Made by a program: the position numbers and the translations under genes. The notes beneath the pieces are model-generated. The model did no database searches. It saw nothing but the letters and a program-made list of their open reading frames with translations, and was not told the origin of the DNA. Shown here piece by piece: positions 1 to 44,185 of a stretch of DNA of 44,185 bases (positions are counted from its first letter, which is position 1; the number at the start of each line of letters is the position of its first letter). Origin of the DNA: a virus; the IMG/VR virus record IMGVR_UViG_3300025120_000124, positions 1 to 44,185 of that record. The stretch is one strand, 5' to 3'.

Positions 1-2277
1 GCTCGGTACGTCAAGGTGTGGTTAGATGATCTAGGACCCAACGAGGTAGCCACCGACCACTCCTTCAACTGGGAATCTTCTACTGCGTCTCTAGATTACA
101 ACTTGCCTGATGGTCAGGGATTTCCTGCAGCAGGCTCTGTCCCTGCGGGCGTTGTGAAAGTTGTTCCAAAACATGACACCATTACCCCACTTGTCAAAAC
201 ATATCAGATAAAAATGGAGTGCTCTGGCATCACACCAGAAGATGCCCTCCTCACAGATTTTTCTTTTGACTTTGATGATGACAAGGTATCGGTTGTTGCC
301 GATATAAACTCTGATATTGCTTCTTTAATACAGGCGAATCAAGACGAAAATCTTAACACCACTGGTGAGTTTAGCTTGGGATCTCTTACATTGACTTCGG
401 CAGCATTTGACTCCGACACATTTGATCCCGCGCTGAGCCTTACTACAGAGTTCCCTTGGGAGGCAGGACTAGAGACAGCCACTGAATGGTTAAATAGTGG
501 CTCTAATCCTTTCAGTGTTTCCGATCCGAGCGTAACGTTTGACTCAGTGTTTACTATGAGCCTTGTTGTCCCTGATGACGTAGGGACCAACTTTAGCGCG
601 GCAAACGGACCTGCTGATTTTGTATTTAATATTTCTACTAAGCTGGGCCTGGGGACTCCAAACGTTTTTGGATACGTACCCAATGCGCCTGCAATGATAA
701 GGCAGCACTGCGAGCTTCCAGGGTGCTTTAGGTATGACAGTAGCGGAGAAACCAATGTGCCAATAGATCAGGTTTGGACGGATTCTGATTTCGAAAATTA
801 CCGTTCTTACGCACAAAGTCAACAAATTGAAGCCGCAGACAATAATTACTCTAAACTTCCAAGGCTTGCCTACAACTTTGGATCCTCCAATCCTTGGCAG
901 CCGTTTGTGCAGTACCCAGGGATAAATATAAATTTACCTCCCACCAACAACACCGTTGTTGAAGATTCCATCGCTGCTGTTCAAACAGGTAAGGTATGCC
1001 CTGCAATTCACGGGTGCACGATCCCTACTGCTTGCAACTACGACGCGACTGCAACATACAATGACGGCAGCTGTGTATTCCCAGAGCCTGAGTACGACTG
1101 TGATGGTAACTTTACTGGGAACACAGACGTCTACGGTTGCACCAACGCAAACGCGGACAACTTCAACGACGAAGCTAATATTGACGACGGAAGTTGCATT
1201 GTCCAGGGCTGCACGAATCCGCAGGCAGACAACTACAACCCCGTTGCCACCGACGATGATGGCACGTGCGTGATTAGCGGATGCACAGACATTAAAGCCA
1301 CCAACTACAATCCTAACGCCACTGTCGACGATGGCAGCTGCGATTACGTTTGTGATGTATCTCTTCCTTGCGACCTTGACGTCAATGGCAGTGGGGTAGT
1401 TACGCAGGCCGAGTTTACTACTGCCTTTAATTTGGCTGTTGTAGATGCTGCTAGCGAGTTTTCCACCCTGAAAGAGAAGTACCCAGCTTTTCAAAATTGC
1501 GATAAAGGCGATATAACTAGGCTCTTTGATCTGAATGAAGATGGTGATATATCTACTGCCGACCTTCTGATCTTTCTTACACGAATAAACTTTCCTTTTG
1601 CATGCGAAGGAACTGACCTTACAGCGCGTAACCTATGCACGTTACTGGATGAAAACGGCAACGTAACTCTAGAGTCTGTTAGCTCAGCCTTTGGTGTGAG
1701 CGGGCCTGTTCAAATAGATGTTGAGGCAGGCGGTTTCACTCAAGGTGTAGACTTCGACGGTGACGGGGTAGTGACCTACACAGACTACCTCATAGCAACA
1801 GAGCTTGTGGGTATGAGTATTGACGATGCTTTGTTTGGAGGGTGTAACGTGGGGGGAGATGATGATGATGGAGGTGGCGGTAAGCCAGGATGCACCGACC
1901 CAACAGCTCTTAACTACGATCCGCTTGCCACAGCAGACGACGGTAGCTGCGTGTATAGGCCAAGGCCTGACTTTGACGGTGGGGATGATTCCAAGCCAGA
2001 AGAAGATAGTGATGTCGGGCCTGTCGGGCCTGTCGCTCCTGACGACCCAAGACCAGACGTGTCAGGTGATAATAGGGGATGCACAGACCCAAAGGCCAGA
2101 AATTTTGACCCCTTCGCCTTAGAAGACGACGGAAGCTGCTTATACTTTGAAGACGTAACTAATTACGGCTGCACGGACGAGTCAGCTAGCAACTACGATC
2201 CAACAGCTAGTGTGGATGACGGAAGTTGCATCTACCCGACTTCACCAAGCCCTAAACGTAACAAAAAAAGATACTGA
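1..2277 (+). CDS. Repeat-rich adhesin or tail-fibre-like protein, 5' end cut by window
   Basis: The frame is open to base 1, so the true start lies outside; a GTG at 16 is only the first possible start inside the window. The C-terminal half carries seven copies of a 21-residue Cys/Asp motif (GCTDPxAxNYDPxAxxDDGSC) and three dockerin or EF-hand-like loops at about residues 458-470 (DLDVNGSGVVT), 509-521 (DLNEDGDIST) and 584-596 (DFDGDGVVTY), counted from base 1. Such repeats are common in secreted calcium-binding proteins of marine Flavobacteria. The first 330 residues look beta-rich and are not recognised. Its stop overlaps the next start (TGATG). I infer a virion fibre or a secreted adhesin; the sequence does not decide between them. 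Confidence 0.75.
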   Translation, partial: ARYVKVWLDDLGPNEVATDHSFNWESSTASLDYNLPDGQGFPAAGSVPAGVVKVVPKHDTITPLVKTYQIKMECSGITPEDALLTDFSFDFDDDKVSVVADINSDIASLIQANQDENLNTTGEFSLGSLTLTSAAFDSDTFDPALSLTTEFPWEAGLETATEWLNSGSNPFSVSDPSVTFDSVFTMSLVVPDDVGTNFSAANGPADFVFNISTKLGLGTPNVFGYVPNAPAMIRQHCELPGCFRYDSSGETNVPIDQVWTDSDFENYRSYAQSQQIEAADNNYSKLPRLAYNFGSSNPWQPFVQYPGININLPPTNNTVVEDSIAAVQTGKVCPAIHGCTIPTACNYDATATYNDGSCVFPEPEYDCDGNFTGNTDVYGCTNANADNFNDEANIDDGSCIVQGCTNPQADNYNPVATDDDGTCVISGCTDIKATNYNPNATVDDGSCDYVCDVSLPCDLDVNGSGVVTQAEFTTAFNLAVVDAASEFSTLKEKYPAFQNCDKGDITRLFDLNEDGDISTADLLIFLTRINFPFACEGTDLTARNLCTLLDENGNVTLESVSSAFGVSGPVQIDVEAGGFTQGVDFDGDGVVTYTDYLIATELVGMSIDDALFGGCNVGGDDDDGGGGKPGCTDPTALNYDPLATADDGSCVYRPRPDFDGGDDSKPEEDSDVGPVGPVAPDDPRPDVSGDNRGCTDPKARNFDPFALEDDGSCLYFEDVTNYGCTDESASNYDPTASVDDGSCIYPTSPSPKRNKKRY
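1012..2229 (+). repeat. Seven copies of a 63-base Cys/Asp repeat unit
   Basis: Units begin at 1012, 1135, 1207, 1279, 1888, 2077 and 2167. Each encodes 21 residues with Cys at positions 2 and 21 and a DDGS-type acidic loop before the last Cys. The first four are clustered; the last three lie beyond the dockerin-like segment. Spacing varies, so this is domain duplication and not a tandem DNA array. Confidence 0.85.
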
Positions 2278-3152
2278 TGGCAACAACGACTTTGGCTTAC
2301 TCAACCACGGGGGACTACTGGAAGACGCGATATAGCTTTGCTCCCAGTTGCTACGGGTATATAGACAACCGACTCATCTCGTGCAACATAAACGCGGGGT
2401 CGCAGGCTTGGCTTCACTCCTCTACCACTCAGAAATGTAATTTTTACGGGGGGAGTTTTCCATTGACCATTACTTTTGCTAGCAACGAGAACCCGTCAGC
2501 AAACAAGTTCTTTAAGAACATATCCGTGGAGGGTGATTACGACGACTGGAACTGTACGCTATCGACGTACTCTGACTCCAACGTGCAGGCTGAAAGACAA
2601 CTTACGTTTATCTCTGGGGCTTCTTTTTCTAGAAGGGAGGGTACCTCGCACACTGACATACCTAGGTCCGCTCAGAACTCTACGAATAACATTAAGTATG
2701 TTGGTAGGAGGGCTGATGATCAGAGTCTAGTAGAGAATTATAACGTTCTCTTAGACAACATCATAGACCCATCGCCCGATCCAGGCACATCTGTAGTCGT
2801 CGCTTATGATAACGGAACGCTTATGTGTATTGTGGGTGAGGAGGTGGTTTCTTACTCTGGGCAATCAAATGCGGTGAAGATTGGGAGCGATTACTCGCCA
2901 TTAAACGATGGGCCTCGCTTGTATATTTCAAACCCCCCCGACATTGCGCCGTTCGTTAACATGAATATCTTGAGAACAGATCCTATCTTTGAGTATATGT
3001 ACGCCCTGACCCCAGCGGAGATAGATGGAGACTTTATGCGCGGAAAAGCTTGCACGATAACCATGGAGGCCCCTTCGGTTCCTAACGGTCTGGAGCTGTA
3101 TGCAGTCAATGTGGATTTTGAGTATTCCGAGCTTGATAGTAGATTAGGGTAA
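2277..3152 (+). CDS. Beta-rich virion protein, tail stabilization-like
   Basis: 291 residues with no signal peptide or membrane segment. The N-terminus (GDYWKTRYSF, then an NR-type turn) recalls, from memory, the C-terminal part of tail stabilization proteins of crAss-like and related Bacteroidota phages. I cannot verify that here. It overlaps the preceding fibre-like gene by one base and precedes inner-virion-type genes, which fits a tail or nozzle role. The specific function is inferred. Confidence 0.6.
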   Translation: MATTTLAYSTTGDYWKTRYSFAPSCYGYIDNRLISCNINAGSQAWLHSSTTQKCNFYGGSFPLTITFASNENPSANKFFKNISVEGDYDDWNCTLSTYSDSNVQAERQLTFISGASFSRREGTSHTDIPRSAQNSTNNIKYVGRRADDQSLVENYNVLLDNIIDPSPDPGTSVVVAYDNGTLMCIVGEEVVSYSGQSNAVKIGSDYSPLNDGPRLYISNPPDIAPFVNMNILRTDPIFEYMYALTPAEIDGDFMRGKACTITMEAPSVPNGLELYAVNVDFEYSELDSRLG

Positions 3153-3183
3153 TTTTCGTAAATTCGCACAATACTAAGCAACC

Positions 3184-4023
3184 ATGGGTTTTATAGCAGA
3201 TAGATTAAGAGCAAAAAGAGCTAAGGAGTACTCCAAGGACGACAAACAAAGGGCCAAGAGGGAGAGAGCTGCAGCAGAAGGGAAGCAAAAAGAATTTTAC
3301 GATGCTGAGAAAGCGGGTAAGTTTGACGCTCAAGTATCTCAAGCTCAAAGAGATCTAGCTCAAGCATCTAAGAAGCGCACAGACACCTCTGGCATAGCTG
3401 CTAGTCAGGCCATGCAGCTTAGCGCTTTATCTAGCGACCCCAGAGCCCTTGCTGCTGGAGTGGCTGGAGTTACTCAGCAGGCCAACGTAGCAAAAGAACA
3501 AGCAGCACAAAGCGACATGAAGACTGAGCTTGCCGCAGAGAGTAAGCTTGCTGGCCTTGAAGATGCCGCCCTCGCAGAGAACGTAGGGTTGGATGTAAAG
3601 CTAGCTGGCAGGAAGCTTGTGGGTGCTGAAACAGACGAGCTTATGGCTCAGCAAAACCTTAGGGCCGCACAAATGAGAGGTCGCGCTGCTGATGATGCGA
3701 AGTTTGAAGCCAACGTAGCGCTGGGTGAGTCCCTTGCCGACACAGGCCTTGGTCTCCTGGATGGGGGTTCCGCTGAAAAGGGAGCCAAGGTAAAGAAGAC
3801 TCCTGGCTCATTTAGTCACAAATCAAACCCTATCGACATCGTAAGACAGGGGGCTAAGATCGGAGAGATGACAGGAGGTGAGTATATCATAAACCCAGCA
3901 CAAGCTAAGAAGATTGATGATGCTCAACAGGCCATCTCCAAAAAGAAAAATATTACAGAGAGAGACCTCAAGCAGCTGTACAAAGCCGTAAGGAGCGTGT
4001 TCAACCAACCTCAATTTGACTAA
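3184..4023 (+). CDS. Ala/Gln-rich coiled-coil protein, candidate inner virion protein
   Basis: 279 residues, strongly helical, rich in Ala, Lys and Gln, with long predicted coiled coil over about residues 1-165. Near the C-terminus it has a GEMTGGEYIINPAQ segment, similar to a short motif seen in many phage proteins from structural modules. Its position upstream of the giant protein parallels the small internal core proteins before the large ejection proteins of podoviruses (T7 gp14-16 by analogy). The ATG at 3184 follows a 31-base gap; TAAATTCG at about 3162 is a weak promoter-like -7 element. Function is inferred from context. Confidence 0.6.
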   Translation: MGFIADRLRAKRAKEYSKDDKQRAKRERAAAEGKQKEFYDAEKAGKFDAQVSQAQRDLAQASKKRTDTSGIAASQAMQLSALSSDPRALAAGVAGVTQQANVAKEQAAQSDMKTELAAESKLAGLEDAALAENVGLDVKLAGRKLVGAETDELMAQQNLRAAQMRGRAADDAKFEANVALGESLADTGLGLLDGGSAEKGAKVKKTPGSFSHKSNPIDIVRQGAKIGEMTGGEYIINPAQAKKIDDAQQAISKKKNITERDLKQLYKAVRSVFNQPQFD

Positions 4024-5081
4024 TGTCTATTCTTGATACCACAAGTCCCAGGTCTGTAGCAAGGGACCCTCAGTCACGCGGCTTAGGCGCTGGCGGCATG
4101 GGTAGAGGCATGGTTGGCCAACAGGCTGCCATGAACCCAATGATGAATCAGAGGCGCACCAACGATAACTTCGCAGAGACCCAAGCTGAGAAAGCGCTTG
4201 AGCTTCAAAGGCAGAACGTTAAGAGGCAGCAGAAGAATCAGCAGCTTGCTAACCTTTATGGCCTTAAGTATGACAACTGGGCTGAAGCCGATGTAGAAAG
4301 ATTTGCAAAGCACAGGGATGTGTTTTCAGACAAGGTGCAAAACGGATATTATGACGAAGAGGCTGGCAATGGTGGGTACGCAAGGTTTCTAGAAGACCTA
4401 GAGGGGTTCGGTTCGACTTACGATAAGTACGCACAGGCTGGAGACAAAACTGTGATTGCTCAGAGAACAAACTTGCAGAACGCTATAGAGAACGGTATGG
4501 ACGACAACAACTTCGTTCTTACGGATGACGTTAGCAGTCTTGCTGAAAAAGACAGGATCTTTGATATGGGTGGCGTAGACACTGATGGACAGGTATTTAA
4601 TGAGGAGACCATGCAATGGGAAGGCTACTACGTAGACCTTGAGGGCGATAGGATTCCAGGGGAAGACGGAGAGTCGCAGTTTGGACCGATTCTAGACTCA
4701 CCTACACGGGGAGACAGAGGGTTGTATGCACCGTCTCTAGAGGAGAGGGGAGGCATGGCACCATCAGACGTAGCCGCGCTGTACATAGATGCGTTATTCT
4801 CTAAGGTAAACCCAATCCAAGGTGCTGGGGGTGACCTTGAAGAAACGCTGACTATGATCGAGGATCAACTTATTTCTAAGATGGAGGGTGTTGATGACCT
4901 CGGTCCTGCAGACCCACACAGAAACGCATTAAAGACTGCTGAAGACGAGTTTGGAGACAATCAGCCCGTTGATGATGTTAACGCTCTTTCAGAGTACGCC
5001 AAAAAAGTTAAAGAGCAATTAAGACTAATGTATACCAATAAGACTGAGGCTGTTGACCCTTACAACCCAGCAAATAGATAA
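4023..5081 (+). CDS. Candidate inner virion protein
   Basis: 352 residues, not recognised as a family. The N-terminal 45 residues are Gly/Met/Asn-rich and look disordered, followed by a charged helical segment (about 50-85) and an acidic C-terminal two thirds. It overlaps the preceding stop (TAATG) and is followed two bases after its own stop by the giant gene, so the three genes are probably translated together. By position it may be an inner core or ejection protein, but no motif proves that. Confidence 0.55.
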   Translation: MSILDTTSPRSVARDPQSRGLGAGGMGRGMVGQQAAMNPMMNQRRTNDNFAETQAEKALELQRQNVKRQQKNQQLANLYGLKYDNWAEADVERFAKHRDVFSDKVQNGYYDEEAGNGGYARFLEDLEGFGSTYDKYAQAGDKTVIAQRTNLQNAIENGMDDNNFVLTDDVSSLAEKDRIFDMGGVDTDGQVFNEETMQWEGYYVDLEGDRIPGEDGESQFGPILDSPTRGDRGLYAPSLEERGGMAPSDVAALYIDALFSKVNPIQGAGGDLEETLTMIEDQLISKMEGVDDLGPADPHRNALKTAEDEFGDNQPVDDVNALSEYAKKVKEQLRLMYTNKTEAVDPYNPANR

Positions 5082-5083
5082 GC

Positions 5084-8000
5084 ATGAACGAAGAGAACAC
5101 ACAAGTGGAAAATCAAGAAGAGCAGAGTTTTGTTGACGAGCTGTACACTTCACTTCAAGGAGAAGAAAGGGGCTGGGACAAAGATTTGTTTGCTGAAAGA
5201 GTCTCTGGTGACCAGGAGTACAACGACAAGATCTACGGTCTTCTTGGTGAGCAAGACTTTACGCAGGAAGATTTTCAATATGCTACAGGCATAAAAAAAA
5301 AAGAAGAGCCAGAGGATTCCTCAGGACAAAACTTAGAGTCTCTTTCCGATTTGAACGCGGAGCAGTTGGCATCCTTTTTTCCAGAGGGGACGCCAGAGTA
5401 TATGTTGGATATATACGCGACTTCGTATGACTTCGAAGAAGATGACTTTGACGAGCAGGTCGTAGCGCAGTATCAAACGTCTTTGGATAAGATGCTGCGA
5501 GAGCAGAACCCATCTATCTACGACTCTTATCAAGGCATACCTGTAAGCGACCTTCAAGGAGCGCAAAAGACCGCCTACGAAACCGCGCTTGGCTCTTATG
5601 AAAGTGAAGCCACTAAAGACATACTGACTAGCGGTAGCAAGAAGCGTGAGCTACAGCTCATGGAGGAAGAGAGGTTCAAGGAGTCTATCGTAGCTGCTGA
5701 GGATATAAAAAACGAGACGGGATACAACGTTCGCTCAGCGGGCATGGACCTATCTAAAAGGGCTCAGGAAGAGCACAGGGCCTTCGTAGAGTCTACGATC
5801 TCTGGAGAAGATTACAAGAACTTCGTTAAGGCAGACCTGGATGCTGCTCAGCCGTACATGAGCTTCGACGCTCAGGGTAAGCCTCTGGCTGAAGACGATC
5901 CCAACAGGACGGTTTTTATCCCTGTAGACGCAGCCAAGAAGTTTAGCGCGTCAGGATCATTTAAGTATGCTGGGAAAGGAGATAGCCATAGAGCTGTAAG
6001 ATACAGCGGAGACTACGACGCTGTAACTTCGCAATCTATGAACAACAACGGGATTCAAACATCCGTTGATGGCATAACCATGAAGGCTTCGGAGTGGAAG
6101 AAGATAGTTCAAAACTCCGCTTTAAAAAACGTCAACGAAAAGTTTCAGGGCGAGAGCCTTGCTGCAATGAAACAAGAAGTTCTTGACTCACTGGAGGAAG
6201 GCTTAGCCGATGATAATGAGGTGTTGGAAACGCTCGATGACTATTTCTTTAATCAATTTGGACTCAACCTGAATCTTGACGGTGACGGAAGGTACAATGA
6301 GGCTTGGTTGATTTCAGATATGGCTAGAGGTCTCTATCAAGGAGGGGTGGATCTGCTGTCAAACCCAGTAGAGTACCTAGTTGCAAGTGTCTCCGACGTT
6401 GTTACTGGAAACAACACTGAAGAGAAAGTTCGACGCATGAACGCTCTTGACGCAGAGGAGGTTAGAGGTAATATGACTGTTGTGCCTAAAGGCATTGGTG
6501 AGTCGTTTGGGGATGGGGATATATATAATGGGTTCAGACAATCCGCTGTAGGACTAGCAGAGACGCTACCTACTGTTGGCCTTGTGGTTGCTTCTTCAGC
6601 GCTTGGTGTGCCTATGGTTGGAACGGCAATGCTAGGTGTATCATCTGGTGTCAACGCCTGGAGTGACTCAAAGAATGAGGACGACACATTGATTGCGCTA
6701 GGCAAGTCCCCCATCTATGAAAACGAGATGCAGAGGCTTGGGGCATCTGTTCTAACGGGTGGAACTGAAGCTGGATTTGCGCTTGTAGGTAGCGCCATCT
6801 TCAGCAGAGCAGCACTTAGCGCGTCAAGCGCATACTCTGGTGCGTCAACCCTAGCCAAAGCACAGGGCCGAGCCATGACAAAAGAGATGGCCAAGGGCTT
6901 TCTTAAGCACTATGGACTATCAGCAGGAACAGAGGGATTGGAGGAGCTAGCTACAACCGCCGTTCAGATGGTTGGTAGTGCATACATTTCAGGAAGGTCT
7001 ATAGATACCGATGAGCTTGTAAACGGGATGGTTGATTCATTCATCGTGGGTGCGTTGGCTGGTGGTGTGTTTGAATACTCTGGTAGTAAGTTTGGTCAGG
7101 CGAGAGCAGCCATGAACGCTCGCGGAGACATGTCCAACCTCCAAGCAGAATCAGAGGCACGCTCAATCGTTAGAGGCCTTGAGGCTCAGATTCAACAAGC
7201 AGAGCCAGGATCCAAAGAAAGAAAAGGATTAGAGGCACAGCTGACTGGCGTTCAGTCTAACCTGGCTAAAAGAAACGCATCTAGGCAGCCGTTCTACGAC
7301 ATGCTTGCTGTAAGACACCCCAGTGAACTTAACAATGTCTCTGAGCTTGACATTAAAATTGAGCACGCTTACAGACAGTTTGAGTCTTCTACAAACGCAG
7401 AGCAACAGGCAATACACAAAGCTACCTTTGATCAGCTAGTAATCGAGAGATCAGAGATAACAGGTAAGTTTTCACAAGAGTCTACAGAGTTAACACAAGA
7501 GGAGCAAGACGTAGCCACCAACATGCTGCGTTCATCGGTAGAGACATCACTTGTGTCAGAGGCTCAGATGGCTCAGAACGCTGTGGAGATACTAGAAGAA
7601 AGAATTGCCAATGGGCAGTCGGTTTCTCCTGTTTCTTTGAGGGAGGCTAGGGCGGCAGCAAATGACGCACAAGCAAAGAGCGAGAACGCCCAGACCGCAA
7701 AGAACAGACTAAAAGAGGCAGAACAGCTTCTCGCAGAGTCAGTTACAGACGAGTCTTTGGCTGAGGTAGAGCGAGCAACAGCAAGTCTAAACGATGCTCT
7801 CGGCATGGCACAGAACAGAAGCGGAGATGTAACGGCTGCTGCTGATATGATCAGAGATAGGGTGATGGACTCTAAGGCCAGAGGGACCGATTCCTGGGTT
7901 ACGGATGCAGTATCCAACATGGATAACTCTTCGTTGTCTCAAACTCAGATTGATCAGATCTTCGAGTCAGACAACTTTGCTATGCTTACGGCAGAGAACC

Positions 8001-11000
8001 CATATGGAAAAGCTGAGCTGAGCGACAAAGAGAATGCAGAGAGAAACGAGAAGGCTAAGAAATACCTTGAAGAGCAGGGTCTTACGTTCCACGAAATCAA
8101 GGGCAAGTACAAGAATGGAGAGAATAGCTTCTTGGTTGAGGGCATGACAGTTGAGCAGTCCGCTGAGTTTGCTAAGATCTTTGAGCAAGAGAGCGTAGCT
8201 CACAAAAACGGCCTCGTAAAAGGTGACGGCAAGATCAACCTCTTTGAAGGGGGCGTAGAGAAGAACGACGCTGCTACTGACTTCTTTAGTGCCATCAAAG
8301 ACGCCGAGGGTAACGTTGTTAAGTTCGGGATGACACCTGGCGCTACATACCAAGACTCAAAAGGAAAGACAATTACCAAAGACGAGTACACTGAGGGCAA
8401 CAATGTCGTTGTAAGCGGCAAGGATTCAAAAGGCGTTGAGGGCAGATTCACTGACTTTAGTAGTGATCCTGACGCTGGAATGGAGATTCCTGACGATGCC
8501 CTTAGCGGACTCAATCAGAAGCAAAGAACGTTTTTGAGAAACGCAATGGAGTCTTTGAGAAAGATCCACCCAGGACTTACTCTCAGGATGCACGATAAGG
8601 CATCTATGGATGCATTTCAAAGTGACGCAGGAGGGTATTGGGATGGTCAGATGATGCACATATCTGTGGACAACATCTTGAGCAACATGGATTCAGAAGT
8701 TGAGTTTCTTGGAAAGGTGAAGACTTTTGAGGAGACTGTTTTGGAGGAGGTGATACACTCAGCTATAAGCCCTATGCTTGAAACCATGGGGCCAGCTGGA
8801 AGATCTCGACTTCTAAATGATCTTGAAGCTATCGTCAAGAAGGATGTTAGCCTTAGACAAAGAGCCGCCACCAAAGAAAGAAGCGAAAAGCAAAGACTTC
8901 TTGCTGACGGATACACTGAGGTTCAGGCTGAAGCTATTGCTGCTGACGAAAGGATTACTGAGCTCATCTCGGCTATCGCTTCAAACTCAGATGCTCTTAA
9001 CATAGGAACAGTTCAAAAGTGGAGGTTGTGGTTGAATAAGCTTATGAAGCCAACCAACAAAGGATTTGTTATTTCATCTGACAGTTCAGCATTAAGCATC
9101 GCAAATGCATTCTCAAATGCTGTTGCTGATGGGTCTCACGTATCTGTACAAAGCAGAGTCGTAAAAGGCGACGCTGGTCGAGCATCTGCAAAGATGATGA
9201 GACCACAAGACCTTCCTATGGATGAGAAGTTTGAGGTGTCTTACTGGCGGGCTAGTTCGTACACGGGAATATCAAAGCTTCAGACAGCTACGTTTAATGG
9301 CAAGTGGCACTTTATCAACACTTGGAACCAACGAACCCTTGGGGGGTCCATGGCAGATAAGATGAGTGGTGTTGAGTTCGTTTCTGGGCCTAACAAAGGC
9401 ACACGCATTGACGCTGATCAGATGGCTAACTGGAACCTCAAGAAGCCAATGACGAGGGGTGATAAAATGGCTGCAGATCAAAAGAAAAGAACAGGCCTCA
9501 TAGTAGCGGGGAACACTCTGCTTGACAAGGTGCAGCAGCTCAGAAAGAAAGAGGAGGGTGCAGACTACGTTCCGTACATGACATCTAGTGAAGCCAAGAT
9601 TTTGGAGGCTCTTGATATTGAAGTGGATGAAAACAACCCACGACAGTTTAGAACCCTTACCGAGGAGCAGCTTAGAGACGCGGAGTCGATTTTGTTTGGA
9701 GACGCTCAGGCTAAAGAAAGGGGAAGGGCGTCAAACAAATTAAATTCTAAAGGCGAAACAATCAGTGAGGAATTTAAGAGGAAGAGAGCTGAAGGGGTTA
9801 AAAGAAGTTCCAGATCTGCTATTGAGATTTTTATTGACGAAGAAAGAGAAAACATAAGAAGAGGGGAAGGAAGAGCGTCAAACAAGATAAGCGACGAGCT
9901 GCGCAATCGCCCAGGGGTTGTGGAGGATTCTGTTCGAAAAAAGGCTGAAGATTTTTCTAAAGCTTACGGACTCACAAAGGAGGAGTTTGAGCAGATGCTA
10001 AAGAGTTCAAAGGCTACGATGTATCATTTAGCGACGGCGGAAAGCGTAGCCGAAATAAATCAAGCCTATGCCGATGTTCATGGCAAGGAAATCAGATTCC
10101 AAGACCTATCTTCTGCTGAAAAGCTTAAGATGTTTCAAGAGGATGATGCCGTGAAAGAGACCATAGTCAGAGCGATGACAGACGACATTGAATACTCGCT
10201 TAAAATGATGGAGGATGAGGGCTATGAGAATCCAGAAAACTTTTTTAAGGAATACGAAGCGGCAAAGGGTGAGTTCTTAACTGAGCTTTCTGGATTGTTT
10301 TCAAATATTGCTGTGGAGCAGTTCTCCCCTGTATTTGACACCATCGTGGCCGCTACGTCACCAGGAATGGCGGCAAAGGGTAACATGATCATGGCGATGA
10401 ATATCTTCCATAACGCATTAGTTTCTTACAAAAGAAACTACACGCCAGGCAAACCCTTTGACTTTATACCAAAGGACTTGATTAGTGAATTTAAGGAAAA
10501 GTCTGGTGGAAGGTATCGGGAAATGATTAGCGCTACAGGAAGAACAATACCAACAATAGGGACGACTCTTGAGTCAGTCAATAGTCTGTTCAATAGATAC
10601 CTAAGCGAAGATGGTCAGTTTAACGCTGATGGCTTCATGAATGATATGAGTCAAAGAGGGGAAAAGAAAAGAGACCTTCCAGTTATGGCTGACGAGATGT
10701 CCACTAGGTCTATGGGTGCACCTAAAATTGGCTCTTTTGCTGTAACGATGTTTGGCGACGTAGGGTCAAATTTCTTGACGCAAGACATACACCTTATGGA
10801 CCAACTTGGTGTGTTTACTGGAGAGATGGGCTTACCCCGTGGAGCCACTATTTCACTAAACAGGGCCAAGGTCGTGGAGCTTCTAAACAAGGTCAACCCT
10901 AAAGACAGAAAAGGCCTTAGAAACAAAACAATTTTTCAAGAGCTGCATGACTTAGCACAAGACGAGTCTGCTACTCCAACGCAACGGAATAGAGCCAAGG

Positions 11001-14000
11001 AGATGATAGTTAGGGTTCACTCACCTATGGAGGGCAGAAAAATGGATCCAGATTCAAAAAAACTTAGATACGAGGTGGTAAAAGCGCTTGTTGACGCTCA
11101 CAACAGAAACCCCAAAAATAAGGACAACCAGTACGTTGTGGCTCAAGTTGGGCAAATGTATTATGCCTTTAATCAGGTTATGGCTTATAGGTTAAATGAT
11201 GGCGGCAAGATGAAAAGAAAGCCATACACCCCTTGGCATCCCTTGATGAGGCAGGTTATGCAAGAGGGGTCTTACAAAAACCTTAGCAAAGCCCTCATGC
11301 CGATTGACTCGCCATATTCCGTTGCAATAGACATCACAGCTCAGCAAGTAGAGGCCACTGGCGGCAAGATCAGCAGACAGCAGGAGATGGAGATGGAGGG
11401 GCGAGCGTCTAGCAAATTAAGGCAGTTGGAGTTTGACTTCTTTAACGACAACGACCTCAAGGTGAATGCATTGGATTCAAAGTTGTACAGAGATAGAGCT
11501 CCAGAGGAGGCGCTTCAAATCAAAGGGGGCGGCTTGATTACCAACGAGATAACTAACCAAGCTCTAAGCACTGACGCAGCTTCACGAAGAGTCATGGGTA
11601 AAGGCAAGAGCCCTGCACCTGGAGACAAGGTTGGTATTAGGCTGAACCTCAATGTGTTAAAGAACACAGGGGTGCCAGTGCAGACGATACACGACAAGAC
11701 AGCCACGGGTGAGGCGCTTCAATATGCTCCTGTTGTTCGTGTAAGCAACGTAAACCTCAACGTAAATCAAAACGCTAGAAACAAGATTGTAACCTTCCAG
11801 GAGAATAAGTTCCCAATGGCCAGTGTCGATGGAGAGCTGGTAAGCACCAACATGGATGAGATTTCATACGAAGGCGTCAAGGCTGTGTTCAATCCGTTCA
11901 AACACAACACGTTTGTAGATGTAGCGGGGAGACCGATTAAGTCAGCCGAAGGCGCTGTTGTGGTTGGTAGCAACGTTTACCTCACTGGTAAGATCGAATA
12001 CCTCGATTACAGCGACCCTGTTGTTGAGGCGGGTAGAGGAGAGACCGAAGCTCAAAGAGCTAAGCGCGTCAAGCGAGGCCCGAAGTATGATGCTGCTGTA
12101 AGGAGGTTCAGGGCTTACTCAGAGGCTGCCCTTGGTGTAAAGTACAATAGTGTGGAGCAGGCTGAGGCAGCTTACAACGACATGGATGTAACCTCTCAGG
12201 TTGCTCTGGACAAGTCAGAGGTAGCAGCTAACGCAGAAGAAGCTATTAAGCAGGGTAGGGCATCAGCTAGAATCAGACAGACGGCTGGAAGGACCGCCAC
12301 CTTGTACGACAATGTAAGGAATGAGATCCTGGGTAATCCAGAGAACTATATCTCGCAGCAAAACATCAAGGACTCAAGAGACAAACTGTCTTCTATGGCG
12401 ACTGGGGATCTGATGGAGATCATGACAGACGAGGCTATAGGTAGGTTGTCCCAGAGGAATGACGACATGGGTGTGCTTGCAGGCATCGAGCTCATTAACA
12501 GAGCCGTTGCAGAAGGTAACGCAGAAGCCATCCCGTCTATCATCTCTGAGCTGTCTAAGATTGGAACCACGGCTGGACGCCTTTTAAGGCACTTTGCTGA
12601 GCTTAAGTCGTCAACTCCAGCTGGAATGGTCATGATGATCGAGAAAGCTGTTGAGAACGGCGGTAATACGCTCTCAGACACGCAGAAGCAAAAGCTAGTT
12701 GACTTGTCTGCAAAGATGATGGAAGCGAACGCCAAGGTAAGAAAGCTCATGGAGCAAGGCATCCGAGGTGAAGACGTCGATGCTGAGCTGGAGGCTGAAG
12801 TAAAGCGGCTCAAGGAGGTCGAGAAAAATTTAGAGACCTTTACAAACGCTGTAATTGAAAGAGGCTGGGGTTCTATTGGGTCTATGCTTATTCAGGGTAA
12901 TCTTCTGACCCCTATGTCTCAGATCACAAACGTCGTAGCAAACCTTTACAACGCTGCGCTCATGCTTCCAAGAGATATCATAGCGCTACCAATAGAAAGG
13001 CTCGTAAATGTATTTGGGTACGATTCACCAATGAAAAGAAACTACTCTGTCAATGCATACATGTATGGGCTAAGAAAGTTTGGTGCGGGATTTGTTGAGT
13101 CGTTGGAAGCGGTTGTCACTGGCCAGGAGAAAGACGTAACTGAGTGGAGAATACACAGAGGGTTTGCACCTTTTAGATCTCTTATGTCAGCGTTTGGAAA
13201 GGGAGAGGAACTGCCTCTAGGTCCTGACGGCAAGGCTAGCATGAGTCAAAGATCTAAGCTTTTTATCCAGGGGACCCTGGGTATCCCAGCAGAGACTATG
13301 TTTAGGTTCTTGGGTGTTGGTGACACCCCGTTCAGAAGAGGAGTTGAAGGGATAGAAGTTTACCAAGAGGCGCTTGCCAGAGGGCTCAAGGGTGAGGAAC
13401 TTTCAAGGTTTCTCAAGCACCCACCAATGAATGTAAGAGAGCGGGCTGAGTCAGAGGGAAGAAAGCTTACGTTCCAAGAGCAAGGTGTAGCTTCAGAGCT
13501 AGGAGAAGGGTTTGTAAACTTTGTTCAGAAGTCAGCAGGCAGGATATTTAACTTCCTTCCAGGTGTCAACGGCCAGGAGTTTGCTAAGTTCTTGGTTCGC
13601 AGCCAGATGCCTTATGTCAGAACTCCAGCTAACATTTTGTACGAGACGCTTACGTTTACTTCACCTGTGATTGCGATCCCAAGAATGATGTCTGATCTTA
13701 AAAGAGGAGACTCTAGGTCAGCAGCACAAAACATGGGGAAGCTCATCATGGGCCAGAGTGTGGCTTACGCAGCTGAGATATTCATCAGAGAGGGTATCAT
13801 ATCTGGTGCTCTTGAGATTGGTGATGACGAAGAAAGAAACATGGCTTACGATCAGTTTCCTCCAAACTCTGTAAACATATCAGCGCTGAAGAGATTTATG
13901 TCTGGTGGTACAGCTTCAAAGCAAGCAGACGACTACTTCATGAGCTATCAAAAGCTCGGTATATTCGGTGCTATCATAGGAGCTAGGGTAAAAGCTACCA

Positions 14001-14938
14001 GTGCCTCAGACCCAGGACTAGGCGAGGATCCGTTTATTGCGAATAGAATGGTTCGGGATGCATTTGGTGTTACCGCTTTCAGCACCATGGCACACATGAT
14101 GGACCAAAGCTTTTTGCAAGGGGTAAGCAGCTTTACTGAGTTGCTGTCCGCTGGAGATGCTGACGACTTCGAGAGAAAGTTTGAAAGATGGGCTTCATCC
14201 ACTTTCTCGGCTGTATCTTCAACCGTTCTGCCAAACACGCTATCTGCCCTGTACAAGCAGGATAGAGAGTACCTTCCAGACACAAGGGTATCTAAGGACA
14301 AACCGCTGGAAGAGAGGATCATGCAGAGGTTCAGATACACGCTGCTGGACAGAACGTTTAATCTTGGTGACGCCCCAATCAGAGTGAACTGGAAGGGCGA
14401 GCCTATCAGACAGAAGCCTACAGGCGCTATCCCTGGGGGGTACTACCTGTTCGATGTGTTCAAAGCAAGACAGGGTGAAGCCGATGAAGTTTCTAACGAG
14501 GTGTGGAGGCTGTATGAGCAGACAGAAGAGCTCACAAAGGCCTGCGGTACACCGTACTTTGCTACCACTAGAAAGATGGCACCACCTAAGATTAAAACCA
14601 AGAAAGAAAAAGCTGCTCTTGCTGCAATCGGAAGAGACTACACGTTCCTAAACGACGCAGACTTCATGAGTGGCAAGGTAAGGTTCTCCATCGAAGACAT
14701 CAACGAGCTTGCACGTATTGCCAACTCAGCTAGATACGAGGCGCTCCTCGACCTTACCCGATCAGAAGGTTATGCTGGAATGGATGACTCGGATAAGCTT
14801 GAGGCCATGAATAAGATTGGTGATTCATTCAACGGACTTAAAGAGTTTGGTGAAGACAGGATGTTTAAAGAACACACTATCAAGGTGTTAGATATAATGC
14901 AAAAAATATATGATAATGAGCGACAAGAAGAAAATTAA
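5084..14938 (+). CDS. Giant polyvalent inner virion protein (3284 residues)
   Basis: One uninterrupted frame of 9.9 kb. Visible segments: an acidic N-terminus; hydrophobic Gly/Ala stretches at about residues 496-523 and 619-668 (EGLEELATTAVQ is typical of phage large polyvalent proteins); a long coiled-coil region at about 770-940; an ETVLEEVIHSAI helix at 1217-1228 that resembles a zincin helix but lacks the first His; and a C-terminal region from about 2590 (QGNLLTPMSQITNVVANLY) like the large-polyvalent-protein-associated domain common at phage C-termini. The motif GRAS[ANS][KR][MLI] occurs five times (1365, 1547, 1596, 2106, 2391). The size and place fit a DNA-ejection protein carried in the capsid, possibly with enzymatic domains; this role is inferred. 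Confidence 0.8.
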   Translation: MNEENTQVENQEEQSFVDELYTSLQGEERGWDKDLFAERVSGDQEYNDKIYGLLGEQDFTQEDFQYATGIKKKEEPEDSSGQNLESLSDLNAEQLASFFPEGTPEYMLDIYATSYDFEEDDFDEQVVAQYQTSLDKMLREQNPSIYDSYQGIPVSDLQGAQKTAYETALGSYESEATKDILTSGSKKRELQLMEEERFKESIVAAEDIKNETGYNVRSAGMDLSKRAQEEHRAFVESTISGEDYKNFVKADLDAAQPYMSFDAQGKPLAEDDPNRTVFIPVDAAKKFSASGSFKYAGKGDSHRAVRYSGDYDAVTSQSMNNNGIQTSVDGITMKASEWKKIVQNSALKNVNEKFQGESLAAMKQEVLDSLEEGLADDNEVLETLDDYFFNQFGLNLNLDGDGRYNEAWLISDMARGLYQGGVDLLSNPVEYLVASVSDVVTGNNTEEKVRRMNALDAEEVRGNMTVVPKGIGESFGDGDIYNGFRQSAVGLAETLPTVGLVVASSALGVPMVGTAMLGVSSGVNAWSDSKNEDDTLIALGKSPIYENEMQRLGASVLTGGTEAGFALVGSAIFSRAALSASSAYSGASTLAKAQGRAMTKEMAKGFLKHYGLSAGTEGLEELATTAVQMVGSAYISGRSIDTDELVNGMVDSFIVGALAGGVFEYSGSKFGQARAAMNARGDMSNLQAESEARSIVRGLEAQIQQAEPGSKERKGLEAQLTGVQSNLAKRNASRQPFYDMLAVRHPSELNNVSELDIKIEHAYRQFESSTNAEQQAIHKATFDQLVIERSEITGKFSQESTELTQEEQDVATNMLRSSVETSLVSEAQMAQNAVEILEERIANGQSVSPVSLREARAAANDAQAKSENAQTAKNRLKEAEQLLAESVTDESLAEVERATASLNDALGMAQNRSGDVTAAADMIRDRVMDSKARGTDSWVTDAVSNMDNSSLSQTQIDQIFESDNFAMLTAENPYGKAELSDKENAERNEKAKKYLEEQGLTFHEIKGKYKNGENSFLVEGMTVEQSAEFAKIFEQESVAHKNGLVKGDGKINLFEGGVEKNDAATDFFSAIKDAEGNVVKFGMTPGATYQDSKGKTITKDEYTEGNNVVVSGKDSKGVEGRFTDFSSDPDAGMEIPDDALSGLNQKQRTFLRNAMESLRKIHPGLTLRMHDKASMDAFQSDAGGYWDGQMMHISVDNILSNMDSEVEFLGKVKTFEETVLEEVIHSAISPMLETMGPAGRSRLLNDLEAIVKKDVSLRQRAATKERSEKQRLLADGYTEVQAEAIAADERITELISAIASNSDALNIGTVQKWRLWLNKLMKPTNKGFVISSDSSALSIANAFSNAVADGSHVSVQSRVVKGDAGRASAKMMRPQDLPMDEKFEVSYWRASSYTGISKLQTATFNGKWHFINTWNQRTLGGSMADKMSGVEFVSGPNKGTRIDADQMANWNLKKPMTRGDKMAADQKKRTGLIVAGNTLLDKVQQLRKKEEGADYVPYMTSSEAKILEALDIEVDENNPRQFRTLTEEQLRDAESILFGDAQAKERGRASNKLNSKGETISEEFKRKRAEGVKRSSRSAIEIFIDEERENIRRGEGRASNKISDELRNRPGVVEDSVRKKAEDFSKAYGLTKEEFEQMLKSSKATMYHLATAESVAEINQAYADVHGKEIRFQDLSSAEKLKMFQEDDAVKETIVRAMTDDIEYSLKMMEDEGYENPENFFKEYEAAKGEFLTELSGLFSNIAVEQFSPVFDTIVAATSPGMAAKGNMIMAMNIFHNALVSYKRNYTPGKPFDFIPKDLISEFKEKSGGRYREMISATGRTIPTIGTTLESVNSLFNRYLSEDGQFNADGFMNDMSQRGEKKRDLPVMADEMSTRSMGAPKIGSFAVTMFGDVGSNFLTQDIHLMDQLGVFTGEMGLPRGATISLNRAKVVELLNKVNPKDRKGLRNKTIFQELHDLAQDESATPTQRNRAKEMIVRVHSPMEGRKMDPDSKKLRYEVVKALVDAHNRNPKNKDNQYVVAQVGQMYYAFNQVMAYRLNDGGKMKRKPYTPWHPLMRQVMQEGSYKNLSKALMPIDSPYSVAIDITAQQVEATGGKISRQQEMEMEGRASSKLRQLEFDFFNDNDLKVNALDSKLYRDRAPEEALQIKGGGLITNEITNQALSTDAASRRVMGKGKSPAPGDKVGIRLNLNVLKNTGVPVQTIHDKTATGEALQYAPVVRVSNVNLNVNQNARNKIVTFQENKFPMASVDGELVSTNMDEISYEGVKAVFNPFKHNTFVDVAGRPIKSAEGAVVVGSNVYLTGKIEYLDYSDPVVEAGRGETEAQRAKRVKRGPKYDAAVRRFRAYSEAALGVKYNSVEQAEAAYNDMDVTSQVALDKSEVAANAEEAIKQGRASARIRQTAGRTATLYDNVRNEILGNPENYISQQNIKDSRDKLSSMATGDLMEIMTDEAIGRLSQRNDDMGVLAGIELINRAVAEGNAEAIPSIISELSKIGTTAGRLLRHFAELKSSTPAGMVMMIEKAVENGGNTLSDTQKQKLVDLSAKMMEANAKVRKLMEQGIRGEDVDAELEAEVKRLKEVEKNLETFTNAVIERGWGSIGSMLIQGNLLTPMSQITNVVANLYNAALMLPRDIIALPIERLVNVFGYDSPMKRNYSVNAYMYGLRKFGAGFVESLEAVVTGQEKDVTEWRIHRGFAPFRSLMSAFGKGEELPLGPDGKASMSQRSKLFIQGTLGIPAETMFRFLGVGDTPFRRGVEGIEVYQEALARGLKGEELSRFLKHPPMNVRERAESEGRKLTFQEQGVASELGEGFVNFVQKSAGRIFNFLPGVNGQEFAKFLVRSQMPYVRTPANILYETLTFTSPVIAIPRMMSDLKRGDSRSAAQNMGKLIMGQSVAYAAEIFIREGIISGALEIGDDEERNMAYDQFPPNSVNISALKRFMSGGTASKQADDYFMSYQKLGIFGAIIGARVKATSASDPGLGEDPFIANRMVRDAFGVTAFSTMAHMMDQSFLQGVSSFTELLSAGDADDFERKFERWASSTFSAVSSTVLPNTLSALYKQDREYLPDTRVSKDKPLEERIMQRFRYTLLDRTFNLGDAPIRVNWKGEPIRQKPTGAIPGGYYLFDVFKARQGEADEVSNEVWRLYEQTEELTKACGTPYFATTRKMAPPKIKTKKEKAALAAIGRDYTFLNDADFMSGKVRFSIEDINELARIANSARYEALLDLTRSEGYAGMDDSDKLEAMNKIGDSFNGLKEFGEDRMFKEHTIKVLDIMQKIYDNERQEEN

Positions 14939-15353
14939 AAACACAGGCCTAGGTAAATGGCTGAAGTCTAAGGCACCAAACGTTTTGAGCGTGGTTGGGG
15001 ATTTGCTCCCAGATCAAGGAGCGTTGGGCATGGTAAAGAATCTGATTGACAAAGATCCAGACGTAGACACCAATGAAGGTATAGCTGCAGTTGATGCAGA
15101 AATAAAGTTCCAAGAGAATGTTACGGAGCGATGGAAAGCTGACATGGGTAGCGACGTCAAGCTGGCCAAGATGATACGACCAGTGACATTGATAGCGCTG
15201 ATGTCTATGTTTATGATCACGATGATGATCGACAGCATGGACAACGTAGCATTTAACGTAAAAGATTCCTACGTATCTTTGCTTGAGATCCTAATGCTTA
15301 CTGCATTTGGCGCATACTTCGCTGGAAGAACTATTGAAAAAGCCAAACGATGA
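14910..15353 (+). CDS. Holin-like membrane protein
   Basis: 147 residues with an amphipathic N-terminus and two clear membrane segments at about 90-109 (IRPVTLIALMSMFMITMMI) and 121-139, then a short basic tail (GRTIEKAKR). The RPxTL entry and the AYFAGRTIEK ending match the pattern of the three-TM holins first named in gene transfer agents (PF11351-like). It overlaps the end of the giant gene by 29 bases; an in-frame ATG at 14916 could be the true start. It would form the inner-membrane lesion for the M15 endolysin encoded at 32.7 kb. Confidence 0.7.
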   Translation: MIMSDKKKIKNTGLGKWLKSKAPNVLSVVGDLLPDQGALGMVKNLIDKDPDVDTNEGIAAVDAEIKFQENVTERWKADMGSDVKLAKMIRPVTLIALMSMFMITMMIDSMDNVAFNVKDSYVSLLEILMLTAFGAYFAGRTIEKAKR

Positions 15354-15511
15354 AAATTAACAAGTCATACAAAAAGGGTGGGTCAGTAAAAGATGCTTGC
15401 TACCACAAAGTCAAGGCTGGAGAAAAGGTATTCCCAAGCGCATATGCTAGCGGCAGGATCGCCAAGTGTAGGAAGATGGGAGCAGCCAACTACGGTAAGG
15501 GAAAGAAGTAA
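15350..15511 (+). CDS. Small conserved basic protein (53 residues)
   Basis: ATG at 15350 overlaps the holin stop (ATGA), and the TAA shares its last base with the next ATG at 15511. The product has a YKKGGSV N-terminal motif, two Cys and a VFPSAYASGRIAKCRK core. A core of this type (WPSAYASGxLVKCRK) recurs in short proteins of marine phages and archaeal viruses and as a module in larger ones. Function is unknown; its small size, high charge and late-gene position suggest a virion or DNA-condensing accessory. Confidence 0.75.
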   Translation: MKINKSYKKGGSVKDACYHKVKAGEKVFPSAYASGRIAKCRKMGAANYGKGKK

Positions 15512-16059
15512 TGGCTGTACGCAAGACAGCAAAGGGCATGGCGCTAAAGCGCTGGTTCAAGGAGAAGTGGACGACCCCCAGAGGCAAGAAGGGGTACAGC
15601 GGCAGCGATCGCACCTTCCGCCCTACTGTTCGCGTATCAAAAGACACACCGTCTACATGGAGTGAGCTGTCTCCTTCTGAAAAGGCTAGAGCTGCAAAGG
15701 AAAAGAAGCAGAAGGGCAGGGTGTCTCGCTACAAAAAGAAAAAGAAGGCTATGGAAGGTATGAAAGTCATGAAGAAGGGTGGTAGAACCCAGACGATGCC
15801 CAAGATGAAGATGGGGGTTCACAAGAGCAGAAAGGGTGGACTCACAGCAGCTGGTGTGGCTGCATACAGAAGAGCCAACCCAGGGAGCAAGCTTAAGACA
15901 GCCGTGACCACCAAGCCATCAAAGCTCAAGGCTGGCAGTAAGGCGGCCAAAAGACGCAAATCTTTCTGCGCTCGCATGAGTGGCATGAAGGGGCCAATGA
16001 AAAAGCCAAACGGCAAACCAACACGCAAGGCTCTGGCACTTAGGAAGTGGAACTGCTAG
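15511..16059 (+). CDS. Lys/Arg-rich phage protein, DUF6321-like C-terminus
   Basis: 182 residues, extremely basic. The N-terminus (LKRWFKEKW, then KGYSGSDRTFRP) resembles a small phage domain of the DUF5872 type. The C-terminal 75 residues (GGLTAAGVAAYRRANPG, RRKSFCARMSGMKG, RKALALRKWNC) match the widespread phage module I recall as DUF6321. A MKKGGRTQ segment repeats the GG-basic motif seen in other late proteins. It ends the rightward block and faces the leftward operon. A nucleic-acid-binding virion role is plausible from charge only. Confidence 0.75.
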   Translation: MAVRKTAKGMALKRWFKEKWTTPRGKKGYSGSDRTFRPTVRVSKDTPSTWSELSPSEKARAAKEKKQKGRVSRYKKKKKAMEGMKVMKKGGRTQTMPKMKMGVHKSRKGGLTAAGVAAYRRANPGSKLKTAVTTKPSKLKAGSKAAKRRKSFCARMSGMKGPMKKPNGKPTRKALALRKWNC

Positions 16060-16061
16060 GT

Positions 16062-16137
16062 CGTCTGGGTGGGGCTTGAACCCACATGTAACCAATTACC
16101 CTTTCTACAAGGTATAAGCTTGAGGGGATACCAGACG
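16062..16137 (-). tRNA. tRNA-like element without a D arm (76 bases)
   Basis: Read on the minus strand there is a perfect 7-bp acceptor-type stem (16131-16137 with 16062-16068, CGTCTGG/CCAGACG), a TA at positions 8-9, and a perfect 5-bp T arm with loop TTCAAGC at 16069-16085. Between them a 6-bp hairpin TACCTT/AGGGTA with loop GTAGAA stands where the anticodon arm belongs, with a six-base loop instead of seven. I find no D arm. A CCA end is not encoded (ACCT follows). It may be a degenerate tRNA, a tRNA mimic or an RNA 3'-end element. No amino acid is assigned. Confidence 0.45.
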
Positions 16138-16143
16138 TGAAGA

Positions 16144-16161
16144 GAGCCCCCGAAGGGGCTC
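16144..16161 (-). terminator. UUCG hairpin at the convergent junction
   Basis: GAGCCCC and GGGGCTC form a perfect 7-bp stem. On the minus strand the loop is TTCG closed by C-G, the very stable tetraloop class. No T-run follows on either strand, so it may be a pause or 3'-end stabiliser and not a classical intrinsic terminator. A second, weaker hairpin (GTTGG/CCAAC, 16192-16206) lies between it and the reductase stop. Confidence 0.6.
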
Positions 16162-16212
16162 CCAGTTACTTCACTTCGCCAATGTAATACAGTTGGCTAA
16201 TCCAACAATGAC

Positions 16213-18102
16213 TTATCGAACGGGACATGCTCCTGTATCGCAATCCTGAATGTCAACCTCAGCCATGCTGATTTGATTGATGTTCGTGATTGGGGTCACC
16301 TTGCTAGACATCTCTTCGTACTGCTCCTTGGTAATCTCTTCCATCGGAGCCTGATCGAAACCATGCTCGTTGTGGAGCAAAAAGGAAACCGACTTCACGT
16401 CAAAGTAGTTTTCGTCCAACCACTTCCTGATATCGTCAAGCTCCTCCTTTCGGTAGTAGATAGTCACAGACACAGAGTTGTCTGACCACTCCTGCTGAAG
16501 GCGCCTGATTACATTCAGTTGGTCTATAGCTGTCATGTCATCTGCGAACATCGTGTTCTCAGGGAATGAACATGGGAAGCTAACCACAACTGTTGAGTGA
16601 TCCTCAGTCCCATCAAAGTTCCTCACATACTCTATGTGAAACCCATTGTCCCTGCACACGCTGACCAGCTCACTATCTGCAGCCATTCTAATTCGTCGAA
16701 TGTAGTACTGGCTGTATCCTGGATGTGCACCTGGTGTAACGCCAGCAAGTAGAGACAGCGTTCCACTGGGCTTGACAGTTGTAAGTTTAATAGATGTGGG
16801 AAATCCGCATAGTCTTGAATATTCTTTATCATAAGCTCTAAGGTATGAATAGCAGTCAGATAGCCAGCTTCTTTGTTCGTCAGAGGCTTGAAGGTATCCA
16901 GTCACCCCAATTCCCATCCGCATGTTCTTGTGCACAATTTCTTCTGTCTCTTTGACAGAGCACTTGATAGCAAGGCTGTGCTTGTTGATTCTGTAAAGAA
17001 GCTTAGCTACATTCTTAAGCTCAAGCTCTGACTCTATGTTTGGAAGATAGATTTCAGCCAAGCAGCAGGTCTCAAAAGGCGCAAGGCTCTGCTCAGCACA
17101 TGGATTGTAGCCCATGACGTCTGGGTCTGGGTACTTGATGTCCCCTGTTCTGCCCATGCGTCTTGATGAGGTGAGGTTAATGAGTCCGTATGGCTCTCCG
17201 TTCCCCTTGTATCCCTCCCAAAACTCTTCTGGGAGCAGACTAACATCATCGCAGGCCACTGAGTTGTTTGACATCGCTCTCCAGTTCGGGATTCCTCCAA
17301 GGTCCCAACGCTTTGCTCGTAGGTATTCGATGTCATCGTGATCTCCTATTGCAATTTGTGCTGATCTGCGGACGTTTCCAGCCACTACGATCTTTGCGAT
17401 TATGTTCATAACGTCAAGACAGTCGATAGGCTTTAGCCTTTGACCGCTTCGCTCATTGAGGATGCGGTTTATCTCTTGCATCCCCCAGATAAGATCATTT
17501 GGTCCAGAGGCTGTACCTCCAAACCCCTTGATCGGAGACCCAGCAGGTCGGATAAGTGAGGTGTCGTATGTAAACCCATCTCCTGTCACAAAGCTAGCCT
17601 CCATGACTCGCTTGAGCAGGTCTGTCCACCCCTCACGTGAGTCAGGTACGATGAAGTCAGCTCCGTTGTCAACGACATGCTGAACCTTAACCTTCTTCTT
17701 AACCTTGGGTAGCTGGTAGACATGCTCCCTTTGGATGTTGTACCCAACACCAGAGCCCAGCATAAGCATCTCAAACGCCCACGTAAACGGTCTGATAGGA
17801 TCGTCAACCACAGTAAAGGCACAGTTCTGAAGAGACGGAAGCCCTAGCTTGTCAACAGTCTTGGTCCCTAGCTGCCATAGAAACCTCCCAGCAACGGTTC
17901 CCTTCAGGTTCATCATCATATCCTTGATGTCCTTCTGGTCATGCTCGTTGAAGTCGCACTTGAGCTGTTTGTTGCAGGCCTCAACTACTCGGTCAATGGT
18001 GTCTTCCCACTCCTCCGTTCCGCTCTTTAGCGGCCTCGAATACGTTCTTTTATAGGTGGCGTATCCCACCTCCCCCCAGGGGATTTTTTGTGTTTCTGTC
18101 AT
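16213..18102 (-). CDS. nrdJ: Adenosylcobalamin-dependent ribonucleoside-triphosphate reductase (class II)
   Basis: Converts ribonucleotides to deoxyribonucleotides for phage DNA synthesis using a cobalamin-derived radical. Family signatures are visible: LQNC with Cys94 (redox Cys), FGGTASGP (substrate loop), NPCAEQSL with Cys335 (thiyl radical Cys) followed by ETCCLAEI (redox partner), KPSGTLSLLAGVTPG, and the C-terminal CDTGACPVR with Cys621 and Cys626 (thioredoxin-recharged pair). At 629 residues it is about 110 shorter than the Lactobacillus monomeric enzyme but keeps all catalytic Cys. It is the last gene of the long leftward operon, 34 bases after the preceding gene. A host or scavenged B12 supply would be needed. 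Confidence 0.93.
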   Translation of the reverse strand: MTETQKIPWGEVGYATYKRTYSRPLKSGTEEWEDTIDRVVEACNKQLKCDFNEHDQKDIKDMMMNLKGTVAGRFLWQLGTKTVDKLGLPSLQNCAFTVVDDPIRPFTWAFEMLMLGSGVGYNIQREHVYQLPKVKKKVKVQHVVDNGADFIVPDSREGWTDLLKRVMEASFVTGDGFTYDTSLIRPAGSPIKGFGGTASGPNDLIWGMQEINRILNERSGQRLKPIDCLDVMNIIAKIVVAGNVRRSAQIAIGDHDDIEYLRAKRWDLGGIPNWRAMSNNSVACDDVSLLPEEFWEGYKGNGEPYGLINLTSSRRMGRTGDIKYPDPDVMGYNPCAEQSLAPFETCCLAEIYLPNIESELELKNVAKLLYRINKHSLAIKCSVKETEEIVHKNMRMGIGVTGYLQASDEQRSWLSDCYSYLRAYDKEYSRLCGFPTSIKLTTVKPSGTLSLLAGVTPGAHPGYSQYYIRRIRMAADSELVSVCRDNGFHIEYVRNFDGTEDHSTVVVSFPCSFPENTMFADDMTAIDQLNVIRRLQQEWSDNSVSVTIYYRKEELDDIRKWLDENYFDVKSVSFLLHNEHGFDQAPMEEITKEQYEEMSSKVTPITNINQISMAEVDIQDCDTGACPVR

Positions 18103-18136
18103 GTTAAAAGTTATTTAGAAAGGGCAGTAAAGATAC

Positions 18137-18640
18137 TCAATAATTGGTATCGTAATCCCATACTCGGTAAGAAACCAAAGACTTGATATCGTGCAACTTA
18201 AGTATCGTTATCACATCCTTCCTGTCTTTGCGCGTGTACTTTTTCAGGTAGGCGTGCTTCTTATCTGTCACTACCTCATCCCTTACGTGCTTCTCACAAA
18301 AGAGCGCTAGCTCCTGCCGATCCACAATGGAGAAGCCACCCTCTTCTGGCATATCGAATGCAATGATTGTTGCACCACCATACATCCATCCTGGCTCTCC
18401 TGCTACGTTCTTAAATTCACACCAGATTTCGTCTGGCAGATTGTTTCCCTTTACGTCTACACCCCACCGACCACCGTCTGGCTTCATAGCCAGCCAGTAG
18501 TCAATGTGTGAGTGTCTATCCTCAGTGTGAGAGGACTTTGTTACCGATAACCCCTTGTGCCTAGCGGACCTCACGAACCTCACCTCTGCCACCCTGCCTG
18601 TTGATCCTGAATAAGCCCTCCTCTTACTGCTTATCGGCAT
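18137..18640 (-). CDS. PD-(D/E)XK nuclease-like phage protein
   Basis: 167 residues. Glu19, Asp47 (HIDYWL) and VDVKG (Asp62, Lys64) are arranged like the catalytic set of PD-(D/E)XK enzymes. The following GEPGWMYGGA and IIAFDM segments resemble a conserved phage protein whose function I do not know. It sits between endonuclease I and the ribonucleotide reductase, so a role in nucleic acid breakdown or processing is reasonable. The fold assignment is inferred from the motif. Confidence 0.6.
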   Translation of the reverse strand: MPISSKRRAYSGSTGRVAEVRFVRSARHKGLSVTKSSHTEDRHSHIDYWLAMKPDGGRWGVDVKGNNLPDEIWCEFKNVAGEPGWMYGGATIIAFDMPEEGGFSIVDRQELALFCEKHVRDEVVTDKKHAYLKKYTRKDRKDVITILKLHDIKSLVSYRVWDYDTNY

Positions 18641-18848
18641 CTTCTAGTCTTTCGTCCAAAGCAGTCATTGCTAAGTCTGCCTCACTCTCGACTATTGCCT
18701 TGAGGTTTGTCAATACAATGTTTAAGTGGTCCCTTGACTCAAGCGGATCCCCGTCATTGCTATGCATGGACTCATAAGCCTCTGTAACTGCATCATGCAT
18801 CCGAATTGTTGCCATCGAATACATCGTCGCCAGTTGATCTAGTTTCAT
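18624..18848 (-). CDS. Small acidic helical protein, unknown
   Basis: 74 residues, mostly helical and acidic toward the end (DERLEDADKQ). It starts 56 bases inside the end of the endonuclease I gene and ends 17 bases inside the next gene, so it is embedded in a tight leftward chain. No family recognised. Confidence 0.5.
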   Translation of the reverse strand: MKLDQLATMYSMATIRMHDAVTEAYESMHSNDGDPLESRDHLNIVLTNLKAIVESEADLAMTALDERLEDADKQ

Positions 18849-19287
18849 TTTGTTTTGATTTTATTATTTCGTCAATAGCTTGGTCAACTTGCTGCTTATT
18901 TCTTGCGAGATAAACATCATACCCCAAGTCATTGTCTACAATGTGTTTTAAAAAAAGCTTCCAACGCATCGGAAAGTCATGGTGTGAGGGTAGGTATCCT
19001 TTTGTTTCAATGATCCACTTCTGGTCCTTGCCCACAAAGTCAGGTGTATATCGTATCGGCTGTTGCTTCGATCCACTCCTGTCCGCCATGTCCTTCCTTT
19101 TGGCAGTCATCTTAAAATACTTGTGGGGGAATACAAATGAGTCCATGAGGTAAAAGGTATCTTCCTCATAGGTAAAACTCACCCTTCGTTCTCGTAACTG
19201 GTCAGAGCAATACTTTTCAATGCCACTCTTGAACTTCCCCAGCGATTTTTTAGATGACTTGCGTCTTCTAGTTTGTTTCTTTCTCAC
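18793..19287 (-). CDS. T7 endonuclease I-like Holliday junction resolvase
   Basis: 164 residues. After a basic N-terminal tail comes the endonuclease I pattern: SGIEKYCSDQLRE (Glu24), YTPDF (Asp83) and IIETKG (Glu94, Lys96), matching Glu20, Asp55, Glu65 and Lys67 of the T7 enzyme. It resolves branched replication and recombination DNA, and in T7 also helps degrade host DNA. It follows the primase-helicase by nine bases, which is a sensible pairing. The C-terminal 25 residues overlap the next small gene. Confidence 0.85.
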   Translation of the reverse strand: MRKKQTRRRKSSKKSLGKFKSGIEKYCSDQLRERRVSFTYEEDTFYLMDSFVFPHKYFKMTAKRKDMADRSGSKQQPIRYTPDFVGKDQKWIIETKGYLPSHHDFPMRWKLFLKHIVDNDLGYDVYLARNKQQVDQAIDEIIKSKQNETRSTGDDVFDGNNSDA

Positions 19288-19296
19288 TATGTCAAG

Positions 19297-21114
19297 TTAC
19301 ACAGTATTTTTTAGAAAGTCAATGTTAATGTTATCCTTGAATAACCTCTTGGGTTCTGGCTGTAAATCAATAGGTTGAAACATTTTGTTTACACCCACTG
19401 CATTCGTAAAGCCAGTGTGACCACTGTTCATTATGATGCGATATGGCGAATCAAGAGGCGTTGGCCGCCCACCAGTCTCCACCTCACGAACCTTGCGGAC
19501 GTGTACCTCACTCATAGCCCTGATTGCAGGGTCTTGGGACTGAACCTTCCTATGAATAGTCAAGAAGCAGTCGGCTCTGTTGACAAACTTGCCACCACCT
19601 TCAGTGTCCTCTGCATAAGGAGCGATAGGTAGACCATCGTCACCCTTGCGTCGTTGTGCTTCAGTGACAGCATGCATGTTCAACCACACAGCAACATTGT
19701 TTGTTTTGCTGAAGGTTAGTAGCTCGCTAGCTGCCTCGTAGTGGTACTCATGAGAGTTGACACCAGAGTTCTTCAAGTCAAGCCTCAAGCTGTTGTACGG
19801 GTCAATGAAGACCGCATCAATCTGCTGTTGGCGCATGACCTTCTCCATGAATACCATCAAGTCAGAGTAGCTGTACACCTGATTGTTGCTGATGATCGTG
19901 AAGTGATCCTGTACCCACTTGTATGCGTTCTTGCGTTCCAAGTAGTTCATGCTTGAGATCTTCTTGTCCGTTGCAAACTGCATGAGGTTCATCTTGACGG
20001 ATGCGGTTGTATTCTCGCTAGAGTATATCACCCACTTCCAGTTGTGACGAACCGCAGCGTTCACAATCATGTACAGGGCCGTGGTGGTCTTACCCACATT
20101 GCTGTGCCCGTTGATAATCAAGAACTCCTTCTTGTACCTGAAGTACTCATCGAACTGAGGGTCACCTGTTTCCAACCCAAGCTGAATCTTACCATTGGCA
20201 TAGTCATCAATCCACCTGAAGTCCTCATCGTCAGATGAAACAAAAGACATGTCACCATCATTGATGAGCATCTCACGTTGCACCTTCTTCTCTTCGTTGA
20301 TGAGGTCCCTGATAGGGACTACCCTGCCCATTTCGATTCCGTCTCGGATGGTCTTCATGGCCTGAGCCTCAGAGTCTATGTCCCGCTTTACTATCTCACG
20401 AAACAGGACTCTGACAACCTCCTCGTCCTCCATGCGACCAGCAGCTATGTACCCACCACAAAGCTTAGCCGCTCTGATTAGTGCAGAGTGCTTCTCTCCA
20501 TCATCAGCCAAGCGGATCATCCGTGCCGCTAGGTTAAGCTTCATGTAGTCCGTATACTCACCTCGCTCGTTTACAGGCACCTGCTGCTGTGCGAGCTCAG
20601 AGGTAAACGCACCAAACGGTTTGCTCTGGTCCTTGATAATGATGTCAGGGTCATACGACTCGAAACAAGCCCGAGATTCGTTTATCCCAGACTCATCGAC
20701 CTGAATCCCATACTGCTTATCAAAGTACGTTACAAGGGCTCGGAAGTGGTCTCTGTGCCTTTCTGGGTTCGTGATCTTAACCAACGCCTTAATGCCGTCC
20801 CCACTCGGTGAAGTCCAACAGGCATATATGTGATCGTCCGTACCAAGATGCTGCTTCGTCGCCGCAACATCAACGTGATCGAAATCCAGAATAATGTATC
20901 CAGAGTGCTCAAACAGCGCCTCGTCAGAGCGCGAAGAAAACTCCCCACTGAAGCATACGACAGGGAGCTTGAGCTTAGACTCTTTGTCCCCGTTTCTGAC
21001 ATCAGATATACTGGACTTCGAAGTCCCCTCCTGTATACGTCTGAGAGCTGTCTTCAGCGTTACGTGGTGTGGATCCTTTTTCTCGTATACGTTTTTGAAT
21101 ATCGTGACTTTCAT
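19297..21114 (-). CDS. Primase-helicase: VirE/BT4734-type N-domain plus DnaB-type helicase
   Basis: 605 residues. Residues 1-150 follow the VirE N-terminal (BT4734-like) pattern: MKVTIFKNV start, LPVVCFSGEF, ILDFDH, SPSGDGIKALVKI; this domain is regarded as primase-related. The C-terminal half is a RecA/DnaB-type ATPase with Walker A GHSNVGKTT (336-344), Walker B FIDPYNS (Asp438), WLNMHAV (sensor-type) and a GGGKFVNRAD loop. It would unwind, and possibly prime, phage DNA like T7 gp4 in function. The start matches the family N-terminus although it lies 113 bases inside the DUF1599 gene. No polymerase was found beside it. Confidence 0.88.
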   Translation of the reverse strand: MKVTIFKNVYEKKDPHHVTLKTALRRIQEGTSKSSISDVRNGDKESKLKLPVVCFSGEFSSRSDEALFEHSGYIILDFDHVDVAATKQHLGTDDHIYACWTSPSGDGIKALVKITNPERHRDHFRALVTYFDKQYGIQVDESGINESRACFESYDPDIIIKDQSKPFGAFTSELAQQQVPVNERGEYTDYMKLNLAARMIRLADDGEKHSALIRAAKLCGGYIAAGRMEDEEVVRVLFREIVKRDIDSEAQAMKTIRDGIEMGRVVPIRDLINEEKKVQREMLINDGDMSFVSSDDEDFRWIDDYANGKIQLGLETGDPQFDEYFRYKKEFLIINGHSNVGKTTTALYMIVNAAVRHNWKWVIYSSENTTASVKMNLMQFATDKKISSMNYLERKNAYKWVQDHFTIISNNQVYSYSDLMVFMEKVMRQQQIDAVFIDPYNSLRLDLKNSGVNSHEYHYEAASELLTFSKTNNVAVWLNMHAVTEAQRRKGDDGLPIAPYAEDTEGGGKFVNRADCFLTIHRKVQSQDPAIRAMSEVHVRKVREVETGGRPTPLDSPYRIIMNSGHTGFTNAVGVNKMFQPIDLQPEPKRLFKDNINIDFLKNTV

Positions 21115-21367
21115 TTTCCTTTGCTATCATTAGGAGGATTAAGTAGCCCGTAAGGTCGAGCAGGGTGTCCTCAGTGTGGTCAATGGTACCTGAGGTTTGT
21201 ATGCGCTTAAGCTTGTCATCAATGCGGGCCTTAATGCTAGACACTGAGTTGGCTTTTGAAAACACATTTAGGGGTTCTAGTGCAGCGTCCCCATACTTTT
21301 CGTTCTTAGACAGAAGAAGCTCTTCAAGCTGCTTGCATCTACTTTTTATTTTGCTTTTTGTGTTCAT
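21002..21367 (-). CDS. DUF1599-type nucleotide-metabolism-associated protein
   Basis: 121 residues. KNEKYGDAALEPLNVF, SSIKARIDDKLKRI and EDTLLDLTGYLILLMIA match the DUF1599 (Nmad1) pattern found in phages and linked by context to nucleotide modification or pyrophosphatase-like chemistry. The domain ends near residue 85; the remaining tail overlaps the start of the primase-helicase gene by 113 bases in another frame. Expressed within the leftward DNA-metabolism operon. Exact reaction unknown. Confidence 0.75.
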   Translation of the reverse strand: MNTKSKIKSRCKQLEELLLSKNEKYGDAALEPLNVFSKANSVSSIKARIDDKLKRIQTSGTIDHTEDTLLDLTGYLILLMIAKENESHDIQKRIREKGSTPRNAEDSSQTYTGGDFEVQYI

Positions 21368-21626
21368 CTATGGATAGATTTGAGTTGCTTAGCTTTTGTT
21401 TCTCTGTGATTTCCCTGATGATAATCTGCCTTGACGCCTTGCTTGTCTTACCGTAACACTCTGCTTCGAGTCGGTGCATTGTTTTTGTGTCGTAGGCCAT
21501 GATATCAGCGGGGTTGTCAAACACAGAGACTATCCACGTTGCACGCTCAGATACAACCTTCTTTTTCTTGAAGGCGATCCGAGCGTACATGTGGTAGATA
21601 GGCGTTCCCTTAGAATGGGAGCGCAT
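21339..21626 (-). CDS. Basic protein of unknown function (95 residues)
   Basis: I place the start at the ATG at 21626 (MRSHSKGT), which overlaps the end of the SSB-like gene by 17 bases; a longer frame from 21704 would overlap that gene by 95 bases. The product is basic with a Lys/Asn-rich end (DEHKKQNKK) and a FKKKKVVSERATWIVSVF core. It overlaps the DUF1599 gene by 29 bases. No family recognised; it sits between SSB-like and nucleotide-metabolism genes. Confidence 0.6.
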   Translation of the reverse strand: MRSHSKGTPIYHMYARIAFKKKKVVSERATWIVSVFDNPADIMAYDTKTMHRLEAECYGKTSKASRQIIIREITEKQKLSNSNLSIDEHKKQNKK

Positions 21627-21915
21627 CAGCTGTTTTCTCTTCAGAGGCTTCAGCCTTGGCGTTACGACGCTCCTTCGCAGCTTCGCTGTTTGGGTCGAAC
21701 ACACGGCAGCAAGGCTTTCCGTTCTTAGACATGAACAGGGTGAGGTAGACGTTGCCGCCCTGCCCCTCTGCGTTACGAGTAGTTGCGTACTTCTCGATCA
21801 TTTCTTTCAGCTCGTGGTCCTTGAATCGAACGCTCCAGCTTGAAAGTTGCTCCTCGTACATGCGAGGCTCTTCGGTGTACCCAACGAGTACGGAATCATA
21901 CTTAGTATCACTCAT
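21610..21915 (-). CDS. SSB-like small protein with acidic -ALPF tail
   Basis: 101 residues. The core (SSWSVRFKD, GGNVYLTLFMSKNGKP) looks like a short beta-rich unit, and the C-terminus runs through a charged linker to TADALPF, close to the DDIPF-type tip by which single-stranded DNA binding proteins recruit partners. Its neighbours are an exonuclease, an annealing protein and a primase-helicase. It is shorter than usual SSBs and no OB-fold signature is certain, so SSB function is inferred. Confidence 0.5.
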   Translation of the reverse strand: MSDTKYDSVLVGYTEEPRMYEEQLSSWSVRFKDHELKEMIEKYATTRNAEGQGGNVYLTLFMSKNGKPCCRVFDPNSEAAKERRNAKAEASEEKTADALPF

Positions 21916-22019
21916 GATAACAAAAAATTTAGGAAATTAGAAAAAACAATAATTGCTACTATGTAAATGACCACCATTACAGCTCCAGTAGCCAAGAGCT
22001 TGGTGGTTTGGTTAAACAA
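21912..22019 (-). CDS. Single-span membrane microprotein (35 residues)
   Basis: A TTG start at 22019 lies within the end of the exonuclease gene, and the TGA at 21912 overlaps the ATG of the SSB-like gene (ATGA). The frame fills the gap between these genes exactly. The product has one hydrophobic stretch of about 20 residues (AVMVVIYIVAIIVFSNFLNF). The tight coupling at both ends supports it; the TTG start and small size keep confidence low. Function unknown. Confidence 0.4.
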   Translation of the reverse strand: MFNQTTKLLATGAVMVVIYIVAIIVFSNFLNFLLS

Positions 22020-22788
22020 TAAACTCTGCGTAATCCTTGTCAGTAGGTCTGTCATCTTCAAGCCACTTTGTTATGTTTTCAACAGCTTCGTGAAACTTCA
22101 TCTCACCCTTGAATAGCGTCTCTTCTGAGCACTTCACGAGGGCTGGGTAGTAGGGGAAAGTTTTCTCCTGAACAACCCAGTAGTAGTTTTTGATTCCAAA
22201 TACCTTGGTGTAGATGTACGCCTGGATGTCATAGTTCCAGCTGTTTACATCGTACCTGAATTTGCTTACGCTTCTTGCGCTCTTGCTGTCGGTAATGAAG
22301 TCCTTGCCAAGGCAATCAAGGAACCCCCTGACAGGGATGCCGTTGATGTCCTCATTGAACTCCACCTGATACTTACCCTTGAGGTATGTTCCAAGCAGCC
22401 CACAAGCTACAAGCCTGTCAATCATGTCGTTGGCCATAGACCAATCGTCACCAGAGCATACGGTGAGCCCTCCTTTTTGAGCGTCTTCATACATCTCAGA
22501 CTTTACAGCCTTGTAGTCAGACGTCAGGTGGGGGCTTTTCGAGCTCATGGTCTTCTCGTTGCACTGGGCTAGGATCTGATCGTGCCCAATGATTGCATAT
22601 GTGTCCATGGCCTTGTCGCGCTCAAAGAGGAGCATGTCGTACAAGGTTCCAAACTTCAAGGCATCAGACTCTTTCTTAAGTTGCCCCCTCATGTACATCT
22701 CCCAGAGCTTCATGTCTCCAAGTGCATACTTGATGGAGGAGTAAGACAGGTGTCCTTTACCTACTCTTTCTGTTAGTTTATCTCTCAT
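22012..22788 (-). CDS. PD-(D/E)XK exonuclease (RecE/Cas4-like, DUF3799 type)
   Basis: 258 residues. LSYSSIKYAL and FGTLYDMLLFE at the start, then VRGFLDCLG (Asp158), ITDSKSA (Asp167, Lys169) and DIQAYIY (Gln189, Tyr193) form the catalytic pattern of phage PD-(D/E)XK exonucleases of the RecE/DUF3799 group. It would resect double-stranded DNA ends to feed the annealing protein encoded about 0.5 kb upstream in the same operon. It overlaps the upstream gene by 11 bases. Confidence 0.85.
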   Translation of the reverse strand: MRDKLTERVGKGHLSYSSIKYALGDMKLWEMYMRGQLKKESDALKFGTLYDMLLFERDKAMDTYAIIGHDQILAQCNEKTMSSKSPHLTSDYKAVKSEMYEDAQKGGLTVCSGDDWSMANDMIDRLVACGLLGTYLKGKYQVEFNEDINGIPVRGFLDCLGKDFITDSKSARSVSKFRYDVNSWNYDIQAYIYTKVFGIKNYYWVVQEKTFPYYPALVKCSEETLFKGEMKFHEAVENITKWLEDDRPTDKDYAEFIV

Positions 22789-22993
22789 TTTTTAGTTTGT
22801 TCCAGTGTTTTGTGTTTTTCTGCACGTGCTCCCACCAAGAGTTATGGGCATGGCTGAAGTACTTTCTTATTGCGCCTCGCGCATCCTCATTACTACCAAG
22901 TTTCTGCCTGTAGTATTTGTAGAGGATGTCACGCTCGTTCTCAAGGCGCTTGGCTTTGAGCTCGTGATACAGACGCCTTCGCTCCGAAGTCAC
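22778..22993 (-). CDS. Small charged helical protein, unknown
   Basis: 71 residues, rich in Arg, Lys, Glu and Tyr, with a NSWWEHVQKNTKHWN segment. It overlaps the HTH gene by four bases (ATGA) and the exonuclease gene by 11, so it is translated within the recombination cluster. No family recognised. Confidence 0.6.
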   Translation of the reverse strand: MTSERRRLYHELKAKRLENERDILYKYYRQKLGSNEDARGAIRKYFSHAHNSWWEHVQKNTKHWNKLKNER

Positions 22994-23301
22994 TTGCCCT
23001 TGACGTAGTTGTGGACTGTTGATTTAGGTACACCCACTTGAGTTGCAATCTCTCGATACGAGAGGCCACGAGACCGAAGCACCTTAATAGCGTGCTTCTT
23101 GTTTGGGTGTTTGCGCCAGCCGTATGGTCGCCCAACCTTGTTTTTCTTTTTGCTTTTTTTGCGTGGCAAAAATGCCTCAAGAGATAGAATGGTCGGACAC
23201 CACATACCTATGTACAGGGCAACCATCTTGTTGCCTGTAAACCATATGGTCAGTGAGATGAGCATGGAGACCATCGTGGTAATGAATAGCACTTTCTTCA
23301 T
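22990..23301 (-). CDS. Membrane-anchored helix-turn-helix protein
   Basis: 103 residues. Two hydrophobic segments at about 3-21 and 26-45 are followed by a Lys-rich linker (50-58) and a resolvase/homeodomain-type HTH at 71-102 (GLSYREIATQVGVPKSTVHNY). The layout suggests DNA held at the inner membrane or membrane-linked regulation. It lies between the annealing protein and the exonuclease, with ATGA overlaps on both sides. The HTH is clear; the membrane anchor is read from hydrophobicity. Confidence 0.7.
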   Translation of the reverse strand: MKKVLFITTMVSMLISLTIWFTGNKMVALYIGMWCPTILSLEAFLPRKKSKKKNKVGRPYGWRKHPNKKHAIKVLRSRGLSYREIATQVGVPKSTVHNYVKGK

Positions 23302-23852
23302 CGCACAAACTTTTGGAGTCCTGCAACCTGCTTCTCTGTGAGCTGTTCAGCGTACTTGGCGATGATGCTATCAAATGCCTTGCGCTTGTTGGTGGCTGAC
23401 TTGATGTAACCCACGGCCTTATCCATGATGTTCTCTAGCGGGGCGTCGATTGCTTCCGCAAGCTTCTGTACAACAGGATTGTCCACGAGCTCTTGCTGTT
23501 TCGCAATGGCATCGTTGACTTCATTGGCAGAGGCGATACTGCTGTCAATTCCGATTCCGAGCATGGCCAAGGCACGACCGATTGCTGAGGTTTCGCAGTT
23601 CTCGACATAGCTTGTCTTGTTGATGTTAGACGATCCGCGCTCCTCGTGAGCATGACCTGTTGAGATGACCCTCTTGTCGGTGTCAGCGACGATGCACTTG
23701 CAGACACACATGTCAGAGTCCATAGCGGTGAACTCTGTTGAGATGGTCCAGTTCTTGTACTGGTCCTCCTGTCGGAAGAACTTGATGCGTTCGTTGACTT
23801 CAACGTACTTTTTGCCACGGATGTTCGTGGTCTTGAATTTGTAATTAGACAT
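23298..23852 (-). CDS. ERF/Rad52-type single-strand annealing protein
   Basis: 184 residues. The SYVENCETSAIGRALAMLGI stretch followed by IASANEV is the hallmark of phage ERF/Rad52-like annealing proteins. The N-terminal part (ISTEFTAMDSDMCVCKCIV, then HAHEERG) fits the same beta-rich core, and the C-terminus is a charged helical tail. It anneals resected strands in phage recombination and pairs with the exonuclease in the same operon. It overlaps the HTH gene by four bases and starts 13 bases after the DnaA-like gene. Confidence 0.85.
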   Translation of the reverse strand: MSNYKFKTTNIRGKKYVEVNERIKFFRQEDQYKNWTISTEFTAMDSDMCVCKCIVADTDKRVISTGHAHEERGSSNINKTSYVENCETSAIGRALAMLGIGIDSSIASANEVNDAIAKQQELVDNPVVQKLAEAIDAPLENIMDKAVGYIKSATNKRKAFDSIIAKYAEQLTEKQVAGLQKFVR

Positions 23853-23865
23853 GAATTAAATTAAA

Positions 23866-24354
23866 TTAGTTTTGCAAAGATAAGTCATCGGTTGTCACAA
23901 TCCAACCTTTTTGTTGTTTATTTTCGATTTTTTCTCGTCTATCCTTTAGGATAGAGATTTGCCTGTCGATGAATCGGATGCGAAGTTCATGGGACCGAAT
24001 CCACCCTTCTGTCGCACACTTGATGCCTAGCGCACCGAGCATAGCCCACATGTGCTGGAACTCAAGGTCCGCATCGAGCCTAGCTCTGGCATGCTTGAAG
24101 TGGTGCAGGATTGTAGTCCTGTCCCTGCTGAACCACTCTGCCAACGCTCTTGTGCGTTGATGCGGCTCGAACCTGTGCATACGCTTCTCCACAAAAATGC
24201 ACATCAGTTGCATAGCCGTGCAGTAGTCCTTCTTGTTCTCCGATGTTCGGAGGTTAAAGTCGTCAATCTCTTTGCATTTGGACACAATGTGATTGACTTC
24301 TTGCTCTAGTTCAGCGAGGTCAGCTTTTGCCCTCTCTGTCAGTTTGTACACCAT
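23866..24354 (-). CDS. DnaA domain IV-like DNA-binding protein
   Basis: 162 residues. Residues about 50-95 (AMQLMCIFVEKRM, then RALAEWFSRDRTTILHHFKHA) resemble the trpR-like helix-turn-helix of DnaA domain IV, in which an R-T-T-hydrophobic-H stretch contacts DnaA boxes. No ATPase domain is present. The rest is helical and charged. It may bind a phage origin or act as a regulator; its place at the head of the recombination and replication genes fits both. Confidence 0.65.
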   Translation of the reverse strand: MVYKLTERAKADLAELEQEVNHIVSKCKEIDDFNLRTSENKKDYCTAMQLMCIFVEKRMHRFEPHQRTRALAEWFSRDRTTILHHFKHARARLDADLEFQHMWAMLGALGIKCATEGWIRSHELRIRFIDRQISILKDRREKIENKQQKGWIVTTDDLSLQN

Positions 24355-24487
24355 CGTTGTTTAAATTTATTTTGTATTTCTTGATTGCCCGCTCCATCTT
24401 TCGACGTCGTGAGCGCTTGCTTTGTGTGTTCTCTTTGTCGGATATGGATTCCAAGAACTTCTGAAAGTTTTCTAGGTCCCCTGTCAT
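24320..24487 (-). CDS. Small basic protein (55 residues)
   Basis: ATG at 24487 to TGA at 24320. The product begins MTGDLENFQKFLESI and has a basic middle (SKRSRRRKMERAIKKYK). It ends 35 bases inside the DnaA-like gene and starts one base after the end of the preceding gene, so it fits the chain. No family recognised. Confidence 0.55.
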   Translation of the reverse strand: MTGDLENFQKFLESISDKENTQSKRSRRRKMERAIKKYKINLNNDGVQTDREGKS

Positions 24488-24488
24488 G

Positions 24489-24638
24489 TTAGTTTTGCAT
24501 TTTTAATCTCATTTTAGCTTCCCAGTCCCTGACCATGCAGTCAAGCATCATCTTGTCGTGGGAGGATGCGGTCTCTTCAAATCGCCTCATGCGGGCCTCG
24601 ATCTTTTCCCACTGCTCATCCATGTATTCGTCAGTCAT
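24489..24638 (-). CDS. Small helical protein (49 residues)
   Basis: I choose the ATG at 24638 (MTDEYMDEQWEKIEARM) because it overlaps the previous gene's stop by eight bases, as neighbours do; a longer frame starts at 24671. The product is a charged helix rich in Met and Glu. Unknown function. Confidence 0.55.
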   Translation of the reverse strand: MTDEYMDEQWEKIEARMRRFEETASSHDKMMLDCMVRDWEAKMRLKMQN

Positions 24639-24744
24639 TGTCTTCGTGGTATAAGCTGTCAAGGATGTCAAGGACTCGTTGCAACTCCCACTTTGCGTCC
24701 GCTACTTTGTCGCGGAGGTCTTCGATGATTTCTTTCTTAGTCAT
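24631..24744 (-). CDS. Small helical protein (37 residues)
   Basis: ATG at 24744 overlaps the preceding stop (ATGA); the TGA at 24631 overlaps the next ATG by eight bases. It starts MTKKEIIEDL, nearly the same N-terminus as the gene at 25128 (MTKKELIDSL), which suggests local duplication. Amphipathic helix with an acidic end; function unknown. Confidence 0.5.
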   Translation of the reverse strand: MTKKEIIEDLRDKVADAKWELQRVLDILDSLYHEDND

Positions 24745-24947
24745 TGTTCGTTGTCTTCTATTGCTTGGATAATCATTTCAGTCACCGCCTCCTCGATGGA
24801 GTCGATGATGTCTTCCGTGATGTGGAAGGGTATGCCGTGTGACTTGCACAGCCTGAGGAGTAGGCTGTAGGCACTTTCATCGTGGTAGATGGCGTTGAAG
24901 CAGTCAGATACTTCAAGCTTGATGGTTTGTTCAGTTGCTATCGTCAT
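24741..24947 (-). CDS. Small acidic protein, unknown (68 residues)
   Basis: 68 residues, acidic, with IEEAVTEMIIQAIEDNEQ at the C-terminus. It overlaps both neighbours (17 and 4 bases). No family recognised. Confidence 0.55.
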   Translation of the reverse strand: MTIATEQTIKLEVSDCFNAIYHDESAYSLLLRLCKSHGIPFHITEDIIDSIEEAVTEMIIQAIEDNEQ

Positions 24948-25128
24948 TGTGGTTGATTAGTGTGAGTTGAATTTCGGATTCGTGATTGTTGTGTAGCGGG
25001 TCGAGGTACACTGCATCGACATAGAAGTCGTAGCAGTCCTCGTATGCTGTCGTGTCATGCACCATGATGACAACGGGGTCGTCGTCTTTGCAGTCAGACA
25101 GGCTGTCAATTAGTTCTTTTTTAGTCAT
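24931..25128 (-). CDS. Small acidic protein, unknown (65 residues)
   Basis: 65 residues; MTKKELIDSLSDCKDDDPVV start, mainly beta after that, very acidic. The pattern 'short helix, then DDxPVVI' occurs in many small proteins of unknown role in mobile elements. It overlaps the preceding gene by eight bases. Confidence 0.55.
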   Translation of the reverse strand: MTKKELIDSLSDCKDDDPVVIMVHDTTAYEDCYDFYVDAVYLDPLHNNHESEIQLTLINHNDDSN

Positions 25129-25699
25129 TGTCTTTGGGTTTGGGGATACGGAAAGCGTGCATCACATAGTCGTCGATGTCGATGAAGGCATGACTGCGGT
25201 AGTACACAGAGGATATGAAGTCCGTCAGTTGTTCGAGTCCGTGAACCGATTGGTCGTTGTCCATGACATCGGATGAGACACGAGCCACCAAGGACATACA
25301 CAGGGGTTGGTAGTCCCATGCAGGGCAGGTATCCTGTTGGTCCCATGTGAGCCACATGTGCTCGGTAGATGATGCATTCTTGTAGCGTTCGCAGTCAATC
25401 TCGATGACTCGGAACACCTCGACAGTGCAGTCGTCGAAATTGTCTGCCACCCAATCGTCGTGGTCCATGTCTGATGGGACACAAGCCTTGTAGTCCTCGT
25501 AGTCACGGGTCAGGGTGATGTCAAGCGAGTCAACGTCAGGTTGCTCGATGCTTACACACATCTCATCGCCTTGGTAGGTCTCGATGATTTGCTTGAGGTG
25601 TTTCTTTGCGAGCTTCTTGTCGGAGAAGAACTCGCAAGTGGTGTCGGAGTAGCCTTCGAAGAGGCCAGCGACAGCGTAAATAACTGCGTATTGTTTCAT
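25121..25699 (-). CDS. Unknown acidic protein, first gene of the third leftward unit
   Basis: 192 residues, acidic, with several Cys and Trp and no membrane segment. The N-terminus (MKQYAVIYAVAGLFEGYSD) is beta-like. It is the first gene downstream of a Bacteroidota-type promoter at 25730-25761, so it is probably expressed early and strongly. No family recognised; an anti-host or take-over role would be a guess from position only. Confidence 0.6.
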   Translation of the reverse strand: MKQYAVIYAVAGLFEGYSDTTCEFFSDKKLAKKHLKQIIETYQGDEMCVSIEQPDVDSLDITLTRDYEDYKACVPSDMDHDDWVADNFDDCTVEVFRVIEIDCERYKNASSTEHMWLTWDQQDTCPAWDYQPLCMSLVARVSSDVMDNDQSVHGLEQLTDFISSVYYRSHAFIDIDDYVMHAFRIPKPKDND

Positions 25700-25710
25700 A
25701 GTGTATTGAA

Positions 25711-25733
25711 TTGATGTTTGATTCGATTACAAA
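25711..25733 (-). repeat. Leader repeat shared by leftward promoters (copy 1)
   Basis: These 23 bases (minus strand TTTGTAATCGAATCAAACATCAA) match 22 of 23 at 27797-27819. A shorter version (ATCAAACATCAAA) occurs in the leader at 28458-28469. The repeat spans the end of the -7 element and the start of the leader. Confidence 0.75.
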
Positions 25734-25761
25734 TTTAAGTGATGATTTATGAGATTCCAAA
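25730..25761 (-). promoter_or_regulatory. Bacteroidota-type promoter for the 25699-16213 operon
   Basis: On the minus strand TTTG (25758-25761), a 20-base spacer and TAAATTTG (25730-25737) match the Bacteroidota consensus TTTG-N19-21-TAnnTTTG exactly. It lies about 30 bases upstream of the ATG at 25699. Confidence 0.75.
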
Positions 25762-25788
25762 TGATTTAACAATTTTAACATTTGATAG

Positions 25789-25900
25789 AAGGGAGGTTGG
25801 GATTCGAACACAACTGCCATCGAGAACCCGTTAGGGCACCCCTGCCCTATGAGAGTAAACCAGCTCTCAAACTCGATGTACGCACCGACTGCGCTCCCTT
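25789..25900 (-). tRNA. tRNA-like cloverleaf with an insertion in the anticodon arm (112 bases)
   Basis: Minus strand: perfect 7-bp acceptor-type stem AAGGGAG/CTCCCTT (25894-25900 with 25789-25795); D-like arm CGCA-GTCGG-TGCG (25881-25893) with the canonical GG; a 7-bp stem CATCGAG/CTCGATG (25872-25878 with 25818-25824) where the anticodon stem belongs; linker GCA; T arm with consensus loop TTCGAAT and one mismatch (25796-25814). The 47 bases inside the anticodon stem fold into two hairpins, GAGAG/CTCTC and AGGGC/GCCCT. Positions 8-9 are missing and CCA is not encoded. No anticodon can be read; it could be an intron-bearing, degenerate or mimic tRNA. Confidence 0.5.
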
Positions 25901-25901
25901 G

Positions 25902-25973
25902 AAAAAAGTGGGGGGAAGGTGTGACGTTTCACACGCTCATCCGATCGAATTGCATCCCGAAAGGCGTCCCCCC
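25902..25973 (-). terminator. Structured 3' end with U-run after the second leftward operon
   Basis: Minus strand: a 7-bp closing stem GGGGGGA/TCCCCCC (25967-25973 with 25910-25916) encloses about 50 bases, including a perfect hairpin GTGTGA-AACG-TCACAC (25919-25934). TTTTTT follows at 25902-25907. This could end the operon whose last gene stops at 25989, but the interior is larger than a usual terminator and might be a structured RNA domain. Confidence 0.55.
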
Positions 25974-25988
25974 GTGGTCAAACATCAA

Positions 25989-26204
25989 TCAACCAATGAT
26001 GCCGTTGTGAAGAGCTTTGTCGGTGACTTCACCCGATCGAGTGACCCAGCCGTCTTCAATCAACGCAGTCGCGGTTCGACCATAGTGTCCTTGCAGTGAC
26101 CACACTGACCCATCGGAGATGAGAGCAGAGAATAGTTGTAGTGTACCAAAGGTGTCAAGTTCCCCGCACTCGTAGTCGAGGATTTGTGATAGTGTATTGT
26201 TCAT
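25989..26204 (-). CDS. Small acidic protein (71 residues), unknown
   Basis: Start chosen at the ATG at 26204 (MNNTLSQILDYECGELD) because it overlaps the upstream stop by four bases, the rule in this operon. Likely a small winged-helix-sized domain (ALISDGSVWSLQG, then TALIEDGWVTRSGEVTDKA), reminiscent of wHTH turn-and-wing order, but the similarity is weak. Last gene of the second unit. Confidence 0.6.
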   Translation of the reverse strand: MNNTLSQILDYECGELDTFGTLQLFSALISDGSVWSLQGHYGRTATALIEDGWVTRSGEVTDKALHNGIIG

Positions 26205-26437
26205 TGTTCTTTTGTTTGTGGTTCCACAATCTTGACCGTCCACCCATCAGGGCATAGGTCCATGGTCGCTCGGTCGAGAGCGTGGTCAAGGCTCCAAGCC
26301 TTAAACGTCATCTCCCTCCAATCGTCGCGGTCACGTCCACGATAGTACGTCATCGTGTAGTCGTCAGTCGGAACCGACTTCGGTACTTCTCCGTTCTCGA
26401 ACCAAGTTGCCTTGGGGTAGCGTTCCCATATATTCAT
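26201..26437 (-). CDS. Small protein (78 residues), unknown
   Basis: Start at the ATG at 26437 (MNIWERYPKATWFENGE), overlapping the upstream stop by four bases. Rich in Trp, Asp and Arg (YYRGRDRDDWREM). No family recognised. Both ends are joined to neighbours by ATGA overlaps. Confidence 0.6.
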   Translation of the reverse strand: MNIWERYPKATWFENGEVPKSVPTDDYTMTYYRGRDRDDWREMTFKAWSLDHALDRATMDLCPDGWTVKIVEPQTKEQ

Positions 26438-26694
26438 GTGTATTTGTTTTCGATTCGTTGTTTGGTTTCTTCGCAACAGGCCACCCATGCCTCCATGTTG
26501 ATGAAGGGAGTCTTGCCTTCCTCCCGCATCTTGGCGTCGTGTTCGAGGATTTCATCCTTGATGTCGATGTAGTGGTCAAGTCCCTTCTGCAAGCAGTCGA
26601 GCACCACCATCTGTACCATCGCCCCGTGCTTGGAGCCGTGGTCCATGATGTGTGCAAGGAACTCCGTGTTGGTCATATCTTTAATATCATTCAT
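26434..26694 (-). CDS. Small helical protein (86 residues), unknown
   Basis: 86 residues, helical, with a possible amphipathic core (MVQMVVLDCLQKGLDHYIDI). It overlaps both neighbours by four bases. No family recognised. Confidence 0.6.
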   Translation of the reverse strand: MNDIKDMTNTEFLAHIMDHGSKHGAMVQMVVLDCLQKGLDHYIDIKDEILEHDAKMREEGKTPFINMEAWVACCEETKQRIENKYT

Positions 26695-26837
26695 GTCAAA
26701 TCAAATTGTGTATTCTTGAAGGCCTCTTGTAGGCGAGCCTTGTTGCCGTTGTCTGCCGCATACCATGCGTCAATGAGCCTGTACTCAAACCCACCGCAGT
26801 GGGTCTGACGCTCTTCCAGTCGTTCGTGTTGTGTCAT
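26691..26837 (-). CDS. Small protein (48 residues), unknown
   Basis: ATG at 26837 and TGA at 26691; both overlap their neighbours as ATGA. Product begins MTQHERLEERQTHCGGFEYR and ends KNTQFDLT. The perfect fit into the overlap chain is the main support. Confidence 0.6.
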   Translation of the reverse strand: MTQHERLEERQTHCGGFEYRLIDAWYAADNGNKARLQEAFKNTQFDLT

Positions 26838-27031
26838 TGTTTGTTCCGTGATTCTGACCAGTATTCGATTTCTTCTTTGTGGATTCGGAAGCTTACAGCC
26901 TCTTGCAGGTCATCGCTCCACACGTTGTCCAACCATACGCCGTGGTCGTTAGGAGCACCCTGTACGGGGGAGGCAGAGAAGCCTTTGTTTTGCAGTTCTT
27001 TGACTGCACGTTCGCATTGTTCTTGTGTCAT
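26834..27031 (-). CDS. Small protein (65 residues), unknown
   Basis: Start at the ATG at 27031 (MTQEQCERAVKELQNKGF), overlapping the upstream stop by four bases; a longer frame from 27106 is unlikely. An N-terminal helix is followed by a short beta unit (HGVWLDNVWSDDLQE). No family recognised. Confidence 0.6.
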   Translation of the reverse strand: MTQEQCERAVKELQNKGFSASPVQGAPNDHGVWLDNVWSDDLQEAVSFRIHKEEIEYWSESRNKQ

Positions 27032-27216
27032 GATTCGTTGTCGTTTTCTCGTGATACGGGGACAAGCTCGTGCCACACCATCCATGTGGCTTGGCAGTCC
27101 TTGCATTCATAGTCGTGGATTGTGCTGACGTTTCCGTTGGCTGTGTAGCCCACCTCTTGTGAGCCGAGGAAGATGCCCTCTCCGCCACACTTGTGGCATG
27201 TATCGTGATTTTTCAT
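27028..27216 (-). CDS. Zinc-ribbon protein (62 residues)
   Basis: Two CxxC knuckles, Cys7/Cys10 (CHKCGGEG) and Cys38/Cys41 (CKDCQATW), separated by a beta-like segment, form a zinc ribbon. Such small ribbons often bind nucleic acid or proteins. It overlaps both neighbours by four bases in the second leftward unit. The specific role is unknown. Confidence 0.7.
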   Translation of the reverse strand: MKNHDTCHKCGGEGIFLGSQEVGYTANGNVSTIHDYECKDCQATWMVWHELVPVSRENDNES

Positions 27217-27527
27217 AGGTCAATGATTACGCCCTTCAACTCAAGGACTTCGGTTATAAATTCAGGTAGTTCGTAGCATCCATCGTACCCAACAAGGCGG
27301 ACACTGCCGTCCTCGTCATGTGCGGTTTCGAGCACACCTTCTGCATAGAAGCGTTCGCCTCCTGACTCAAGGTCGTAGGTTTCGTACCACCCACCATACT
27401 GGTGGTCGGGGTCAATCGTGACGGATGAGTCCATGACTACGTTGGTAGCTCGGTCTTTGTCCACGTCATAGGCCGTGGTCATTGCCACGTGTGGTAGCGT
27501 GGTCTTGAAGTGTTGTGTAAATTTCAT
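27213..27527 (-). CDS. Beta-rich acidic protein (104 residues), unknown
   Basis: 104 residues, beta-rich, acidic, ending VLELKGVIIDL. No membrane segment or known motif. It overlaps both neighbours by four bases. Confidence 0.6.
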   Translation of the reverse strand: MKFTQHFKTTLPHVAMTTAYDVDKDRATNVVMDSSVTIDPDHQYGGWYETYDLESGGERFYAEGVLETAHDEDGSVRLVGYDGCYELPEFITEVLELKGVIIDL

Positions 27528-27778
27528 TGGTTCTGAAGTTTGAAGATGAGGTTGTTGTCTGCGTCGTGAGCATAGTCGTCGAGCAGGTTCACGATGTCTT
27601 GCACCGCGTCAGGAGTGACGTCAGGGGTGCTGGCAATCAGAGTTGCGAAGCCCTTGACATCCTTAGGGACAAGGTTGGCCGCTCGGTTGAGCGTGGTCAG
27701 GTTCGCACCGAAGTGGAAGCCGTTGAGGTAGAGGACTGCACGTCCTACGGGTTGTGAAAAGAAATTGTCGTTTACCAT
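27524..27778 (-). CDS. First gene of the second leftward unit (84 residues), unknown
   Basis: 84 residues; a beta N-terminus (VGRAVLYLNGFHFGANL) then helices. It follows the promoter at 27816-27847 and starts the chain of eight ATGA-coupled genes to 25989. No family recognised. Confidence 0.6.
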   Translation of the reverse strand: MVNDNFFSQPVGRAVLYLNGFHFGANLTTLNRAANLVPKDVKGFATLIASTPDVTPDAVQDIVNLLDDYAHDADNNLIFKLQNQ

Positions 27779-27796
27779 GGTGTATGGGTTTGGGGG

Positions 27797-27819
27797 TTGA
27801 TGTTTGATTCGACTACAAA
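27797..27819 (-). repeat. Leader repeat shared by leftward promoters (copy 2)
   Basis: Differs from 25711-25733 at one base of 23. It sits at the same place relative to the -7 element, so the two leaders start almost identically. Confidence 0.75.
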
Positions 27820-27847
27820 GTTAAGGCAAGAGATTCCTAATTGCAAG
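27816..27847 (-). promoter_or_regulatory. Bacteroidota-type promoter for the 27778-25989 operon
   Basis: Minus strand CTTG (27844-27847), a 20-base spacer and TAACTTTG (27816-27823): full match at -7 and three of four at -33. The first ATG is at 27778. Confidence 0.7.
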
Positions 27848-27868
27848 TTTTTTAACACTTTTAACATT

Positions 27869-28039
27869 TCAGGGTTCCTCCTCATCCTCTTCGAGGACAA
27901 GGCACCCATCGACCGCATCCAAGCAGCCGTCACGTTCGAACGCCACGTAGTAGCACGACCCGTATGAGAAGGCCATGTTCTTGACCTCGCACCCTGTGGG
28001 TACGCTTGCAAGAGCTTTGAGCAGGACCAAAGTCATCAT
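27869..28039 (-). CDS. Small Cys-containing acidic protein (56 residues)
   Basis: ATG at 28039 overlaps the upstream TGA (ATGA); a second ATG follows at once at 28036. Product starts MMTLVLLKALASVPTG, has four Cys and an acidic end (LVLEEDEEEP). The N-terminus is mildly hydrophobic but is not a clear signal peptide. It ends just before the promoter of the next unit. No family recognised. Confidence 0.55.
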   Translation of the reverse strand: MMTLVLLKALASVPTGCEVKNMAFSYGSCYYVAFERDGCLDAVDGCLVLEEDEEEP

Positions 28040-28446
28040 GCCTCCATGGGTTCGGGTGCTCCCATTGCAAGCATCTGGACATAGCGCACTGCGTCCTCCA
28101 CGTTGTACCCATCAGCCACAAGGTCCGAGAACTCTGGGATGGATGCGACATCAAAGGGGACCGACTCTTGATTGGGTTGAGCCTTCGGCTTGCGCTTGGG
28201 CTTGTCAGCAGGGAGGTACGTCTCACTCACGTTGTCACGTGCTTGGGCTTCCTCCAGCTTCTGAGCCTTCGACTTGCGCTTGACACGCTTGGCCTTCGGC
28301 TTGGCCTTGGTTTCCTCCATCTCGTTCACTTGGGTGATGAGGGCTTGCAGGAGCTTGACGGCTTCCGCCTTACGCTCGGCAGTGGGACGATAGAGGGCTT
28401 GGTTGAACGCCTTCTTGGCGTCACGGATGTTGGTAGGTTGTGTCAT
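28036..28446 (-). CDS. Lys-rich protein (136 residues), first leftward gene
   Basis: Start chosen at the ATG at 28446 (MTQPTNIRDAKKAFNQ), just downstream of the promoter at 28497-28529; an upstream in-frame ATG would lie beyond the promoter. The N-terminal 50 residues are helical, the middle is a Lys/Ala linker (KAKPKAKRVKRKSKA), and the C-terminus has a UBA-like stretch (LVADGYNVEDAVRYVQML). It may bind nucleic acid through the basic linker. Function unknown; probably among the first genes expressed. Confidence 0.65.
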   Translation of the reverse strand: MTQPTNIRDAKKAFNQALYRPTAERKAEAVKLLQALITQVNEMEETKAKPKAKRVKRKSKAQKLEEAQARDNVSETYLPADKPKRKPKAQPNQESVPFDVASIPEFSDLVADGYNVEDAVRYVQMLAMGAPEPMEA

Positions 28447-28496
28447 GTTACACAGGTTTGATGTTTGATGCGGCCCGACTATCGAACCGACGACCA

Positions 28497-28529
28497 CAAA
28501 GATGGGGGCAACAGAATCCAAATTCCAAA
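28497..28529 (-). promoter_or_regulatory. Bacteroidota-type promoter for the first leftward unit
   Basis: Minus strand TTTG (28526-28529), a 21-base spacer and CATCTTTG (28497-28504), one mismatch from TAnnTTTG. It lies about 50 bases upstream of the ATG at 28446 and shares the ATCAAACATCAA leader with the other two leftward promoters. Confidence 0.6.
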
Positions 28530-28995
28530 CTTTGAAGGGACTTATTCCATGCGTGATTTTACCGAAGGTAAAACAGGCGCGAAGAATACGCATACGCGAG
28601 GGACGCCTGCCTCGATGCGATGTGTGTGTGACCCCTGGGCAGTGTGTGCATACATGATGTGATACATGAGGTGAGGGAGTGTCCCGTACAGAGCTACAAC
28701 TGGTTGCGATTGATTGACTCCAGCGGTACTTTACTCAACAGCCACAACGTAGTGATTGTCAGTCACTTGGCAAAAAGCTGAAAGTTACACGCAAACGCGG
28801 GAAATGCACGTATTTACGCCCAAACGGATGCGTTTCGGGTACGCGTACGTGACGCCGTATAGTATATATAGTCCCCAATCTGCGTATTTCTGATCAAAAT
28901 TTTAACCCCAGCGTTTTTTCGGGTGTTCTCTTCTCTAAACCTAAACCCTTGACCAGCAATGCGTTAAACAATGTTGATTAAACGTTAACTTTAGT
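28530..28995. other. Non-coding divergent control region, possible origin
   Basis: No convincing gene. It holds a hairpin with GATG loop and an 8-bp stem with one bulge (28819-28839), directly followed by a perfect 10-base palindrome GTACGCGTAC (28839-28848), several ACGC/GCGT words, then an AT-rich tract (28858-28996) with TATATATAG and repeats of GTTAAAC/GTTAAC type. The mix of a palindrome-rich part and an easily melted part between divergent units fits an origin or master control region; this is inferred. Confidence 0.45.
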
Positions 28996-29027
28996 CTTGA
29001 CTTTTAAAGAAAAAGGTTATACCTTCG
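28996..29027 (+). promoter_or_regulatory. Rightward promoter before the late block
   Basis: CTTG (28996-28999), a 20-base spacer and TACCTTCG (29020-29027), one mismatch from TAnnTTTG. The roughly 100-base leader contains an inverted repeat CGTGTTA/TAACACG (29043-29049 with 29084-29090) and a GCATGC palindrome at 29050, so the leader may be structured. Confidence 0.55.
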
Positions 29028-29125
29028 CTATCTAAAGCAAAGCGTGTTAGCATGCTGAGTCTTTGTTTGGTGTTTGATGAAGATAACACGTCAGATACAA
29101 GGTTAAATCAAAGGATAGCTGTGTA

Positions 29126-29359
29126 ATGTCAGAAAAAAAGATACGGGTTCGTAAAAAGCGCACCAAAGCGGTAAAATACAACCCCATTAAGAATAAGAAG
29201 GGTAATCTCCTGCCCGAGGCAGAGGTAGTAACGTATACAGGCAGCCCCAGGGTGCAGGCTATGAAGAAGCGTCAGGACAAAAGGCGCAGTAGGCGCAGTA
29301 ACTTGAGTCAAAAGATCAAATCGGTCCTTAAGCGCAGGGAGTCGAAAGGCAAGGGGTGA
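29126..29359 (+). CDS. Small very basic protein (77 residues)
   Basis: About half the residues are Lys, Arg or Ser at the ends (MSEKKIRVRKKRTKA; KRRSRRSNLSQKIKSVLKRR). Probably binds nucleic acid. First gene of the rightward block after the control region, separated from the next by its own promoter. No family recognised. Confidence 0.6.
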   Translation: MSEKKIRVRKKRTKAVKYNPIKNKKGNLLPEAEVVTYTGSPRVQAMKKRQDKRRSRRSNLSQKIKSVLKRRESKGKG

Positions 29360-29378
29360 TTACGCAGAGTAGTCTACC

Positions 29379-29409
29379 CTTGTGGTTAAATTTTATCTGA
29401 GTATATTTG
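29379..29409 (+). promoter_or_regulatory. Rightward Bacteroidota-type promoter
   Basis: CTTG (29379-29382), a 19-base spacer and TATATTTG (29402-29409), a full match to TAnnTTTG. The next ATG is at 29426. Likely drives the late genes from 29426 onward. Confidence 0.65.
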
Positions 29410-29425
29410 CTCCAAAGTAAAAACT

Positions 29426-30442
29426 ATGCCTATACCACTACTAGCTGCTGCAGCAAAGGCCGCAGCCCCGATGTTAAAGAAAGCAGCTGCCAAAGCTGTC
29501 AAGAGAAAAGCAGTTAGTACCGCACAGAAGGCGGTAAGCAAGAAGGAGGAGGAGGAGAATCAAGCTAAGAAGGGTCTGAAGGTCAAGAAGTACAACAACG
29601 GAGGAAAGGGTGATCCTAAGAAGAAAGGAAAAACTGCAAAACAGATTATTGCTGAGTCAAAGTCTATCATGGAGAGGAGTGGTGTCAGCGATGCCGAGTA
29701 CGAGAGACACAAGAATAGAATTGCTAAAGTGACTGAGACAGAGAAACAAACAAAGATAAAAAACGACCAGCGCAACAACCCAGTCAAGAAGGGTGGTCAA
29801 AAGAAAGCTTTTACTTCTAAGTCATTGGCAGCAAAAGCTGAGCTTGAGGCTAAAATCAAGAAGGCTAAGGGCACACCCGCTGCCAAGGCTCTAGTAGAGA
29901 AGTACAGATCTATGTTCAAAGCCATGAAAGGTGCTAAGGTCAAGAAGTATGCAGCTGGTGGCGGGCCGATGGATCCCACGCTGGACCCTACTGAAAAGTC
30001 AAATGCCCCATCCCTTAGCGGTGACCCGTTTTCCAAGCCAATCGCAAAATCATCTAGCGCAAAAGAAGTAACCGAATCTGCTGATGAGGCAAAAGTTCCT
30101 GCAGGTGAAGGAAAAAGTGAAGGAAAAGGGAAGAAGGCAGCTAAGATCATTGGTAAGCAGAGAGCCAACTACGATAAGAGAAGAGCTACTGGTGAGGGTA
30201 AAGCAGCACGGAGCTCCATGATGTCCTACAAGAAGGGCGGGAAGGCCAAGAAGTTCCCAGATCTCACAGGAGACGGGAAAGTAACCATGGCTGACATACT
30301 CAAGGGTAGAGGTGTGGTTGCTAAGAACGGAGCAAAGGTTAAGAAGAAGAAAAAGTACGTGGCTAAGGGCGCCGACAAAGCTGATGTGAGAGGTGATAGA
30401 AAGGCAGCTCGCATCAACAAAAGACTTAAAAGAAAAGCATGA
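29426..30442 (+). CDS. Lys-rich late protein with EF-hand-like loop (338 residues)
   Basis: Very basic and Ala-rich. It repeats a VKKYxxGG-type motif (VKKYNNGGKGD, VKKYAAGGGPMD, YKKGGKAKKF) and has an EF-hand-like loop at 279-290 (DLTGDGKVTMAD) followed by ILKGRG, a segment I recall from many marine phage proteins. Low complexity suggests long disordered regions. It overlaps the next gene by four bases. A virion or DNA-condensing role is likely but not proven. Confidence 0.65.
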   Translation: MPIPLLAAAAKAAAPMLKKAAAKAVKRKAVSTAQKAVSKKEEEENQAKKGLKVKKYNNGGKGDPKKKGKTAKQIIAESKSIMERSGVSDAEYERHKNRIAKVTETEKQTKIKNDQRNNPVKKGGQKKAFTSKSLAAKAELEAKIKKAKGTPAAKALVEKYRSMFKAMKGAKVKKYAAGGGPMDPTLDPTEKSNAPSLSGDPFSKPIAKSSSAKEVTESADEAKVPAGEGKSEGKGKKAAKIIGKQRANYDKRRATGEGKAARSSMMSYKKGGKAKKFPDLTGDGKVTMADILKGRGVVAKNGAKVKKKKKYVAKGADKADVRGDRKAARINKRLKRKA

Positions 30443-30741
30443 AGAACGTTATGAAGTTTAACGCCAAGAAAGGCGATAAGGTAAAGATGCTGGAGAAAGG
30501 CGGAAAAGGACCTGGTGATCCAAAGAAAAAGATCAAGTCTATGCTTGAGGGCGGAGCTTCTGACAAAGAGATCAACGCGTACCTAAAGAAAAGCGGTGTC
30601 TCTAAGACTCACGATGTGAGCTGGGATAACGTTCAGATGACAGTAAACATGAAGCCAAAAAAAGGCAATTTCGGAGAGCCCGATAAGCCAGGACAACGAA
30701 GCGACAACTTCAAAAAAGGCGGTAAAACAAAAAACAAATGA
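30439..30741 (+). CDS. Basic late protein (100 residues), GG-motif type
   Basis: Lys/Gly-rich with LEKGGKGPGDPKKK near the start and FKKGGKTKNK at the end, echoing the preceding protein. A short helical segment (SMLEGGASDKEINAYLKKSGV) looks folded. ATGA overlaps at both ends. Function unknown. Confidence 0.6.
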   Translation: MKNVMKFNAKKGDKVKMLEKGGKGPGDPKKKIKSMLEGGASDKEINAYLKKSGVSKTHDVSWDNVQMTVNMKPKKGNFGEPDKPGQRSDNFKKGGKTKNK

Positions 30742-31289
30742 GAACTTTTAGATATCAAAACGGAGGTAGACAACAAGGAACCCCTGCCCCACCAGCTTTT
30801 ATTCAAAACGATCCAAACTTTAAGAACGTAAGGTTTGTAGGTAAAAACCCTGGTCATGAAGGAAGGGGTCGCATGGCCCCAGACTTTAGGTACGACGCTG
30901 AGGGCGTAAAGTTCTATGGTTTTCACGACGATGGTCTTGAGTTTGTAGATAAAGATGGAAACGCATTTATTGCCGAGAGAAGAAGCGACGATGGCCAGGA
31001 CATGTTTAAGTACCTCCAAAACAACTACGGAGCGCAATACTCTAACGAATACGGTATGGCTACGGAAGGGAGCACTGATACCAAAGGATTTCCAGCAGCA
31101 AATACAAGCGATCTTATGTTCAACCTTTCAATGGAGAACTCAAGAGATGCTCAAGGAAATGTAGTATCAGGACCATCTGAACAGCAGAGAGATGCTAGGT
31201 TCAAACAGAATCAGCAGCACGTCTTTAAGAATGGTGGCATTATGAGTCAGCCTAGAAAAAGAGGGCTCAGAGACATGTTCAGAAGATAA
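30738..31289 (+). CDS. Late protein (183 residues), GG-motif type
   Basis: Starts MRTFRYQNGGRQQG and ends FKNGGIMSQPRKRGLRDMF, with the GG motif near both ends. The middle (FRYDAEGVKFYGFHDDG) is beta-like and acidic. It shares one base with the next start (TAATG). Not recognised; probably structural or assembly related by position. Confidence 0.6.
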   Translation: MRTFRYQNGGRQQGTPAPPAFIQNDPNFKNVRFVGKNPGHEGRGRMAPDFRYDAEGVKFYGFHDDGLEFVDKDGNAFIAERRSDDGQDMFKYLQNNYGAQYSNEYGMATEGSTDTKGFPAANTSDLMFNLSMENSRDAQGNVVSGPSEQQRDARFKQNQQHVFKNGGIMSQPRKRGLRDMFRR

Positions 31290-32167
31290 TGAACAGCATG
31301 AAATTCAACAGACCTAAAGGGGTCATGGGAATGATGAGTGGCGGTCGTGCGTATCAGCAAGGCGGTAAGCAACCAGAACCGACTTATGCTGGTCAGTTCT
31401 TTTCGCCTATTGCTTCAGATGCGGACTTCAGAGATTACGTTCTGTACCTCCCTGACTACAGCGGAAATGTGCTGGAGATGACTGATATGGATTTCAAACA
31501 ACTAGAGGACGCGGGTGCAGAAAGAATCTATCTACCGACAGGGGGAAGAGGGCAGATTGCAGATAAAAGGATGCCTCTTGTTGATGTAGGGGGTAGGCAA
31601 ATGCTTCGTGATGACGATTTCAAAACAGCTAAGATTGGAGACAAGACCGTTCTTGTTCCAGGACAGATCTTTCAACAAGGGGGAAGAGTTCAAGGCGATC
31701 CAATCAGAGGCAAGGTTGTTGCCGATGAAGGGGAAGTGATGAAAGACCCTAGCGGAAGGGACTATGTGAACATGGAGATCAACGGAGAGCTTGTCAAGGT
31801 GTACTCCGATGACTACGGCTGGGGTGAAGTTGAGGGGGCTGCCATGAGAGACGAGCAGGGCATGGGTAAGTTTATGTCTATCTCCACTGATGTTGATTAC
31901 CCTGTTGTGTTCAACGAAGAGTCTGGCGAGTATCAGCTCGATGCTGGCACCTATGATCAAGAGATGACTAGCAGATCAGAGCCACAGCAAGGAGAAAGAA
32001 ACCCACCTGTTGGGAACCTACTCAAGCAGATGGAGCAGATGGGCCAGCAACGCTTTGAAAAAAGCGATGGTTCTAGCGTAAGCTACCCAGGAAGAGAGTA
32101 TGGTGACTTTAACCCTCCAGTGCAAAGAGCAGTCAACAGAGGGATGAGACCTATTAAAAGAAACTAA
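31289..32167 (+). CDS. Late protein (292 residues), GG-motif type
   Basis: Begins MNSMKFNRPKG, then AYQQGGKQPEP and IFQQGGRVQGD carry the GG motif; the part after the second motif (GKVVADEGEVMKDPSGRDYV) looks like a small beta domain with a turn resembling 'xDEGEV' units in other phage proteins. Acidic Gln/Glu-rich linker near 245-260. Overlaps the next start by one base. Function unknown. Confidence 0.6.
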   Translation: MNSMKFNRPKGVMGMMSGGRAYQQGGKQPEPTYAGQFFSPIASDADFRDYVLYLPDYSGNVLEMTDMDFKQLEDAGAERIYLPTGGRGQIADKRMPLVDVGGRQMLRDDDFKTAKIGDKTVLVPGQIFQQGGRVQGDPIRGKVVADEGEVMKDPSGRDYVNMEINGELVKVYSDDYGWGEVEGAAMRDEQGMGKFMSISTDVDYPVVFNEESGEYQLDAGTYDQEMTSRSEPQQGERNPPVGNLLKQMEQMGQQRFEKSDGSSVSYPGREYGDFNPPVQRAVNRGMRPIKRN

Positions 32168-32622
32168 TGGCTACATTAACAGTAAGCATATCAGAAGACA
32201 TCACCCTGAATGGTAGGTCTCGTGGTTCTGAGCTAACGCAAAGCATCGCATCTATCTCAGAGGTGTATCACAGAATCATCAACGTATCGCAGAACGTAGA
32301 GCACACCCTGCTTGAGCTAACCACCAATGCGGCCCATACCACAGGGTCCAAGGTTCTAGCTTCAGGGATGCAATACCTGCGCATCACAAACCTTGATGGG
32401 TCCAACGATGTGGTGGTAGAAGTAACCGACTCGTCATCAGAAGAGTACGCGGTCCTTCTTGCACCTGGAGAGAGCTACATACTGAACAACTCTAAGATGG
32501 ATGCCAATGCAACGGGAGACTCCAGCATAGGGGCAGAGGGTGATATGACCGATATAGATAAGATCGCTGCTACAGGAAGTGGTGGTGCATGCGATGTTGA
32601 GGTTTTTGCGGCTATAACGTGA
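32167..32622 (+). CDS. Beta-rich virion-type protein (151 residues)
   Basis: Ser/Thr-rich beta protein with a core like small head or tail decoration proteins (YLRITNLDGSNDVVVEV, LLAPGESYILNN). It is the kind of short single-domain protein often found in phage particles. No membrane segment. The assignment is by composition and context. Confidence 0.55.
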   Translation: MATLTVSISEDITLNGRSRGSELTQSIASISEVYHRIINVSQNVEHTLLELTTNAAHTTGSKVLASGMQYLRITNLDGSNDVVVEVTDSSSEEYAVLLAPGESYILNNSKMDANATGDSSIGAEGDMTDIDKIAATGSGGACDVEVFAAIT

Positions 32623-32631
32623 TAAGTAGGC

Positions 32632-32772
32632 TTGAACAAGCACTACTTTAACACCAAGAAAAAGAGAAAGGACCCCGCCAAGGAGTCAGAACTAATACGC
32701 CTCAACAATGAAGCTATCAAAAAATCTGTCACTCGCAGAAGTGACAAAAAGCAACACGGCAAAGCGCCTTAA
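32632..32772 (+). CDS. Possible small basic protein (46 residues)
   Basis: TTG at 32632 to TAA at 32772, filling the gap after the beta-rich gene and overlapping the endolysin start by 65 bases. Product MNKHYFNTKKKRKDPAKESE and onward is basic and helical. The TTG start and long overlap make it uncertain. Confidence 0.3.
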   Translation: MNKHYFNTKKKRKDPAKESELIRLNNEAIKKSVTRRSDKKQHGKAP

Positions 32773-33187
32773 CATAGACAACACACCAGATGAGTGGGTA
32801 CAAGAAAATCTCAAAGCGATTGCAGAGCATATCTTCCAGCCTTTGCGCGAGCATTTCGGAAAGCCTATATATGTGTCGAGCGGCTATCGTTCGGCTGATC
32901 TCAATGTTGCGATCGGCGGCTCAAAGCGCAGTCAGCATGTGGAAGGAAGAGCACTCGATCTTGACGGCGATGTATACGGAAGGGTTTCAAACGCTGAGAT
33001 CTTCCAGTACATTCGTGAGAATCTGGAGTTTGATCAAATCATTTGGGAGTTTGGTGATGATGACAATCCTGATTGGGTTCACGTGTCTTACGTTTATGAT
33101 GGCGTTAATCGTGGTCGGTGCCTCAAAGCTTGTCGTGATGATAAGGGAAAGACGTACTACGAAGTAATGTTTGGGAAGGCTCTCTAA
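32708..33187 (+). CDS. M15-family peptidase endolysin
   Basis: 159 residues. YVSSGYRS, SQHVEGRALDLD (His77 and Asp84 as zinc ligands) and WVHVSY (His125) form the SxHxxGxAxD...H signature of M15 D-Ala-D-Ala or endopeptidases. It cuts peptidoglycan cross-links during lysis. No signal peptide, so it needs the holin at 14.9 kb to reach the wall. Its 3' end meets the leftward gene at 33188 with no gap. Confidence 0.9.
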   Translation: MKLSKNLSLAEVTKSNTAKRLNIDNTPDEWVQENLKAIAEHIFQPLREHFGKPIYVSSGYRSADLNVAIGGSKRSQHVEGRALDLDGDVYGRVSNAEIFQYIRENLEFDQIIWEFGDDDNPDWVHVSYVYDGVNRGRCLKACRDDKGKTYYEVMFGKAL

Positions 33188-33616
33188 TCAGTCTACCCCT
33201 TCTAAGTTTCTGTACACTCTTTGAACCATGTTCCTTGCTTTCTGAGTTAGTGCATACCTAACCCTGTAGTTGAATTTTGTTTCATCTCTGAACAAGTGGT
33301 CCTCGTAGGTCTCTGAAGGCGTAAGCTTATCGAAGTGCTTGTATATGTACCCTTCATTCATGAGCGGGTATACAAGCCGATCTCCTATCTTACCTCTGCT
33401 GTACCCATATTCCTCTGCCGCATGATCAAGGGTCCAAAACTCTAGATCATATGCCCACAACATAAACATGAGCTCTTTCTCAAAGATATTGTGTTGTTCG
33501 CGTGTGGACGCAAGCACCCTTTTTAGGTCCTTGAGGTAGTTGTTTTTGATGTATCTTTGGTTGAGACGAGAAAACTCTCTGAACAGCTTGTTCTTAGAAA
33601 CTTTACTTTTTGGCAT
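33188..33616 (-). CDS. Winged-helix-like regulator, leftward in the late block
   Basis: 142 residues, basic and helical. The layout (KELMFMLWAYDLEFWTLDHAAEEYGYSRGKI in two halves, then VYPLMNEGYI and RYALTQKARNMVQRVY) resembles MarR/PadR-type winged helices, with an Ala-Gln-Lys-Ala dimer helix at the end. It is the only leftward gene between 29 and 44 kb and diverges from the gene at 33618 with one base between the starts. It may repress its neighbour or tune late expression. DNA binding is inferred. Confidence 0.6.
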   Translation of the reverse strand: MPKSKVSKNKLFREFSRLNQRYIKNNYLKDLKRVLASTREQHNIFEKELMFMLWAYDLEFWTLDHAAEEYGYSRGKIGDRLVYPLMNEGYIYKHFDKLTPSETYEDHLFRDETKFNYRVRYALTQKARNMVQRVYRNLEGVD

Positions 33617-33617
33617 A

Positions 33618-33929
33618 ATGAATTACAATAAGCTCAAAGATATGGAGAAAGAAGGCTTTTTATTCGATGTGCAGCGATTGGCCATAGAACTTGACCAGCT
33701 CATCGACGACTATGATCTCAGAGGAGAGGTCATTTCAGTAATGATGACTGGGATTCTTGAGGACGTCGAGGGCGACAAGCCCAGGCTCAAGGCTATATAC
33801 AGCTACGACATAAGCAACAGGGATGAACTTGAAGAGATCTTGGATTTTATCCGACAAAGCTACAAGGGTCCAGACGATGATGTTGACTTGGATGACCTGT
33901 TTGAAGGAAGTGGCATATCTTTGAACTAA
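33618..33929 (+). CDS. Acidic protein (103 residues), unknown
   Basis: Start chosen at the ATG at 33618 (MNYNKLKDMEKEGFLF), because an earlier in-frame ATG lies inside the divergent regulator gene. Acidic with a DDDVDLDDLFEG tail. It overlaps the next start (TAATG). No family recognised. Confidence 0.6.
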   Translation: MNYNKLKDMEKEGFLFDVQRLAIELDQLIDDYDLRGEVISVMMTGILEDVEGDKPRLKAIYSYDISNRDELEEILDFIRQSYKGPDDDVDLDDLFEGSGISLN

Positions 33930-34105
33930 TGAAAAACGGAGATAAAGGTCTTGGCGACACCATAGCCAGAATCACAAAGGCCACTAGAATAAAGGATGCT
34001 GTTGAAGCCATAACATCGGATTGTGGGTGCAAGCGCAGACAAAACAAATTAAATCAACTTTTCCCTTATGGAAGGAATAATAAGAAAGATAGTGGTGGGT
34101 CGTGA
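33929..34105 (+). CDS. Conserved small phage protein with CGC motif (58 residues)
   Basis: ATG at 33929 overlaps the preceding TAA. The pattern GLGDTIARITKATRIKDAV, then DCGCKRRQNKLNQLFPY, matches, as I recall, a short protein common in Bacteroidota phages beside packaging and structural genes. Function unknown. Its last 38 bases overlap the next gene. Confidence 0.7.
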   Translation: MKNGDKGLGDTIARITKATRIKDAVEAITSDCGCKRRQNKLNQLFPYGRNNKKDSGGS

Positions 34106-34304
34106 TCCTAAGGACGCGATGGCTTACTATGTTGGAATGAAGGCTGGGAGTGGCAGGGTTAGCGCCATCGTCCAAGACGATAAGCACCTGCATCGCTATG
34201 GTAAAAATAGATATCTAATTTACATTGAGTCTGACAACTCTCAAACACTTTGGAAAGCTGTCGATGATATGCCATGTATAACCGAACTAGACTGTAATTT
34301 CTAA
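34068..34304 (+). CDS. Small beta-rich protein (78 residues), unknown
   Basis: Starts MEGIIRKIVVGRDPKDAMAY and has mixed alpha/beta composition (RYLIYIESDN). It overlaps both neighbours. No family recognised. Confidence 0.6.
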   Translation: MEGIIRKIVVGRDPKDAMAYYVGMKAGSGRVSAIVQDDKHLHRYGKNRYLIYIESDNSQTLWKAVDDMPCITELDCNF

Positions 34305-34585
34305 TGACTAAAGGAAGAGAGGGTAATAAATACCCAGACGGAAAGCGAATACCAAAAGCTTTACCAAAAGCCTATGCGCTTGGAAACAACTTGAAAAACT
34401 GCTCTAACTGTTTGTTTTATCAACAGAAGTACTGCACTTTTTGGGGGGCTAATGTGAGAGGCGCGTATCTTTGCGCTAAATGGAAATCGAAACAAGGTGG
34501 GGAAAACCCTGGAGGGTCTGCTGCAATGCGGGCACCCCAGACGTCTACATCGTCATCAGGTTCTTCAGGTTCTTCAGGATACTAA
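34304..34585 (+). CDS. Four-Cys metal-binding-like protein (93 residues)
   Basis: Cys33, Cys36, Cys44 and Cys57 (CSNCLFYQQKYC, then YLCAKWK) form a compact four-Cys site with aromatic residues, the layout of HiPIP-like or zinc-binding mini-proteins seen in phage structural regions. The tail is Ser/Gly-rich. Whether it holds iron-sulfur or zinc cannot be told from sequence. Confidence 0.6.
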   Translation: MTKGREGNKYPDGKRIPKALPKAYALGNNLKNCSNCLFYQQKYCTFWGANVRGAYLCAKWKSKQGGENPGGSAAMRAPQTSTSSSGSSGSSGY

Positions 34586-34586
34586 A

Positions 34587-35180
34587 ATGAAAACACTTGA
34601 CTTATTTGTTGTTGAGCTAGAGAAAGCTATCAACGACACTATCACCACGGAAAGTGGTTTGGAACTGTACATAGATTCTAAGAACTTTGAGAACAGTCAG
34701 TTTGAGCACAGAGTAACTGAAGGGCCTGTTGTCTCCGCCCCACTAAGGCATGACACAGGGGTGGAAGCGGGAGACACTCTTTACTTTCATCATCTCGTTG
34801 TGATGAATGAAGGACAGGTCCTTACGGGTCACGACAATCATTACCTAGTAAGGTATGATCCAGAGCACACCATTAACAATCAAGCTATTGCTTACAAGAA
34901 TAAGGATGGTGATGTAAAGCCCTTGGCTGGATGGTCATTGCTTGAGCCGATTGAGCAGGAAGAACTAAAAACAAAATCTGATGTGGTCGAAATTATCGAA
35001 CTTGAAAAGAAGCTACCAACAAAGGGTCGTGTCGCTTTTACGGCTCCTTGGATTGAAGATCTAGGCGTTGCTGTTGGGGATGTCGTGGGGTTCAAAGAGA
35101 ATCGAGACTACAGGATAACCATTGACGGGCAGGAATATTACAGGACCCGATCAGAAGACTTCTTGTATGTCGAAGGCTAA
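34587..35180 (+). CDS. GroES-like co-chaperonin with two Cpn10-like segments
   Basis: 197 residues; start at the ATG at 34587 (MKTLDLFVVELEKAI) because the longer frame is inside the preceding gene. The second half (GRVAFTAPWIEDLGVAVGDVV, split at the turn, then GQEYYRTRSEDFLYVE) follows the Cpn10 order of 'G-V-G-D-x-V' loop and 'Y-x-R-x-x-D-I-L' strand. The first half has a parallel segment (GPVVSAPLRHDTGVEAGD, TLYFHHLVV). Such proteins partner host GroEL to fold phage capsid proteins (T4 gp31 is the model). A mobile GroEL-binding loop is not obvious. Confidence 0.65.
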   Translation: MKTLDLFVVELEKAINDTITTESGLELYIDSKNFENSQFEHRVTEGPVVSAPLRHDTGVEAGDTLYFHHLVVMNEGQVLTGHDNHYLVRYDPEHTINNQAIAYKNKDGDVKPLAGWSLLEPIEQEELKTKSDVVEIIELEKKLPTKGRVAFTAPWIEDLGVAVGDVVGFKENRDYRITIDGQEYYRTRSEDFLYVEG

Positions 35181-35457
35181 GTTCACAACAGCTAACGCTG
35201 CAGAAAGGCTAATGGCCTCTATGGAGATCGCAATCAACAACATGATTGATGAAATCAAAAAGCCCGTAGATCCAGAGATAAACGGAAGCGCTAGAAAAGC
35301 AGAGCTGCAGTCGATAAAGCAAACAGCGACCGACTGTAAAGAGCTAATCGTTGAGAGACAGCGACTAGATCAAATGATCAAAGACTTAAAGACAAATGGA
35401 GGAATTGAAGAAGCAAAAGACTACAGCGGAGGTTTCGCTGAAAGATTCTCTAAATGA
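35167..35457 (+). CDS. Helical protein (96 residues), possible small terminase or scaffold
   Basis: Start at the ATG at 35167 (MSKAKFTTANAAERLM), overlapping the GroES-like gene by 14 bases. Mostly helical with coiled-coil character (ELIVERQRLDQMIKDLKTNG). Located 3 kb before the large terminase, so a packaging or scaffold role is possible, but no DNA-binding motif is clear. Confidence 0.5.
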   Translation: MSKAKFTTANAAERLMASMEIAINNMIDEIKKPVDPEINGSARKAELQSIKQTATDCKELIVERQRLDQMIKDLKTNGGIEEAKDYSGGFAERFSK

Positions 35458-35536
35458 CTGGAAGACAGTAGTTTGGCAATACAATAAAACTGATTACAGA
35501 TTCTGGGAAGACTCTTGGAATGAAGAAAAGCAATAG
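35396..35536 (+). CDS. Small charged protein (46 residues)
   Basis: ATG at 35396, TAG at 35536, two bases before the protease gene. It overlaps the preceding gene by 62 bases. Product begins MEELKKQKTTAEVSLKDSLN and ends with several Trp and acidic residues. The tight fit supports it; no family recognised. Confidence 0.45.
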   Translation: MEELKKQKTTAEVSLKDSLNDWKTVVWQYNKTDYRFWEDSWNEEKQ

Positions 35537-35538
35537 AC

Positions 35539-37296
35539 ATGTTTAATTTAAGATTCATTTATTTCATACTCATCACCTTATGGTTTGTGCAGCTAGATGA
35601 GATGTTTGGGCAAGAGTGCCAGATTATGCACACCAAGTCTCAGGTTATGGGGCTTCAAAAGAAATTCGACTTAACCCTTGAAGATGTAGAGGTTCAGACC
35701 CTACCCATTGTGTTTCATGTTGTACATACTGGAGCGGGTGAACCCAACAATATTTCTGATGAGCAGATACTGTCTCAGGTGGATGTGCTGAACGAAGAGT
35801 TCTCTGACAGCAAGATTCAGTTCTGCATGGCTGTGCGTGATCCTGATGGAAATCCCACAAATGGTATCACTCGATACGACGCTAGCTGGAACGAGGACTA
35901 CGTGACTGGAGGCATAGGCAACACCCCTTCGAATATTGATCCAGTAGGATGGGAGCAGACAGAACTCAAGTCAGCTGCAGGTTGTTGGAATCCTAACGAG
36001 TACATCAACTACTATGTGGTATCAGAGATCAACGACAATAACGGGAACAACGGGGTACAAGGTTTCGCATACTTAGGCCCAACAGGTGATTGCAGGGACG
36101 GGGTGGTTGTACTATACAACGCTACAGGTACGGTTGGAGTACAGAAACCAGGAAGGACGTTGGGGTTTACAGGGGTTCACGAAGTGGGGCACCACCTTTC
36201 TTTGTGGCATACGTTCTCCAACACATCCTCATGCACTTCAGAAAGTAACTGTGAGTCTCAAGGGGATCAAGTATGTGACACTCCAACCACCCTCTCTAAC
36301 TCAACAGCTCAATGTGACGGTGGTGTATGTCCAGGCGCTTTGGTAAACAACTTTATGGATTATACCTCTGAGACCTGTAAGGACGCATTTACTGTGGGGC
36401 AGGCTGAGCGTATGCACGAGATGCTTCAGGGCAGCAGACAGGGCCTTGTAGACAACCTAGCTTGTGTGCCTGTCGTAGACTTCGATGTGACTGCTGGGGC
36501 TGCTTACTATCAACAAGAGTGGTGCACTCCATATCAAGACATTTGGGTTGACGTAATCAATCAAGGCACGCAGACCATTCCGCTTGTAGATGTAGAGATG
36601 TTTTGCAACGGGCCGCAGGAAGTGATTTCTTTGTATGATCTACAACCTGGATCTACTCAGGTATTCTTTGAGGCGGTATACGTAGAGGGTGCAGAGGAGT
36701 TTACCGTTCAAACAATCTCCAGCCTTGATCAGTTTGCAGACAACGACGCATCTTGGTGGGCTTTAGACATAATAGAAGGCGACCTTATGGAAGTATGGGT
36801 GACTCCCGATGTTTTTGGCAACGAGACGTCTTGGGAGCTGAGAGACAGCGATGATGAGGTTTTGCTGTCTGATGGAGGATACGGAACGAGCAGCAATGAA
36901 ACCTTCTACTACTCCGCCTGTATCTTTGATGACTGCTATGTATTTGAGATAGAAGATACTGCAGGAGATGGCTTCTGTACGGTTGATTTTGACAATGATG
37001 GGGTTTGTGATATTGGAGGCGATGGAGTCCTTGCTACCGTGGGGCTTGATACTCTAGTAAACACAGGCTTCGGCCTTCAGTTCTCTGTCATTGAGTTTGA
37101 GTTCTGTAACTCACTGTCTCAGTGCAATATGGACTACAATGGTGACGGATACATAGGCAATACCGACGTCCTTGAGTTGCTTGTAGATATGGGATGCCTT
37201 GGTGCATGCTATACCGATCCAAACGATGACAATGTTGTAAATATCCAAGACCTGCTGCTGATGTTGGCAAGTACTGGCCCATGCCCTAAGGAATGA
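35539..37296 (+). CDS. Secreted M43 pappalysin-type metalloprotease with dockerin-like tail
   Basis: 585 residues. N-terminal signal peptide (FIYFILITLWFVQ, cleavage near GQ). The prodomain lead-in PIVFHVVHTG and SDEQILSQVDVLNEEF is the M43 pattern. Zinc site HEVGHHLSLWH at 214-224 and Met-turn NFMDY at 271-275 complete the catalytic set. After a beta-rich middle, the C-terminus has two dockerin-like loops (DYNGDGYIGNTDVLELL and DPNDDNVVNIQDLLLML). It should act outside the cytoplasm on proteins. It overlaps the next gene by four bases. A phage role is unusual: virion-borne depolymerase or host-surface modifier are both possible. Confidence 0.85.
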   Translation: MFNLRFIYFILITLWFVQLDEMFGQECQIMHTKSQVMGLQKKFDLTLEDVEVQTLPIVFHVVHTGAGEPNNISDEQILSQVDVLNEEFSDSKIQFCMAVRDPDGNPTNGITRYDASWNEDYVTGGIGNTPSNIDPVGWEQTELKSAAGCWNPNEYINYYVVSEINDNNGNNGVQGFAYLGPTGDCRDGVVVLYNATGTVGVQKPGRTLGFTGVHEVGHHLSLWHTFSNTSSCTSESNCESQGDQVCDTPTTLSNSTAQCDGGVCPGALVNNFMDYTSETCKDAFTVGQAERMHEMLQGSRQGLVDNLACVPVVDFDVTAGAAYYQQEWCTPYQDIWVDVINQGTQTIPLVDVEMFCNGPQEVISLYDLQPGSTQVFFEAVYVEGAEEFTVQTISSLDQFADNDASWWALDIIEGDLMEVWVTPDVFGNETSWELRDSDDEVLLSDGGYGTSSNETFYYSACIFDDCYVFEIEDTAGDGFCTVDFDNDGVCDIGGDGVLATVGLDTLVNTGFGLQFSVIEFEFCNSLSQCNMDYNGDGYIGNTDVLELLVDMGCLGACYTDPNDDNVVNIQDLLLMLASTGPCPKE

Positions 37297-38225
37297 AAAA
37301 ACTTATCTTCTTCCTCATACCTCTGCTCAGCTACGGGCAGTGTGACATAGAGATCTTAGGGTTCGATCCTATATCTACTGACATCATGATGGTTGTTAAC
37401 GGAGGTGCATGCTGCACTGAGTCTGACAGCATTGGAGAGTTTATCCTAGCCCTTGGCTTCAACCCTCCTCAAGACGAGAGTCCTTGGCCTTGCTTTCAAG
37501 GTGACTGGATGCTGTTGCTCTACCCTCTAGACTTTCCTGGTTTTGAGATGGGGCAGGGCCCCGACAACATCTTCCAGGCTGGAGACACCATAGCCTTTAA
37601 TATTGTCGAAGACACGCCTTTGGCTGGAAGCGGCACACTACAATGCTGGGTGCAAGCTCTTCAGGAAGGTATATTCATGGAAGACTGCATGGTCATCACG
37701 GTCTGGCAGATCAACGACAGTGAGACGTTAGACGGTAGCAGCGCAGGCATTGCAGGTTGCGACTACCCAGACGAGAACATACCGAACAGTTGGTTGGAGT
37801 TTTCTATGGAGGCCGACTGTGGACCTCCTCCGCCTCCCGTGCCTAACGAACCACAGCCTTGGGAGCCTGTAGAAACAACGGACACAACAGACACATATGG
37901 ACCTCCACCACCTGAGCCACCCAACGTAGACGACTGCAAGGACCCGTGCATATACGTATCCAACGTATTTACCCCTAACGGTGACTACGTGAACGATACG
38001 TGGAGGCCTGTTACAAAGCCTGATTGTTGGTGGAAGTGGGAGTGTAGGGTTTACAACCGATGGGGTGCTGTAGTGTGGGAGAGCTATGACCCCCGTGACA
38101 AGTGGTTGGGAGATGGAGGCCTTGCCTATGTGCCCGACGGTGTTTACCTATGGACGATCAGGGGGACCACCTATAGATCAACTAAGGTTGTCAGCATGCA
38201 AGGACATGTAACATTGTTTAGATAG
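37293..38225 (+). CDS. Secreted protein with T9SS type B (CHU_C) sorting domain
   Basis: 310 residues. Signal peptide MKKLIFFLIPLLSYGQ, a Cys-containing beta domain (about 17-176), a Pro-rich linker (177-212), and a C-terminal domain of about 90 residues with VFTPNGDYVNDTW, VYNRWGAVVWES and YVPDGVYLWTI, the gliding-motility-associated CHU_C pattern used as a type IX secretion signal in Bacteroidota. It is coupled to the metalloprotease gene by an ATGA overlap. The signal is clear; whether the phage uses it for export to the host surface or as a virion domain is inferred. Confidence 0.85.
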   Translation: MKKLIFFLIPLLSYGQCDIEILGFDPISTDIMMVVNGGACCTESDSIGEFILALGFNPPQDESPWPCFQGDWMLLLYPLDFPGFEMGQGPDNIFQAGDTIAFNIVEDTPLAGSGTLQCWVQALQEGIFMEDCMVITVWQINDSETLDGSSAGIAGCDYPDENIPNSWLEFSMEADCGPPPPPVPNEPQPWEPVETTDTTDTYGPPPPEPPNVDDCKDPCIYVSNVFTPNGDYVNDTWRPVTKPDCWWKWECRVYNRWGAVVWESYDPRDKWLGDGGLAYVPDGVYLWTIRGTTYRSTKVVSMQGHVTLFR

Positions 38226-38236
38226 TCCTTACCTTT

Positions 38237-38310
38237 GCCCCTGTAGCTCAGTTGGATAGAGCAACGCACTTCTAATGCGTAGGTCATAGGTTCGAATCCT
38301 ATCAGGGGTA
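38237..38310 (+). tRNA. tRNA-Arg (anticodon TCT)
   Basis: Complete cloverleaf: acceptor GCCCCTG/CAGGGGT (7 bp), TA, D arm GCTC/GAGC, anticodon arm ACGCA-CTTCTAA-TGCGT giving anticodon TCT (Arg, AGA), T arm ATAGG-TTCGAAT-CCTAT, discriminator A. CCA is not encoded, as is common in Bacteroidota. It lies between the T9SS-type gene and a microprotein gene before the terminase. Confidence 0.95.
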
Positions 38311-38329
38311 CTAAATTAAATTTAAAACA

Positions 38330-38476
38330 ATGCAAGATTTCCTAGACTTTATGCAGGAGGTTGCTGGATTTTACAACTCCTTTGGCACAGACAATAAGAT
38401 TTATGATTACGACGGTGACGGAATAGTTACCGTTCTTGATTGGCTTGAGTTCTTGTCTAATCAACCCTGGATTTGA
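38330..38476 (+). CDS. Dockerin-like calcium-loop microprotein (48 residues)
   Basis: ATG at 38330 to TGA at 38476, overlapping the terminase TTG start. The product has an N-terminal helix (MQDFLDFMQEVAGFYNSF) and one EF-hand-like loop at 26-37 (DYDGDGIVTVLD) followed by a helix (WLEFLSNQPWI), half of a dockerin. Position between tRNA-Arg and the terminase gene and the tight overlap support it. Confidence 0.6.
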   Translation: MQDFLDFMQEVAGFYNSFGTDNKIYDYDGDGIVTVLDWLEFLSNQPWI

Positions 38477-40584
38477 ATATACTGTTAGAAATAGAGAATC
38501 ATGATGAGCCTGTTGTCTCAATTTGCCCCAAGGGTACAAAAGGTGAAGTTGTTGAACTCGGTGGGCTATTCATTGCACTTCCCGCTCAGCCTCCCGAAAA
38601 AGAAATTAAAGGATATGGAAGTCCAAACGACATGCAGTTGTGGAAGAGAGTTTCTATGCCAGAGGAGCTGTCTAGGATTAAGTCTATGGATGAGTGGGGG
38701 GAGATGCCAAGGGAGTTTCGACAAAGGTTTCGTCCGTATATCGAAGAAGAGTTTCGCCGTAGGCGTGAGGGCTTTTGGTTTTTCAATAATGGTGTCCCTA
38801 CATATATTACGGGTAGGCACTACATGATGCTCCAGTGGAGCAGGATGGATGTAGGAAATCCTTACTATCTTGCGTTCCAACGTGAAATTTTTATCCACAT
38901 GGCTGCGTGCGAAGCTGATCCCCGTTGTATCGGTCAGCTATATACTAAGTGTCGCCGCTCTGGGTATACTAATATCTGTAGCTCTGTTCTTGTTGATGAA
39001 GCTACACAAGTTAAAGACAAGCTTCTCGGCATACAATCGAAAACTGGTAAAGACGCTCAGGAGAATATTTTTATGAAGAAAGTCGTCTACATGTTTAGAC
39101 ACTACCCCTTCTTCTTTAAGCCCATTCAAGACGGAACAACAAACCCTCGTATGGAGCTGGCTTTCAGAGAGCCCAGCAAGAGAATTACCAAGAAAAACAA
39201 AACAGCTCAAAAGGGAGAGGCCCTTAACACTGTAATCAACTGGAAAAACACAACGAACAATGCATACGATGGGGAGAAGCTCCACATCATGTATTTAGAT
39301 GAGGCAGGAAAATGGGAAAAACCTACAGACATAAGAGACGCTTGGAGGATACAGAGGACGTGTTTGATCGTAGGGCGAAAAATAGTCGGAAAGGCTCTGG
39401 TAGGAAGCACGGTAAATCCTATGGACAAAGGTGGTCAAGAATACAAGGATCTATGGAAGGATTCAGATCCAAGGATGAGGAACGAGAATGGGAGGACTAG
39501 ATCTGGATTGTATAGGCTTTTCATGCCTTCATACGTGTCTATGGAGGGTTTCTTCGATATATTCGGAGATCCAATCATTGAAGATCCTGTTTCGCCTGTG
39601 GACGGTCTTGATGGCGAGCTGGTCAATATCGGAGCTAAGACGTATCTTAAAAACGAAAGACGAGCACTAAAGGACGACCCTTCTGAACTTAACGAGGTTA
39701 CAAGGCAATTCCCTTTTACAGAGGATGAAGCATTCCGCGATAGCATCGAGGGTAGCTTGTTTAACATAGGTAAGATATACGAGCAGATAGAGCACAACGA
39801 GGAGCTGTTCCCAAACCCTGTTGTAAAGGGTAACTTCATATGGGTTCAGAAGGACAAAGAGGTGACGTTCTCTCCAGACCCCAACGGAAGATTTAACGTG
39901 GCTTGGATGCCCCCGCCAGAGCAAAGAAACGTTATGGTTCTAGATAGGGGCAAGCGGGTGCCTCCTCACAACTGGGGGTGCGGTGGCGTTGACTCGTATG
40001 ACATCGACGCAACAGTGGACGGCAGGGGATCTAAGGGGGCTCTGCACATGTACAATAAGTTTCATATGGATCATCCGTCGAACATGTTTGTCGTTGAGTA
40101 TGCATCCAGGCCCGACCTAGCTAAGATATTTTATGAAGACGTTCTAATGTGTGCGTTCTACTACGGATACCCAGTCTTAATTGAAAACAATAAGTACGGT
40201 ATCGCAAGATACTTTGAATCAAGAGGTTACGACGGTTACTTAATGGATAGGCCTGAGCACTTGACAACCACAGGGGCAAAGTTTAAGACAAAGACAAAGG
40301 GCATACCTTCTAACTCTCAAGAAGTAATACAGGCTCATGCTCAAGCCATAGAGACATACATACACGACCATGTAGGAGTGAACTATGACTCAGGAGCTAT
40401 GGGGAGGATGTACTTCAATAAAACCCTGGAGGATTGGATTGGATTTAAAATAGATAAGAGAACAAAGTTTGACCTTACAATAAGCGCTGGAATGGCTCTT
40501 CTTGCTGCTCAAAAAACAAAGCCTAAAAAGAAGTCTGACTTCAAAAGCAAGAAGTTTTATCGCAGATACGACGTAATCGGTTAA
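38473..40584 (+). CDS. terL: Terminase large subunit
   Basis: 703 residues. A variant Walker A-like CRRSGYTN appears near 160, Walker B is HIMYLDEAGKW (Asp276, Glu277), and the C-terminal nuclease begins GGVDSYDIDATVDG (Asp507) with LIENNKYG and GYLMDRP further on, as in phage RNase H-fold terminases. It cuts and pumps DNA into the prohead. The TTG start at 38473 overlaps the preceding TGA; the next in-frame Met is about 50 residues in, so TTG is preferred. The portal gene follows after 17 bases. Confidence 0.9.
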   Translation: MNILLEIENHDEPVVSICPKGTKGEVVELGGLFIALPAQPPEKEIKGYGSPNDMQLWKRVSMPEELSRIKSMDEWGEMPREFRQRFRPYIEEEFRRRREGFWFFNNGVPTYITGRHYMMLQWSRMDVGNPYYLAFQREIFIHMAACEADPRCIGQLYTKCRRSGYTNICSSVLVDEATQVKDKLLGIQSKTGKDAQENIFMKKVVYMFRHYPFFFKPIQDGTTNPRMELAFREPSKRITKKNKTAQKGEALNTVINWKNTTNNAYDGEKLHIMYLDEAGKWEKPTDIRDAWRIQRTCLIVGRKIVGKALVGSTVNPMDKGGQEYKDLWKDSDPRMRNENGRTRSGLYRLFMPSYVSMEGFFDIFGDPIIEDPVSPVDGLDGELVNIGAKTYLKNERRALKDDPSELNEVTRQFPFTEDEAFRDSIEGSLFNIGKIYEQIEHNEELFPNPVVKGNFIWVQKDKEVTFSPDPNGRFNVAWMPPPEQRNVMVLDRGKRVPPHNWGCGGVDSYDIDATVDGRGSKGALHMYNKFHMDHPSNMFVVEYASRPDLAKIFYEDVLMCAFYYGYPVLIENNKYGIARYFESRGYDGYLMDRPEHLTTTGAKFKTKTKGIPSNSQEVIQAHAQAIETYIHDHVGVNYDSGAMGRMYFNKTLEDWIGFKIDKRTKFDLTISAGMALLAAQKTKPKKKSDFKSKKFYRRYDVIG

Positions 40585-40601
40585 TCACTATATTTGCACG
40601 A

Positions 40602-43067
40602 ATGTACAGCAACGCAGAGCAAAAGTTAAAAGGGGGCTTCCCCGACCCTCTTGCCTCCACGGAGGTAAAGGAAAGCAAGGAGTACGGACTAAAGTACGCC
40701 AAAGCTATTGAGAGACAGTGGGGTAAGATGCAAGAAAGCAACTCTCTGCACGGCGAAAGAAACAGAGTTTTTGACAGGTGTAGAAGCTACGCAAACGGAA
40801 CTCAGGACACAAACATATACAAAAGACTTCTCAACTCCATGGACCCAAATGCTGGGGAAGGTAGCTTGATGAACGTTGATTTTACTCCAGTCCCTATCCT
40901 ACCTAAGTTCGTTAGGATTGTGGTAAACAAAATCCTTTCTAGGAACCCATACCCAAACCTTGAGGCTATTGACCCTCTGTCTTCTTCAGAAAAGAACAGA
41001 GAGAAGAATAAGATCAAGATGCAGGTTCAGGCTAGAGAGAAACTAGCAGAGCTAAAAAAGAAGACGGGGGTTGTGCTAGACCAGGACCCAGAAAAATTGC
41101 CAGAGACCCTTGAGGAGGCTGAGATCCTGATGGACACCAACATCAAAACTGATGCTGAGATATCTGCTCAGATAGCAACCAACATGACGCTATCTTGGAA
41201 CAACTTCAATGACAACATCTTTAGAAGGTGTGTCAATGACCTTGCTACTCTAGGTATGGCTGTTGTCCAGAGATTCAACGACCCAAACTACGGGATTGCT
41301 ACATCTTATGTAGACCCCAATAAGTTTATTCATAGCAGAACTGAAGACCCGAACTTCGATGATTTGGTATATGCTGGTCACGTTAAAACTATTCCAATCC
41401 AGGAGCTGAAGAGGATGGCTGGTGAGCAGTTTTCAGAAGAGCAGTACGCTAAGATTGCAAAGAAGTATCAAGGAAAATATGGAAACAATTCCGCCAACTA
41501 CGGAAGGTCCACATACAACACTATCACTGGTAGAACTCAGTTTGGATACGACGAGTATCTAGTTGATGTCCTAGACTTTGAATACATCTCTGTAGATTGC
41601 GTGTTCTTTGAAGAAAAAGAGAACCGATTCGGCAACAAAGGCTTTTACTACAAGGGGTTTGACTACAAAGAGAAGCAGAACTCTGTATTTGAAAGAAAGC
41701 CTCACAAGATGGATATCAAGACCGTATACAAGGGGTCTTACGTGCTTGGAACAAAAGATTACCTCTTTAACTACGGTAGAGCAAAGAACGTTCCCAAGAA
41801 CGTGCATGATATCTCTAAGGCCAGGATGTCTTACTCCGTTGTCGCTACTAACCTAAGGGACATGATGCCTAAGTCCATGGTTGACAGCTGCGTTGGATTT
41901 GCAGACATGCTTCAGATCACTCACCTGAAGATACAGCAGTCGATAGCAAAGGCTAAGCCTGATGGACTCATCATTGATATCGAAGGTCTAGAAAACGTGC
42001 AGCTTGGAAAGGGTGGCGAGCTGCAGCCTTTGGAGCTTCATGACATCTACGAGCAGACTGGTGTGTTTTACTACAGAAGCAAGAACCCAGAGGGCGGATT
42101 CCAAAACCCTCCAGTTCGTGAGATTGGAAACAGCATCAGAAACATAAACGAACTGATAAGGCTGTACAACCACTACCTCCAGATGATCCGAGACACAACG
42201 GGCATCAACGAGGCTATGGATGCTTCGTCCCCAAAGGGAGAAGCCTTGGTTGGTGTTCAGCAGCAAGCCATCAATGCTGGCAACAATGCTATCTACGACA
42301 TCACGAACTCCGCCATGGTCCTTTACAAAAAGGTGTGCGAGGATATCGTCAAGTGTCTACAGATACTTCCAGAGGACTCGGTGATCTACTCAACATATCA
42401 GAATGCTGTGGGCAAGGAGAACATGAAGGTGCTCTCTTCTTTTAACGATCTACCCATGTACAACTTCGGTGTTCAGGTCGTCAAGGAGATGGAGGACGAA
42501 GACAAGGCCTACCTGGAACAAAACATCCAGGCTGCGATTGCTCAGAAAGAAATAGACCTGGAGGACGCTTTGGCTATACGAAACATGAAGGATATCAATC
42601 AGGCTGAACGGCTTCTGATTGTAAGACGAAAGAAAAGAATGCAGAAGGCTCAGGAGCAGCAGATGCAACAGATACAAGCTCAGGGCCAGCAACAGCAACA
42701 GGCTCAACAGATGGAGGCTCAATCAAAACAACAAGAGCTTCAGATGATGGCTCAGATTGAACAGCAGAAGATTCAGATGAAAGGTGAGATGGAGTTGCGG
42801 TTGGCCAAAGCCCAGCACACGTTCAACAAAGAGATTGAGATAATAAGAGCTGAAGCTATGGGGATAAAAATCTCTTCAGATAAAGACGTCAAAGTGGAGG
42901 TCGAGAAAATGAAGGACGACAGAAAGGACGACAGGGTTAAGAAGCAGGCTGTCGAGCAGAGCAAGTTAATATCTCAAAGGCAGGGTCAGAGAGGAGAACT
43001 CCAGGACGAAACAAAAGAAGACCCGCAAGACATAATGAGTGGACTACTAGATAAAATAATGAGATAA
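40602..43067 (+). CDS. Portal protein
   Basis: 821 residues. The N-terminal third (PILPKFVRIVVNKILSRNPY, then a helical region) and the TGINEAMDASSPKGEALVGV stretch followed by QQQAINAGNNA are typical of portals of Bacteroidota podovirus-like phages. The C-terminus (about 685-800) is a Gln-rich coiled coil (QQQQQAQQMEAQSKQQELQM). It forms the dodecameric gate and follows terL directly. TATATTTG at 40589-40596 resembles a -7 element but lacks a -33 partner. Confidence 0.88.
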   Translation: MYSNAEQKLKGGFPDPLASTEVKESKEYGLKYAKAIERQWGKMQESNSLHGERNRVFDRCRSYANGTQDTNIYKRLLNSMDPNAGEGSLMNVDFTPVPILPKFVRIVVNKILSRNPYPNLEAIDPLSSSEKNREKNKIKMQVQAREKLAELKKKTGVVLDQDPEKLPETLEEAEILMDTNIKTDAEISAQIATNMTLSWNNFNDNIFRRCVNDLATLGMAVVQRFNDPNYGIATSYVDPNKFIHSRTEDPNFDDLVYAGHVKTIPIQELKRMAGEQFSEEQYAKIAKKYQGKYGNNSANYGRSTYNTITGRTQFGYDEYLVDVLDFEYISVDCVFFEEKENRFGNKGFYYKGFDYKEKQNSVFERKPHKMDIKTVYKGSYVLGTKDYLFNYGRAKNVPKNVHDISKARMSYSVVATNLRDMMPKSMVDSCVGFADMLQITHLKIQQSIAKAKPDGLIIDIEGLENVQLGKGGELQPLELHDIYEQTGVFYYRSKNPEGGFQNPPVREIGNSIRNINELIRLYNHYLQMIRDTTGINEAMDASSPKGEALVGVQQQAINAGNNAIYDITNSAMVLYKKVCEDIVKCLQILPEDSVIYSTYQNAVGKENMKVLSSFNDLPMYNFGVQVVKEMEDEDKAYLEQNIQAAIAQKEIDLEDALAIRNMKDINQAERLLIVRRKKRMQKAQEQQMQQIQAQGQQQQQAQQMEAQSKQQELQMMAQIEQQKIQMKGEMELRLAKAQHTFNKEIEIIRAEAMGIKISSDKDVKVEVEKMKDDRKDDRVKKQAVEQSKLISQRQGQRGELQDETKEDPQDIMSGLLDKIMR

Positions 43068-43068
43068 A

Positions 43069-43494
43069 ATGAGCAGCGTAAATCTTGACGTAACAGGTGT
43101 TCTTGACATCACCGCAAAAAGAGGGGATACTTTCTCTCTTACTTTGACGCTTAAGGATTCATCAGGAACGGCTCTTACGCTTTCCACGTCTAACTACGAG
43201 TTTTACTTTGTTGTTACAGAGGTAAACAATAGAAAGTCTTCTAGATCTCCTCGAATTGTTTTGGCTAGCCCTAACATCTCTGGGGCTGTAAATACGTTTG
43301 AGTCTCCTTTGGTGGATGACAGCGGCAACGTTACGTTTACTGCTTCTTCTCAAACCATGAGTTCTATATCGTCAGGATCGTACTCTTACGAAATCCAATA
43401 CAGGCTTCCAAGCAGCACGACTGTTGATACATACTCAACGGTGCTTAGAGGTTCATTTGCCCTTAACCGAAACATACTTGAAGCGGTTTCTTAA
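43069..43494 (+). CDS. Baseplate BppU N-domain-like protein
   Basis: 141 residues. AKRGDTFSLTLTLKDSSGTA, then a 'nonpolar strand, GSYSYEIQYRL' and 'VLRGSFALNRN' ending follow the common phage beta-sandwich used in baseplate upper proteins and fibre anchors. It starts one base after the portal stop and overlaps the next ATG. Role in the tail is inferred. Confidence 0.65.
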   Translation: MSSVNLDVTGVLDITAKRGDTFSLTLTLKDSSGTALTLSTSNYEFYFVVTEVNNRKSSRSPRIVLASPNISGAVNTFESPLVDDSGNVTFTASSQTMSSISSGSYSYEIQYRLPSSTTVDTYSTVLRGSFALNRNILEAVS

Positions 43495-43679
43495 TGTCGG
43501 TATCTGTATCAACATCGAATGACATACTCGTGTCTGTTAGCGTTTCTGGCTCAGTACAGACTTCGTTTTTTACGACTCAATCATCTGTGTCGGTTCGACC
43601 CTCAGATGTAAGTGCTGTACCCCTAACAATTAAGTCTTCACCATCCTCATTTGAAGTAACTGTAAAAAACCCTAGTTAA
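43494..43679 (+). CDS. Small Ser/Val-rich protein (61 residues)
   Basis: Ser and Val make up about half the residues (MSVSVSTSNDILVSVSVSG), with alternating pattern expected of beta strands. Start overlaps the preceding stop. Probably a small virion or fibre-linked protein; not recognised. Confidence 0.55.
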   Translation: MSVSVSTSNDILVSVSVSGSVQTSFFTTQSSVSVRPSDVSAVPLTIKSSPSSFEVTVKNPS

Positions 43680-43680
43680 G

Positions 43681-44185
43681 ATGAGACACTCATTGTTTAT
43701 GCTTTGCTTGTTTCCACTGTTTGCCACAGCGCAGACAGGATGGGTAAACGTAGAGTTCCAGGCTGACGCCTACGGCGGTGAGAGCACGTGGGAAATCTAT
43801 ATGGTGGGTGCTGACAGCGTGTACGCTGCTAGCGGACCATTTGAGAACGCATCATACAACCAGCAACTCGTGGTACTTCCTGCTGGGGAGTACAATCTCG
43901 TGGTAAGCGATCAGTTTGGAGACGGTATCTGCTGTGAGTTTGGAGAGGGGTGGTTTGGCGTAGAGAATACGTGCGGTGTCAGTGCATTTGTGTATGACTT
44001 TGCTCAAGCTCAGATTACCATCCCGTTCGAAGTACTACCTTGCCCTCCACCCCTTGCAGACTGCATGGACCCTGAGGCCAACAACTACAACCCCCAAGCA
44101 TATTTTGATGGAGAAAACTGCCAGTACGATGTGACCTTCAGGTTGGATCTTAATGGACCGCATCCGCCTGAGATAGACATTCCTG
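43681..44185 (+). CDS. Secreted repeat protein, 3' end cut by window
   Basis: Open to the window end (168 codons). Signal peptide MRHSLFMLCLFPLFATAQ, a beta domain with DQFGDGICCEFGEGW (a loop common in secreted proteins of marine Flavobacteria), then one Cys/Asp repeat (CMDPEANNYNPQAYFDGENC) like those in the first gene of the window, followed by VTFRLDLNGPHPPEID. The signal peptide sits one base after the preceding stop. Its ending probably holds more repeats or a sorting domain outside the window. Confidence 0.75.
   Translation, partial: MRHSLFMLCLFPLFATAQTGWVNVEFQADAYGGESTWEIYMVGADSVYAASGPFENASYNQQLVVLPAGEYNLVVSDQFGDGICCEFGEGWFGVENTCGVSAFVYDFAQAQITIPFEVLPCPPPLADCMDPEANNYNPQAYFDGENCQYDVTFRLDLNGPHPPEIDIP

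Follow-up and report, generated by a model that had tools for sequence, protein, structure and literature searches.

Lineage-Specific Tags at the Borders of Folded Blocks in a Giant Phage Protein: Candidate Recognition Sites for a Single Phage-Encoded Factor

A Repeated Heptad in the Giant ORF

The window analyzed here, that is, the whole 44,185-nt stretch of virus record IMGVR_UViG_3300025120_000124, contains a giant ORF (5084–14938, + strand) encoding a protein of 3284 aa (363 kDa), and the question raised by this locus is why one short heptad recurs along the protein and what might act on it. The pattern GRAS[ANS][KR][MLI] was found in exactly five copies, beginning at residues 1365, 1547, 1596, 2106, and 2391, precisely where the first-pass annotation had placed them; a further RAS at residue 1389 is outside the pattern. 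These copies, called tags below, and a weak candidate for a sixth are as follows (pLDDT values are from the AlphaFold models of the giant protein):

9176–9196, + strand: tag 1, GRASAKM (residues 1365–1371), conserved in relatives; pLDDT < 50 gap at 1353–1369, with the zincin-like block on one side and the next folded block on the other in the AlphaFold model
9722–9742, + strand: tag 2, GRASNKL (residues 1547–1553), within the pLDDT < 50 stretch 1541–1645
9869–9889, + strand: tag 3, GRASNKI (residues 1596–1602), within the same stretch as tag 2; special to the lineage of the window
11399–11419, + strand: tag 4, GRASSKL (residues 2106–2112), conserved; pLDDT < 50 in both models (stretch 2092–2130)
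12254–12274, + strand: tag 5, GRASARI (residues 2391–2397), where an ordered block ends, at the start of the pLDDT < 50 stretch 2390–2430
9803–9820, + strand: possible degenerate sixth tag, RSSRSA(I) (from residue 1574), weak, aligning with the true site RASDSL of relative L010

GRAS is the sole 4-mer of the protein above two copies, every other 4-mer occurring at most twice. From the composition of the protein, 0.105 copies of GRAS and 0.00045 copies of the heptad were expected, and in 2000 shuffles of the giant the heptad occurred 0.001 times on average, with a maximum of one. Since the motif was chosen post hoc, its rarity is less extreme than these raw figures: 20 shuffled proteins were each searched for their best gapped pattern, and the GRAS pattern barely surpassed these (log score of −17.1 versus −16.0). 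By itself, and given this choice of motif, the repetition barely exceeds the best found in shuffled proteins, and relatives were therefore sought.

Position of the Tags Between Predicted Folded Blocks

Two AlphaFold models of the giant protein had mean pLDDT values of 68 and 63 and modest pTM values of 0.47 and 0.35. The following parts were delimited:

7985–8197, + strand: DUF3293 domain (residues 968–1038; Pfam PF11697, E-value = 1 × 10−9)
8441–9139, + strand: zincin-like block (residues ~1120–1352; BLAST to the elemo giant)
9191–9703, + strand: folded block between tags 1 and 2 (residues ~1370–1540; AlphaFold model)
10019–11356, + strand: helical block between tags 3 and 4 (residues ~1646–2091; AlphaFold model)
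11447–12250, + strand: beta-rich block between tags 4 and 5 (residues ~2122–2389; pLDDT mostly 75–89)
Residues 2204–2299, + strand: L5 gp82-like domain inside the beta-rich block (Pfam PF25735, E-value = 9 × 10−9)
12374–14935, + strand: helical C-terminal part (residues ~2431–3284; predicted fold matching those of internal virion proteins and of polyvalent proteins)

All five tags lie in the stretches with pLDDT < 50 that separate the folded blocks, while about 20–23% of all ten-residue blocks fall below this value and low pLDDT may in part reflect variable alignment columns; tag 5 is located within a low-confidence predicted helix. The borders that the first-pass annotation had called apparent are therefore borders in the models as well, and none of the tags was found inside a compact domain. 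The beta-rich block had a predicted-fold match to a free-standing phage protein of 135 aa, and the C-terminal part had a weak BLAST match (E-value = 2 × 10−3) to internal virion protein D of Roseobacter phage CRP-403. Foldseek comparison of the models with the PDB gave no informative match, and profile searches of PDB sequences gave no match.

Conservation of the Tags in Related Giants

Searches of phage records with the motif-bearing stretches of the giant yielded no match; since nothing was obtained for these stretches and one weak match for the C-terminal part, conservation was tested on viral contigs. A genome-contig search revealed no relative, and neither a cultured phage carrying this tag nor virion proteomics for this lineage was found. 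The giants of relatives were gathered stepwise from related viral contigs and represent about 20 distinct lineages, in which a tag is located at four shared borders (~1365, ~1545, ~2106, and ~2391 in window residue numbering), the flanking linkers diverging. These four orthologous borders keep the tag down to an overall identity of about 33%; the heptad proposed from the window is thus kept in homologs. At border 5, [RKM]A[SA] was present in 20 of 20 lineages, at border 2 RAS, KAS, or RAA was present in 14 of 20, and most lineages had close variants of [RKM]A[SA] at borders 1, 2, and 4. The conservation of R, A, and S at sites 1 and 4 was 0.55–0.75 versus mostly 0.15–0.35 for the preceding residues. 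The heptad itself needs restating: five copies stand, but the conserved core is [RKM]-[AS]-[SA]-x-x-hydrophobic, of which G is not a part.

The 80% relative L001 carries GRSSGRL, ERASLRL, GRASSRL, and GRASARI, and the segment with tag 3 is absent from it. The giant of L010 (3106 aa), whose C-terminal part is 54% identical to that of the window and whose remaining parts are barely alignable, contains RAS four times, each at a border. Tags at single sites were degraded or missing in some relatives (site 2 in L034 and L044), and site 4 was shifted in L016/L019. The pattern R[AS]S-x-x-hydrophobic was absent from all other window proteins examined, from the real-looking ORFs of two relatives except for one recombinase-like ORF of L024, and from the head proteins of L022, L023, and L025, where the substrate set of a prohead protease would be expected to carry it.

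Concerted Variation of the Tag Letters

Within a genome, the tags resemble each other: they read GRASx[KR] in the window, xRAS in L010, and ERA[SA] in L030; KAS was found at three sites in L029 and likewise in L037, DRAS at four in L032, ERAA at three in L035 and L043, and ERSA[LIV] at three in L016, while L044 has EMAS at three sites and one extra copy, EMASDSL. Agreement was counted on heptads registered by hand and compared with shuffling in which genomes were permuted within each site, which removes relatedness only in part; at position −1, 36 of 66 within-genome pairs agreed versus 11.1 after shuffling. With these same caveats, a stricter table of 16 lineages, in which degenerate letters were entered at orthologous places, gave 335 agreements versus 252.1 (maximum of 280; none of the 5000 shuffles reached the observed value), or 214 versus 160.2 (maximum of 184) with one lineage per close pair. 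The excess was present in clade I alone (199 versus 164.5, maximum of 189) and was weaker in clade II alone (136 versus 122.2, with 7 of 5000 shuffles reaching the observed value). Tag position +1 is free, whereas +2 and +3 are correlated. In L032, D is present at all four sites, whereas its relatives L030 and L033 have E; this is a parallel change, since L032 is nested among E-bearing relatives in the tree of the C-terminal part.

These data bear on the origin of the repeat. Chance would be favored by the post hoc choice of the motif and by its score, which is only slightly above the best pattern of shuffled proteins; however, the tags are conserved and change in concert in relatives, and the pattern was also met in L069 and L077, sequences fetched after it had been formulated. 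A chance origin, already called unlikely in the first-pass annotation, is refuted by the relatives and retains hardly any probability, the decisive support coming from conservation and co-variation and not from the count of copies.

A remnant of a recent DNA duplication, or a signal for recombination where modules join, would agree with the shuffling of modules by the giants at these places and with the 18 of 21 bases shared by tags 2 and 3, but the other tag pairs share only 10–16 of 21 bases and use different codons, and we regard this origin as highly improbable. Since the codons of the tags differ between sites in the window, and likewise in L032, L030, and L044, selection acts on the protein and not on a DNA repeat, and a DNA-repeat origin was rejected on these codon differences. 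A structural preference of linkers or helix caps, with no recognizer involved, would account for the finding that all tags are in linkers or at helix ends; nevertheless, it does not account for the joint change of letters at four distant sites between relatives (G, D, E, K, EM) and is very unlikely. The concerted letters strongly support a single trans-acting recognizer, and one recognizer drifting together with its sites is the economical reading.

Genome Context of the Giant Protein

By TerL and portal protein, the window groups with phage elemo of Flavobacterium and Cellulophaga phages phi18:3 and phi38:1, crAss-like phages being more distant. Among the large genes of the head operon in these phages, the last encodes a giant with a virion structural annotation, and the same operon position is occupied by gp123 of phi18:3 (virion annotation from MS/MS) and gp21 of elemo (annotated as virion structural). 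Predicted-fold matches of two models were to large polyvalent, ART-PolyVal, MuF C-terminal, and internal virion proteins. Because of this operon position in these phages and these predicted-fold matches, the window giant is most likely an ejected polyvalent-type virion protein, both its presence in the virion and its ejection being deduced in this way. The genes directly before it may belong to the same process:

3184–5081, + strand: two genes upstream of the giant (279 and 352 aa), probable ejection partners judged by position

In VvAW1 and BA3, a gene annotated as 'DNA ejection' is located two genes before the giant.

Other features of the window were also recorded. A gene for a secreted M43 pappalysin-like metallopeptidase and one for a CHU_C protein with a type IX secretion signal were found at 35539–38225, and an M43 gene or Por_Secre_tail protein was also present in relatives (L023, 6716–8629; L010, 12365–14596); these M43, CHU_C/type IX signal, and Por_Secre_tail genes suggest that the phage produces cargo for type IX secretion and that its host belongs to Bacteroidota. 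The tail-region protein encoded at 16–2277 is adhesin-like, with repeats GCTDPxAxNYDPxAxxDDGSC and EF-hand/dockerin-like matches. Two tRNA genes were predicted, namely, tRNA-Leu (caa) at 16018–16114 (− strand) and tRNA-Arg (tct) at 38237–38311 (+ strand).

The Zincin-like Domain and the Probable Role of the Tags

The zincin-like block contains EEVIH at residues 1221–1225 (window 8744–8758). EExxH was present in 26 of 26 family members, and the zinc-binding motif HExxH of zincin metallopeptidases was found in none of the 26. The giant of elemo (3695 aa) shares DUF3293 and the zincin-like stretch (E-value ~1 × 10−21), its motif there being HEIFH. The invariant EExxH in place of HExxH is an unusual, conserved change of the active site, and its presence in all family members makes catalysis by the zincin-like domain doubtful.

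The tags are probably recognition sites in a modular, polyprotein-like giant that is presumably ejected; a single phage-encoded factor would read them, and most likely they are cut. One such factor would act at every border; it would most likely be a peptidase that cuts the giant into functional units, either in the maturing head or after ejection, and the zincin-like domain of the same chain is the candidate cutter. Cutting at all window tags would release fragments of approximately 149, 21, 6, 58, 31, and 99 kDa. The recognizer is probably encoded by the phage, since close relatives differ in the tag. With the tag essentially confined to the giant among the proteins examined, a general prohead protease is an unlikely candidate, and the recognizer may reside in the giant itself.

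Docking, in which the tags would be bound and not cut by one phage partner, is the less probable use of the sites. Candidates for such a partner are a chaperone, an ejection protein, and the zincin-like domain in the role of a pseudo-peptidase; by binding, the partner might hold the modules in a threaded state during packaging or transit through the tail. Concerted letters suit any single recognizer, EExxH speaks against ordinary zincin catalysis, and two probable ejection partner genes lie directly upstream; however, a partner need not occupy all borders and borders alone, and the tags match the limits of excisable modules, including those in unrelated giants. Cleavage is favored here as no more than the probable function, and docking is rated as rather unlikely, because EExxH makes catalysis doubtful and because N4 vRNAP has an HExxH zincin domain and yet is packaged unprocessed (PMC5512222). 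The cleavage-or-docking proposal in the first-pass annotation is thus supported in part: conservation and linker position agree with it and the concerted letters point to a single recognizer, while the peptidase-like domain that might do the cutting is without the first His of HExxH.

Cleavage would also agree with the features of polyprotein sites seen here, namely, a short motif shared by several borders, with conserved positions and letters co-varying within genomes. A true phage polyprotein of about 3000 aa, ejected and cut internally at least four times by its own EExxH metallopeptidase domain under a drifting code, is a possibility that we put forward tentatively. The code would read GRAS, DRAS, EMAS, KAS, ERAA, or ERSA in this family, whereas other families would use EASxRG or R[LYF]SGR, and the protease and all its sites would co-evolve.

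Tags in Other Families of Giants

The giant of L048 and its near copy L047 have only the gp82-like domain in common with the window giant. EASxRG occurs four times in this giant (residues 581–1793 in L048), and the gp82-like domain of L048 is enclosed by EASSRG at 1584 and EASARG at 1793, as it is by tags 4 and 5 in the window. In L052, [RQ][LYF]SGR was found five times (residues 918–2505), and a segment of L030 from the DUF3293 position is found again in L052, directly before QYSGR. L046 contains [QE]FS[VL]S three times, one copy being just before its gp82-like domain, and the more distant L092, L093, and L097 have [MK]FS-hydrophobic near possible sites 1, 2, and 4, at approximate positions.

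In L054–L063, giants of cultured proteobacterial, cyanobacterial, and Bacillus phages that share the C-terminal region of L052, no comparable repeated tag was found, so a tag of this kind is not universal to polyvalent proteins, within a small sample of giants without this zincin-like domain. The giants of Pachyviridae, Pervagoviridae, and elemo also had no repeated tag, that of elemo despite a zincin domain with HExxH. Planktothrix phage Pag-Yong1 (L058) has a large polyvalent protein with ESAR at 1094, 1298, 1515, and 1887, which is borderline relative to shuffles.

Comparison with Known Systems and Significance

Like the polyvalent proteins described by Iyer et al. in 2017 (PMC5512222; LPD38 and zincin MPTase architectures), the window protein would be an ejected multidomain giant with a zincin-like domain, and its DUF3293, zincin-like, gp82-like, and helical C-terminal parts may be of disparate kinds. 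It differs from them in its EExxH motif and in having no Pfam LPD family: no LPD domain was matched in the giants of the window, L010, and L044, whereas LPD38 is present in the tagged giants L048 and L052. The N4 virion RNA polymerase gp50 (PMC12633501) is similar in being an ejected protein of about 3500 aa, in which an HExxH zincin domain precedes an extensive helical C-terminal region, but no polymerase domain was recognized in the window. The prohead protease gp245 of SPN3US (PMC10052503) cuts after AXE and likewise represents one protease with a short motif at several sites of internal head proteins; however, prohead protease systems cut several head proteins at N-terminal propeptides, whereas the window tag is essentially limited to one protein and to internal borders. 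The T7-type internal virion protein D (gp16) of CRP-403, the weak C-terminal match, is an annotated protein of about 1220 aa without repeated tags.

Self-processing of phage polyvalent proteins by a zincin domain was predicted earlier (PMC5512222), and term searches of the text of that work found no border tag described. Although polyvalent proteins are known and have been supposed to process themselves, no earlier description of a co-evolving, lineage-specific border tag in them was found in the openly licensed literature searched.

Giant ejected proteins are among the largest phage proteins and have to be packed into the head and passed through a narrow tail; their predicted self-processing has so far been without an assigned site. 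A co-varying border tag would provide a prediction, readable from sequence, of where giants are cut or held, and it lets their modules be delimited without structures.

What the first reader, a model, noticed from the sequence alone, without database searches (positions are those of the whole stretch)
25789..25900. tRNA-like cloverleaf with a two-hairpin insertion in the anticodon arm
Acceptor stem, D-like arm with GG, T arm with consensus loop and a 7-bp anticodon-type stem are present on the minus strand, but the anticodon loop is replaced by 47 bases that fold into two hairpins. Group I introns are much longer, so this is not a usual phage tRNA intron. It may be a tRNA mimic, a target decoy for anticodon nucleases, or an RNA 3'-end processing signal.
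Basis: partly seen in the sequence, partly recalled or inferred. Interest (0 to 1): 0.75.

Follow-up and report, generated by a model that had tools for sequence, protein, structure and literature searches.

The report
Phage tRNA-like RNA without a decoding arm
Viruses that probably infect Flavobacteria carry a conserved small RNA that keeps the handle and elbow of a transfer RNA but has swapped or lost the part that reads the genetic code, so it looks built to engage the cell's tRNA-handling enzymes rather than to make protein.

Summary
Window 25788-25900 (minus strand) is one member of a conserved RNA family, here called TLS-1, found in about 52 IMG/VR phage contigs, with no cultured phage or convincing bacterial copy found. 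The acceptor stem, D arm (GG) and T arm (TTCGAAT) are nearly invariant: 95% scaffold identity against 62% at fourfold sites of the neighbouring gene. The 'anticodon arm' is hypervariable: UACG/UUCG/GAUC-capped mini-hairpins, the window's 47-nt two-hairpin insert, about 80 nt, or no arm at all. Twelve of 21 pairs show compensatory double changes (31 cells against 6.0 in shuffles, 0/500). A covariance model trained without the window finds it at 80.7 bits (E 5e-17). It is not a decoding tRNA: Rfam's tRNA model never hits it and armless forms have no anticodon, which also argues against an intron or an anticodon-nuclease decoy. Copies sit on the coding strand, usually just after a stop codon; two have their own Bacteroidetes-type promoter. 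Some loci place it in mosaic arrays of further unannotated structured RNAs. Best mechanism, inferred only: a mascRNA-like processing element cut by host RNase P and RNase Z, releasing a stable non-decoding tRNA-like RNA. A trans-acting sponge for tRNA enzymes is the main rival.

The parts
25894..25900 (-). Acceptor stem 5' strand AAGGGAG
   Evidence: Pairs with 25789-25795; compensated variants AAGGGGG/CCCCCTT, AAGAGAG/CTCTCTT, AAAGACG/CGTCTTT in relatives
25881..25893 (-). D arm CGC-AGTCGGT-GCG with the conserved GG
   Evidence: Near-invariant in relatives; variants AGATGGT (L106/107/109), AGTTCGGT (L105), insertions in L004 and L104
25818..25878 (-). Hypervariable arm in the anticodon position: 7-bp stem CATCGAG/CTCGATG around a 47-nt insert
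   Evidence: Stem covaries (AU to GC, UA to CG) at 4 of 5 counted pairs; the arm ranges from a 4-nt capped hairpin to about 80 nt, or is absent, in relatives
25850..25869 (-). Insert hairpin 1, TGAGAG-CTGGTTTA-CTCTCA
   Evidence: Sequence and MFE; found only in the window's own record among loci held
25832..25849 (-). Insert hairpin 2, TAGGGCA-GGGG-TGCCCTA
   Evidence: Sequence and MFE; no exact match in viral contigs
25796..25814 (-). T arm GTTGTG-TTCGAAT-CCCAAC with a conserved U.C mismatch
   Evidence: Stem switches to GAGGTG/CCCCTC or GGGGTG/CCCCCC in relatives with the mismatch kept
25789..25795 (-). Acceptor stem 3' strand CTCCCTT
   Evidence: As for 25894-25900
25788..25788 (-). Discriminator-like base C (no encoded CCA)
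   Evidence: C in most copies, A in L121/L125
25909..25996 (-). Adjacent upstream module A: TTGGTTgATTGatGTTTGACCA then GGGGGG...GTGTGA-AACG-TCACAC...CCCCCC
   Evidence: Precedes TLS-1 in most but not all relatives (absent in L038, L039, L102, L103, L108, L110, L121, L125), so a neighbour rather than a required part
25121..25699 (-). Downstream gene, 192 aa, unknown function; TLS-1 lies just upstream of it in most relatives
   Evidence: no Pfam, PHROG or PADLOC match
25989..26243 (-). Upstream gene, 84 aa, DUF7417
   Evidence: PF24192, E 5e-22

Best explanation
This is a phage-encoded, non-decoding tRNA-like RNA element (TLS-1). Its conserved part is the tRNA top half and elbow: a 7-bp acceptor stem stacked on a 6-bp T stem with a T loop, plus a short D arm whose GG can dock into the T loop. 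The anticodon position holds only a replaceable stem cap. Most likely it works like mascRNA/menRNA: host RNase P recognises the elbow and cuts 5' of A25900, and RNase Z (possibly followed by CCA addition) cuts 3' of C25788. This punctuates the early polycistronic transcript after the upstream gene and releases a stable small RNA of about 113 nt. Shown: structure, covariation, constraint, dispensability of the arm, genomic position, lack of decoding capacity. Inferred: cleavage by RNase P and RNase Z, stability of the product, and any activity of the released RNA.
For: Compensatory evolution of all four helices and an independent model hit. The retained features (acceptor/T stack, T loop, GG in the D loop) are those that PMC11693755 names as needed for RNase P and RNase Z recognition of mascRNA/menRNA, and the features lost (anticodon loop, junction linkers, full D stem) are also lost there. 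The arm is dispensable: tetraloop caps and separate armless lineages. Copies lie on the coding strand, usually 5-95 nt after a stop codon and often 15-50 nt before the next start, with a mostly conserved pyrimidine leader (YYTTTTTC) and trailer CTA. No terminator lies in the window at the element. In L128/129/132/133 it sits in a tight array after another tRNA-like RNA with a 7-nt spacer, like a tRNA cluster. Scaffold identity 95% against 62% at fourfold sites of the adjacent gene.
Against: No transcript or cleavage data. The conserved U.C mismatch and near-fixed acceptor sequence exceed what generic RNase P or RNase Z recognition should require, hinting at a specific partner, although spread by recombination could also explain the identity. 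L103 and L108 have their own promoter and L108, L121 and L125 are followed by a terminator, which suggests an RNA product rather than only a punctuation mark. There is one strong hit per contig, so it is not a general punctuation device. The window copy alone does not fold best into the cloverleaf.
Confidence: 0.5

Rival explanations
1. A trans-acting sponge or inhibitor: the released RNA is abundant and titrates or blocks a host enzyme that reads the tRNA elbow or acceptor (RNase P, RNase Z, CCA-adding enzyme, a T-loop modifying enzyme, or a defence nuclease or toxin that attacks the top half of tRNA).
For: Stand-alone gene layout with Bacteroidetes-type promoter in L103 and L108 and terminator in L108; near-invariant scaffold with a conserved U.C mismatch not needed for folding; shuffled as a cassette between phages, as accessory genes are.
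Against: No co-located defence or counter-defence gene among the ten neighbouring proteins scanned; no expression data; many copies have no recognisable promoter of their own.
Confidence: 0.27
2. A decoy for anticodon nucleases.
For: Cloverleaf with an altered anticodon arm on the coding strand of a phage.
Against: No anticodon loop in any copy examined; arms capped by UACG, UUCG, UCCG or GAUC; armless copies.
Confidence: 0.03
3. A tRNA gene interrupted by an intron, or a decayed tRNA pseudogene.
For: tRNA-like D and T loops; the window and some relatives carry a bona fide tRNA-Arg elsewhere.
Against: The tRNA model does not hit even the 63-nt minimal form; the arm stem covaries instead of decaying; the scaffold is under strong constraint.
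Confidence: 0.02
4. A cis-acting 5' regulatory or stabilising leader of the downstream 192-aa gene.
For: In most relatives the same gene follows within a few hundred nt.
Against: TLS-1 also occurs before unrelated genes (L038, L039, L050, L102, L110, L121) and before a terminator (L108); L024 has the gene with its divergent TLS 2 kb away.
Confidence: 0.1
5. A recombination or cassette-exchange joint kept because its conserved ends guide homologous recombination.
For: Flanking modules switch at the element's 3' end, and CCTCCCTTCTAT recurs at another module boundary in L002.
Against: DNA homology would not require compensatory changes in stems; constraint is at RNA level.
Confidence: 0.05

Closest known systems
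mascRNA and menRNA (human MALAT1 and MEN-beta 3' tRNA-like RNAs; PMC11693755)
   Same: Acceptor and T arm kept, reduced D arm with two guanines, no single-stranded junction linkers, anticodon arm replaced by a longer stem with a compact loop, not expected to be charged; lies downstream of a transcript body
   Different: Phage DNA of probable Flavobacteria viruses; arm hypervariable or absent; conserved U.C mismatch in a 6-bp T stem; RNase P/RNase Z processing not demonstrated; no homology claimed
Plant-virus 3' tRNA-like structures (TYMV, BMV, TMV; from general knowledge, review PMC5723415)
   Same: Viral RNA mimicking tRNA
   Different: Those end an RNA genome with a 3' CCA and are charged or adenylated; this one is internal in a DNA phage transcript, with no encoded CCA
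T4 stable RNAs C and D in the phage tRNA cluster (from memory)
   Same: Small stable phage RNAs of unknown function made from tRNA-type transcripts
   Different: Not compared here by sequence; no homology claimed
GOLLD and ROOL phage RNAs (PMC12286853)
   Same: Structured phage non-coding RNAs, often near tRNA genes, function unknown
   Different: Hundreds of nucleotides, multimeric cages; no Rfam match to TLS-1 or the neighbouring modules scanned
Theta ribozymes (PMC10879173)
   Same: Phage RNA elements tied to tRNA processing, hosts mostly Bacteroidota
   Different: Self-cleaving HDV-like fold at tRNA 3' trailers; TLS-1 is a cloverleaf
Bacterial Y RNA (YrlA) with tRNA-like module (from general knowledge)
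   Same: Non-decoding RNA with tRNA-like D and T features
   Different: YrlA replaces the acceptor with a long Ro-binding stem; TLS-1 keeps the acceptor and replaces the anticodon arm

Membership tests
tRNA (RF00005) | Scores above the family's gathering cut-off | tested here: not met
   no tRNA hit to TLS-1, even at E up to 10 for the window and for the minimal L011 form
tRNA (RF00005) | 7-nt anticodon loop on a 5-bp stem | tested here: not met
   Arms are 4-nt capped hairpins, long inserts or absent
tRNA (RF00005) | 7-bp acceptor, GG D loop, TTCRA T loop | tested here: met
tRNA (RF00005) | Linker residues 8-9 between acceptor and D stem | tested here: not met
   D stem follows the acceptor directly in the alignment
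mascRNA/menRNA-like tRNA mimic | Cloverleaf with reduced D arm, no junction linkers, elongated anticodon-position stem with compact loop | tested here: met
   features per PMC11693755. The compact loop holds for the short-armed copies, not for the window's long insert
mascRNA/menRNA-like tRNA mimic | Cut by RNase P and RNase Z, CCA added | not testable with these tools
   Needs biochemistry or RNA sequencing
mascRNA/menRNA-like tRNA mimic | Common descent with MALAT1/MEN-beta elements | not tested
   No homology claimed; likely analogous
Viral 3' TLS (TYMV/BMV type) | Terminal position with 3' CCA | tested here: not met
   Internal, followed by CTATC
Group I intron-bearing tRNA | Catalytic intron in an otherwise functional tRNA | tested here: not met
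   47-nt insert, no intron family hit; relatives have no insert and no anticodon
Rho-independent terminator | GC hairpin followed by a T run | tested here: not met
   No terminator-like site in 25500-26300

The most novel reading that the evidence does not exclude
Phages of Flavobacteria make dedicated small RNAs that present a bare tRNA elbow and acceptor, with the decoding arm removed, as specific baits or inhibitors of host tRNA-handling or tRNA-attacking enzymes. TLS-1 would be one of a shuffled set of such structured RNAs carried in arrays.
Probability: 0.25. Interest if true: 0.85.

Novelty: new variant of a known kind. Interest (0 to 1): 0.62.

Why it matters
It adds an apparently undescribed RNA family (no Rfam match, no cultured-phage hit) in which evolution repeatedly discarded the anticodon arm while preserving the tRNA elbow. 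That makes it a natural experiment on what RNase P, RNase Z or other tRNA-reading proteins minimally need, and it points to a shuffled array of unannotated structured RNAs in phages that annotation pipelines miss or miscall as tRNAs.

Tried and rejected
Intron-bearing tRNA, pseudogene, terminator and anticodon-nuclease decoy: rejected for the reasons under rivals. Rfam (7 searches): nothing for TLS-1; weak sub-threshold tRNA-Sec hits (about 21 bits) belong to a neighbouring module, not TLS-1. blastn against cultured phages with 700 nt and with the 64-nt core: no match. An exact 18-mer in 85k bacterial genomes gave 12 hits that score at most 22 bits with the family model and are treated as chance. 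Model searches of four related named phage genomes gave at best 19.9 bits, not counted as members. The insert's second hairpin pattern gave no viral hit. A search of bacterial relatives by taxonomy failed for want of a genome handle. Paper searches found no description of this element in the open-access library.

Full report
What was claimed and what is there. Reading the strand gives AAGGGAG | CGC-AGTCGGT-GCG | TA | CATCGAG [47 nt] CTCGATG | GCA | GTTGTG-TTCGAAT-CCCAAC | CTCCCTT | C. Every part is present. The 47 nt hold TGAGAG-CTGGTTTA-CTCTCA and TAGGGCA-GGGG-TGCCCTA. ARAGORN and the Rfam tRNA model do not report it. Folding energy alone is modest (z -2.2), and the cloverleaf (-38.8) is not the computed optimum of the window copy (-43.0), although it is the optimum for most relatives. 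Energy would not settle the question; comparison does.

Relatives. The window is an IMG/VR virus record. Its terminase, primase/helicase and ribonucleotide reductase are nearest to phages of Flavobacterium, Cellulophaga and Maribacter and to unassigned spring-water phages, so the host is probably a member of the Flavobacteriia. Searching with the downstream 192-aa protein brought in 24 related contigs, most with the element just upstream. Pattern searches on the 5' half, the T arm, the D arm and an alternative T arm raised the total to about 52 contigs including the window: 33, 9, 2, 5, plus L004, L024 and the window. No cultured phage in the collection matched (model search of four named relatives, at most 19.9 bits). 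Twelve bacterial contigs with the bare 18-mer score at most 22 bits with the family model and are taken as chance.

Structure is real. In 22 distinct relatives, not including the window, 12 of 21 pairs have both-sided compensatory changes, 31 cells against a shuffled mean of 6.0, none of 500 shuffles reaching it; sliding the partners by 1-3 columns gives 2 such pairs at most. All four helices contribute, including the acceptor (AAGGGAG, AAGGGGG, AAGAGAG, AAAGACG, each with its complement) and the T stem (GTTGTG/CCCAAC, GAGGCG/CCCCTC, GGGGTG/CCCCCC in A2; GAGGTG/CCCCTC in L018 and L021). The D-stem changes rest on the divergent L024 alone. A covariance model from these 22 hits the window at 80.7 bits, E = 5e-17. 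Caution: the first set was collected partly with an 18-mer that covers most of the acceptor 5' strand and the D arm, so their apparent invariance there is inflated; the variants came from searches that did not use it. Cells count sequences, not independent events.

Constraint and the variable arm. Over 15 loci the 46-nt scaffold is 95% identical on average, while fourfold-degenerate sites of the adjacent gene are 62% identical. The arm in the anticodon position behaves oppositely: CATC-TACG-GATG, CACTC-GATC-GAGTG, CACC-TTCG-GGTG and CACC-TCCG-GGTG in the smallest, 8-30 nt loops in many, 47 nt with two hairpins in the window, about 80 nt in L029 and L033. L018 and L021 have no arm at all. L128, L129, L132 and L133 are likewise armless, with a different acceptor, AGGGCG/CGCCCT, scoring 29 bits. 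In L004 and L104 the D loop carries an insertion instead. A U.C mismatch next to the closing pair of the T stem is kept in all 22 rows of A2 (C.C in the GAGGCG copy L020), including rows whose neighbouring pairs have switched; L012 is an exception with a U-A pair.

What it is not. With no anticodon loop, and sometimes no arm, it cannot decode; it is not an intron-bearing tRNA, and an anticodon-nuclease decoy is very unlikely. It is not a terminator. Indels of all lengths between relatives rule out a coding explanation.

Genomic setting. It lies on the coding strand between co-directional genes, usually soon after a stop codon, preceded in most copies by a pyrimidine run ending in TTTC or ATC and followed by CTA. 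In L103 and L108, which share an upstream gene, a Bacteroidetes-type promoter (TTTG-20-TATGTTTG and TTG-20-TATGTTTG; consensus from general knowledge) stands 4-19 nt before it. The L108 copy is followed by a detected terminator, GAGGGCTGCCTTCGGGTGGCCCTC-TTTGTTT; L103 has a GGGGG...CCCCC-TTTCTT hairpin by eye that the scan did not list; L121 and L125 are followed by GGGACC-rich hairpins with eight T. In many relatives it is one block of a mosaic of structured blocks whose order changes from phage to phage. In L128/129/132/133 the order is module E, a second tRNA-like RNA, a 7-nt spacer, then armless TLS-1.

How it probably works. What survives in almost every copy is the acceptor/T stack with a T loop and a D-loop GG, the elbow. 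PMC11693755 reports that mascRNA and menRNA keep this, have a reduced D arm, lack the junction linkers, carry a longer anticodon-position stem with a compact loop, are recognised at the elbow by RNase P and RNase Z, and that mascRNA is not aminoacylated. TLS-1 matches that anatomy closely. I therefore favour processing by the host tRNA-maturation enzymes: the upstream message gets a new 3' end, the downstream message a new 5' end, and a compact tRNA-like RNA is released. Cleavage and the fate of the product are inferred. The stand-alone copies and the unexplained mismatch mean that a trans-acting role, such as titrating a tRNA enzyme or an attacker of tRNA, remains a serious rival (27%).

Novelty. 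tRNA-like RNAs are a known kind, and phages are known to carry structured RNAs near tRNAs (GOLLD, ROOL, theta ribozymes; PMC12286853, PMC10879173). A phage family of elbow-only tRNA mimics with a disposable anticodon arm was not found in Rfam or in the open-access papers searched, so I call it a new variant of a known kind, with moderate confidence because most subscription papers and preprints could not be searched.

Noticed in passing
L002:1740-1874, L011:4400-4540, L018:4770-4900, L038:3440-3580, L093, L094, L098, L128-L132: Module E, about 130-175 nt, ACCTTGTCRGGTGWGGTGGG...GACTGACGGCTCGGAAAGACGAGC, with a covarying pseudoknot (GTAGCC/GGCTAT, CAACC/GGTTG, ATATCC/GGATAT; 14 double-change cells, 0/500 shuffles). 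It follows a tRNA-Arg in several phages; the 3' motif also occurs exactly in three more contigs (L096, L097, L099). No Rfam match.
   Followed up: partly
L002:2155-2270, L011:4542-4630, L038:3578-3663: A second tRNA-like element (AGGCAGA...TTCGAAT...TCTGCCT or GAGCGGG...CCCGCTC) with a long D-arm-like hairpin; L002 and L011 copies score weakly (about 21 bits) against tRNA-Sec.
   Followed up: partly
L022, L010, L012, L030, L057 (GGCAG...GGTGGTTCGACTCCACC...CTCTGCTA); L014 variant; L004 GGTGTTCC...AGCACC: Further candidate tRNA-like elements with T arms but unusual bodies, placed downstream of TLS-1.
   Followed up: no
window 16018-16114 (-): Called tRNA-Leu by ARAGORN, but relatives (L043, L046, L057, L128) show a conserved non-canonical body TATCYCCTCAAGCTTATACCTTGTAGAAAGRGTAA with a covarying acceptor; probably another non-decoding tRNA-like RNA.
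   Followed up: partly
window 25909-25996 (-): Module A: conserved hairpin xxxTGA-AACG-TCAxxx inside a GGGGG/CCCCC stem, often followed by a pyrimidine run; stems differ between phages while the loop stays.
   Followed up: partly
L029, L033 (TLS-1 arm) and L030:1315: The same hairpin CACTTGCAGACGTGCAAG occurs in the TLS-1 arm of two phages and in a different neighbouring module of a third, as if a small hairpin moves between RNAs.
   Followed up: no
L004:4699 and 4728; L030:1221 and 1236: Short direct repeats (GTAGCAAATGACC; GTGTACAATGTCC) inside TLS-1 insertions.
   Followed up: no
L002:2130-2155: CCTCCCTTCTAT, identical to the TLS-1 3' end, recurs before the second tRNA-like element: a possible recombination joint.
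   Followed up: no
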